This document shows positions 1 through 39,937 of a stretch of DNA of 39,937 bases, piece by piece. The stretch is from Bryobacterales bacterium (GTDB lineage Bacteria; Acidobacteriota; Terriglobia; Bryobacterales; Bryobacteraceae), in NCBI GenBank assembly GCA_027324255.1, contig DAHVTI010000067.1, forward strand, positions 1-39,937, in the 5' to 3' direction. The notes under the pieces are model-generated. The model made no database searches and was not told the DNA's origin. It saw only the letters and a program-made list of their open reading frames with translations. Numbering within the stretch: position 1 is the stretch's first letter; each line of letters opens with the position of its first letter. The position numbers and the translations under genes are program-made.

Positions 1-1
1 C

Positions 2-229
2 GGCGAGTGGAACACCATGGACATCGAGATCCGCGGCCCGCTCACCCGCATCTCCCTGAACGGTACCGTCGTCAATGAGTTCAAGGAGGGCCAGGCCGTC
101 CCCGAGCGCAAGCAGTGGTTCGAGCCCATCCGCGGCCCGCGCCCCGCCTCCGGCTATATTGGCCTCCAGAACCACGACCGCAGTTCCACCGTCTACTTCA
201 AGGCAGTCTCGGTCCGCTCCCTGAAGTGA
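2..229 (+). CDS. DUF1080 (3-keto-disaccharide hydrolase-like) protein, C-terminal fragment
   Basis: The window opens inside this gene, so only the last 75 or so residues are present. The reading frame enters with GEWNTMDIEIRG, followed by LNGTVVNEF and then GYIGLQNHDRSSTVYFKAVSV. These are the typical closing strands of the DUF1080 concanavalin-like jelly-roll, in which 'GEWN', 'LNG' and 'GxIGLQNH' recur. DUF1080 proteins are usually exported and linked to sugar turnover, and some have been shown to act on 3-keto-glycosides; substrate cannot be told here. The N-terminus, any signal peptide and the catalytic part lie outside the window. The gene ends 13 bases before the convergent PEP-CTERM gene. 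Confidence 0.75.
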   Translation, partial: GEWNTMDIEIRGPLTRISLNGTVVNEFKEGQAVPERKQWFEPIRGPRPASGYIGLQNHDRSSTVYFKAVSVRSLK

Positions 230-242
230 GGCCGCGGCTCGC

Positions 243-863
243 TCATCTCCTCCGGCGCGTCAGCAGGGCTGTGCCCACCAGTCCGAGTCCCAGTAGCGTC
301 ATGCCCCCCGGTTCCGGGATGTCCTGCACATCGACGAAATAGCCCGCGCCCGTGTCCTCGTAGAAATTCGGCCCGATGGTGTTGAACGACCCCGCATCAA
401 ACGGATCGCCCACACTCCCCAGGAAATACTTCGAGAAAACGGACACAACCACCGAGTACGTGCCTGGGCCCAGCACCAGTGGCGGCTGCCCTCCCGGCGT
501 ATACCCTATCGTTGAGTCAACGCATCCGAAGAGCCCCGGGTTGCCGGGCGGGCACAACCCGTCGTCCTGGTCCGTGATGAACGCGGTGGACGCCGGAGCG
601 GCGATGGCGTCCCCGCTGAACAGCCAAATCACCGGATCGAAGTTTCCGCCCGCGACTGTTGTGCCGTTGGAAGCCATCCCGCCGCCGTGGCTCCAGGTCT
701 GGATCCAGACCCAGGTCGGACCGCTCAGCGTAAACGTGCCGATGCCGAGCTGGTCGGCATCGGCGAGAGTGCCCTCGATCGTCGTAATCGTGGCCGCTCC
801 GCACGGGAGCGGAAAGGCCAGCAGCGCCACAAGCGCCAACTGGCAGAATCTGCTGTAGTGCAT
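243..863 (-). CDS. PEP-CTERM sorting-domain protein (DVUA0089-like)
   Basis: Exported protein of about 206 residues. The chosen ATG at 863 has GGAGGAGA 7 bases upstream; the frame extends 12 codons further up without such a site. A signal peptide (LALVALLAFPLPCGA) is followed by a beta-rich body with TFTLSGPTWVWIQTWSHGGG and NFDPVIWLFSGD, resembling the DVUA0089 family of PEP-CTERM proteins. The C-terminus is a full sorting signal: IPEPGG, a hydrophobic stretch (MTLLGLGLVGTALL) and a final TRRRR. In this system an exosortase, not present here, recognises the PEP motif and the protein goes to the envelope or extracellular matrix. The ligand is unknown. It is divergent from the lipoprotein gene at 1010. 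Confidence 0.85.
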   Translation of the reverse strand: MHYSRFCQLALVALLAFPLPCGAATITTIEGTLADADQLGIGTFTLSGPTWVWIQTWSHGGGMASNGTTVAGGNFDPVIWLFSGDAIAAPASTAFITDQDDGLCPPGNPGLFGCVDSTIGYTPGGQPPLVLGPGTYSVVVSVFSKYFLGSVGDPFDAGSFNTIGPNFYEDTGAGYFVDVQDIPEPGGMTLLGLGLVGTALLTRRRR

Positions 864-1009
864 GGGTTCTTCTCCTCCGGAAGACTGGCTCGTAGTCAAC
901 CCTTGCCCAAACGCGCCTGTTCAATGTTGCGAAGCCGCCGCGCCGGGATCAATCCTTGCTTTGGTAAAGTGGGCCTTTCCTTCGCCTGCGATACCCTGGA
1001 GGCAAAGCC

Positions 1010-1969
1010 ATGCGCTGCCGATCCGCCGTCCTCCTGCTGTCAGCCGCGATCCTGTTCGCTGCCGGATGCCGCCGCGAGCCCACCAACGCTCGCGTCGACG
1101 CAGCCATCGCTCCCCTCATCCCCGCCGATACCGCCGCGCTCGCCGGACTCCGTCTCGACCGCCTCAAGAACACACCGTTCTTCCACCAGTACGTCGAAGG
1201 CCGCCGCATCTCGGCCCTCAACGATTTCAAGGCGAAAACCGGCCTCGACCCCGTCCAGGACGTCTGGGAAGCCGTCTGGGCCTTCCGCCCCGCCCACTCC
1301 GTGGTCTTCATCCGCGGCAAGTTCGGCGGCGAATTCGGCCTCGAGCCCCGCTTCAACGTCCCCGGCATCCAGCGTATGAGCTACAAGGGATACTACATCC
1401 TCCACCAGGAGGGCCGCGGCGTTCTCTTTCTGAATACGGGCGTCGCCGTGGCCGGCGCCGTCTCCGACCTCCAGGCCGCCGTCGATCAGCGCGATCAGCC
1501 CGGCGCCGCGCCCCCCGCCGCCCTCATCGATCTCGTCGCCTCGCTCCCCGCCTGCCACGCCTATGCCGTCACGCTCAACGGCGGCTCTGTCGCCGCCGGA
1601 CTCCCCCGTGAAGGCCAGATGGGCAACTTCGCCCGCATGGCCAGCACTCTCGGAAAAGCCACACTCTATGCTGATCTGACGGAAGGCATCAACCTGCAGG
1701 GCGAAGCCAGTTACCCCGACGCCGCTGTCGCCCGCCAGGTCCAGGACACCGTTCGCGGCCTCGTCGGCATCCTCCGCCTCCGCACCCCGCAGGACCGGCC
1801 CGATCTGCTCCGCCTCTACGACGCCATCCACGTCACCGCCCAGGAAGGCCGCGTCAGCCTCACCGCCAACGCGCCGTTCGAACTCGTCGATCAGGTCGTG
1901 CGCGCGCTGCCTACTTCTTCGCGGCCGGAATCGCGTCCCCCAGATTCATCGAGCCCCCGCCCTCGCTGA
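1010..1969 (+). CDS. Putative periplasmic lipoprotein of unknown function
   Basis: A 319-residue protein whose N-terminus (MRCRSAVLLLSAAILFAAGC) is a lipoprotein signal peptide with lipobox AAGC, so Cys20 is the probable lipidation site. GGAGG lies 7 bases before the ATG. The body starts with an IPADTAALAGLRLDRLKNTPFF segment; I have an impression of similar unannotated acidobacterial lipoproteins but recognise no named domain. No catalytic motif is visible. The tail is Ser/Pro/Arg-rich (RPESRPPDSSSPRPR) and runs on the opposite strand of the ferredoxin gene, overlapping it by 59 bases. That tail may be low-value sequence created when the stop codon moved. A role in the envelope is inferred only from the lipobox. 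Confidence 0.75.
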   Translation: MRCRSAVLLLSAAILFAAGCRREPTNARVDAAIAPLIPADTAALAGLRLDRLKNTPFFHQYVEGRRISALNDFKAKTGLDPVQDVWEAVWAFRPAHSVVFIRGKFGGEFGLEPRFNVPGIQRMSYKGYYILHQEGRGVLFLNTGVAVAGAVSDLQAAVDQRDQPGAAPPAALIDLVASLPACHAYAVTLNGGSVAAGLPREGQMGNFARMASTLGKATLYADLTEGINLQGEASYPDAAVARQVQDTVRGLVGILRLRTPQDRPDLLRLYDAIHVTAQEGRVSLTANAPFELVDQVVRALPTSSRPESRPPDSSSPRPR

Positions 1970-2306
1970 CGTAGTTCCGGTTCCACGACGGAATCTCCAC
2001 CACCACTTCGCCCTCCTGGACAAAATGCGCCTGGCAGCCCAGCCTGCTCCCCAGTTGCAGGTCCGCCGCCATGTCCAACCGGTCCGCCTCGTCGTCGTCC
2101 ATCTCACTCAGGAACTCCGCCCCGCTCTTCACCACCACGTGGCAGGTCGTGCAGGCGCAATTACCCCCGCAGGCGTGCTCCAGGTGGAAGCCCTCGTTCA
2201 GGCCGATGTCCAGGATCGACTTCGGCTTGCCGTGCTCGTGATACGGCAATGCATCGAGGTTGAATTCGTAGCTGATGTTTGCAGGAAGGACGGTTAGCTT
2301 CGCCAC
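1911..2306 (-). CDS. [2Fe-2S] ferredoxin, ISC/adrenodoxin type
   Basis: Small electron carrier of about 131 residues. The cluster motif is seen as HACGGNCACTTCH, giving C-x5-C-x2-C, with the fourth ligand further on in SRLGCQAHF. This spacing and the following Asp/Glu-rich helix (FLSEMDDDEADRLD) are those of ISC-type ferredoxins, which pass electrons for Fe-S cluster assembly or to oxygenases. The start is chosen at GTG 2306, giving MAKLTVLPANISYEF, the usual beginning of the fold. GGGAG sits only 2 bases upstream, so the start is not secure; a TTG at 2336 would add ten residues that do not fit the family. No isc genes are adjacent. The 3' end overlaps the convergent lipoprotein gene by 59 bases. 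Confidence 0.9.
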   Translation of the reverse strand: MAKLTVLPANISYEFNLDALPYHEHGKPKSILDIGLNEGFHLEHACGGNCACTTCHVVVKSGAEFLSEMDDDEADRLDMAADLQLGSRLGCQAHFVQEGEVVVEIPSWNRNYVSEGGGSMNLGDAIPAAKK

Positions 2307-2445
2307 GTCTCCCAGTATATCGCAATCTACGACCAAAGTGGTCTGATATTACGCCGCCCACCACAAAACCCGCCCCTGCGGCCCGGCCGCTCGGTCCTTC
2401 GCCCCCCTCCGCGCTAAACTATTGTTTTACGAGGTCCCTTCCCCC

Positions 2446-4410
2446 GTGTTCCATTACATTGAAGAGCAGTTGCGCCAAAGCTTTGCGGCATTCCTTTCCT
2501 CCACGTACGGCGTGGATGTCCCCGTCGTGGTCGAGCAGCCCAAGCAAACTTCCTTTGGCGAGTTCGCCCTGCCCGTCGCGTTTGCCCTGGCGCGCCAGTT
2601 GAGGAAAGCGCCCCGCGCCATTGCCGAGGAGTTGGCCGCCAAGCTTCCGCCGAACCCCGGCGTTGCGTCCGTTGAAGTGGCCGGCAACGGCTATCTGAAC
2701 GTCCGCCTCGACCGCGGCCTCTACGCCGCCGCCCTGCTCTCCGGTGAAGGCTCCAGCCCCGCCGGCGCCGCCGCCGGCAAGGTGATCGTCGAGCACACCA
2801 ACATCAATCCCAACAAGGCCGCCCACATCGGCCACCTCCGCAACTCCGTCCTCGGCGATACCTTCGTGCGCATGCTGCGCGCCTCCGGCCGCCCGGTCGA
2901 GGTGCAGAACTACATCGACAACACCGGCGTCCAGGTGGCCGACGTCGTGGTCGGCTTCCACTACCTCGAACAAAAGTCGCCCGCCGACGTCGCTGCCCTC
3001 ATCAGCCAGCCCCGCTTCGACTACTACTGCTGGGACCTTTACGCCCGCACCTCGCAGTACTACACCACCAACCCCGACGCCATCCAGTGGCGCCGCGACA
3101 CCCTTCACGCCATCGAGCACGGCGAAGGCGTGCTCGCCGAGCTCGGCCACCTCATTGCGGACGCCATCGTCGAGTGCCACCTTGACACCATGCTCCGCCT
3201 CGGCATCGTCTACGACGTCCTGCCGCGCGAAAGCGAAATCCTCCACCTGAAGTTCTGGGCCAGGGCCTTCGAGCAGCTCAAGGAGCGCCAGGCCGTGTAC
3301 TTCGTGGACGAGGGCAAGAACCAGGGCTGCTGGGTGATGGCCGCCTCCCACTTCCGCGACTCCGCCACCGGCGAGGAGGGCGACGACGACGCCAAGGTCA
3401 TCGTCCGCTCCAACGGCACCGTCACCTATGTCGGCAAGGACATCGCCTACCAGATGTGGAAGTTCGGCCTCCTCGGCCTCGACTTCCACTACAAGCCCTT
3501 GCGCACTTACCCGGACGGCCACGAAGCCTGGGTCGCCACCGACGAGCCTTGCGAGCTGCCCGCCCCCGCTTTCGGCGGCGGCGCCGAGGTCTACAACGTC
3601 ATCGACTCCCGCCAGTCCTACCTCCAGGACGTCGTCGTCGCCGGCCTCCGTGCCCTCGGCTACGCGAGCCAGGCCGATCACTCCATCCACTTCTCCTACG
3701 AGATGGTCGCTCTCTCGCCCCGCACCTGCATCGAGCTCGGCATCGCACTCTCAGAGGAGGACAGGAAGCGCCCCTACGTCGAAGTCAGCGGCCGCAAGGG
3801 TCTCGGCGTCAAGGCCGACGACCTCATCGACAAGCTCATCGAGAAGGCCAAGGCCGAGGTGGACTCCCGCCACCCCGCCAAGCCCGAGGAAGAGCGCCTC
3901 CGCATCGCCACCCAAATCGCCATCGGCGCCCTGCGCTACTTCCTGCTGAAGTTCACCCGCAACACCGTCATCGCCTTCGACCTCCAGGAGGCCCTCAGCT
4001 TCGAAGGCGAGACCGGCCCCTACGTCCAATACGCCGCCGTGCGCGCCCGCAACATCCTTCGCAAGCTCGCCGAGCGCGGCGAAACCCTGCCCGAGTTCTC
4101 CGCCGCCCTCGACTCCGCCGCCATGCACCGCCAGCTACAGGCCGAGGACTTCTGGCAGCTCCTCCTCGCCGCCTCCAAGTCCGGCACCGCGCTGGCCTCC
4201 GCCCTCTCCGCCGGCGAGCCCTCCCACATGGCCCGCTACGCTTTCCAGCTCGCCCAGGCCTTCAACGCCTTTTACCACGACTATCCCATCCTGGCCGAAG
4301 AGAACCCCGAAAAGCGCACTTTCCTGCTCTGGCTCGCCGTCTACTTCAAGGAGCAACTCGAGCGCACCCTGGAGCAGGTGCTCGGCATCCCTGTCCCGGA
4401 GTACATGTAG
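2446..4410 (+). CDS. argS: Arginyl-tRNA synthetase
   Basis: Class I aminoacyl-tRNA synthetase that charges tRNA-Arg in the cytosol. Seen in order: the N-terminal additional domain ending in VEVAGNGYLNVRL, then VEHTNINPNKAAHIGHLRN with the HIGH signature (residues about 127-130), then the conserved VEVQNYIDNTGVQVADVV. The C-terminal anticodon-binding domain includes FEGETGPYVQYAAVRARN and ends EQVLGIPVPEYM. ArgS usually lacks a clean KMSKS, and none is seen. At about 654 residues it is longer than the usual 550-590, with extra sequence between roughly residues 160 and 270. GTG 2446 is preferred because GAGG lies 11 bases upstream; a TTG at 2422 is in frame. The gene ends tail-to-tail with the helicase gene, 7 bases apart. 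Confidence 0.96.
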   Translation: MFHYIEEQLRQSFAAFLSSTYGVDVPVVVEQPKQTSFGEFALPVAFALARQLRKAPRAIAEELAAKLPPNPGVASVEVAGNGYLNVRLDRGLYAAALLSGEGSSPAGAAAGKVIVEHTNINPNKAAHIGHLRNSVLGDTFVRMLRASGRPVEVQNYIDNTGVQVADVVVGFHYLEQKSPADVAALISQPRFDYYCWDLYARTSQYYTTNPDAIQWRRDTLHAIEHGEGVLAELGHLIADAIVECHLDTMLRLGIVYDVLPRESEILHLKFWARAFEQLKERQAVYFVDEGKNQGCWVMAASHFRDSATGEEGDDDAKVIVRSNGTVTYVGKDIAYQMWKFGLLGLDFHYKPLRTYPDGHEAWVATDEPCELPAPAFGGGAEVYNVIDSRQSYLQDVVVAGLRALGYASQADHSIHFSYEMVALSPRTCIELGIALSEEDRKRPYVEVSGRKGLGVKADDLIDKLIEKAKAEVDSRHPAKPEEERLRIATQIAIGALRYFLLKFTRNTVIAFDLQEALSFEGETGPYVQYAAVRARNILRKLAERGETLPEFSAALDSAAMHRQLQAEDFWQLLLAASKSGTALASALSAGEPSHMARYAFQLAQAFNAFYHDYPILAEENPEKRTFLLWLAVYFKEQLERTLEQVLGIPVPEYM

Positions 4411-4417
4411 CCGCTGC

Positions 4418-7400
4418 TCAGCTCAGCAGCAGTTCCAGGTCCTCCCGCTTCAAATCGCGCAGCAGGCTGTTGTCCTCCCCAATGATCGAGTCCGCCAGCT
4501 CCCGCTTCGTCTTCTGCAACTCCAGGACCTTCTCTTCCACCGTCCCCCGCGTGATCAGCCGGTAGGCGAACACGTTCCGCGTCTGCCCGATGCGGTGCGC
4601 GCGGTCCACCGCCTGCGCCTCCACCGCCGGGTTCCACCACGGGTCCAGCAGGAACACGTACTCCGCCGCCGTCAGGTTCAGCCCCAGCCCGCCCGCCTTC
4701 AGGCTGATCAGGAACAGCCCGCACCCGGCGTCGTTCTGGAACCGCTCCACCGGCGCCCGCCGGTCCCGCGTCGCCCCGTCCAGGTACTCGTGGTCGATCT
4801 TCTTCGCCCGCAGCCTCTCCCGCACCAGGGCCAGCAGCGAGGTGAACTGTGAAAACACCAGCGCCTTGCTGCCTTCTTCGCGGATCTCCTCGATGCGCGC
4901 CAGCAGCTCTTCCAGCTTCGCGCTCGGCTCGTTCCGCTTCCGTGCGTCCAGCAGCGCCGGGTGGCACGCCGCCTGCCTCAGCCGCAGCAGCGCCTCCAGC
5001 ACGTGCATCTTCGACTTCGCCAGCCCCTGCCGCGCCACCCGCCCCAGCAGCGACTCCCGGTAGTGCCGCCGCAACTCCTCGTATTGCTTCCGCTGCTTCT
5101 CTTCCATCTCGCAGAAGATCGTCTGCTCCGACTTCTCCGGCAGCTCCGCTGCCACCTGCTTCTTCGTCCTGCGCAGGATGAACGGCCGCAGCGCGCTGCC
5201 CAGCAGCGCCCGTGTCTCCGCGTCCGGATTGCGCGCCAGCCCGCCCGTCAGCTTCAGCGCCTTGGCTTCCCCCAGCATGCCCGGATTGAGAAACTCGAAC
5301 AGGCTCCACAGTTCGCCCAGGTGGTTCTCCACCGGCGTTCCGCTCAGCGCCAGCCGGTGCCGCCCCCGCAGCAGCCGCGCCGCCTTGGCCGACTCCGTCG
5401 ACGGGTTTTTGATCGCCTGCGCCTCGTCCAGCACGACGTAGTCGAACTCGAAATCCTTGAACTCCACCACATCGCGCCGCAGCGTGCCGTACGTGGTCAG
5501 CACCACGTCGTAGTCCTTGATCAACGCCGCGTCCCGCTCCAGCCCTGTGTGCTCCAGCACTCTCAGCCGCGGCGTGAACCGCGCCGCCTCCTCCTTCCAA
5601 TTGAACATCAGCGACTTCGGCGCCACCACCAGCGACACGCCCGCGCCTTCCTGTCGCCTCTGCTCCAGCGCCGCCAGCACCTGCGCCGTCTTGCCCACGC
5701 CCATGTCGTCCGCCAGACATCCCCCGAAGCCGAACTCCCGCAGGAACCCGATCCACCCCAGCCCTTCTTTCTGGTATCCGCGCAGCGCCCCTTCGAACCC
5801 CTCCGGCTGCTCCGCGGCCGCGATCCCCCGGAACGAGCCCAGTTTCGCCCGCAGCCGCTGGAACGCCTCGTCGCAGGTCGCCTCCGGCTGCGCCGCCAGC
5901 AGCGCGTCCAGCAGTCCCGCCTGCCCGCGCCGGAACCGCAGCTTCTCCTCTTCCGCCTGACCCATGCCCGCAATCGTGCCCAGCCGCGCCAGCCACTCCT
6001 CCGGCAGCAGTCCGTAGGTGCCGTCCCCCAGCCGCACCAGCGTCTCCCCGCGCCGCAGCGCCGCCAGCAGCTCCGGCAGAGTGGCGCTGATGCCGCCGTA
6101 GTCCACCTCGCCGTGCAGGTCGAACCAGTCCACGCCACTCGACACGGAAAGCCGGCTGGTCCCCGGCTTGCGAAACGCCTTGCCTTCGGCCTCCACGTGC
6201 CAGCCTTCCAGCAGCAGTTCCCGCACCACCTTCGGCAGGCTCTTGATCCCTATCCGCCACCCGCCCTTTTCCACCAGTGGCCGCAGTCCAGCCGCCCGCA
6301 GCCGCTGCTCGGCCTTCTCTTCCGCCGCCGCGTCCCGCACTACCAGCACCCGCTCGGCCTCCACCCAGCGGTTGCCCGCCGCCTGGTCCATCCACCCCAG
6401 GCCGTAGTCCAGCAGCAGCTTACCCTCGAAATACTCCTCGCCCCAGTGTTCCTTCTTCTGCTTCACGCGCAGTCCCGTGCGCGGCGCCGTCCGCCGCTCC
6501 TCAAAGCGCAGCGGCTCGTCCACCTCCAGCGGCGGCAGCGTGCCCGATTCGAGCAGCCGCTTCAGCGCCGCGTCCCGCATCCGGTCCGGAAACCGGATCT
6601 GCTTCAACTCCCGCATCCGCAGCATCCAGCCCGCCGCGCCGCCGTGCCAGAAGCGCGCCAGCCGCCCCCGCGCCACCATCAGCCCCGCCGCCGTCAGCAC
6701 CGTGGCCTCGTCCGCTTCCATCCGTTCCTCTCCGCGCCGGAACGCACCCCGGATCGCCCACTGGTCGCGCTCGTCCTGCTTCACCTCCAGCGTGAAGACC
6801 CACGGCTCGCCCCCATCCCAATCGAGCGGCCTCGCCCGCTTGGCCGCATACGGCTCGCCCAGCCACAGCCGCCCGGCCTCGGCCAGGGCCGGCAGGTACT
6901 TCAGCGCCAGCACCTCCGGCAGCATCCGCTGCTTCGACATCTGCCGCCCGCCGTAATAGCTGTAGCCGTCCAGGCTCCCGTGGATCGCCGCCAGCGCCTC
7001 CCGGTCCAGCCGATCCGGAAGTAACGCCACGTTGTCGGTGGAGACCGAGTAGTCCTTCAGCACGCTCCACTCACCGTCTTTCTTCCTCGTCCGGTGCTGC
7101 AGTTCGATCACCGCCCGGCTGCTCCGCATGCTCGCCGCCGGGTCCAGCACGTAGATGATTTCGAACTCCCCCGCCGGCAGGCCCTGCTGCGAAAGCGGCG
7201 CCGCCGGCCGCAACTGCGACACCGAGTCGATCGCCTCCTGCCACTCCGGCACCGGCGGCACCACGCTCTGCCTGCCCGGCGCCGGTTCGTCGAAATATGG
7301 GAACCCGTCGTCGTCCTCCGCCATTCCGGAGTCCACCTCCATCATCGGGTCCAGTTCGTCATTCAGGTCCAGCCTCGGCGTCTCTTTCGCGTCCTCCAGC

Positions 7401-7669
7401 CCGCCCTTGACGTCCACCGCCACCACGGCCGCCCAGATGTGCTTGCACGTCCCTTCGTCCTCGAAGTAGGGGCAATCGCACTGGACCTTCAGGTCTGTCC
7501 CATCGAATTGCAGAATCACGTCGTAGGGCCGCGTGCCCCGCACAACCGCGTACACCCAGTCGCGCCGGGCTTCTCGCACCGCCACCTTGTCCGACCAGAA
7601 GAGCTGATTGCCCCGCGTGCGGATCGGCTGCGCCACCTGCGCCGCCAGCTTCGAAACCAAGGTATACAC
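4418..7669 (-). CDS. SWIM zinc-finger SNF2-family helicase/ATPase
   Basis: Large DNA-translocating ATPase of the Swi2/Snf2 (RapA/HepA-like) group, about 1083 residues. Near the N-terminus a SWIM zinc site is seen as CDCPYFEDEGTCKH (CxC...CxH). A long middle part of about 500 residues follows with no motif I recognise. Then come the SNF2 motor motifs: ADDMGVGKT (Walker A, about residue 660), VLDEAQAIKN (DEAQ box, about 750), LSGTPVENHLGELWSLF, LVFSQFTSLL, and DPWWNPAVEAQAVDRAHRIGQ (motifs V-VI). Bacterial members with this SWIM-plus-SNF2 layout are common but poorly characterised; remodelling of protein-DNA or polymerase-DNA complexes is inferred. GTG 7669 is preferred because GAGG lies 9 bases upstream; TTG 7678 is the alternative but abuts that site. 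Divergent from the UroD gene at 7730. Confidence 0.92.
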   Translation of the reverse strand: MYTLVSKLAAQVAQPIRTRGNQLFWSDKVAVREARRDWVYAVVRGTRPYDVILQFDGTDLKVQCDCPYFEDEGTCKHIWAAVVAVDVKGGLEDAKETPRLDLNDELDPMMEVDSGMAEDDDGFPYFDEPAPGRQSVVPPVPEWQEAIDSVSQLRPAAPLSQQGLPAGEFEIIYVLDPAASMRSSRAVIELQHRTRKKDGEWSVLKDYSVSTDNVALLPDRLDREALAAIHGSLDGYSYYGGRQMSKQRMLPEVLALKYLPALAEAGRLWLGEPYAAKRARPLDWDGGEPWVFTLEVKQDERDQWAIRGAFRRGEERMEADEATVLTAAGLMVARGRLARFWHGGAAGWMLRMRELKQIRFPDRMRDAALKRLLESGTLPPLEVDEPLRFEERRTAPRTGLRVKQKKEHWGEEYFEGKLLLDYGLGWMDQAAGNRWVEAERVLVVRDAAAEEKAEQRLRAAGLRPLVEKGGWRIGIKSLPKVVRELLLEGWHVEAEGKAFRKPGTSRLSVSSGVDWFDLHGEVDYGGISATLPELLAALRRGETLVRLGDGTYGLLPEEWLARLGTIAGMGQAEEEKLRFRRGQAGLLDALLAAQPEATCDEAFQRLRAKLGSFRGIAAAEQPEGFEGALRGYQKEGLGWIGFLREFGFGGCLADDMGVGKTAQVLAALEQRRQEGAGVSLVVAPKSLMFNWKEEAARFTPRLRVLEHTGLERDAALIKDYDVVLTTYGTLRRDVVEFKDFEFDYVVLDEAQAIKNPSTESAKAARLLRGRHRLALSGTPVENHLGELWSLFEFLNPGMLGEAKALKLTGGLARNPDAETRALLGSALRPFILRRTKKQVAAELPEKSEQTIFCEMEEKQRKQYEELRRHYRESLLGRVARQGLAKSKMHVLEALLRLRQAACHPALLDARKRNEPSAKLEELLARIEEIREEGSKALVFSQFTSLLALVRERLRAKKIDHEYLDGATRDRRAPVERFQNDAGCGLFLISLKAGGLGLNLTAAEYVFLLDPWWNPAVEAQAVDRAHRIGQTRNVFAYRLITRGTVEEKVLELQKTKRELADSIIGEDNSLLRDLKREDLELLLS

Positions 7670-7729
7670 TTGCGCCAACCTCTATCCTACCGTTAAATCG
7701 AAAATGATCTAATAGCATCGGAAACCCCG

Positions 7730-8695
7730 ATGAAGATCGCCTTCAATCCGTCCGTCTACGAACACGCCGCCCGCTTCGCCGGACACACCCCCTGGGAGAC
7801 CTCCCGCGACCCCGAGCTCATCTTCCGCGGCCACCGCGACGCCTGGCTCGAATATCGCCATACCCCCATCGTCGTCGGCATCGACATCTACAACCTCGAG
7901 GCCGAAGCCTACGGCGCCCGCATCAGTGTCCCCGGCGGCGACGGCATCCCCGCGGTGTTCGAACCCCTCTTTTCCACCCTCGAGGACGCCCTCGGCATCC
8001 GCCCCTTTCACCCGGTGCGCGACGGCCGCCTCGCCATGATCATCGACGCCGGCCGCCGCCTCAAAGCCGAACTCCCAGGCGCGGATGTCCGCATCCCCGT
8101 CGCCGGACCCTTCTCCATCGCCTTCAACCTCCGCGGCATCTCCCGCCTCTGCGAGGACGTCGCCGACCGCCCCGCCGACGTCGCCCGCTTTCTCATGCTC
8201 CTCGCCGAAAACCAGACCGCCTTCACCCGCGCCATCCTCGCCGCCGGCCTCGACGTGGCCTTCTTCGAGTCCGCCGCCGCCCCGCCCCTGCTCTCCCCCC
8301 GCCAGTTTCACAACGTTGAAATGCCCGCCCTCCGCCGCATCCTCGAACTCACCGCCGGCGAAGCCGGCCACCCCGTGCCCTGCATCATGGGCGGCAACAC
8401 CTACCCCATCCTCGACGACATCCTCGCCACCGGCACCGGCTACGTCGTCTGCAACGTCGAAACCAACCAGCAGGCCTTCGTCGACAAGCTCTGCGCCGTG
8501 AAACCTGCCGTCAACGTCCGCATCAACATGGATCCCCGCATCGTCGCCTGCCACGATCCCGCCGCTATCTACGCCGAAATCGACCGCATCCTCGCCATCG
8601 CCGCCGGCCGCCCCAACTGCCTCATGGGCACCGGCTGCCTGCCTCTCGAAACCCCGCCCTCCAACATCCGCCTCATCCGCGAATACCTCGCGTAA
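7730..8695 (+). CDS. Uroporphyrinogen decarboxylase (UroD) superfamily protein
   Basis: A 321-residue TIM-barrel protein of the UroD superfamily, which holds haem-pathway HemE and also cobalamin-linked methyltransferases such as MtaA. Visible landmarks are RIPVAGPFSIAFNLRG, the ESAAAPPLLSPRQFHNVEMPAL segment split across the barrel, CIMGGNTYPILDDILATG, and the C-terminal NCLMGTGCLPLETPPSNI. The conserved 'SP..F' and 'GT-C-P.TP..N' turns fit the methyltransferase-like side better than true HemE, because the HemE N-terminal substrate motif is absent. Substrate is unknown. It starts 60 bases from the divergent helicase gene and is followed 46 bases later by a second UroD-family gene, so the two are probably co-transcribed. 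Confidence 0.85.
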   Translation: MKIAFNPSVYEHAARFAGHTPWETSRDPELIFRGHRDAWLEYRHTPIVVGIDIYNLEAEAYGARISVPGGDGIPAVFEPLFSTLEDALGIRPFHPVRDGRLAMIIDAGRRLKAELPGADVRIPVAGPFSIAFNLRGISRLCEDVADRPADVARFLMLLAENQTAFTRAILAAGLDVAFFESAAAPPLLSPRQFHNVEMPALRRILELTAGEAGHPVPCIMGGNTYPILDDILATGTGYVVCNVETNQQAFVDKLCAVKPAVNVRINMDPRIVACHDPAAIYAEIDRILAIAAGRPNCLMGTGCLPLETPPSNIRLIREYLA

Positions 8696-8741
8696 TTCGC
8701 GTTTATTCCGGACCAGCCAATCTGATATCGTGTTTGCGGCT

Positions 8742-10145
8742 ATGCCCCTCGACACCCGCGAACTCTACGCCCAGCGCCTCAACCGCTACGTCACCGCCAT
8801 GCGCAACGCGAAGCCCGATCGCGTCCCCCTGCGCCCGTTCGCCGCCGAGTTCACAGCCGCCCACACCGGCATGACCTGCCAGCAGGTGACCCACGACTAC
8901 AACCAGGCCTTCGAGGCCGTCATCCGCTGCTGCCGCGACTACGATTGGGACGCCGCCGTCCCCAACATGGTCTATGTCTGGACCGGCCTCACCCAGTCCG
9001 CCGGCCTCCGCTACTACGCCACCCCCGGTGTCGAAATCGGTCCCGATGTCGGCTTCCAGTACCGCGAGCCCGCGCAGAACAACGCCTGGATGCTCCGCGA
9101 GGAGTACGACGAACTCATCGCCGACCCCGTCGCCTTCCTCTACAACCGCTGGCTCCCCCGCGTCTCCGCCGAATACGCCGCCTCCCCCATGCGCCGCGAC
9201 CTGGCCCTCATCAAGAGCACCTGGGCCATGGCCAACTACTTCTCCGCCTTCGGCCCCCAGATCCAGCGCATGCAGGACGAAACCGGCACCGTCTCCGCCA
9301 TCTCCGGCATGTTGAAAGCCCCGCTCGACGTCCTCGCCGACAAGTTCCGCGGCTACCTCGGCCTCGCCTTCGACCTCATGGAGATCCCCGGCAAGGTTGA
9401 AGCCGCCTGCCGCGCCCTCATGCCGCACCTCGCCCACATCGCCCTCAGCGGCCTCAGCGGCCTCGACCCCAACCGCCAGATCCCCATTCCCATTTGGATG
9501 CACCGCGGCTGCGTCCCCTTCATCTCCCACGAGCACTTCGACTCCATCTACTGGCCCACCCTCCGTCCCATCGTCGAGGCCATCTGGAACCGCGGCAACC
9601 AGGTCCTCTTCTACGCCGAAGGCAAGTGGGACGCGCACCTCGACGCCTTCTCCCAGCTTCCCGCCGGCAGCATCGTCTACCACATCGACCGCGGCGATCC
9701 CAAACTCTGCGCCGAAAAGCTCGGCTCGCAATTCTGCCTCTCCGGCGGCGTCCCCAACGCGCTGCTCGCCTTCGGCACCCCCGACCAGGTGAAGGCCAGG
9801 TGCAAGGAGCTTATCGATATCTGCGGCCAGAACGGCGGCTACATCATGGACGCCTCCGCCATTATGCAGAGCGATGCGGCCGTCGCCAACGTCCGCGCCA
9901 TGACCGAGTTCACCCGCGAATACGGCGTCTACTCCCCCACCCCGTCCTCCGCCGCGCCACCCCCGCCGCCCGAAGACCGCTCCCCGGCGCCCGACTTCGG
10001 CCCCTTCCCCTCCTGCTTCGCCTGGGAGTCGAAACTGCCCGAACTCCCACCCCTGACCGGTGACCCGCAACTCCTCAAGCAGGTCTGGCAGAACCTCGAT
10101 GGTCTCGCCTACTTCTACATCTGGCACCTCGTCCTCAGCTTCTAG
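8742..10145 (+). CDS. UroD superfamily protein with Pro-rich C-terminal extension
   Basis: Second UroD-superfamily gene of the pair, 467 residues. The N-terminal region (RNAKPDRVPLRPFAAEF) is the usual family opening, and CGQNGGYIMDASAIMQSDAAVANVRAM matches the closing barrel strands where other members have 'GG-ILg.gc.i'. Unlike its neighbour it carries about 70 extra C-terminal residues: a proline-rich linker (AAPPPPPEDRSP) followed by a short segment ending FYIWHLVLSF. The function of the tail is unknown. ATG 8742 is chosen; a GTG 12 bases upstream is in frame and neither has a clear ribosome site. No corrinoid protein or activase is nearby, so a role in demethylation is only a family-based guess. 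A decayed gene lies directly downstream. Confidence 0.82.
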   Translation: MPLDTRELYAQRLNRYVTAMRNAKPDRVPLRPFAAEFTAAHTGMTCQQVTHDYNQAFEAVIRCCRDYDWDAAVPNMVYVWTGLTQSAGLRYYATPGVEIGPDVGFQYREPAQNNAWMLREEYDELIADPVAFLYNRWLPRVSAEYAASPMRRDLALIKSTWAMANYFSAFGPQIQRMQDETGTVSAISGMLKAPLDVLADKFRGYLGLAFDLMEIPGKVEAACRALMPHLAHIALSGLSGLDPNRQIPIPIWMHRGCVPFISHEHFDSIYWPTLRPIVEAIWNRGNQVLFYAEGKWDAHLDAFSQLPAGSIVYHIDRGDPKLCAEKLGSQFCLSGGVPNALLAFGTPDQVKARCKELIDICGQNGGYIMDASAIMQSDAAVANVRAMTEFTREYGVYSPTPSSAAPPPPPEDRSPAPDFGPFPSCFAWESKLPELPPLTGDPQLLKQVWQNLDGLAYFYIWHLVLSF

Positions 10146-10161
10146 CTGCTGCAGGCGGCCC

Positions 10162-10480
10162 CTACCAGTAGTGCGCGGCCACCACGTCCGGCCGCCCCGG
10201 CTCCCCCTCCACGATCGGCACGTGCAGCACGAATTGCACGCTCCTCCGCTCCCACCCCTTCGGCGCGTTCCGTCACGCGTCTTCCAATAGCCCCGCGTCC
10301 GTCACGAACTCCCCCGCCGCCTGCGTCCCATACTGCGTGATCCCCGCCAGCGCGAACAACAGCTTCCCCGTCTTCGGGTGGAACAGCCGCGACACGATCA
10401 CGTATTCCTCCGGCGTCTTCCCGTTCGGCTGCAACTGCTGGAGCCGCCAGAGCTGGCCCGTCTGCTGATCCGTGATCTGG
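10162..10480 (-). pseudogene. 3' remnant of an acidobacterial conserved protein, broken by in-frame TGA
   Basis: Only a C-terminal piece remains on the minus strand. It reads DQQTGQLWRLQQLQPNGKTPEEYVIVSRLF, KTGKLLFALAGITQYGTQAAG and EFVTDAGLLEDA, then TGA (10273-10275), then continues in the same frame as RNAPKGWERRSVQFVLHVPIVEGEPG and ends AAHYW with TAG at 10162. The 'GIT.YGTQAAGEF' plus 'APKGWERR' layout matches, as I recall it, a family common in acidobacteria that often carries an N-terminal winged-helix domain. Everything upstream is missing, and beyond about 10480 the sequence becomes the oppositely oriented TonB-receptor remnant. The N-terminal loss and the stop both argue for a dead gene. 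The break is approximate. Confidence 0.7.
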
Positions 10481-10827
10481 TGCCCGGCACCCAGGCCGCG
10501 CCCGCCATCGGCAACACCCCGCGCACCCTCGGCGACGCCCGCTCGCCTACCACCACCACTCTCGACGTCTCCGGATCCAAGAACTTCAAGCTCTTCAAGG
10601 ACGGCCGCGTGCAGATCCAGATCCGCGCCGATGCCTTCAACATCCTCAACCATCCCGTGTTCTTCCTCAATCCCAACTCCCGCTCCAACGGCGTTTGGGA
10701 ACATGTGGCCTCCACCCACAGCTTCCGCGCCAAACCGACGGCCACCACCATGGACGCCAACAACACCGGCCAGTACGGCAACTACGCCGGCCGCATGTTC
10801 CGCCTCGGCGCGCGCGTCACCTTCTGA
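10481..10827 (+). pseudogene. 3' remnant of a TonB-dependent receptor (acidobacterial Oar-like type)
   Basis: About 115 codons of the C-terminal beta-barrel of an outer-membrane receptor. It reads NTPRTLGDARSPTTTTLDVS, GSKNFKLFKDGRVQIQIRAD, AFNILNHPVFFLNPNS and ends FRLGARVTF with a terminal aromatic. 'NTPRTLGDARSP', 'SKNFKL..GRVQIQIRADAFNILNHP' and the closing F are the standard last strands of the carboxypeptidase-regulatory-domain TonB receptors that acidobacteria hold in many copies. The other 900 or so residues, including plug and signal peptide, are absent; upstream of about 10480 the DNA belongs to another broken gene on the opposite strand. A terminator-like hairpin remains just after the stop. 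Start is the estimated break point. Confidence 0.75.
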
Positions 10828-10854
10828 CTCCCTGAACTGCTCCCTGAGAGCGGC

Positions 10855-10879
10855 GGCCCTGCGGGGCCACCCATTTTTT
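10855..10879 (+). terminator. Rho-independent terminator-like hairpin after the TonB remnant
   Basis: GGCCC (10855-10859), loop TGCG, GGGCC (10864-10868), then a run of six T at 10874-10879. The stem is short and the T run begins five bases after it, so strength is uncertain. It lies 28 bases after the TonB-remnant stop; the T run reaches the stop codon of the convergent kinase gene. Confidence 0.5.
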
Positions 10880-13149
10880 CACTCGCGCCCCGCATCCTCC
10901 GGCCGGACCCGCAGCGCCTCCCGCACCTTTTCCGCAAATTCGTCCAGCAGGAACGGCTTCTGCAGGAACAGTCCCGGCACCTCCAGCAGGCCCCGCCCCG
11001 CCACCATATCGTCCGAGTAGCCCGACATATAGATCACCGGCAGCGCCGGCCGCACCGCCCGCAGGCGCTTCGCCAGCGCCGGCCCCGCCATGCCCGGCAT
11101 CACCATGTCCGTGATCAGCAGCGAGATTTTTTCCCCGCCGGCCTCCGCCATCCTGAGCGCCTCCTCCCCGTTCTCCGCCTGCAGCACCCGGTAGCCCAAC
11201 CGCTCCAGCACCCGCGCCGCCAGGTGCCGCACGCTCTCCTGATCCTCCACCACCAGCACCATCTCCCCGCCGCCCTCTTCCATCCTCCGCGCCGCCGCCG
11301 GCGCGCTCTCTTCCTCTGCCTCCTGCTCGGCCTGAGGCAGATACACCGCGAACCGCGTCCCCTCGCCTTGCAGGCTCTCCACTTCGATCCACCCCCCGCT
11401 CTGCCGTACCACCCCGTACACCGAGCTCAGGCCCAGCCCGGTGCCGCCCCCCGCCGGCTTGGTCGTGTAAAACGGCTCGAACAGGTGCCTGCGCGTCACC
11501 TCGTCCATCCCCGTCCCCGTGTCCGTCACCGCCAGCATCACCGCCGGCCCAGCCTTCCGCCCCTCCGCCTCCGGCCCGTCGCTCTCCGCCACCACCACGT
11601 TTCTCGTCTCGATCGTCAGCACCCCGCCATCCGGCATCGCGTCCCGCGCGTTCGCCGCCAGGTTCAGCAGCACCTGCCCCAACTGCCCCTCGTCTGCCTT
11701 CACAGGCCAGAGTCTCTTTTCGAGCCGCGTCTCCAGCCGGATGTCCTCCCCGATCAGCCGGACCAGCATTCTCTCCGTCTCCCGCACCACACCGTTCAGG
11801 TCCAGCACTCTCGGCTGCAGCAACTGCCGCCGGCTGAACGCCAGCATCTGCTGCGTCAGCGCCGACGCCCGCTCCCCGGCGCGCCGGATCTCGTCCACGC
11901 TCGCCTTCAGGCTGCGGTGCAGCAGCCCGCTGCCCGCCAGCAGCGTGCTGTAGCCGTTGATCACCGTCAGAAGGTTGTTGAAGTCGTGCGCCAGCCCCCC
12001 CGCCAGCCGCCCGATCGACTCCATCTTCAGCGCCTGCCGCAGATCCTCCTCCATCTGCCTGCGGTCCGTTACGTCCTGGATCGTCCCGGCCATCACGATG
12101 AGCGTCCCTGCGTCGTCCCGCACCAGCGCGCCCCGGCCCAGCACCCAGCGCACCTCGCCATCGCTCTTCCGCACGATCCTGTACTCGCGGTCGAAGGGCT
12201 GCCCCCGCCCGGCCACATCCTCCAGGAAGTAGCGCTCCATCTCGATTCGCTCGTCCGGATGCACCAGTTGCTGCCACCCCGCGATGTCGCGGACGTAGTC
12301 CGCTTCGATTCCGAAAATCTCGTCCAGCGTCTCCGAACTTGTCCAGAGCCCTGCCCGCATGTCGAGCACGTACGTGCCGATTCTCGACGCCCGCTGCGAC
12401 TCCCGCAGCCAGTACTCGCTCTCTCTCAGCGCCTCTTCCGCCTGCTTCCGCTGCGTCACGTCCAGCACCAGCGACAGCACTGACATCAGCCTGCCTTCGT
12501 GGTCGTGGATGGCCGAGCTGTACCACTCGCAGTGCACTACCCGCCCGTCCTTGGTGTAGTTGCGGTTGGTGTTCATGCTGCGCGTGCGCCCGCCGCTCAT
12601 CAGCCCCGCCGACTCGCGCCTGACTGACTCGACGTCTTCCGCGTGCATCCACCGCATCTCGCCGATCGTCCGCCCCAGAATCTCCTCCGCGGTCCAGCCG
12701 AATAGCCGCTCCGCGGCGGCCGACCAGCGGATGATGCGTAATTCCGGATCGAACTCCACTATCCCCAGCGGCGAGTTATCGATGTGTGCGCCGAGGCGCT
12801 GCGTCGCCTCCACCAGCTCGGCTTCCGAGTTTCGCGCCCCCGTCACGTCCCGCACCACGCCCGCCAGGCCCGACGGCTTGCCATGCTCGTCCGGCAGCGG
12901 CACCGTCTGCAGTTCCATCCAGCGCACCGTGCCGTCCGCGCAGAGCCACCGCACCGTCACGGGCTCCTGGCTGCCCTTCAATCCGTCGAGCACCTCTGCC
13001 AGCGGCTCACGGTCTTCGGGCAGCGTCAGCTTCTCCCAAAGCCGAGCGTCGGCGTAGTGCTCGGCGGGGGAGTGGCCGGCCAGCGCGGCCAGCTTTTCGC
13101 CGACGTAGTCGAACCGCGGCGACGGGTTAAAGCGAATCCGGAAGATCAA
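10879..13149 (-). CDS. PAS-domain hybrid sensor histidine kinase with receiver domain
   Basis: Cytosolic signalling protein of 756 residues with no membrane segment. Three PAS units are seen at about 3-105, 118-235 and 245-366, each closing with a V(V/L)xDVTxR motif. The dimerisation domain holds GRLAGGLAHDFNNLL, with His388 the phosphoacceptor. The ATPase domain has the N box NLAANARDAM (N500), DTGTGM (543-548) and GGTGLGLSSVYG. After an acidic linker a receiver domain starts at about 630 (MVLVVEDQ); Asp681 in LLITDMVMPGM is the phosphorylation site, with KPF later. The 'LAHDFNNLL' group kinases usually signal through their own receiver and a separate phosphotransfer or output protein; none is adjacent. 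Start TTG 13149 is supported by GAGAGG upstream. The stimulus is unknown. Confidence 0.93.
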   Translation of the reverse strand: MIFRIRFNPSPRFDYVGEKLAALAGHSPAEHYADARLWEKLTLPEDREPLAEVLDGLKGSQEPVTVRWLCADGTVRWMELQTVPLPDEHGKPSGLAGVVRDVTGARNSEAELVEATQRLGAHIDNSPLGIVEFDPELRIIRWSAAAERLFGWTAEEILGRTIGEMRWMHAEDVESVRRESAGLMSGGRTRSMNTNRNYTKDGRVVHCEWYSSAIHDHEGRLMSVLSLVLDVTQRKQAEEALRESEYWLRESQRASRIGTYVLDMRAGLWTSSETLDEIFGIEADYVRDIAGWQQLVHPDERIEMERYFLEDVAGRGQPFDREYRIVRKSDGEVRWVLGRGALVRDDAGTLIVMAGTIQDVTDRRQMEEDLRQALKMESIGRLAGGLAHDFNNLLTVINGYSTLLAGSGLLHRSLKASVDEIRRAGERASALTQQMLAFSRRQLLQPRVLDLNGVVRETERMLVRLIGEDIRLETRLEKRLWPVKADEGQLGQVLLNLAANARDAMPDGGVLTIETRNVVVAESDGPEAEGRKAGPAVMLAVTDTGTGMDEVTRRHLFEPFYTTKPAGGGTGLGLSSVYGVVRQSGGWIEVESLQGEGTRFAVYLPQAEQEAEEESAPAAARRMEEGGGEMVLVVEDQESVRHLAARVLERLGYRVLQAENGEEALRMAEAGGEKISLLITDMVMPGMAGPALAKRLRAVRPALPVIYMSGYSDDMVAGRGLLEVPGLFLQKPFLLDEFAEKVREALRVRPEDAGRE

Positions 13150-13349
13150 ATTCGGCCTCTCTAGGTTCTTGGATACTACTTTCGCAGGTCCGAAGGGGGG
13201 CGCGGCGGCCCGGGTTGTCAGGACAGTGCGGAAAGTGTCGAAATGCGGAAGTATTTTGACGATAATAGCCCGCCGCCGGCACCGGTCGATGCGATGTCCT
13301 GGCGAGCGTCCGGAAAACCCGCCGCCCGGCGCCTGATAAGCTATCGGAT
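13150..13349. other. Divergent intergenic region lying in a strand-composition switch
   Basis: 200 bases between the kinase (minus) and the TlpA gene (plus). No open frame, RNA gene or repeat is seen. The + strand is C-rich to the left and G-rich to the right of a zone from about 12.96 to 13.36 kb, in genes of both orientations, so this gap is the natural candidate for the switch. By eye I find no TTATCCACA-type DnaA boxes and no dif-like sequence in it; the only AT-richer patch is around 13249-13267. Confidence 0.5.
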
Positions 13350-14195
13350 GTGAAACTCCGTTATCTGCTCCTCCTTCTCTTGCCGGTGCTGGCGGCGCAG
13401 ACGCGGCGGCCGGCGTTCACGCCCGAGGAGCAGCCGATCGCCGACCAACTGCGGGGGATGCGCAAGCTGGACGACCAGGTGCGCGCCGGGGTGACGAAGA
13501 AGCTGGCGCTGGAGATCCGCGCGCTGCCTTCCACCGCGGGCAAGATGAGCCTGGCGTCGGCGCTGGCGAACCTCTCGACCGAAGGGGACTTTGGGCGCGA
13601 GGCGCTGCAGGAGGTGACGACGACGCTGGCGGAGGTCTTGAAAGAGTGGCCGTTTCCGCCGGCGGACGAGCCCGCGCCGCTCTACGTGTCGCTGGCGCGG
13701 CTCGTGCGCTACGAGGGGATGAAGGCCTCGCTGGACCACCCGATGTACGCGGCGGCGATGGCATCGCTCCAGAAGCTGGACGAGGCGCGGGCGAACGCCG
13801 ATTTCACGCTGACAGACCTGCAGGGCAAGGCCTGGCACCTGCGCGAACTGAAGGGCAAGGTGGTGCTGGTGAACTTCTGGGCGACGTGGTGCCCGCCGTG
13901 CCGCAAGGAGATGCCGGACCTCGAGGCGCTGTACCAGGAGTTCAAAGGCAAGGGACTGGTGGTGCTGGCGGTGTCGGACGAGGACCGCGCGAAGGTGGAG
14001 CCGTTCGTCGCGGAGAAGAAGTACACGTTCCCGGTGCTGCTGGATGCGGGCCGAAAGGTGAGCGAGCAACTGCGCATCGAAGGCATCCCGAAGACTTTCC
14101 TTTACGACCGCGCGGGGAAGCTGGCGGCGCAGTCGATCGACATGCGGACGAGGGGCCAGTTCCTGAAGCTGCTGGCGAAGGCCGGATTGCAGTAG
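13350..14195 (+). CDS. TlpA-family exported thiol-disulfide oxidoreductase
   Basis: A 281-residue exported protein. A short signal peptide (MKLRYLLLLLLPVLAAQ) is followed by about 125 helical residues without a recognised domain, then a thioredoxin fold from about 148: FTLTDLQGKAWHLRELKGKVVLVNFWATWC, with the active site WCPPC (Cys181, Cys184), and IEGIPKTFLYDRAGKL holding the cis-Pro loop. TlpA-like proteins reduce or exchange disulfides in periplasmic partners, for example in cytochrome maturation. The partner is not shown here. The start is GTG 13350. It is followed 51 bases later by a related two-domain gene, so the pair probably forms an operon. Confidence 0.9.
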   Translation: MKLRYLLLLLLPVLAAQTRRPAFTPEEQPIADQLRGMRKLDDQVRAGVTKKLALEIRALPSTAGKMSLASALANLSTEGDFGREALQEVTTTLAEVLKEWPFPPADEPAPLYVSLARLVRYEGMKASLDHPMYAAAMASLQKLDEARANADFTLTDLQGKAWHLRELKGKVVLVNFWATWCPPCRKEMPDLEALYQEFKGKGLVVLAVSDEDRAKVEPFVAEKKYTFPVLLDAGRKVSEQLRIEGIPKTFLYDRAGKLAAQSIDMRTRGQFLKLLAKAGLQ

Positions 14196-14246
14196 CGCTG
14201 GTAGACTGGTCGCAGATCGAGACTCCGCGGAAAGGCGGTGAACGAG

Positions 14247-15377
14247 ATGCGGCTGTTCGCCCTGAGCCTGCTTTGCCTGCTGCTGCCGGCATTCGACGAA
14301 GATCCCCCGACCCTGGCGCTGGGCTCGCCAGCGCCGGATTTTTCGCTGCCGGGCATCGACGGCAGGACGCACAAGCTCGCCGAATACTCGTCGCCGAAGG
14401 TGCTGGTGCTGGTCTTCACCTGCAACCACTGCCCGACGGCGCAATTGTACGAGGCGCGGATCAAAAAGCTGGTGGAGGACTACCGCGGAAAGAGCGTGGC
14501 GATCGTCGCCATTGAGCCGAACGATCCGGAAGCGGTGCGGCTGGACGAGATGGGGTACACGGACGTCGGCGACGGGCTGGAAGACATGCAGATCCGGGCC
14601 GGGTACCGGAAATTCAACTTCGCGTACCTGTACGACGGCGAAACGCAGGCGGTGGCGCGCGCCTACGGGCCGAAGGCAACGCCGCACGTGTTCATCTTCG
14701 ACGCGGCGCGCAAGCTGCGCTACGAGGGGCGGATCGACAACAGCCAGCGGGAGGCGCTGGTGAAGACGCAGGAGACGCGGGCGGCCATCGACGCGCTGCT
14801 GGCCGGGCAGGCGCCGGCGGTGGAGCACACGGGCGTGTTCGGCTGCTCGACGAAGTGGAAGGCCAAGGCGCCGGGCCGCGTGGCGGAGATGCAGAAGATC
14901 CTGGCCGAGCCGGTGACGGTGGAGGCGGTGAGCGCCGAGGGGCTGCGGGCGCTGCGCCGGAACCCGACGGGCAAGGTGCTGCTGGTGAATTTCTGGGCGA
15001 CGTGGTGCGGGCCGTGCCTGACGGAGTTCCCGGACCTGCAGACGACGTTCCGGATGTACCGGCGGCGGGACTTCGACTTCGTGACCGTCTCGACGAACCT
15101 GCCGGACGAGCGGCGCGGGGTGCTGAAGGCGCTGCAGAAGTACCACGCCACGACGCGCAACCTGCACTTCGACTCCGACGACGTCTACGCCATGCAGGCG
15201 GCGTTCGACGCCCGGTGGGAGTCTGGCGTGCCGTTCACGATGCTGATTGCGCCGGACGGCAAGGTGCTGTACCAGAAGCAGGGCGAGGTGGACATTCTGG
15301 AGCTGCGGCGCGTGATTCTGGGGAATCTGCCGGACGAGGATTACTTGGGCCACCGGGCGTGGTGGACCACACGCTGA
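14247..15377 (+). CDS. Two-domain exported redoxin: CxxC peroxiredoxin-like domain fused to TlpA domain
   Basis: A 376-residue exported protein with two thioredoxin-like folds. After a signal peptide (MRLFALSLLCLLLPAF), domain 1 (about 23-185) opens LGSPAPDFSLPGIDG and carries FTCNHCPTAQ (Cys59-N-H-Cys62), then KATPHVFIFDAARKLRYEG; this is the 'redoxin' type often seen alone. Domain 2 (about 225-370) has VLLVNFWATWCGPCLTEFPD (Cys254, Cys257) and SGVPFTMLIAPDGKVL. Two separate CxxC sites in one chain suggest internal relay of electrons or a disulfide. A lone Cys200 lies in the linker. ATG 14247 is chosen because it begins the signal peptide; a GTG at 14238 is in frame. Tandem with the TlpA gene upstream. 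Confidence 0.88.
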   Translation: MRLFALSLLCLLLPAFDEDPPTLALGSPAPDFSLPGIDGRTHKLAEYSSPKVLVLVFTCNHCPTAQLYEARIKKLVEDYRGKSVAIVAIEPNDPEAVRLDEMGYTDVGDGLEDMQIRAGYRKFNFAYLYDGETQAVARAYGPKATPHVFIFDAARKLRYEGRIDNSQREALVKTQETRAAIDALLAGQAPAVEHTGVFGCSTKWKAKAPGRVAEMQKILAEPVTVEAVSAEGLRALRRNPTGKVLLVNFWATWCGPCLTEFPDLQTTFRMYRRRDFDFVTVSTNLPDERRGVLKALQKYHATTRNLHFDSDDVYAMQAAFDARWESGVPFTMLIAPDGKVLYQKQGEVDILELRRVILGNLPDEDYLGHRAWWTTR

Positions 15378-15465
15378 AGACGATGTTCCGCGGCCGGGGG
15401 GGCGAAATCACCTGTTTCCGGGATTGGCAGGGCCGCGGCGGTTCCCTAACGTAAAAGAAGAGAAC

Positions 15466-16821
15466 ATGAGCTATCGCGGCGATTCGCGCCGGGGCGCTGC
15501 GCACGCCGGAGTTGTGCGGCGGGCGCCTGAAAGCCTGCCCGCCGCGCCCTTCCAGCCACCCGGCAGCGCGCGAAAGACGTTGATGCTGTGGCTGGTAGCG
15601 GCAGGCTGGGCAGCCGGGGTTTTCCTGGCCGTGCAGGCTTGGCAGGCGCTGCGGGCGCCGGCGCCGGAGGTGGAGATCCGGACGGCGCAGGCGCGCGCGG
15701 GGGCGCTGGTCCGGAGCCTGCGCGTCAGCGGCGAGACGGCGGCGGAGAAGAGCACCATGCTGCGGGCGCCGGTGCTGCGGGGGCGGCGGTCGCGCGGGAG
15801 CGCGTCGGACTTCAGCCTGGTGGTGCTGGAACTGGCCTCTCCCGGCAAGCGCGTGAAGGCGGGGGATCTGGTGGCGAGCTTCGATCCGCTGAACATGCGC
15901 AACCGGCTGGACGACTACGAGGCCGATTACATGGAGGAAGTGGCGGAGCTGAGGACGCTGCGCACCGAACTGTCTCTGCTGCAACTGGACTACCGGCAGA
16001 AGACCGCGACGGCGCTGGCCACGATGCGGAAGGCTGAACTCGACCTGCAAACGGCGCCAGTGCGCTCCGCGATTCAGCGGGAGCAATTCCGGCTGGTCCT
16101 GGAAGAGGCGCGGGGGCAGCGGAAGGCATTTGAGGAGCAGGCGAAGCTATTTGAATATTCGTTGGCTGCGGCAGTGCGGCGCGCCGAACTGGACGTGGGG
16201 GAGACGAGGCTGGGCCTGGAGCGTTCGCGCGCCAGCATGGCCAAACTGCAGGTGCGGGCGCCGATGGATGGGCTGGCGGTGGTGCAGGAGCGGGTGCGAG
16301 GCTCGGAGTTGAGCCCGATCCGGGCAGGGGACGAAGTGGCCCGGGGGCAGCCGTACCTGCAGATTGTGGACCCGGCGCACCTGTTGGTGGAGGCGCGGGC
16401 GAGCCAGGTGGATTCCGGACAGTTGCGGCTGGCGGCCTTATCGGTGGTGCGATTTCCGGCAATCCCGGACCTGGAGTTGACGGCGCGGGTGTACTCCATC
16501 GGGCCGCTGGCGGCGGCGGGGCGGCGCACCGGGTACTACGCCGCCATTCCGGTCTATCTCAAGTTCGAGGGCACGGACCCGCGCATGATCCCCGGCCTGA
16601 GCGTGAGCGCGGACATCCGGCTATCGGCGGAGGAGTTTGACTGTATCATTCCGCGCGAGGCCGTGACGGCCGATCCGGCCACGGGCGCGGCGTACGCGCT
16701 GGTGCGCAACGGAGACGAGTGGCATCGGCGGGAGGTGGAACTGGGCCCGGCGAACCATGTGGAGGTGGCGGTGCTGTCCGGACTGGAGGAGGGGGACGTG
16801 GTGCGGCTGGACGCGAACTGA
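15466..16821 (+). CDS. HlyD/RND-type membrane fusion (periplasmic adaptor) protein
   Basis: A 451-residue inner-membrane-anchored adaptor. One transmembrane helix is seen at about 38-59 (LMLWLVAAGWAAGVFLAVQA), after a basic cytosolic N-terminus. Next come a split lipoyl/barrel-hybrid segment (VSGETAAEKSTMLRAPVL and later KLQVRAPMDGLAVVQERV), a long coiled-coil hairpin between about 140 and 260, and a beta-barrel domain with YSIGPLA and IPGLSVSADIRL. Such proteins bridge an ABC or RND pump to an outer-membrane channel. Neither partner lies next to it, so it is an orphan adaptor here; the MacB-type permease at 38943 is too distant to link. AGAAGAG precedes ATG 15466; 14 in-frame codons upstream lack support. 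Confidence 0.85.
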   Translation: MSYRGDSRRGAAHAGVVRRAPESLPAAPFQPPGSARKTLMLWLVAAGWAAGVFLAVQAWQALRAPAPEVEIRTAQARAGALVRSLRVSGETAAEKSTMLRAPVLRGRRSRGSASDFSLVVLELASPGKRVKAGDLVASFDPLNMRNRLDDYEADYMEEVAELRTLRTELSLLQLDYRQKTATALATMRKAELDLQTAPVRSAIQREQFRLVLEEARGQRKAFEEQAKLFEYSLAAAVRRAELDVGETRLGLERSRASMAKLQVRAPMDGLAVVQERVRGSELSPIRAGDEVARGQPYLQIVDPAHLLVEARASQVDSGQLRLAALSVVRFPAIPDLELTARVYSIGPLAAAGRRTGYYAAIPVYLKFEGTDPRMIPGLSVSADIRLSAEEFDCIIPREAVTADPATGAAYALVRNGDEWHRREVELGPANHVEVAVLSGLEEGDVVRLDAN

Positions 16822-16901
16822 GGAAGCGGCCTGCGGCGGGGCGAGGAACTGCTAAACTTCTGGTTCGATGCAGTGGCCTGGAGCCGTGCGTGGGTGCGGC
16901 C

Positions 16902-17831
16902 ATGAGTGAACCCACCTCGAATAAGAAGCTGCTGGAGAGGCTCGGCGACGGGGCGCGGGTGCTGATTGTGCGGCTGCGCTCGCTGGGCGATTGCGTGCTG
17001 ACGACGCCGGCCATCGAACTGCTGCACGCGGCGCGGCCGGACCTGCGGATCGGGGTGGTGGTGGAGCCGCGGTTTGCGGCGGTGTTCGAGGGCAACCCGG
17101 CGGTGGCGCGGGTGCTGGAGCCCTCCTATGGGAGCGTCATGGGGTTTCGGGCGTCGCTCGCCATAAACCTGCACGGCGGGACTCGGAGCATGCTGCTGAC
17201 GGGGGCGTCGCTGGCGCGGTGGCGGGCGGGGTTCGCGCACCACAAGGGCGCGGGGCTCGTCTACAACGCGCCGATACCGCGGGCGCAGGAGGTGCTGGGG
17301 GTGGAGCGCACGGTGCACACGGCGGAGCACCTGGCGTCGGCGATGTTTTACCTGGGAGCGCCGGTTTCAGAGATTCCGAGGGCGCGGCTGTATGCGCCGG
17401 CGGCGGGGGCGGCGAGTCCGTACGCGGTGATCCATCCGGCGTCGGCGGCGGCTTACAAGACCTGGAACGCATCGGGCTTTGTGGAGGTGGCGGAGCACAT
17501 CCGGCGGAGGCGGGCCCTGGAACCGGTGTTCATCGGGGCGGGGCAGGACGACCTGACACCGTTCGAGGGCTACCGGGTGGTGAGGGGCGCGCCGTTGAAG
17601 GAGGCGATGTCGCTGATTGGGGGGGCGTCGCTGTTCGTGGGCAACGACAGCGGCCCGGCTCACATCGCGGCGGCATACGGGGTGCCGGCAGTGGTGCTGT
17701 TCGGGCGGCCGGAGCACCGGGTGATCTGGGCGCCGTGGCGGGCGGAGAGGTCGCGGACGCTTTGCGCGGCGGAGGGGATCGGGACACTGGGCCTGGAAGA
17801 AGTGCTGGCGGCAGTGGACGGGCTGGGTTAA
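16902..17831 (+). CDS. Glycosyltransferase family 9 (heptosyltransferase-like)
   Basis: A 309-residue GT-B fold transferase of the ADP-heptose:LPS heptosyltransferase family. Landmarks are the opening VLIVRLRSLGDCVLTTPAIELLH with the conserved 'LGD.v..TPa', YAVIHPASAAAYKTWNASGF for the donor-binding domain, and SLFVGNDSGPAHIAAAYGVP, the family signature DSGPxH. It probably adds a sugar to lipopolysaccharide or another surface glycan at the inner face of the membrane; donor and acceptor are not determined. ATG 16902 is used since codons upstream read as non-family sequence in the intergenic space. The stop overlaps that of the convergent antiporter by four bases. Confidence 0.88.
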   Translation: MSEPTSNKKLLERLGDGARVLIVRLRSLGDCVLTTPAIELLHAARPDLRIGVVVEPRFAAVFEGNPAVARVLEPSYGSVMGFRASLAINLHGGTRSMLLTGASLARWRAGFAHHKGAGLVYNAPIPRAQEVLGVERTVHTAEHLASAMFYLGAPVSEIPRARLYAPAAGAASPYAVIHPASAAAYKTWNASGFVEVAEHIRRRRALEPVFIGAGQDDLTPFEGYRVVRGAPLKEAMSLIGGASLFVGNDSGPAHIAAAYGVPAVVLFGRPEHRVIWAPWRAERSRTLCAAEGIGTLGLEEVLAAVDGLG

Positions 17832-19510
17832 CCGCGCTGGTAGAAGCGATTGCGGAATTCGTCGATGGCGCGGGCGGTTTCGGACGGGTCCCGTTCGAAG
17901 CGAGCGAGGGCCTGGCGGACCATTTCAACGCCGCCTTCGAGTTCGGGCAGGACGGCAGTGTCGACACCCTGGGCGTGGAGCGTGGGGAGGTGGTGGGCGC
18001 GGGCGGCGCGGGCGATGACGGTGAGGGAGGAGTTGCGGCGCTTGGCGCGGGCGACGGCGAGCTCGACAGTGCCCGGGTCGGGCGGGGTGAGGAGGAGGAC
18101 GCGGGCGGAGTCGATGCAGGCGGCGTGGAGGACCTCGTCGCCGGTGACGTCCCCCCAGACGGCTTTGAGGCCGGCCTCGACGGCGTCGCGGTACAGGGCG
18201 TGGTCCTGCTCGACGACGGCGACAGGGATGCCGGCGGCGTAGAGGATGCCGGCGGCGGCGCGTCCGCTGCGGCCGTAGCCGCCGAGGACGACATGGTTCG
18301 AGAGGCGGACCTTCAGGGGATCGACGACGCGCACGGGGTGGGTGGGCCTGCGGAAGCGTCGCCAGGCGCGGCCGAGCGGGAGGGCGGCGCCGGAGACGAG
18401 GGGCGAGAGGGCCATGGTGAGAACGGTGCAAGTCAGGACGAGGCTGTAGGTGTCCCGCGAGATCATGCCGCCGCGCACGCCGCTGCGGGCGAGGACGAAG
18501 GAGAACTCGCCCATCTGGGAGAGGCCGAGGGCGACGATCCAGGGGGCCATGTTCACGTATCCGAAGGCGCGGGCGACGCCGCCGAGGATGACCGCCTTGC
18601 CGAGGAAGATGAGCGCCACGGCGGCGGCGAGGCGAGCCCAGTGGGCGGCGACGTAGCGGGGATCGAGCAGCATGCCGACGGAGACGAAGAAGAGCAGGCC
18701 GAAAATGTCGCGGAGGGGAGCGAGGTCGCTGAGTGCCTGGTGGCTGAACTCGGATTCGCTGAGGATGAGACCGGCGACGAAGGCGCCGAGGGCGAACGAC
18801 AGTCCGACGCTGTGCGTGGCGAAGCCGATGCCGACGCCGGTGGCGACGACGGCGACGAGGAAGAGCTCGCGGGGGCCCCAGACGAGGATGCGGCGGATGA
18901 GGCCCGGCAGCAGGCGGGTGCCGGCCCAGACGACGGCGCCGAGGAAAGTGGCGGCGAGCCCGACGGCGGCGGCGAGCTTGCCGGCGGCGTGCTGAAGGTC
19001 GCCGAGCTGGGGCAGGACGATGAGCATGGGGATGACGGCGAGGTCCTGCAGGACGAGGAGGCCGATCATGACGCGGCTGGCGAGGGTGGTGGTGACGCCG
19101 CGCTCGTTCAGGGACTTGACGACGACCATGGTGCTGGAGACGGAGACCATGGCGCCGAACCAGGCGGATTCGGCGGCGGTCATAGAGAAGAGCGCAACGC
19201 CGGCCCACGCAGCGCCGGCGCCGGTGACCAGGATCTGGATGGGGCCGCCGAGGAGCGCGACGCGGCGGACGGGCTGGAGGTCGCGGAATGAGACTTCGAG
19301 GCCCAGAGAGAAGAGCAGCAGAGCGGCGCCGATTTCGGCGAGCAGCTCGATGTCGTGGACCTCGACGACGGTGGGTCCGGCGGTGTGGGGGCCGACGATG
19401 ACGCCGGCGGCGACATAGCCCACCAGCAGCGGCAGGCGCAGGGCGCGGGCCAGCAGAGCGCCGCACAGGCCGGCGAGAACGATCAGCACGAAGTCAGCGG
19501 CGATTCCCAT
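17828..19510 (-). CDS. CPA2-family cation:proton antiporter (KefB/YbaL-like) with RCK domain
   Basis: A membrane transporter of about 560 residues. The N-terminal two thirds hold about 12 hydrophobic segments with the CPA2 signatures GYVAAGVIVGPHTAG, FSLGLEVSFRDL, SVSSTMVVVKSLNERG and FVAGLILSESEFSHQ. After about residue 395 a cytosolic RCK/TrkA-N Rossmann domain begins (HVVLGGYGRSGRAAAGIL), with VVEQD as the second strand's acidic end, then VWGDVTGDEVLHAA. KefB-like proteins move K+ or Na+ against H+ and are gated by nucleotide or glutathione adducts; YbaL-like ones are uncharacterised. No KefF/KefG partner is next to it. ATG 19510 is chosen; the frame extends nine codons further. Ends four bases into the convergent glycosyltransferase stop. 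Confidence 0.92.
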   Translation of the reverse strand: MGIAADFVLIVLAGLCGALLARALRLPLLVGYVAAGVIVGPHTAGPTVVEVHDIELLAEIGAALLLFSLGLEVSFRDLQPVRRVALLGGPIQILVTGAGAAWAGVALFSMTAAESAWFGAMVSVSSTMVVVKSLNERGVTTTLASRVMIGLLVLQDLAVIPMLIVLPQLGDLQHAAGKLAAAVGLAATFLGAVVWAGTRLLPGLIRRILVWGPRELFLVAVVATGVGIGFATHSVGLSFALGAFVAGLILSESEFSHQALSDLAPLRDIFGLLFFVSVGMLLDPRYVAAHWARLAAAVALIFLGKAVILGGVARAFGYVNMAPWIVALGLSQMGEFSFVLARSGVRGGMISRDTYSLVLTCTVLTMALSPLVSGAALPLGRAWRRFRRPTHPVRVVDPLKVRLSNHVVLGGYGRSGRAAAGILYAAGIPVAVVEQDHALYRDAVEAGLKAVWGDVTGDEVLHAACIDSARVLLLTPPDPGTVELAVARAKRRNSSLTVIARAARAHHLPTLHAQGVDTAVLPELEGGVEMVRQALARFERDPSETARAIDEFRNRFYQRG

Positions 19511-19579
19511 GGTGCGCTTATCGCCAGACTCGCACAAAGCGGCGTGCGGGGGGAACCGGCGTGCGCCTGGAGCAGCGCT

Positions 19580-20860
19580 TCAGCGGACGACGGCGGGCCG
19601 CGGAGGAGGGAGGGCGAGCGTCACGGCGAGGTTGAGGGCGAAGAGCGAGACGGCGATGAGTTCGGTGACGGCGGAGACGGGCAGGATGCGCCACGCCACG
19701 GCGACGTTGGCTTCGTAGGCCGGGATCTCGGCGCCGACGCGGAGGGCGCAGCCGAGGTTGAGCAGGACGAGGGAGGCGGTCATGAGGCGGGGACTGTAGA
19801 GGACGCGCATGCCGCAAAAGGCGGGCAGAACGCGCTGGCCGATGGCGAAGACCATGGTGGCGAGGAAGCCGACGGTGAGGGCGTGGCGGGAGGCGCCCCA
19901 GAGGCCGCCGTGCGTGTCGGCGGCGGCGGCCCAGACGCTGAGGCCCGCGGCCAGTAGCAGCCAGGCGTAGGCGCCGCGGGCGAAGTGCGGGAACAGCGGG
20001 CTGACGGCGAGGATCTTGGGCGGACGCGCGGAGGGCTCGAAGACGCGCAGGGCGGCGGCGGCCAGCAGGCTGGCTGCCAGCAGCACGAGAGCGGCGGGCA
20101 GGACCCGGCCGGCGAGCCCGAGGACGAGGGCCGCGAACCAGGCGGCGAGGGCGGACAGCAGCAGCGCGGGGCGCGGCGCGGGCAGGCCGGCAAACACCGG
20201 CAGCCAGCGGGCGTTGAAGCCCCACACGGCGGCGACGGGGAAGCCCCAGGCGGCGAGGATCAGGAACCGCTGGTCGAGAGAGTGAGGGAGGGCCGGGCCG
20301 GCGCTGGTCCAGGCCAGCCAGACGGCGGCGGCGGCGTTAAACAGAAGGGCCAGCAGGAAGGCGGAGGTGGAGGCCACGACAGCTTTCATCCAGGGCTCGA
20401 ATGAGGTGGGCCCGGCGCCGGACTTTTTGTGGCGGCTGACCGTGGCGAAGAAGAGGACGAAGGCGGCGAGTTCAAGCGCGGCGGAGAGGGGCAACAGCAG
20501 CCGCCATTGCCAGAGGCTGACATTGGCGGTCCAACGCAGGGCCGCGCCGGCGGTCCACAGGGCGAAGCTCACCCAGCCTCGCGCGGCCGAATGAGGCGTC
20601 TGGCCGCCCATTTTGGAGAGCGAATAGTAGCCGATGCCGAGGATGAAAGTGCCGATCCAGCCGAAGATCTGGGCGTGGCCGTGGGCCTGCATCCAGGCGG
20701 CCGGCAACGTCTGGAGCGAGTGCCGGCCGCTGATGGAGACGAGGTTCCAGACGCCGAGGAACGTCCCGGGCAGGAGCAGGAAGAGCAGGCCGGTGGCGAC
20801 GTAGGCCGTCACCAGCCTCTGGAGGGCGACTTCGATGCGGGCGGACGCGGCCTGCGTCAT
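19580..20860 (-). CDS. NnrS-like polytopic membrane protein
   Basis: A 426-residue protein with about twelve hydrophobic segments. The stretch MQAHGHAQIFGWIGTFILGIGYY, and later GLWGASRHALTVGFLATMVFAIGQRVLP, carry His residues in membrane segments in the way NnrS and haem-copper-related proteins do. NnrS is a haem- and copper-containing membrane protein tied to nitric-oxide stress. The link is strengthened by context: it starts 19 bases after a ric gene, in the same direction, so the two form a nitrosative-stress unit. ATG 20860 begins MTQAASARIEVAL; the longer frame upstream runs over the ric gene and is a shadow. Membership is by motif and context only, hence moderate confidence. Confidence 0.68.
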   Translation of the reverse strand: MTQAASARIEVALQRLVTAYVATGLLFLLLPGTFLGVWNLVSISGRHSLQTLPAAWMQAHGHAQIFGWIGTFILGIGYYSLSKMGGQTPHSAARGWVSFALWTAGAALRWTANVSLWQWRLLLPLSAALELAAFVLFFATVSRHKKSGAGPTSFEPWMKAVVASTSAFLLALLFNAAAAVWLAWTSAGPALPHSLDQRFLILAAWGFPVAAVWGFNARWLPVFAGLPAPRPALLLSALAAWFAALVLGLAGRVLPAALVLLAASLLAAAALRVFEPSARPPKILAVSPLFPHFARGAYAWLLLAAGLSVWAAAADTHGGLWGASRHALTVGFLATMVFAIGQRVLPAFCGMRVLYSPRLMTASLVLLNLGCALRVGAEIPAYEANVAVAWRILPVSAVTELIAVSLFALNLAVTLALPPPRPAVVR

Positions 20861-20879
20861 GGTGGCCTCCCGTGCCGCG

Positions 20880-21584
20880 TTAGCGCTGCTCAAAGGCGAT
20901 GGCACGGGGGAAGAGGATGTTGTTCTCGAGGTGGATGTGGAGGTCCGCCTCGAGCGCCTGCAAGCCGGAGTAGAGGGCACGGACGGTGGCGCAGGCGTAT
21001 TCGGGGAGCGTGAAGTCCGTGGTGAGTGAGCGGATTTCGGCCAGCGCGCCGCCGGCCTCGGTGTGCTCGCGCTCCATGACGGCGATGGGGTTGGCGATGG
21101 AACCGAACGGGACGGGCGGGGCGGGCCGGCCGGCGAGCTCGGCGGCGCCGTACTGCTCGATAAAGGGGAACAGAATGATCTCCTCCTTGTGGAGATGGAG
21201 TTCGAGCTCGGAGCGCAGGCCGCCGTAGACGACTACGAGGCGATCCCACATTTCCTGATCCTTGGGGCCGTGAACGGAGACCACTTTGTCCAGGCGTTTG
21301 GCGAGGGCGGGCATTTCGAGCTTGAGGTACTCGTGATGGGTGGCGATGATGTGGCGGGCGAGGTCGCGCATGGGCGCGGCCTGCCAGTCGGTTTCGCCGG
21401 CGGGGGCAGGGGTGCTGTTCTCGATTTCGGCGAGGACCGAGTCGGGGTTCAGGTTCTTTGCGCGGCAGGCCTCGTCGAAGGGCTGCTTGCCGCCGCAGCA
21501 GTAGTCGAGCCCGTGGCGCTCGAGGTGGCGGATGGCGTGGGCCGAAGCGGCGGCGAGTTCGGCGAGGGTCATGGTGGTGGTCAT
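20880..21584 (-). CDS. ric: Iron-sulfur cluster repair di-iron protein RIC (YtfE/ScdA/NorA)
   Basis: A 234-residue cytosolic di-iron protein that repairs Fe-S clusters damaged by nitric oxide or peroxide. The N-terminal ScdA domain shows RHGLDYCCGGKQPFDEAC with the conserved CC and a third Cys. The hemerythrin-like domain follows, with histidines and glutamates at about H84, H130/H132 with KEE, H174 (EREHTEAG) and H216/H218 (LHIHLENNILFPRA), the expected ligands of the oxo-bridged iron pair. Length is normal (about 220-240). GAGAGG precedes the ATG. It is the first gene of a two-gene unit with the NnrS-like gene. A GTGA-N6-TCAC palindrome lies about 60 bases upstream and may be a Crp/Fnr-family operator. 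Confidence 0.93.
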   Translation of the reverse strand: MTTTMTLAELAAASAHAIRHLERHGLDYCCGGKQPFDEACRAKNLNPDSVLAEIENSTPAPAGETDWQAAPMRDLARHIIATHHEYLKLEMPALAKRLDKVVSVHGPKDQEMWDRLVVVYGGLRSELELHLHKEEIILFPFIEQYGAAELAGRPAPPVPFGSIANPIAVMEREHTEAGGALAEIRSLTTDFTLPEYACATVRALYSGLQALEADLHIHLENNILFPRAIAFEQR

Positions 21585-21638
21585 GGGTGGTGCCTCTCTT
21601 TCTGATCCGATGGTAGGGCGGAAGGGGGGAGAGGATCA

Positions 21639-21652
21639 GTGATTGAAGTCAC
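21639..21652. promoter_or_regulatory. Candidate Crp/Fnr-family operator upstream of ric
   Basis: Perfect inverted repeat GTGA-TTGAAG-TCAC, centred 61.5 bases before the ric ATG. The half-sites and 6-base spacer are those of Crp-class sites (TGTGA-N6-TCACA), with only the outermost base differing on each side. In many bacteria ric and nnrS are controlled by NO-sensing members of this family (Dnr, NnrR) or by NsrR. No regulator gene is in the window. Confidence 0.5.
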
Positions 21653-21695
21653 GGGGCCGGCCTGGAGGTCTGCGCCACGATGCGCCTGGACGCAT

Positions 21696-24353
21696 TTATT
21701 GGCCGGAGGTGATTTCGTACCAGGGGGCTTGGCCGAGTTGGAAGCGCCAGCCGTTCTCCGTGTGTTCGAGCGGCAGCTCCGGCTGGCGGGCGCCGGCGCC
21801 GTCCAGGGGGTAGACGCGCAGGGGGCCGGGCAGGCGGAGGTTCACCGCGGCCTCGACGCTCTCCATCCAGACGGGCGCGGAGCCGCCGTTCAGGTTGCCG
21901 GATGGTTTGTTCGCCTGGTCGGGCTCGAGGGTGAAGTAGGCGGTCTGGCCGGGATAGGCGACGATGCGCTGGGGCTGCGCTGGGCCCGTGCCGGGTTGGG
22001 TGCGGAGGGTGTAGCCGGGGTTGGAGAGGAGGAGGCGCGAGGACTCGGCAAGGGGCCTGCCGTCGAGGGGCGTGAGCAGGATGTTGGCGATGCCGCGGGA
22101 GGAGGCCGACAGTTGGACGGAGAGCGGGCCGGCGCTGTGCGGAGCGTCCTTCAGCTCGCCGAAGAGGCCGGCGGCGTAGGGGCTGTTCAGGGTGACGATG
22201 TGCGCGGCGCGGTCCAGGCGAATTTCGCCGGTGTCGGAGTCGACAGTGTCGCCGGGCTTTTCGAGGGCATCGGCGGGCAACTCCGAAGGCTCGGCGGCGG
22301 GATCGAGTTCGACGCGGTGGCGGATGGCGGCCGAGTCCTGGTAGCCGTAATAGAGATTGAGCGCGGGGGCAAAGGAACCGTTGCGGCGTTCGCGGGTGAA
22401 GCGCTGGCGGACGGGTTCGGGGACGGGGATGCGGACGGAGTCGAGGGCGGGCGAAACGAGGCACCAGCGGAAAATGAGCGCGGACTGGCCGGCGTTGACG
22501 AACTTGGCCCAGTCGCCGTTGAGGTTGAAGCCGTGGGGGACGCCGCTGTCCCAGGTTCGTCCGTGCTCGTAGGCGAAGTGGACGATGGCATCCCAGTCCT
22601 GAAAAGAGGCGAAGGCGGCGAGCGTGGGGTCGAGTTCGGCGCCCTTGGTATTGGGCCAGGGCTGGTTGTATTCGGAGACGGTGTAGGGGCGGCCGCTGAC
22701 GCGGGCGGCGGCAACGTCGAGAAAAGTGGACCACTGGGAGGCGAGGGAGGAATCGTCGCGGAAGCGCCAGTCGCGGCCGTCCCAGGCGGCGTTGGGGAAG
22801 TTGTAGTGGTCGACGTAGAAGTGTTCGTCGAAGAAGTCGAGGTCGCGCTGGGCATCGATGAGCATCATGCCGCCGAAGCCCATCTGGGTGCCGGTGACGG
22901 GGAGGAGGGCGTCGTTGGTTTCACGGACGGCGTCGAGGAGGGTGCGGTTGTAGGTGCGGTCCAGGTTGGCGAGGAAGGCCAGGTAGTCGTTGGTGCGGCC
23001 TTCGGTGGAGTTCTCGCCGGAAGAGACGAGAGCGAAGTTGGAGGCTTGCAGGGATTCGGAGGGATCGGCGCCACGCTGGCCGCCGGTGAAGACGCGGGCG
23101 TTGCGGACGTAGAGAGGCGCCTCGCACTTTTCCACCGAGAGGCCGAAGCGGCCAATGGCGTCCATGTCGAACGAAGGCGTGAAGGCCATGCGCACCTTCT
23201 GCCATTCGCTGGTGACGCTAATGTTCTTGCCGATGACGGTGCGCCACGGCGAGACGTCCTGTTTGACGTCCCAGTGGACGGAGCGGGACTGGCCCGGGGT
23301 GAGGTCGGCGCGGATCTCCACTTCAGCGGTATAGCTTTCCGAGACCGACACGGAGAAGCCGACCTTCTTGAGGATGACGATGGGGGCGCCGGAGGAAGCG
23401 GCGGTGGAGACGAGGACGCGCACGGAGCCGTCGGGCTCGGTGTTCATGCTGGCGGCGGCGCCGGAGTGGATTTCGAGCGGACGCCAGGTGTCGGGCAGGA
23501 TGTTGTCGCCTTCCGGCACGCCGGGGCCCCAGGCGCCACGGAGGTCATCGTCGTTCGCGTAGCAATCCTGCAGGTAGCGGTTCCAGGCGGTTTCGAGGGA
23601 AGTCCGGTATTCGCCGAGGGCGGTGGTGTCGAGGCTGCCGTTCTGGTGGGCGTAGAGGACGGAGGTCTCGTTGTTGAGTTCCGTCATGGCGAGGACGGGA
23701 TCGCCCTTCAGGTCGAGGCGCTCGAAGAGGCCGCGGACGAATTGGGCCTGGAGTTCGACGAGGCGGGGGTGGAGGATGTGGAGCGGCTTGCTTTGGGTGG
23801 GGAAGGCGGCGCTGGCGGGGAGCGCGGGAACGTCGTCGATTGAGGGGCGGAAGGTGTAGCCGACGTGGAGGTTGACATTGGCGTAGATGCCTTCGGCCTT
23901 GAGTGCGAGCAGAAAGCTACGGAGGCGCGAGACGGAGACGTCGTTGAAGTTGGGGTAAGGGCCGGTGGTGAGGATCGAGTTGGCATTGGCGGGCGTGGAG
24001 TCGGGGCTCGAGTCCATGTGGTGGAGGCGCACGAGGTTGACGCCGAGGCGGCGGAGGCGGGCGGCGATGCGGGGGGCCTCATCGCCGGAGGGGAAGTTGG
24101 CGCCGAAGGCGAGGTTGACGCCGAAGAAGCGGACGCGCTCGTCGTCGGCGGTGTTGGGCTCTAGGTCGGGACCGATTTTGAAGAAGTGGCCGTCGCGGAC
24201 GAAGAGGCGGTCTTTGGCTTCCAGCGGCTGGTTGAGGAAGGAGAAGTCGGCGGCGCCGGAGAGGTTGTCCTGATCGACGGAAAAGGGGAAAAATGTTTGG
24301 GCGGGGGCGGGGAGCAGGAATAGGAAAAAAGCGAGGAGAAGGAGGGGCGCCAT
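21696..24353 (-). CDS. Exported clan GH-A (GH5-like) glycoside hydrolase with internal CBM-like insert
   Basis: An 885-residue secreted protein. The signal peptide is about residues 1-19. A (beta/alpha)8 catalytic domain begins near 50: FFGVNLAFGANFPSG, LRRLGVNLVRLHHMD, then VLAMTELNNETS, where Glu229 after Asn fits the acid/base position of clan A. Between about 295 and 425 there is a beta-rich module (VHWDVKQDVSPWRTV, VTSEWQKVRMAFTPSFD) resembling CBM4/9-type domains. The barrel then resumes: DFFDEHFYVDHYNFP and YTVSEYNQPWPN, where Glu561 fits the nucleophile. The C-terminal 270 residues are beta-rich. Substrate unknown; a beta-linked polysaccharide is likely. GAGG lies 8 bases before the ATG. 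It is followed by no sugar-transport genes. Confidence 0.75.
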   Translation of the reverse strand: MAPLLLLAFFLFLLPAPAQTFFPFSVDQDNLSGAADFSFLNQPLEAKDRLFVRDGHFFKIGPDLEPNTADDERVRFFGVNLAFGANFPSGDEAPRIAARLRRLGVNLVRLHHMDSSPDSTPANANSILTTGPYPNFNDVSVSRLRSFLLALKAEGIYANVNLHVGYTFRPSIDDVPALPASAAFPTQSKPLHILHPRLVELQAQFVRGLFERLDLKGDPVLAMTELNNETSVLYAHQNGSLDTTALGEYRTSLETAWNRYLQDCYANDDDLRGAWGPGVPEGDNILPDTWRPLEIHSGAAASMNTEPDGSVRVLVSTAASSGAPIVILKKVGFSVSVSESYTAEVEIRADLTPGQSRSVHWDVKQDVSPWRTVIGKNISVTSEWQKVRMAFTPSFDMDAIGRFGLSVEKCEAPLYVRNARVFTGGQRGADPSESLQASNFALVSSGENSTEGRTNDYLAFLANLDRTYNRTLLDAVRETNDALLPVTGTQMGFGGMMLIDAQRDLDFFDEHFYVDHYNFPNAAWDGRDWRFRDDSSLASQWSTFLDVAAARVSGRPYTVSEYNQPWPNTKGAELDPTLAAFASFQDWDAIVHFAYEHGRTWDSGVPHGFNLNGDWAKFVNAGQSALIFRWCLVSPALDSVRIPVPEPVRQRFTRERRNGSFAPALNLYYGYQDSAAIRHRVELDPAAEPSELPADALEKPGDTVDSDTGEIRLDRAAHIVTLNSPYAAGLFGELKDAPHSAGPLSVQLSASSRGIANILLTPLDGRPLAESSRLLLSNPGYTLRTQPGTGPAQPQRIVAYPGQTAYFTLEPDQANKPSGNLNGGSAPVWMESVEAAVNLRLPGPLRVYPLDGAGARQPELPLEHTENGWRFQLGQAPWYEITSGQ

Positions 24354-24390
24354 GGTTGTGGCCTCGCATGCGATGTTATCGCAGCGAGAT

Positions 24391-24426
24391 GAGCCCCGCG
24401 CAGGAGGTGGGTCCGGCGCGGGGCTC
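24391..24426 (-). terminator. Stem-loop downstream of the DPP-IV gene
   Basis: Perfect 11-base inverted repeat GAGCCCCGCGC (24391-24401) and GCGCGGGGCTC (24416-24426) with a 14-base loop. It begins five bases after the stop of the minus-strand peptidase gene and lies before the start of the minus-strand glycosidase gene. No T run follows on either strand, so it may be a transcript-end stabiliser or a Rho-linked terminator. Confidence 0.5.
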
Positions 24427-24430
24427 CGGA

Positions 24431-26593
24431 TTACTTGAGGGCTTCTTCGAAGAAGCGGGTCTGCTGTACGTAGCGGTGCTGGGAGGCCTTGCCCATCAGG
24501 CCGTGGCTCTTGCCGGGGTAGATGTAGGTCTCGAAGCTCTTGCCGGCCAGTTGGAGGGCATTCATCATCTGCATGGTATTTCCGAAAAGCACGTTGTCGT
24601 CCTCGATGTTGTGCAGCAGGAGGAGCCTGCCCTTCAGGTTGGCGGCGGCGCTCACCGGGGAGCTGGCCTTATAGCCCTCCTCGTTTTCCTGCGGGAGGCC
24701 CATGTAGCGCTCGGTGTAGATGGTGTCGTAGTTGCGCCAGTCGGTAACGGCGGCGCCGGCCTGGAAGACGTCGGGGGCGTGGAGCAGGCAGTAGAGGGTC
24801 ATGTAGCCGCCGTAGCTCCAACCCTGCACGCCCACTCGCTTCGTGTCGGCGAAGCCGAGCGAGCCGAGGTACTTGATGCCTTCGAGCTGGTCGGCGAGCT
24901 CCTGCTTGCCCATGCGGCGGTAGAGAGGCGACTCGAACTTGTGGCCGCGGCCGCTGGAGCCGCGGTTGTCCATCTGCCAGATGAGGAATCCCTTGTGGGC
25001 CATCACCTGCTCCCAGTTGAGGCTGCCGGCCCAGGAGTTGCGGACGCTCTGGGCGTGCGGGCCGCCGTAGATTGAGACGATGACGGGGTACTTCTTCTGG
25101 GGATCGAAAGCGGCGGGCTTGATCAGGCGGCCGTAGAACACGGTGCCGTCGGCGCCCTTGAAGGTGTGGATCTCGGTCTTGAGGATTTCGTATTCCTGCT
25201 GGAGCTTGGTGTCGGCTTCTCGCCACACCTTCACCTCGCTGCCGTCGGCCCTGCGGAGGACGGTGCGGGAGGGGTTTTCGAGGCTGGAATAGGTGTCGAG
25301 GAAGAAGTCGCAGGCGGGGCTGATGTTGACGGCGTGTGTGCCGTCGCCTTTGGTGATCTGCTGTTTGGCCTTGCCGTCGAGGGCGACGGAGTAAAGCTGG
25401 CGGTCGAGGGGGCTGGTCTCGGTGCTGGTGAAAAAGACCTTGCGGGCCTTTTCGTCCACGCAGGCGATGGAGGAGACTTCCCAATCGCCTTTGGTGAGGC
25501 GGCGCTCTTCCTTGCCGTCGCGGGAGTGGATATAGAGATGGCGGAAGCCGTCCTTCTCACTCGACCGGAGGATGCGGCCGTCGCTGAGGAACTGGAAGTC
25601 GTCGGTGATGTTGATCCAGGCGGGGTCCTTCTCCTCGATGAGGAGGTGGGAGCGGCCGGTGGCGGGGTCGGCGGCGAGGATCCAGAGGTGGTCCTGGACG
25701 CGGTTGAGGCGGTGGGCGAGGACCTGCTTGGAATCAGGAGACCAGTGAATGCGGGCCAGAAGGTAATCGCGGGTCTCGCCGAAGTCCATCCAGCGGGTTT
25801 GGCCGCCGGAGGCGGGGACGATCCCGAGGCGGACGTCGGCGTTGGGGGTGCCTGCCTTGGGGTAGCGCTGGGGCTCAATCACGGCGGCGATCTTGACGTG
25901 GTCGCCGTGGGGGTAGAGTGGCTCGCGGCCGACCTCGAACTGGAGGTAGGCGATGGAGCGGGAGTCGGGGGACCACCAGTGAGCGGTACCGAGGTCGAGC
26001 TCTTCGGGGTAGACCCAGTCGAGCATGGCGTTGAAGCGGGTGGGGGAGGAGTCAAAGGTGAGGCGGGTCTGCTTGCGGGAGGCGAGGTCGAGAACGTAGA
26101 GTTCGGAGCCGCGGCGGAAGCTGACCTTGGCGCCGTCGGGGGAGAGCTTGGGGTCGCGCTCGGCTTCTTCGGTGGCGGTGAGCTGATCGACTTTGGCGGT
26201 GTCCTCGCTCCACAGGAAGAGGTCGCTGCCGGCGACGACGAGGAGCTTTTTGCCGTCGGCGGACCATTGGACGCGCTGGTCGCGGACGCGGCGGTTCTCC
26301 CAGCCCATACGCGTCTCGGCGGGCACCGGGCGGGCGAGCTTGGAGAGCGCCGACATCTGGAAGATCTCCTTCTCAGCGCCGGTGGCGGCCTCGTAGAGGA
26401 ACATCTTGTCGCCGCGCTGGACGGCCATGCGCTGGCCGCCGGGGGCCCAGATGGTGGAACCCGTCATGCCCATGGCGCCCATCATGCGGGACATGCCGCC
26501 GGAGAGGCTCTCGAGGGTGACCGGTTTCTTCTGCTGGGCGCCCAGGCTGAGGGCAGCCAGGGCGCAGAGTGCAATTCTGAGTTTCACAGCCAT
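24431..26593 (-). CDS. Exported dipeptidyl peptidase IV-type serine peptidase (S9B)
   Basis: A 720-residue exported peptidase removing dipeptides from peptide N-termini, usually after Pro or Ala. A signal peptide (LRIALCALAALSLGAQ) is followed by an eight-blade propeller with repeats such as PKLSPDGAKVSF and IHWSPDSKQVLAH. DWVYPEEL (192-199) supplies the double Glu that binds the substrate amino terminus. The alpha/beta-hydrolase domain carries VGVQGWSYGGYM (Ser593), NIEDDNVLF (Asp665) and YPGKSHGLM (His697), a complete triad. The start is ATG 26593; the frame runs upstream through non-coding sequence and over ruvX and is a shadow there. A perfect hairpin lies just after the stop. Probably periplasmic, in peptide scavenging. 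Confidence 0.94.
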   Translation of the reverse strand: MAVKLRIALCALAALSLGAQQKKPVTLESLSGGMSRMMGAMGMTGSTIWAPGGQRMAVQRGDKMFLYEAATGAEKEIFQMSALSKLARPVPAETRMGWENRRVRDQRVQWSADGKKLLVVAGSDLFLWSEDTAKVDQLTATEEAERDPKLSPDGAKVSFRRGSELYVLDLASRKQTRLTFDSSPTRFNAMLDWVYPEELDLGTAHWWSPDSRSIAYLQFEVGREPLYPHGDHVKIAAVIEPQRYPKAGTPNADVRLGIVPASGGQTRWMDFGETRDYLLARIHWSPDSKQVLAHRLNRVQDHLWILAADPATGRSHLLIEEKDPAWINITDDFQFLSDGRILRSSEKDGFRHLYIHSRDGKEERRLTKGDWEVSSIACVDEKARKVFFTSTETSPLDRQLYSVALDGKAKQQITKGDGTHAVNISPACDFFLDTYSSLENPSRTVLRRADGSEVKVWREADTKLQQEYEILKTEIHTFKGADGTVFYGRLIKPAAFDPQKKYPVIVSIYGGPHAQSVRNSWAGSLNWEQVMAHKGFLIWQMDNRGSSGRGHKFESPLYRRMGKQELADQLEGIKYLGSLGFADTKRVGVQGWSYGGYMTLYCLLHAPDVFQAGAAVTDWRNYDTIYTERYMGLPQENEEGYKASSPVSAAANLKGRLLLLHNIEDDNVLFGNTMQMMNALQLAGKSFETYIYPGKSHGLMGKASQHRYVQQTRFFEEALK

Positions 26594-26716
26594 GACTCCA
26601 AGAGAGGGTTGACGTTCCGGGCTCATTCGGGGCACGCGGCTCACGTCGCCGCGCACGCCCGCAATCGACCAGCATGGCACAATCAGGGTGTGGAGCAGAG
26701 CGGCAGCCGGACGGAG

Positions 26717-27148
26717 ATGCGGATTCTGGCGCTGGACGTGGGGCGACGGCGGATCGGGCTGGCGTTCAGCGACCCGGCGGGGCTGCCGCGCGGGCTGGAC
26801 GCGATGCAGCGCAAGACGATGCGGGAAGATATCGCGAGACTGGCGAACGTGGCGCGGGAGCGAAAGGTGGAGCTGTTCCTGGTGGGGCTGCCGCTGCACC
26901 GGAACGGGGAAGAAGGGGAGATGGCGGCGTTCGTGCGGACATTCGCGGAGCGGCTCGCGCGGGATACCGGCGTGGCGGTGGAGTACCAGGACGAGCGGCT
27001 GACGAGCGTGGAGGCGGAGGACCGGCTGAAGGCGGGGGGCATGAGCCTGAAGCGGATGCTGGCGGCCAAGCGGGACGGGGCAGTGGATACTCTGGCGGCG
27101 CTGATTCTGCTGGAAGAGTACCTGGGCGGAGAGGTGAAGGCCGAATGA
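26717..27148 (+). CDS. ruvX: RuvX (YqgF) Holliday-junction resolvase / pre-16S rRNA nuclease
   Basis: A 143-residue RNase H-fold nuclease. The start MRILALDVGRRRIGLAFSDP carries the first catalytic Asp (Asp7) in the D-x-G-xx-RIG signature. VELFLVGLPLHRNGEEGEMA provides the second conserved strand with Glu, and VEYQDERLTSVEAEDRL the 'DERLTS' motif. DGAVDTLAALILLEEYL supplies the last acidic residue. Family members process the 5' end of 16S rRNA and may cleave recombination junctions. CGGAG lies right before ATG 26717, which is tight; nine in-frame codons upstream start with GTG 26690. The stop overlaps the next start (ATGA), coupling it to mltG, a common bacterial gene order. Confidence 0.94.
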   Translation: MRILALDVGRRRIGLAFSDPAGLPRGLDAMQRKTMREDIARLANVARERKVELFLVGLPLHRNGEEGEMAAFVRTFAERLARDTGVAVEYQDERLTSVEAEDRLKAGGMSLKRMLAAKRDGAVDTLAALILLEEYLGGEVKAE

Positions 27149-28155
27149 AGAAACTGCTGCGGATGCTGGTGATCGCGGGCGTGCTGGCGGTGCTGGGCGG
27201 CGCGCACTACTTCGTGCGCATGGACCGCTATGCGGGGTTTGAAGTGCCGGTATTCGTTGACATTCCGCGGGGCACGCCGACGTTGCGCATCGGCGAGATG
27301 CTGGCGGAGGCCGGCGTGCTGCGGCATCCACTGCTGTTTCCGCTGGCGCGGCTGACGAAGCCCGGGGCCAAGCCGCAGGCGGGCGAATACCGCTTCGCGC
27401 GGGCGGCGACGCCGGCGGATGTGTTCACGCGCATCGCGAAAGGGGATGTGTACCTGGTGGAGCTGCGGGTGCCGGAGGGCAGCGACGTGTTCGACATAGC
27501 GGCGCTGGTGGAGAGGGCGGGGCTCGGGGCGGCGCCGGAATTCGCGCGCGCGGCGCTGCAGTACGAGGGCTACCTCTTTCCGTCCACGTACCGGTTCCGG
27601 AGGAACACGCCGGTGGAAGCGATTTGCCACACGATGCGGGCGCAGTTCGACAAGGTGTGGGAGGAACTGGGGGGTGGGGCGTCGCGGCAGGCGAGCGTGG
27701 TGACGCTGGCGTCGCTGGTGGAGACCGAGGCCGCGCTGGAGGAAGAGCGGGCGCGCATCGCGGGCGTCTACCGGAACCGGCTGGAGAAGGGGATGAGGCT
27801 GGAATGCGATCCAACGGTGGAGTACGCTTCCAAGCTGGAAGGACGGTGGCGTGGAATGATCCACAAATCGGACCTGGAGAGAGCGAGCCCTTATAACACC
27901 TACCGGCACGAGGGGCTGCCTCCGGGGCCGGTGGCGAACCCGGGCGAGGCGTCGTTGAAAGCGGCCCTGCGGCCGGAGGCGACCGACGCGCTGTATTTCG
28001 TGGCGCGGCCCGACCAGTCGAAAGGGCACGTTTTCAGCCGCGACTACGCAGCGCACCAGAAGGCGGTGGAAGCCTACCGCCGGGGACAGAAGAATGGCCG
28101 CAAAGAAGGCGCTTCTCATTCAGTGGCTGCGGAGACAAGGCGCAGAGCAGGTTGA
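27145..28155 (+). CDS. mltG: MltG endolytic murein transglycosylase
   Basis: A 336-residue inner-membrane protein that cuts nascent glycan strands in the periplasm and so sets their length. One N-terminal membrane helix (LRMLVIAGVLAVLGGAHYF) is followed by a LysM-like domain (VFVDIPRGTPTLRIGEML). The YceG domain shows YEGYLFPSTYRF, VVTLASLVETEAALEEERARIAGVYRNRL with catalytic Glu193, LECDPTVEYA and SPYNTYRHEGLPPGPVANPG. All motifs are in place. The last 20 or so residues (NGRKEGASHSVAAETRRRAG) are beyond the domain and are encoded in the 62-base overlap with the next gene. Translationally coupled to ruvX by ATGA. Confidence 0.95.
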   Translation: MKKLLRMLVIAGVLAVLGGAHYFVRMDRYAGFEVPVFVDIPRGTPTLRIGEMLAEAGVLRHPLLFPLARLTKPGAKPQAGEYRFARAATPADVFTRIAKGDVYLVELRVPEGSDVFDIAALVERAGLGAAPEFARAALQYEGYLFPSTYRFRRNTPVEAICHTMRAQFDKVWEELGGGASRQASVVTLASLVETEAALEEERARIAGVYRNRLEKGMRLECDPTVEYASKLEGRWRGMIHKSDLERASPYNTYRHEGLPPGPVANPGEASLKAALRPEATDALYFVARPDQSKGHVFSRDYAAHQKAVEAYRRGQKNGRKEGASHSVAAETRRRAG

Positions 28156-28525
28156 CGAGTCGCTCGCGTTCCGCGCCGCGGCGGAGCACCCGGGCGTGTC
28201 CGGGCGGACGCTGCGGGCGGCACTGCTGGAGTGCGGGCTGAAGTTGGCGCCGATGGTGGAAGGGGTGCGGCAGGATACGGCGGAGAATCTGGCTCGAACC
28301 CTGTTGGCGCTGGCGGCGGAGTACGAGGCGGGGGACGCGGCGCGGCGGCGGCAGGTGCGGGCGGCGGTGATCGAGGCGCGGCAGCACGCGGTGTTCGCGT
28401 CGCGGAACAAGCCGAAGGAGGAGGACCTGCTATGGCTGCGGGTGTGGCTGGAAAACCCGCCGCTGTTCGCGGAGTGGCTGGAGCTGCGCAGGCGGGCTTG
28501 CGAAGAACGGGAGCATGCGGTGTGA
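28094..28525 (+). CDS. Hypothetical protein overlapping mltG
   Basis: A 143-residue, mostly helical, Arg/Ala/Glu-rich protein I do not recognise. No signal peptide, membrane segment or catalytic motif is seen. It begins MAAKKALLIQWLRRQGAEQV and has a middle part LARTLLALAAEYEAGDAARR and a tail PPLFAEWLELRRRACEE. The ATG lies 62 bases inside mltG in another frame, so translation is probably coupled to mltG. Support for its being real: a continuous frame with plausible amphipathic helices that runs well beyond the mltG stop and fills the space to the next gene. The small basic/acidic helical make-up would suit a nucleic-acid or protein-binding helper, but that is a guess. Confidence 0.65.
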   Translation: MAAKKALLIQWLRRQGAEQVDESLAFRAAAEHPGVSGRTLRAALLECGLKLAPMVEGVRQDTAENLARTLLALAAEYEAGDAARRRQVRAAVIEARQHAVFASRNKPKEEDLLWLRVWLENPPLFAEWLELRRRACEEREHAV

Positions 28526-28532
28526 TAGTCGC

Positions 28533-29669
28533 ATGACCACCACCCGCCGGACCTTTCTGCAGGGCGCCAGCGCCGGCGTCTGTGCCGCCACCTCCGCGCA
28601 CGCCGCGCCGAAGCCGCTGTGGCTCTACATCGGGGCCTACACGAGCGAGACGAACAAGGGCATCACCGTGGCGAAGCTGGACCCGGCCACGGGCGCCATC
28701 ACCGGCATGACGCTGGCGGCGGAGACGTCGAACCCGACGTTCCTGGAGCTGCACCCGAACGGCAGGTGGCTGTACTCGATCTGCGAGATCGGCAACTACG
28801 CGGGTCAGAAGGCGGGAGCGCTGTGCGCGTGGTCCATCGACAAGGCGACAGGCAAGCTGGCGGCGCTCAACACGGTGTCGACGAAAGGCTCCGGACCGTG
28901 CCACGTGAACCTCGACCACAAGGGGCGCATGGCGATGATCGCCAACTACGGCAGCGGCAGCGTGGCGTCATTCAAGATTCAGCCGGACGGCCGCCTGAGT
29001 GAGGCGGTGAGTTTCTTCCAGCACCAGGGCAGCGGTCCGGTGAAGGGGCGGCAGGCGGGGCCGCACGCGCACTCGATCAACCCGGCGCCGGACAACAGGT
29101 ACGCCGTGGCGTGCGACCTGGGCACGGACGAGGTGAGCATCTACGAAATGACGCCGGCTACCGCGGAGCTGAAGGCGCACAACGCGGTGAAGCTGGCGCC
29201 GGGCAGCGGCCCGCGGCACTTCGCCTGGCATCCGAACGGGCGGTACGGCTACGCGGTGAACGAGCTGAACTCGACCGTGACGGCGTTCATGTACGGCGAC
29301 GGGAACCTGGAGGAGATCCACTCGGTCTCGACGCTGCCGGCGGGGTTCAAGGGGACGAACTATCCGGCGGAGGTCCGCGTGCACCCCAGCGGGCGGTGGC
29401 TGTACGCATCCAACCGCGGCGAGGATTCGATTGCGGCGTTCAGCGTGGATGCGAAGACGGGCAAGCTCGCCCCGCTCGGCAACACGCCCACTCAGGGCGT
29501 GCAGCCGCGGAACTTCTTCATCGAACCGTCGGGCAAGTGGCTGCTGGCGGCCAACCAAAAAACGAACAACGTGATCGTATTCGAGGTGGATGCGCGCACG
29601 GGCAAGTTGCAGAACACGGGCCAGGGGATCACGGTGGGGCAGCCGGTCTGCCTGCGGACGCTGAGGTGA
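28533..29669 (+). CDS. Tat-exported lactonase-family (6-phosphogluconolactonase-like) beta-propeller protein
   Basis: A 378-residue seven-blade propeller of the lactonase family (PF10282), known for the YbhE/Pgl 6-phosphogluconolactonase. The N-terminus TTTRRTFLQGASAGVCAATSAHA is a Tat signal with twin Arg and an AHA cleavage site, so it is exported folded. Repeats seen include LWLYIGAYTSETNKGI, NPTFLELHPNGRWLYSI, GSGPCHVNLDHKGRMAMIANYGSGSV, GSGPRHFAWHPNGRYGYAVNEL and GVQPRNFFIEPSGKWLLAANQ. Because Tat-exported members would not meet cytosolic 6-phosphogluconolactone, a different lactone or sugar substrate is likely. ATG 28533 is chosen as it begins the Tat signal; six in-frame codons lie upstream. 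Confidence 0.88.
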   Translation: MTTTRRTFLQGASAGVCAATSAHAAPKPLWLYIGAYTSETNKGITVAKLDPATGAITGMTLAAETSNPTFLELHPNGRWLYSICEIGNYAGQKAGALCAWSIDKATGKLAALNTVSTKGSGPCHVNLDHKGRMAMIANYGSGSVASFKIQPDGRLSEAVSFFQHQGSGPVKGRQAGPHAHSINPAPDNRYAVACDLGTDEVSIYEMTPATAELKAHNAVKLAPGSGPRHFAWHPNGRYGYAVNELNSTVTAFMYGDGNLEEIHSVSTLPAGFKGTNYPAEVRVHPSGRWLYASNRGEDSIAAFSVDAKTGKLAPLGNTPTQGVQPRNFFIEPSGKWLLAANQKTNNVIVFEVDARTGKLQNTGQGITVGQPVCLRTLR

Positions 29670-30028
29670 AAATTCGCCGATAGTGTACTGTTCGGGGCTG
29701 ACTTGGGGGCACCTGCCGAGCTGGGCATTTGCGACGCATTTGCCCTGAATACTAACCTGTCAAACGGTTCCATCTGGCTGGCAGTGCTTCATGTAAGTAT
29801 TTATTTATCTGTAACTTGTGAGGTTATTTCTCGCGTTACTTTTCAAGTGGCGAGATGCAGGAGTACTAACTAAAGATAATACCGTTCCAGTACTCTCATT
29901 TTGTTTTTCGTTCCGAAATTCTACCAAAGATTTAGGAATCTTCTCCTATACTCAAACTGTCTACGTAAACCTACGTATACACCCATCAGTATCTCTTCGG
30001 AGAACAAGAGGGGAAGAGGAGGAGAGGG
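29670..30028. other. AT-rich intergenic leader before the second PEP-CTERM gene
   Basis: A 359-base gene-free stretch. By hand count 29791-30000 is 77/210 G+C, about 37%, against roughly two thirds in neighbouring genes. It holds GAGTACT/AGTACTC inverted repeats (29861-29867 and 29889-29895, 21-base gap), a TATACT hexamer at 29947-29952, and TACGTA twice (29962-29967, 29972-29977). A 76-codon frame from GTG 29818 exists but has no ribosome site or recognisable product, so I leave it out. Likely a promoter/operator region, possibly foreign DNA. Confidence 0.6.
29947..29977 (+). promoter_or_regulatory. Candidate -10 box and paired TACGTA palindromes
   Basis: TATACT at 29947-29952 resembles a sigma-70 -10 element; no good -35 is seen 16-18 bases before it. 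Two palindromes TACGTA follow with centres 10 bases apart, one helical turn, within the longer direct repeat CTACGTA. Their place just after a possible -10 would suit a repressor site for the PEP-CTERM gene starting at 30029. Weak evidence. Confidence 0.3.
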
Positions 30029-30724
30029 ATGGCCCCACTGAAAGCTAGAGTGAATGCGGTCTTCTGGGTCTTCGTGGCAGCGGTCGTGCTGTGCGGGACA
30101 GGTGTGACCGCCACCGCCGCGCCGATCGGAGTCACCTACGGGTGCCCTGACCCCAGCAAGTGCAACGGATACGAATACGCGGTTTGGGCTGAGGGAGACG
30201 GTTCAGGGAATTGGCTGATCAACGTGGGCATGCTCACGGACGGCCCTGGCGCGATCTTCGCAGTTGCGATCAAGGACTTTGCCACGAGCTACACATATCA
30301 AACCAGCGACGTGATGGCGGCTGCGCCGCTCGACTCGGCTCAGGACTGGACAGTGTCGCAGAATGAACTGAACGCCAACGGCTGCCAGGGAGGCGCTTCG
30401 GGAGGATTGTGCGCGCAATACTTCGATCCCCTTGGTTTGCCTTTTGACGGCGATGGCAACGAGATGATCTGGACGTTCAAGATCTCAGCCCCAGGCGGGC
30501 TGAACGACTTCTTGCACCTGAAGTACACATTTGTGGACGATGACGGAAAGAAGGTCGGCTCGCTGGGATCGTACGACATCAATTTCAGTTGCGGCGTCGT
30601 TGACGCGTGCGCCGAGATTCCGGACGATCCGGCGCCGCCGCCGGTTCCCGAGCCCGCGACGATGGGTCTGCTTGGAACGGGCTTGGCTGGCTTGGCCTTG
30701 CTGGCTCGCCGGCGCCGGTCCTGA
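30029..30724 (+). CDS. PEP-CTERM sorting-domain protein
   Basis: A 231-residue exported protein. AGGAGG lies 6 bases before the ATG. A signal peptide (VFWVFVAAVVLCGTGVTATAA) precedes a beta-rich body with several Cys (YGCPDPSKCNGYEYAVW, NANGCQGGASGGLC, INFSCGVVDAC) that probably form disulfides outside the cytosol. The end is a canonical sorting signal: VPEPATMGLLGTGLAGLALL followed by ARRRRS, recognised by an exosortase encoded elsewhere. The body does not resemble the PEP-CTERM protein at 243-863. Its codon choice is less GC-extreme than its neighbours and its leader is AT-rich. A strong hairpin lies 17 bases after the stop. Confidence 0.88.
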   Translation: MAPLKARVNAVFWVFVAAVVLCGTGVTATAAPIGVTYGCPDPSKCNGYEYAVWAEGDGSGNWLINVGMLTDGPGAIFAVAIKDFATSYTYQTSDVMAAAPLDSAQDWTVSQNELNANGCQGGASGGLCAQYFDPLGLPFDGDGNEMIWTFKISAPGGLNDFLHLKYTFVDDDGKKVGSLGSYDINFSCGVVDACAEIPDDPAPPPVPEPATMGLLGTGLAGLALLARRRRS

Positions 30725-30741
30725 TTTGATAGAGAAACGAG

Positions 30742-30781
30742 CACAACGGCCCGCCGACTGAGTGGTTGGCGGGTCGTTGTG
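30742..30781. terminator. Long stem-loop between convergent genes
   Basis: Arms 30742-30758 and 30765-30781 pair over 17 positions, 15 Watson-Crick plus two G-U, around a TGAGTG loop. It lies between the convergent PEP-CTERM and metalloprotease genes, so it may end transcripts from both sides. There is no T run, so mechanism is uncertain. Confidence 0.6.
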
Positions 30782-30814
30782 TGTCTGGCGGCCGGCGGAA
30801 CGGCGGTGCGTGAG

Positions 30815-33031
30815 TTACTTGACCGTCAAGAAAAGCGTCGGGCTGCTGACGGTGGTGCCCGAGTCGCTGGCACTGGCCACAATGGAGTAGGTTCCCTTGG
30901 TGCGGAGGAAAGTCGAGAGCGCGGCGGTTCCGGTCGAGCCGGTGGTCAATTTGTAGGTGCTCTGACTGCCAGTTGGATACCTGATCGTCAGAGTCACGGG
31001 CACGCCGCTCTGGGCGGTGCCGCTGCGCGTGGCGGAGATGGTGAAGGTGAGCTTGGTTCTCGTGGTCGGCGCCATGTTGTTGACGGTCAGACCGAGCGAG
31101 AGCGGGCTGGTGACCTTAGCGACGGGCTGGGAGACGCTGATGCCGGCGGTGGCGGTTTGGGTGCGGGTGGTGTCGGCGGCTTTGGCGCCCACGGTGTAGG
31201 TCCCGGTCGAGGCAGTGGACGGAGTGGTCACGGACAGGCTACCGGTGACGGTTTGACCCGGCGCGAGCGATGCCGAGGCCGGGGTCACCGAACCGGTCCA
31301 GCCGGCGGGGAGCACGGTCTGCAGGCTGAACGAGTTGGCCGTGCAGGAGGCGCTGTCGTTGTTTTTCAGCGTGACGGAGTAAGTGGCGCCCTGGCCCGCG
31401 GTGACGCTGGCCGAGGAGGGGGCGACGGTGAGCGTGGGAGTGAGCGGGGAGCAGGTTGCAGTCCCGTAGCTCACGTTGACCGTGGCGGCGGAGGAGCTGA
31501 CGCTCAGGACGTTGATGGAGAGGTTGGTGTAGGGGTCGGTCCAGGTGGAGCCGGCAACGAGGGCGGGGCCGTTCCAATTGGCGCTGCCGGAACTGTAGTC
31601 GAGCAGGTGGGTCATGCCGCCGGCGGTGCCGTCGTCATAGTGAACGAGAACGCCGGAGAAGACCTGGGAGGGGAGGGCCGTATCGAAAAGACCGGTCTTC
31701 TGGCGGAACTCGAGCCAGAGCCAGGCGTTGTTGCCCGTGCCGCGCTGGACCTTGAGGGCCTGAACGCCGGCCGAAGACAATTCGGCGGGGGCGATGGTGT
31801 AGGTGCCGTTGGATTGGACGGTCTGGATCTGGCTCCCGCTGCTCCACCAACCGAGGGCCTGCTTCTGGTAGCCCGAGTAGTGGCCCAGGTTCCAGTAGCC
31901 CATGGTATTGAAGTTGTCACCGTAGGTGCTGATGGTGCCAGTGACACCCAGGGCGCCGAGGGGCAAGGTGCCGAAGTCGCGGGAGGCGGCGTGGCGGAGG
32001 CCGAGGCCGTGGCCGGCTTCGTGGGACGAAAGCTGGACGGCGCGGTCCACTGTGGTGGTGTAGTCGGCGACGAGCTGCGATAGCGAAGCGTAGGAGGTGC
32101 CGCGGCTGGAGCTGATGCTGGTGCAGCCGACGGTGCTGATGCCGCCGAAGGAGCAGGAGCCGGGGTTCGGGAAGAGGATCAGGATGCGGGTGAACTGGGT
32201 GAGATCCACAAGGCCGTCGGCGGCTTTCAGCGCGGCCAGGCGCATGTTGACGTAGTCGGTGCAGGAGTAAACCTTATCGAGAGTCAGCCAGCCGACGACG
32301 GTGCCCGTTGCGGACGTCTTGCCGCCGGAGACTTCCTGCCAGTAGGTATTGAGCGACCGGGCGCCGGAATTGCCGAGGAAGACGTTGCGGGCGTAATCGG
32401 CGGTGAACTTGTCGGCGTAGCCGGGAAACTTGGCGAGAATGACGAGTGTTTGCTGGGGTCCGGTGGTGGTGCAGGCGAGGGCGGAAGAGGTGCCGGTGAC
32501 GGCGCGCACGGCCATTTCGCCAACCAGGCGAATGCCCTCCACGGTGACTTCCTGGGTGCACTGCGGAGGCTGCTCGACGTCGCCGGCGAAGTGCAGCATC
32601 GTCTCTTCCGCGCCGCTCTTGAGGCGCACCTCGGTCTGTGAGGTCTGGGTGTCGAAATCGTCCATGACGACCGCTTCGTATTCACCCGTCCACTCGCCGG
32701 ACTGTTCCACCCAGGGGGCGGCCTCCGGGAACGTGCGGCGGAGGGTGCCCGAAACCTCGCCGGAGAGGGCGACTTTCAGGGCTTCGCCGGGGTCCTGCCT
32801 CATCAACTCGACCAGGTCCTGGCCGCGCTGGCGGAGCAGGTTGGCGGCGGCACGGCGGTCGAAGTCGCGCGGCAGGCCGCGCTCGGCCAGGATGGATTCG
32901 TGCAATTGGAGCACATCGGCATTCATCTGCCGGACCGCCGCGGAGCGACCAACCTCCTCCTGGGAGAACCCTGCCGGTGCGAGAGTCAATAAGATGGCGA
33001 CCAGACCGGGGACGAGCGCGCGTGCCTTCAT
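30815..33031 (-). CDS. Exported metzincin-type zinc metalloprotease with NEW3-like and Ig-like C-terminal domains
   Basis: A 738-residue secreted protein. Signal peptide is about 1-23 (VAILLTLAPAGFSQ). A propeptide-like region follows to about 190, then the catalytic domain: TLVILAKFPGYADKF, SFGGISTVGCTSIS, and VQLSSHEAGHGLGLRHAASR, the HExxHxxGxxH metzincin zinc site (His337, His341, His347; Glu338 catalytic), with FNTMGYWN giving the Met-turn (Met377). It resembles bacterial M11/M6-like peptidases. From about 535 a NEW3-like module (ASVTAGQGATYSVTLKNND) and an Ig-like domain (VPVTLTIRYPTG) end the protein, probably for substrate attachment. ATG 33031 is chosen; the longer frame upstream is a shadow. 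Divergent from the selenoperoxiredoxin candidate, 242 bases away. Confidence 0.85.
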   Translation of the reverse strand: MKARALVPGLVAILLTLAPAGFSQEEVGRSAAVRQMNADVLQLHESILAERGLPRDFDRRAAANLLRQRGQDLVELMRQDPGEALKVALSGEVSGTLRRTFPEAAPWVEQSGEWTGEYEAVVMDDFDTQTSQTEVRLKSGAEETMLHFAGDVEQPPQCTQEVTVEGIRLVGEMAVRAVTGTSSALACTTTGPQQTLVILAKFPGYADKFTADYARNVFLGNSGARSLNTYWQEVSGGKTSATGTVVGWLTLDKVYSCTDYVNMRLAALKAADGLVDLTQFTRILILFPNPGSCSFGGISTVGCTSISSSRGTSYASLSQLVADYTTTVDRAVQLSSHEAGHGLGLRHAASRDFGTLPLGALGVTGTISTYGDNFNTMGYWNLGHYSGYQKQALGWWSSGSQIQTVQSNGTYTIAPAELSSAGVQALKVQRGTGNNAWLWLEFRQKTGLFDTALPSQVFSGVLVHYDDGTAGGMTHLLDYSSGSANWNGPALVAGSTWTDPYTNLSINVLSVSSSAATVNVSYGTATCSPLTPTLTVAPSSASVTAGQGATYSVTLKNNDSASCTANSFSLQTVLPAGWTGSVTPASASLAPGQTVTGSLSVTTPSTASTGTYTVGAKAADTTRTQTATAGISVSQPVAKVTSPLSLGLTVNNMAPTTRTKLTFTISATRSGTAQSGVPVTLTIRYPTGSQSTYKLTTGSTGTAALSTFLRTKGTYSIVASASDSGTTVSSPTLFLTVK

Positions 33032-33273
33032 AGTTGTATACCTTTTCCTCTCTTGGCTATCCATCGGCGGTCGGGGGTTAACACTCCAGGGGTGGGGCAT
33101 AGGGATACTTCCTAAGTAAGGTCCTGACATTGCTTCGAGAAGAAAGAAAGAAGACGAGCTGGACCTCGGGGTGTTTGGGCGCAAGCACTGGGCCCGCAGT
33201 TGCGGGTGCGGCCGCCGGACTGTTATCCTCATCCCCACCGGAGGTCCGGAGGACCGCCGGACTGGGAGGTTCC

Positions 33274-33801
33274 ATGAGAACTCTGATTGTGGGGCTGGTG
33301 CTGGGCGCGGGGCTGTTCGCCCAGAGCGTGCCACCGCCAAAAACTCACCTGAAAATCGGCGACGAGGCGCCCGATTTCACTTTGCGGACCACGGCCGGCA
33401 CGCAGTTCAAGCTGTCCGAGCAGCGCGGCAAGACCGTGGTGCTGGCGTTTTTCCCGGCCGCCTTCACCGGCGGTTGAACGAAGGAGATGACGGCGTACCA
33501 GGCTGGTATCGCCAAATTCGAAGCGGCGGGCGCGGTGGTGCTGGGCATCAGCACGGACAACCTACCGACGCTGAGCCACTGGTCGAAGGAAGAGTTGAAG
33601 CTGAGTTTCCCGCTGGCGTCGGATTTCAGCCAGCGGAGGGTGACTGAGGCCTACGGGGTGCTGAACAAGCAGTCCGGGGCGGCCAACCGCGCCACGTTTG
33701 TGATCGACGCGGAGGGCAAAATTCAGCACATCGAGGAGGGCACCGCGGCGGTGGATCCGACCGGCGCGGTGACGGCCTGCGCGCGAGTGCGCAAGAAGTA
33801 G
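33274..33801 (+). CDS. Exported peroxiredoxin with in-frame TGA at the peroxidatic site (selenoprotein candidate)
   Basis: A 175-residue AhpC/TSA peroxiredoxin if TGA 33475-33477 is read as selenocysteine. Signal peptide: [16 protein letters not shown]. Then [30 protein letters not shown], Sec68, [26 protein letters not shown] and [16 protein letters not shown]. The Prx active site is PxxxTxxC; here Pro61, Thr65 and the TGA occupy exactly those positions, so TGA replaces the peroxidatic Cys. The frame continues unbroken for 108 codons to TAG. A hairpin follows at SECIS distance. No resolving Cys lies near; Cys169 near the C-terminus is the only cysteine. GGGAGG precedes the ATG. Read as a stop, TGA would leave a 67-residue fragment without active site. 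The alternative is a TGC-to-TGA nonsense mutation. Confidence 0.85.
33479..33520 (+). promoter_or_regulatory. Bacterial SECIS-like hairpin following the in-frame TGA
   Basis: GGCGTACC (33492-33499), loop AGGCT (33500-33504), GGTA (33505-33508), a bulged T (33509), CGCC (33510-33513): eight base pairs with one bulge. CGAA 33479-33482 can pair with TTCG 33517-33520 below an internal loop. The loop begins 22 bases after the TGA and has G at its second and third positions, as in bacterial SECIS elements that recruit SelB. Confidence 0.7.
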
Positions 33802-33846
33802 GGCAAGCCGAATCAGCAGGAATGGCCGGGCGCTGGGATTTCGAGG

Positions 33847-35091
33847 CTACTCGAAGAACGGCTCGCCCGGCTTTCTGTACTTCCAGGCGGCGTCGAGGTC
33901 GATTTCGAGGCCGAGGCCGGGTCCGGTTGGCACGGCGATCCTGCCGTTCTGAATGAGCGGGCGGGGGCCGGCGCCGATGATCTCGTCGAAGAACGGCACG
34001 CTGGCGGCGTGCCATTCCAGCGCCAGCAGATTGGGCGTGGCGGCGCAGAGGTGGACGCCGGCCATGGTGCCGAGCGGGCTGCTGATGTTGTGCCAGGTGA
34101 GGTTGACGTAGTGGAGGTCGGCGAGGTCGGCCAGCTTGCGGCCTTCCCACAGGCCGATCTTCTGGACGTCGGGCGCGAGCACGCGCAGGCCGGCATCGGT
34201 GATGAGGCGCTGGAAATCGAGGCGGAAGTAGTGGTTCTCGCCGGTAGCCAGCGGCGTCGATGTGGCGCGCTGGACGTGGGCGAGGGCGGGGATGTTCTCC
34301 GGCGGCATGACGTCTTCGAGCCAGAGCAGGCGGAGCGGCTCGAGGGCGCGGGCGAGATCGACGGCGGCGGCGGCGCCGTAGTTCCAGTGGCAGTCGATGG
34401 CGAGGCCGACTTCGAGGCCGACGGCGCGGCGCACGGCGGAGGCCAGTTCGACGGCGAAGTCGATCTCCTGCGGGCTGAGGCCGCGGTTGTACTCGTCGGT
34501 CTCGAAGGGCGTGGGTACGTCGACGTCGAACTTGAGGATGCGGAAGCCGCGGGCGGCCATGGCGGCGGCGCGCTCGGCGTAGCTGGCGGACGAATGCGAC
34601 TCGGGGCGGGAGGCGTCCCAGCCGTGGTGCTTGATGCTGATGCGGGCCGTTTGGGGATCTTCGGCGGGGCCCATCCAATGCGGCCGGCGGGGTAGTAGGA
34701 GGGGGGAGATGGAGTTGAGGGCCTCGTCCCCGTGGCAGTCGGCGTAGACGGTGACCTGGTCGCGGTAGCAGCCGCCGAGGAGCTGCCAGACGGGCATCTT
34801 GTGGGCCTTGCCGAGGAGGTCGAGCAGCGCCGTCTCGATGCCGCCGATGGCGTGGAAGACGAGGCCGGGGGAGGCGTAGACGACGGAGGCGCGCAGGCGG
34901 CGCAGCAGGCGGTCGAGGTGGGTGGGGTCCTCGCCAATCAGGATCTCGTTGAACTCGCGGATGACGGAGGTGAGGCCGGGGCCGAGAAAGGCCTCCCCGA
35001 AGCCGGTGACGCCGGCGTCGGTTTCGACGCGGACCAGGGTCCAATCGAAGTTCGCCTCGAGGACGGCGGTGGAGACGCGCGTGATTCGCAT
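33847..35091 (-). CDS. Enolase-superfamily (mandelate racemase/muconate lactonizing) sugar-acid dehydratase-like protein
   Basis: A 414-residue enolase-superfamily enzyme, cytosolic. The capping domain opens MRITRVSTAVLEANFDWTLVRVET and GVTGFGEAFLGPG. The barrel carries RILKFDVDV (Lys187), GLAIDCHWNYG (Asp233, first metal ligand; His235), LLWLEDVMPPEN (Glu259) and LATGENHYFR (Glu285), then VNLTWHNISSPLG (His334). This D-E-E ligand set with a late His is the mandelate-racemase subgroup, and the 'EDVMPPEN' segment resembles galactonate/gluconate-type acid-sugar dehydratases. Substrate cannot be fixed by eye. It is convergent with the peroxiredoxin gene, 45 bases apart, and stands alone without sugar-catabolic neighbours. 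Confidence 0.87.
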   Translation of the reverse strand: MRITRVSTAVLEANFDWTLVRVETDAGVTGFGEAFLGPGLTSVIREFNEILIGEDPTHLDRLLRRLRASVVYASPGLVFHAIGGIETALLDLLGKAHKMPVWQLLGGCYRDQVTVYADCHGDEALNSISPLLLPRRPHWMGPAEDPQTARISIKHHGWDASRPESHSSASYAERAAAMAARGFRILKFDVDVPTPFETDEYNRGLSPQEIDFAVELASAVRRAVGLEVGLAIDCHWNYGAAAAVDLARALEPLRLLWLEDVMPPENIPALAHVQRATSTPLATGENHYFRLDFQRLITDAGLRVLAPDVQKIGLWEGRKLADLADLHYVNLTWHNISSPLGTMAGVHLCAATPNLLALEWHAASVPFFDEIIGAGPRPLIQNGRIAVPTGPGLGLEIDLDAAWKYRKPGEPFFE

Positions 35092-35134
35092 GTGGGAGAT
35101 AACCTATCACGAAGCCGGGCAGAGGCGCGAACCG

Positions 35135-37039
35135 TTACTGGAACGCCAGCCAGACGAGCTCGCCGGCGATGGGCGGCTCGGCGGGCCTGACAGGCTTGCG
35201 GGCGGGGACGCGTTTGGGGGCCGCCTTCGCCGCCCGCTTCGTCGGCGGCTGAGGCGGCTGGGGCGCCGGCGGCTCGACCGCGGGAGCCGCAATGTAGCCG
35301 GCCTCGACGAGCGGGCGGGCGGCCTGCGGGCCGCAGACGAACTCGCGCTTCTGCGGGCCGGTGCCGCGCAGCATGATCTGGTTGGGCTTACCGGTGGCGA
35401 GAATCGTCTTCTGCGCGGGGGTGCGGCGGGCGGCGGGCTTGGTCTCGATGTGGAACTTCAGCACCGAAGTCCGGCAATCGACAAAGACCAGGCGGCCCTG
35501 GACGGTGGAGTCGTCCTGGGGCGGCTGCCAGCCTTGGGGGGTGGTGACAGGGGGCTTGGCGGGCGGGCGGGCGGACGGCGGTGCGTCGACTTCGCGCAGC
35601 AGGCCCTGGGCCATGGCGGACTGTTCCGGGGTGGCGGCGGCGAGCAGGGCGGAGCGGGCTGCCTCCCGGGCGCCGGGGCGGTCGCCGGCGGCGAGGAGCG
35701 CGCGTCCATAAGCCTCCCAGAAAACCGACTGGCGGGGCAGGACGGAAGTGGCCTTACGCAGGCAGTCCACGGCTTCGGCGGCGCTGCCCTGGCGCAGGAG
35801 CGCGGCGCCGAGGGCGTACCAGGCTTCGGCGAAGCGCGGGTTGATTTCGACGGCCTGGCGCAGGCTCTGGACGACCAAGGCCTCGGGACCCCTGGTGTCG
35901 CGGACAAGCATGGCGTACTCGAAGTGCGTGGCCGCCTGAAGGTCCCCGCGGGCGATGGCGATTTCAAGCTGGCGGCGGGCGGTGTCGTAATCGGCGCGGC
36001 GCATGGCGAGGTAGCCGAGGCCGGCGGCCGCGGAAGCGCTGTCGGGCCAGCGACGGGCGGCGTCCTGGAAGGCCTGCTCGGCCTCGCTGATGCGGCCGTT
36101 GGCCAGCAGGGCGTCGGCGCGGGCCAGCACGGCTTCCACTTCTAGGAGTTCGCGGGCCGGACCGGCGGGCGGCGAGGCGGGGGCGGCGTCGGCGGTCCGC
36201 TCGGGGAAGCGGCCGGCGGCCACGGTCTGCCGGGTCTGCACGATCGCCTGCTCGATGCTCTGGCCAAAGGCTTCCTGGAAGGCGGCGGGCTGCTCAACGC
36301 CGTCGCGCAGGCGGGCCAGGAAACGGGCGATGTCCCGGTGCGGCTGCGGGCGGCTCATGAGGGTGTGGACCAGCGCCCAGCATTGCGCGTAGTAGAGGGC
36401 GACCTGGCGGGGCAGTTCGCGCGGGTCGGTGGACAGAGAGGCGTCGCCGCGCAGGGTGAGGAAGCGGCGCGGCTCGGACCAGGGGCCGGAGCCGGCGGGC
36501 CCGGCGGCGAGCAGTTTCTGGTGGATGGCCACGGGCTTGCCGAAGACCGCCGTGCCGTCCGGGTGCTGCGTGGTGGAGTAGTACTCGGACAGGCCCTCCT
36601 CGAGCCAGCGGGGCAGGGAACCGGTGGAGTGGTGGAGCGTCAGATGCACGAGTTCGTGGGCCGCGCCGCGCAGGGATTCGTCGCCGGACTGGGAGAGGAG
36701 AATGTAGTCGCGCTCGCGGCCGGTCTGAAAAATGCCGCGATTGTTTTCGCCCCGCTGAAAGGGGCGAAAATCGCGCGCGGAGCGAAACAGAAAGACGCGG
36801 ACGGGCGGGGCCCCCTGCGGCGGCGTGCCGCCGAGCGCCAGGACCTCCGGAGCGAGGATGCCGCGAAGGTCGAGGAGTCGCCCGAGGACCTGCGCGCCGG
36901 TCCTGTCGTTGGAATCAGTTAGCAGCTCCCACCCGCTGCTCTCCAGACGATACCATCTGGGCGCGGCCAGAACCGCGGCCGGCAGCGCGGCGCCCAGTAA
37001 CGCCAATGTATTGAATTTGAGAAGGAAAGACACACGCAC
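35135..37039 (-). CDS. Exported DUF1570 (peptidase MA-like) TPR-repeat protein
   Basis: A 634-residue exported protein. Signal peptide is about 1-25 (ALLGAALPAAVLA). The N-terminal domain is of the DUF1570 / peptidase-MA-like type, with RGAAHELVHLTLHH (HExxH, His128 and His132) and then LPRWLEEGLSEYYST, the glutamate-bearing segment usual in gluzincins. From about 300 to 480 there are TPR-like repeats (ISEAEQAFQDAARRWPDSASAAAGLGYLA; PRFAEAWYALGAALLRQGSAAEAV). A Pro/Ala/Lys-rich tail (PAPQPPQPPTKRAAKAAPKR) ends the protein. Proteolytic activity is possible but unproven for the family. The start codon is GTG 37039 with no clear ribosome site. A perfect 10-base hairpin lies inside the gene at 36744-36770. 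Confidence 0.8.
   Translation of the reverse strand: MRVSFLLKFNTLALLGAALPAAVLAAPRWYRLESSGWELLTDSNDRTGAQVLGRLLDLRGILAPEVLALGGTPPQGAPPVRVFLFRSARDFRPFQRGENNRGIFQTGRERDYILLSQSGDESLRGAAHELVHLTLHHSTGSLPRWLEEGLSEYYSTTQHPDGTAVFGKPVAIHQKLLAAGPAGSGPWSEPRRFLTLRGDASLSTDPRELPRQVALYYAQCWALVHTLMSRPQPHRDIARFLARLRDGVEQPAAFQEAFGQSIEQAIVQTRQTVAAGRFPERTADAAPASPPAGPARELLEVEAVLARADALLANGRISEAEQAFQDAARRWPDSASAAAGLGYLAMRRADYDTARRQLEIAIARGDLQAATHFEYAMLVRDTRGPEALVVQSLRQAVEINPRFAEAWYALGAALLRQGSAAEAVDCLRKATSVLPRQSVFWEAYGRALLAAGDRPGAREAARSALLAAATPEQSAMAQGLLREVDAPPSARPPAKPPVTTPQGWQPPQDDSTVQGRLVFVDCRTSVLKFHIETKPAARRTPAQKTILATGKPNQIMLRGTGPQKREFVCGPQAARPLVEAGYIAAPAVEPPAPQPPQPPTKRAAKAAPKRVPARKPVRPAEPPIAGELVWLAFQ
36744..36770. 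repeat. Perfect intragenic inverted repeat in the DUF1570-TPR gene
   Basis: TTTTCGCCCC (36744-36753) and GGGGCGAAAA (36761-36770) pair perfectly over 10 bases around a 7-base loop. It lies 270-296 bases into the minus-strand gene and is translated, around residues 90-98. No run of T follows on either strand outside the stem, so a terminator is not obvious. Confidence 0.6.
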
Positions 37040-37064
37040 CCGATAGGTCTGATAGAAAGTTTCG

Positions 37065-37086
37065 ATTGGACCCCGGGGGGGCCAAT
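37065..37086. promoter_or_regulatory. Candidate operator palindrome between divergent genes
   Basis: Twenty-two-base inverted repeat: ATTGG / CCAAT ends and CCCC / GGGG inner arms, one mismatch at positions 37070/37081, centre GG. It sits in the 65-base gap between the DUF1570-TPR gene (minus) and the GAF-ANTAR gene (plus), 18 bases before the latter's ATG. It could bind a dimeric regulator of both genes or form an RNA hairpin in the leader. Confidence 0.45.
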
Positions 37087-37104
37087 TCCTATCCTACAAG
37101 CAGC

Positions 37105-37884
37105 ATGGCTCACTCGACGGCAATGGAACAAAACAGCGGCCAGATCTCACTACTACATAGAATCAGCGGCATCGTCAGCTCCAACCGGACCGTGGACGAG
37201 ATGCTGGGAGAAATTGTCGGCATGACGGTGCAGGTGACGGGTTGCGACGCCTGCCTGGTGTACCTGATGGAACTGGGCACGGGGGAGATTGTGCTGCGCG
37301 CCTCGCAGGTGCCGCACGCGGCCGAGATCGGCCACCTCAGCGTGCAGATGGGACAGGGCGTCACCGGCTGGGTGGCGGAGAACAAGAGCGTGGTGGCGCT
37401 GGCGGAAAACGCGGCGCAGGACAAGCGCTTCCTCAGCCTGCCCGGGCTGGTGGAAGACACCTACGAGGCCTTCTGCTCCGTGCCGCTGATCAGCGCCGGC
37501 GACATCATCGGCGTCATCAACGTGCACCACCGGGACCGGCACGACCACACACCGGAAGAGATCTCACTGCTCACCTTCATCGGCGAGCAGATGGGCGGCG
37601 CGATTGCGCGGGCGCGGCTGGAGGACGAAAACACCCGGCTGGCCGAAGAGGCGCAGGAGATGAAGCGGCAGTTGGAGACGCGCAAGCTGGTGGAGCGCGC
37701 CAAGGGGATTCTCCAGTACAAGTTCCACCTGACCGAGGAAGAGGCCTACCTGCGGCTGCGCAACGAGAGCCGCCGGCTGCGGCGCCCGATGCGGGACCTG
37801 GCCGAAGCCATCATCCTGACCGAGGACCTGGCGCGCAAGGCGGTGGAGCCGGGGACGCTTGACAGGGAAGTGGAAGGCGACTGA
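37105..37884 (+). CDS. GAF-ANTAR domain regulator (putative RNA-binding antiterminator)
   Basis: A 259-residue cytosolic protein. A GAF sensor domain spans about 28-172 (DEMLGEIVGMTVQVTGCDACLVYL ... ISAGDIIGVINVHHRD), followed by a coiled coil at about 172-193. An ANTAR domain follows at about 190-243: LVERAKGILQYKFHLTEEEAY, LRLRNESRRLRRPMRDLAEAIIL. ANTAR domains bind paired hexaloop RNA hairpins and prevent transcription termination; here the GAF part would supply the signal, with the ligand unknown. Most ANTAR proteins carry a receiver domain, and GAF-ANTAR pairs are a smaller group. ATG 37105 is chosen; in-frame TTG 37066 lies in the palindrome, and ATG 37123 is possible. Confidence 0.88.
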   Translation: MAHSTAMEQNSGQISLLHRISGIVSSNRTVDEMLGEIVGMTVQVTGCDACLVYLMELGTGEIVLRASQVPHAAEIGHLSVQMGQGVTGWVAENKSVVALAENAAQDKRFLSLPGLVEDTYEAFCSVPLISAGDIIGVINVHHRDRHDHTPEEISLLTFIGEQMGGAIARARLEDENTRLAEEAQEMKRQLETRKLVERAKGILQYKFHLTEEEAYLRLRNESRRLRRPMRDLAEAIILTEDLARKAVEPGTLDREVEGD

Positions 37885-37891
37885 GCCGTCC

Positions 37892-37918
37892 GCCGTGGTT
37901 GGGGATGCGCGCCACGGC
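37892..37918 (+). terminator. Short hairpin after the GAF-ANTAR gene
   Basis: GCCGTGG (37892-37898) pairs perfectly with CCACGGC (37912-37918) around a 13-base loop, starting 8 bases after the stop codon and ending 16 bases before the next gene. No T run follows. It could be a weak terminator or a processing hairpin. Confidence 0.3.
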
Positions 37919-37934
37919 CTGATAAGATCAAGCC

Positions 37935-38933
37935 TTGCGGCCCTTCGTTCCTTTCTTCCGCAATCCCCACCTGCTCACCATCGCGGGCAATTTCTGGCCG
38001 CGGGCCATCGATGAGCGGCGCTTTCCTACGCGCGAAGTCCTCTACGACACCGAGCCCGGCACGCGGGTGCTGATCCACGAGAACCGGCCGGAGGGCGAGG
38101 CGCGGCGCCCCGGCGGAGCCGTGGGAGAAGTGTTGCTGCACCACGGGCTGGAAGGATCGAGCCGCAGCGGGTACATGATCTCGCTGGCGCAGTGCCTGTT
38201 GGAGGCGGGCTACGCGGTGCACCGCATCAACATGCGGAGCTGCGGGGGCACGGAGCACCTCACCGATACGCTGTACCATTCGGGCCTGACCGGGGACGTG
38301 CGGACCATTCTGGAGCGCTTCCGCGCGGAGGGCCGCGGGCCGTGCTTTCTGGTGGGCTTTTCCCTCGGCGGCAACGTCAGCCTGAAACTGGCGGGGGAGA
38401 TGGGCGAGGAGGCGCGCGGGCTGCTGGCCGGCATCTGCGCCGTGTCGACGCCGATCGACCTGCACGCTTGCGTGCGGCGGCTGGCGGCGCTCGAAAACCG
38501 CATCTACGAGCGCCGCTTCATGCGCGGGTTGCGGGCGCGCTACCGGCGCAGGCACCTGTCCGATCCGCGGCGATTCCCCATCGAAGGGCTGGAGCGGACG
38601 CGCACCATCTTCGAGTTCGACGACCGGTTCACGGCCCAGGCGTTCGGCTTCGGCGACGCGCCGAACTACTACGCCACGCAGTCCGCGCTGCGGTTCCTCG
38701 ATGGCATCCGGCTGCCGGTGCTGATGGTGCAGGCCGAGGACGATCCGCTGATCCCGTTTTCGATTTACGAGCGGCCGGAAGTGAAGGAGAACCCTTACAT
38801 CCGGCTAGTGCGGGTGGGCGCCGGCGGCCACCTGGGGTTTATCGCGCGCGCGCGCCCGCGATTCTGGCTGGACGGGGTGGTGCGCGACTGGCTGGAGGAA
38901 CTTCGGAACAAAGCGCCCCTCCGCACCGTCTAG
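37935..38933 (+). CDS. YheT-like alpha/beta-hydrolase
   Basis: A 332-residue hydrolase of the YheT/ABHD1-3 family. The N-terminus FFRNPHLLTIAGNFWPR is the family's conserved opening (NPHLxT). EVLLHHGLEGSSRSGYM forms the oxyanion region, and CFLVGFSLGGNVSL the nucleophile elbow (Ser143). VLMVQAEDDPLIP (Asp269 or Asp270) and VGAGGHLGFI (His299) complete the triad. Family members are esterases, probably on short acyl or lipid substrates; the natural one is unknown. The start TTG 37935 is inferred because it is the only codon that keeps the conserved N-terminus; no clear ribosome site is seen. It lies 50 bases after the GAF-ANTAR gene and nine bases before the ABC permease gene, probably in one transcript. 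Confidence 0.86.
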   Translation: MRPFVPFFRNPHLLTIAGNFWPRAIDERRFPTREVLYDTEPGTRVLIHENRPEGEARRPGGAVGEVLLHHGLEGSSRSGYMISLAQCLLEAGYAVHRINMRSCGGTEHLTDTLYHSGLTGDVRTILERFRAEGRGPCFLVGFSLGGNVSLKLAGEMGEEARGLLAGICAVSTPIDLHACVRRLAALENRIYERRFMRGLRARYRRRHLSDPRRFPIEGLERTRTIFEFDDRFTAQAFGFGDAPNYYATQSALRFLDGIRLPVLMVQAEDDPLIPFSIYERPEVKENPYIRLVRVGAGGHLGFIARARPRFWLDGVVRDWLEELRNKAPLRTV

Positions 38934-38942
38934 CTCTAAGAG

Positions 38943-39937
38943 ATGAAATCCTTTGCCTCGATTTCCGAGGCGTTTCTCATTGCCGCCGCCAACCTGAGGT
39001 CGGCGAAGCTGCGCAGCTTCCTCACGCTGCTGGGCATCATTCTATCCACCACCACGCTGATCGCCGTGATGGCGCTGATTCACGGCATGAACGTCTATGT
39101 GGAGACGAAGATCGCGGACCTCGGCGCCGACGGGTTCGTGGTGGTGCGTTTCGCGTTCCTGGGCGATTGGGATCCGAAGAAGTTCCTGGAGCTGCAGCGG
39201 CGCAACCCGGAGCTGAAGCCGGAGGAGTACGAGTTCCTGAAGCAGCGGTCGACGCTGCTGCGGGCCGTCGGAATGTCCACCGACCGGCAGGCCGACGTCA
39301 CCTATCAGGGCCAGCGGAGCGAGGATGTCTCAATCACGGGCGGGACCTCCAACCTGAGTACGCTGAACAACATCCAGGTGGAAACGGGGCGCTACCTGAG
39401 CGACGGCGACGTCCAGGGCCGCCGGGCGGTGGCCTTCATCGGCGCCGACCTGCGCGACAAGTTCTTCCTGGGCGTGGATCCGGTGGGGAAGGTGATCTAC
39501 ATCCAGGGCAAGCCCTACGAAGTGATCGGCGTGGCCAAGCGCATCGGCAGCGTCTTCGGGCAGTCGCAGGACAACTTCGTGCACATGCCGATTTACACGC
39601 TGTTCAAGGCCTTCGGGGCGCGGCGCTGGCTGTCGTTCTCCTGCCAGGCGATCGACCACGAGCACTTTCAGCAGGCCATGGACGAGGTGAAGGTGCTGAT
39701 GCGCGCCTACCGCCACGTGGGGCCGGGCAAGGAAGACAACTTCATGCTGCTGAACTCGCAGTCGATCATGGGGGCCTGGGACCGGCTCACCGGGGCCATT
39801 GCGGCCACGGCGATGGCGGTGGTGAGCGTCTTCATGGTGGTGGGCGGCGTGGTGATCATGAACATCATGCTGGCGGTGGTGACGGAGAGGACGCAGGAGA
39901 TCGGCGTGCGGAAGTCTCTGGGCGCGCGGCGCAGCGA
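38943..39937 (+). CDS. MacB/FtsX-type ABC transporter permease, N-terminal part
   Basis: The first 331 residues are present and the frame runs off the window. An N-terminal membrane helix (RSFLTLLGIILSTTTLIAVMALIHG) follows the conserved 'A..NL...KLRSFLTLLGIi', typical of MacB-like permeases. A periplasmic core domain follows (VVVRFAFLGDWDPK, VETGRYLSDGDVQGRRAVAFIG, DPVGKVIYIQGKPYEVIGV). The second membrane helix starts near AATAMAVVSVFMVVGGVVIMNIML, with VTERTQEIGVRKSLGARRS, the standard FtsX-domain loop. Such permeases work with an ATPase and often an HlyD-like adaptor to drive export or lipoprotein transport; neither is adjacent. The start is ATG 38943 with TAAGAG upstream. Confidence 0.9.
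   Translation, partial: MKSFASISEAFLIAAANLRSAKLRSFLTLLGIILSTTTLIAVMALIHGMNVYVETKIADLGADGFVVVRFAFLGDWDPKKFLELQRRNPELKPEEYEFLKQRSTLLRAVGMSTDRQADVTYQGQRSEDVSITGGTSNLSTLNNIQVETGRYLSDGDVQGRRAVAFIGADLRDKFFLGVDPVGKVIYIQGKPYEVIGVAKRIGSVFGQSQDNFVHMPIYTLFKAFGARRWLSFSCQAIDHEHFQQAMDEVKVLMRAYRHVGPGKEDNFMLLNSQSIMGAWDRLTGAIAATAMAVVSVFMVVGGVVIMNIMLAVVTERTQEIGVRKSLGARRS

Follow-up and report, generated by a model that had tools for sequence, protein, structure and literature searches.

The ric-nnrS unit and its palindrome

We analysed a stretch of 39,937 nucleotides from a Bryobacterales bacterium, here called the window, with a focus on two neighbouring genes on its minus strand. The first is a ric gene of the ytfE/scdA type (20880..21584), whose 234-aa product combines a ScdA_N domain carrying a CC motif with a hemerythrin di-iron domain. 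The first-pass annotation had called it a RIC di-iron protein, and the TIGR03652 RIC profile bears this out with 223.2 bits against a cut-off of 204.7; both Pfam domains, ScdA_N and Hemerythrin, also score above their cut-offs. After a spacer of 19 bases (20861-20879), as had been annotated, follows a gene for an NnrS-like membrane protein of 426 aa (19580..20860), which matches the PF05940 NnrS profile with 34.5 bits (cut-off 28) and none of the NCBIfam models. Homologues of this protein adjoin ric in relatives. It had also been noted correctly that no NO reductase adjoins the pair, and the one qNOR found in the genome is on another contig (C339).

Upstream of ric lies a candidate operator, GTGACTTCAATCAC (21639..21652, minus strand), which reads GTGATTGAAGTCAC on the plus strand and belongs to a family with the consensus GTGAC-N4-GTCAC. 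It ends 54 bases 5' of the ric ATG, close to the earlier estimate of about 60 bases for a GTGA-N6-TCAC palindrome. A -35-like stretch, TGATCC (21633..21638, minus strand), abuts the operator and contains the G of a conserved [TA]G[CA]. A -10 element, TACCAT (21610..21615, minus strand), is predicted at a fixed distance from the operator, and transcription of ric would start near 21603.

By count, the palindrome in the window is at chance level, with one GTGA-N6-TCAC observed against 0.54 expected and at least one in 47 of 100 shuffles of the window. In the 6.17 Mb genome the same pattern has 98 forward matches compared to 34 for a reversed control, and the narrower GTGAY-N4-GTCAC has 14 compared to 8. 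The narrower pattern occurs at 19 places, of which 13 are inside coding frames, five before gene starts and one on contig C456. The 13 inside coding frames, as called by our script, were put aside as chance. Some of the five before gene starts also run into the end of an adjacent frame, or into a frame whose start our script had called too far upstream. We judge the ric palindrome to be above chance because its position before ric is conserved in relatives.

Sites and promoter geometry are conserved in relatives

The RIC protein was searched against 101 genomes, the organism's own and 100 relatives, and matched in 49, from which the best 30 loci (own included) were used. The other sets likewise hold the 30 best loci of a search rather than every matching genome (44 genomes for qNOR, 30 for nnrS, 59 for a polyferredoxin, all 101 for a radical-SAM (rSAM) protein at E 0.001, and 33 of 61 for a c-type haem protein). 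In 21 of these best 30 loci the exact GTGA-N6-TCAC is present no more than 300 bases ahead of ric; in each, at least one copy lies 51-110 bases before the start, and the four middle bases vary. A one-base variant is found 65-96 bases before the start in seven of the other nine. The remaining loci, L017 and L018, have no site upstream of ric, even when scored with a weight matrix.

Before nnrS itself the exact site is found, within 300 bases, in five of the best 30 loci. In 14 of the 30 nnrS loci ric is present in the same stretch, and a site precedes ric in all 14 (own included), ten of them exact and four with a one-base difference. The first-pass annotation had named, as speaking against its reading, close relatives with the operon but no palindrome; none was seen among these 14 loci. 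The order ric then nnrS on the same strand is found in ten of these 14 loci, again including our own (seven exact and three variant sites), and here the sites begin 66-95 bases before the ric start. For the remaining four, nnrS is upstream on the same strand in two and divergent in two. The motif can be refined to GTGAC-N4-GTCAC. Of the symmetrised sites, pre-chosen to have C or T at position 5, 92% have C. With the weight matrix the exact training sites score at least 15 bits, and in the stretches that follow the starts of ric, polyferredoxin and rSAM only 7 of 205,167 positions reach 11 bits.

Two side observations were made on the ric loci. In genomes G001, G003 and G019 we find RIC-like proteins (L023 1471-2199, L025 1471-2202 and, with ric turned forward, L028 1477-2193) whose ScdA_N lacks the CC motif and has YGIDFH in the place of YGLDYCCGG. 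The operator still precedes these CC-less genes. In the L023 protein both RIC domains score above their cut-offs in a scan, and the L025 and L028 proteins were read by eye. In L007 (around 2275, ric turned forward) and L008 (around 2264) a second GTGAC-N4-GTCAC stands after ric and before an MFS transporter gene. The L008 transporter has an MFS_1 domain according to a scan, and these transporters might have a NarK-like role.

For a description of the promoters 72 operators from five gene sets were aligned, one per locus and the nearest to the start. This set contains only GTGAY-N4-RTCAC sites between -130 and -20, and homologous promoters within it are not independent. Right after the operator the G of [TA]G[CA] is present in 69 of the 72, and the mirrored place upstream has a C in 26. 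The motif NAnnnT is found in all 72 promoters at an offset of 35-38 from the operator start (47 at 36, 24 at 37 and one each at 35 and 38, one promoter being counted twice), and in 71 of the 72 at offset 36 or 37. In eight equally wide control windows it occurs in 1-15 of 72. The full TAnnnT occurs 24 times at offset 36 and ten times at offset 37. NAnnnT is a weak motif for which the window was chosen after viewing the column table; it nevertheless stands out strongly from the controls, in all five families. If NAnnnT is read as the -10 box, transcription would begin some 48 bases from the start of the operator, and the operator would be centred near -41.5 (or -42.5). This is the geometry of class II activators, as for CRP and FNR. 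The five promoters of the own genome fit this geometry by eye, the one of the hemerythrin gene without the G after the operator.

Targets and candidate regulator are linked

The first-pass annotation had proposed to look for the same palindrome before NO reductase, hemerythrin or other ric/nnrS genes of the genome. It is indeed found before a hemerythrin gene and further genes. GTGAY-N4-GTCAC precedes the start of a hemerythrin gene (contig C3, 6515-7042, 175 aa), and sites are also found before a TIGR04053 radical-SAM gene (C3, 8081-6987; 458.8 bits, cut-off 395), a gene on C427 for a NapH/NosR-like polyferredoxin of 348 aa that scores below the NapH and NosR cut-offs (the site begins 49 bases before the start), and a gene on C512 for a c-type haem protein of 412 aa with one CxxCH and, by eye, a signal-like start. 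The earlier description of a compact nitric-oxide response unit is thus supported, but ric-nnrS is only one branch of a wider regulon.

The polyferredoxin is the most constant candidate target, with an exact site within 300 bases upstream in 28 of the best 30 loci (own included), and it is not a known NO gene. For the TIGR04053 rSAM protein the exact site is found in 14 of the best 30 loci, and the loci without it hold mostly remoter homologues, L193, L194 and L200 (68-71%) excepted. The haem protein has a site in seven of its best 30 loci, mostly the nearest homologues. As to the NO reductase, the expectation holds for relatives, where an exact site precedes qNOR in six of the best 30 loci and GTGAC-N4-GTCAT in eight more, and not for the own genome, whose qNOR has only a degraded site, GTGACAACAGTCCT. 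The degraded site is at the same place as the GTGAC-N4-GTCAT of its congeners G004, G007 and G008, the other five qNOR loci of the genus being outside the sample, and it has AAAAAT at offset 36.

The first-pass annotation had also proposed to look for a Dnr/NnrR-like regulator, and a candidate regulator of the Crp/Fnr type was found on C3 (G000 contig C3, 8195-8875, minus strand, 226 aa). It has a cNMP_binding domain (74.8 bits) and an HTH_Crp_2 domain (67.6 bits), both above cut-off, and can therefore be placed in the Crp/Fnr family. PF00027 has three matches in the genome (C3, C115 and C16), and for PF13545 the C3 protein alone is above cut-off, the next match having 21.9 bits (cut-off 27). 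The cNMP-domain proteins on C115 and C16, which have no PF13545 match, were rejected as alternative regulators. By eye, the C115 protein (L050 4220-4696, 158 aa) lies beside histidine-kinase-like and ferredoxin-type genes and the C16 protein (L051, around 1118-1372) among hydrogenase-like genes.

The downstream neighbour of the C3 regulator gene is the rSAM gene with its site, followed by the convergent hemerythrin gene with its own. Regulator and ric are found together in 43 of the 101 genomes, ric without the regulator in four and the regulator without ric in 12, at cut-offs of E 1e-30 or better for ric (which drops G038 and G054), 1e-35 for the regulator and 1e-100 for the polyferredoxin; these counts ignore shared ancestry and pool regulator paralogues. 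Within the 43 genomes with both, the regulator homologue is close to ric in 12 (G016, G030, G039, G043, G044, G053, G060, G084, G092, G093, G096 and G099). A scan of named genomes, limited to proteins that contain one of two short peptides, yielded 39 regulator loci, 37 with acidobacterial names, one named Arcobacter and one Gemmatimonadetes (37% identity). The closest named relatives in this peptide-limited scan are Bryobacterales, one of them labelled Paludibaculum and from a reactor. A site of at least 13 bits is present in 24 of the 39 named loci, mostly before rSAM, polyferredoxin, qNOR, nnrS, ric or hemerythrin genes, and absent in 15. The Arcobacter-titled locus (L221, DYJN01000021.1) carries an acidobacterial regulator and rSAM protein at 71-77% identity, and is possibly mislabelled or from a mixed bin.

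All 29 aligned regulators share the recognition helix LGTVREV[VI]SRN; they come from 30 loci, of which L067 was dropped when the script found no fitting frame. According to the available excerpts of PMC1274295, R180 in the recognition helix goes with G3 of the site and E181 with A6. R187 and E188 of our regulator fit this rule, as the GTGAC motif requires. The only cysteines of the protein are C48 and C117, and its sequence holds no FNR-type cysteine cluster. CRP has Arg-Ser where the regulator has P94-A95, in a conserved Y-P-A stretch. The AlphaFold model (pLDDT 84, pTM 0.58) has a Crp/Fnr fold; CRP-type proteins of actinobacteria and Thermus head its Foldseek matches, and DNR comes 17th. Autoregulation was considered and rejected, as a site within 300 bases upstream of the regulator is found in one of 30 loci and is probably due to chance.

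The surroundings of the regulator gene show some further features. Small ferredoxin and cupin genes are divergent from it in the own genome (L032 2257-2809, G000 contig C3). A cupin gene also adjoins the regulator in several relatives, as a rule with no site, and in L222 with a weak site in between. In L249 (2921-4867, minus strand) an NnrS-domain protein with a fused C-terminal DUF1858 is encoded divergently from a regulator homologue.

There are exceptions to the linkage. No close regulator was found in G001, G003, G008, G023 and G046, though exact sites are kept, before the polyferredoxin in the first four and before ric and rSAM in G046. The completeness of these genomes is 78% (G001), 84% (G003), 88% (G008), 99% (G023) and 87% (G046). 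The rSAM search of the 101 genomes also gave no close rSAM in G001, G003, G008 and G023, and the gaps in these four could possibly be a shared loss or assembly gaps. In the 99% complete G023, the best Crp-like protein has a different recognition helix.

Proposed regulation and its place among known systems

Taken from the sequences, it is likely that ric-nnrS belongs to a Crp/Fnr-type and probably NO-responsive regulon. The two genes would form one transcription unit under the single Crp/Fnr-family protein encoded on C3. This protein would respond to NO or a similar nitrogen oxide by binding GTGAC-N4-GTCAC, with the operator centre some 41.5 bases upstream of the start of transcription, and would assist RNA polymerase as a class II activator. 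Other units with the site, and presumably under the same control, would be hemerythrin and the TIGR04053 rSAM gene beside the regulator, the polyferredoxin and the c-type haem protein, and in relatives qNOR would belong to the regulon as well. Going by their protein families, qNOR would remove NO, RIC would repair iron-sulphur clusters and NnrS would keep metal-nitrosyl damage in check. We infer NO as the signal from the gene content.

It is unlikely that the signal is instead a lack of oxygen or another redox cue, with NO genes included since NO arises in anoxia. The NapH-like polyferredoxin and the radical-SAM protein are, by family, electron-transfer or oxygen-sensitive enzymes. The DnrT protein of Thermus, discussed below, works within an anoxia circuit according to the accessible part of PMC5748679. 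Against such a signal, the regulator has just two cysteines and no FNR-type cluster, and the recurring members of known role (ric, nnrS and qNOR) are typical of NO regulons in the excerpts of PMC1274295.

Rather improbable in our view is that the same protein acts at the same operator as a repressor, covering the -35 region and leaving on NO, like NsrR for ric. The operator overlaps the -35-like [TA]G[CA], with its G in 69 of 72 promoters, at about 17 bases from the -10 element. With a recognisable -35-like stretch and this spacing the promoter might work without an activator. NsrR is described as repressing ric in several bacteria in the accessible part of PMC9268430. On the other hand, the first base of the -35 stretch is fixed by the operator and the rest of it is weak. 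DnrT, at 34% identity, is described as activating its own operon and those of nar and nrc, though also as repressing two further operons. For a class II activator, -41.5 is moreover the standard operator centre. A chance match with no regulatory role, which would agree with the count in the window and with the 13 of 19 intragenic places of the narrower pattern, is ruled out by a core conserved before several unrelated gene families while the middle bases vary, and by the fixed spacing to the -10-like element.

The proposed NO-responsive regulon shares with the DNR/NnrR regulons of Proteobacteria a Crp/Fnr-family regulator together with ric, nnrS and nor-type genes. Its operator is different, since the DNR site is of the TTGAT type and GTGAC-N4-GTCAC is neither of this type nor ctTTGcgnnnncgCAAag. 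The latter is the NnrR consensus in the excerpts of PMC1274295, which also describe the control of ric (dnrN), nnrS and nor genes by a Crp/Fnr-family regulator in these regulons. In a PDB sequence search with the regulator, CRP-type proteins of actinobacteria reach about 85 bits and DNR 63. FNR proper has an N-terminal cysteine cluster for a 4Fe-4S centre and a TTGAT-N4-ATCAA site, and both the regulator, with C48 and C117 only, and the operator differ from this. With HcpR of Desulfovibrio and relatives the regulon has in common the GTGA-N6-TCAC core and a nitrogen-oxide-type gene content. For HcpR the same excerpts give the consensus wTGTGAnnnnnnTCACAw and dnrN or norB as members in some lineages (PMC1274295). 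In our sites the outer T/A are not fixed, and C5 and G10 are strongly preferred, among sites pre-chosen with Y and R there.

The best plasmid-borne match of the regulator is a Thermus thermophilus protein (34% identity over 212 aa, helix LGTVPEAVSRNL), whose record is named only Crp/Fnr. Its gene adjoins nar genes, with feoAB and a gene for a hemerythrin also close by, and the dnrT primers printed in the accessible part of PMC5748679 fit both of its ends. We take it for DnrT because of these neighbours and the fit of the primers. The same part of PMC5748679 describes DnrT as a DNR-subgroup activator of its own, nar and nrc operons and a repressor of two others. Unlike our regulator, DnrT has P and not R at the G-reading position of the helix, and no GTGA-N6-TCAC was found in 14.6 kb around its gene. 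A second plasmid match, from Azospirillum, has no adjoining nitrogen-oxide genes.

NsrR, which belongs to the Rrf2 family, is like the present regulon in ric and nnrS content and unlike it in family, in repressing ric and in operator. In enterobacteria and Shewanella, ric (dnrN), hmp, hcp and nnrS are co-regulated by NsrR in response to nitrogen oxides through the site gATGyAT-N5-ATrCATc (excerpts of PMC1274295). Altogether the regulon appears to work like the DNR, NnrR and HcpR regulons with overlapping content. As the operator differs from that of DNR/NnrR and partly matches that of HcpR, and the nearest plasmid-borne relative is DnrT, we regard it as a variant and assign it to neither DNR nor HcpR.

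In titles and abstract openings, with subscription journals thinly covered, we found no published description of this regulon, and the term TIGR04053 was not found in the same literature. The accessible parts of PMC1274295, PMC8510549, PMC5900883, PMC9268430 and PMC5748679 do not describe the regulon either, and a word search of those of PMC8510549 and PMC1274295 gave no mention of Acidobacteria.

Tentatively, the regulators might form a NO-responsive Crp/Fnr clade of the Acidobacteriota's own, with the NapH/NosR-like polyferredoxin as top target together with the TIGR04053 rSAM and c-type haem proteins. Together they might provide non-denitrifiers with an electron-transfer or haem-modifying route of NO detoxification that is as yet undescribed. 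Homologues of norBC or norZ (qNOR) occur in subdivision 1 and 3 Acidobacteria that lack dissimilatory nitrate and nitrite reductases, and detoxification has been suggested for norZ (accessible part of PMC5900883). The regulon makes this suggestion testable, as qNOR in relatives has the same operator as ric, nnrS and the other members. One likely regulator, a 14-base operator and a promoter geometry can now be named, and the polyferredoxin, the TIGR04053 rSAM protein and the haem protein become candidates for NO defence in abundant bacteria that are hard to culture.
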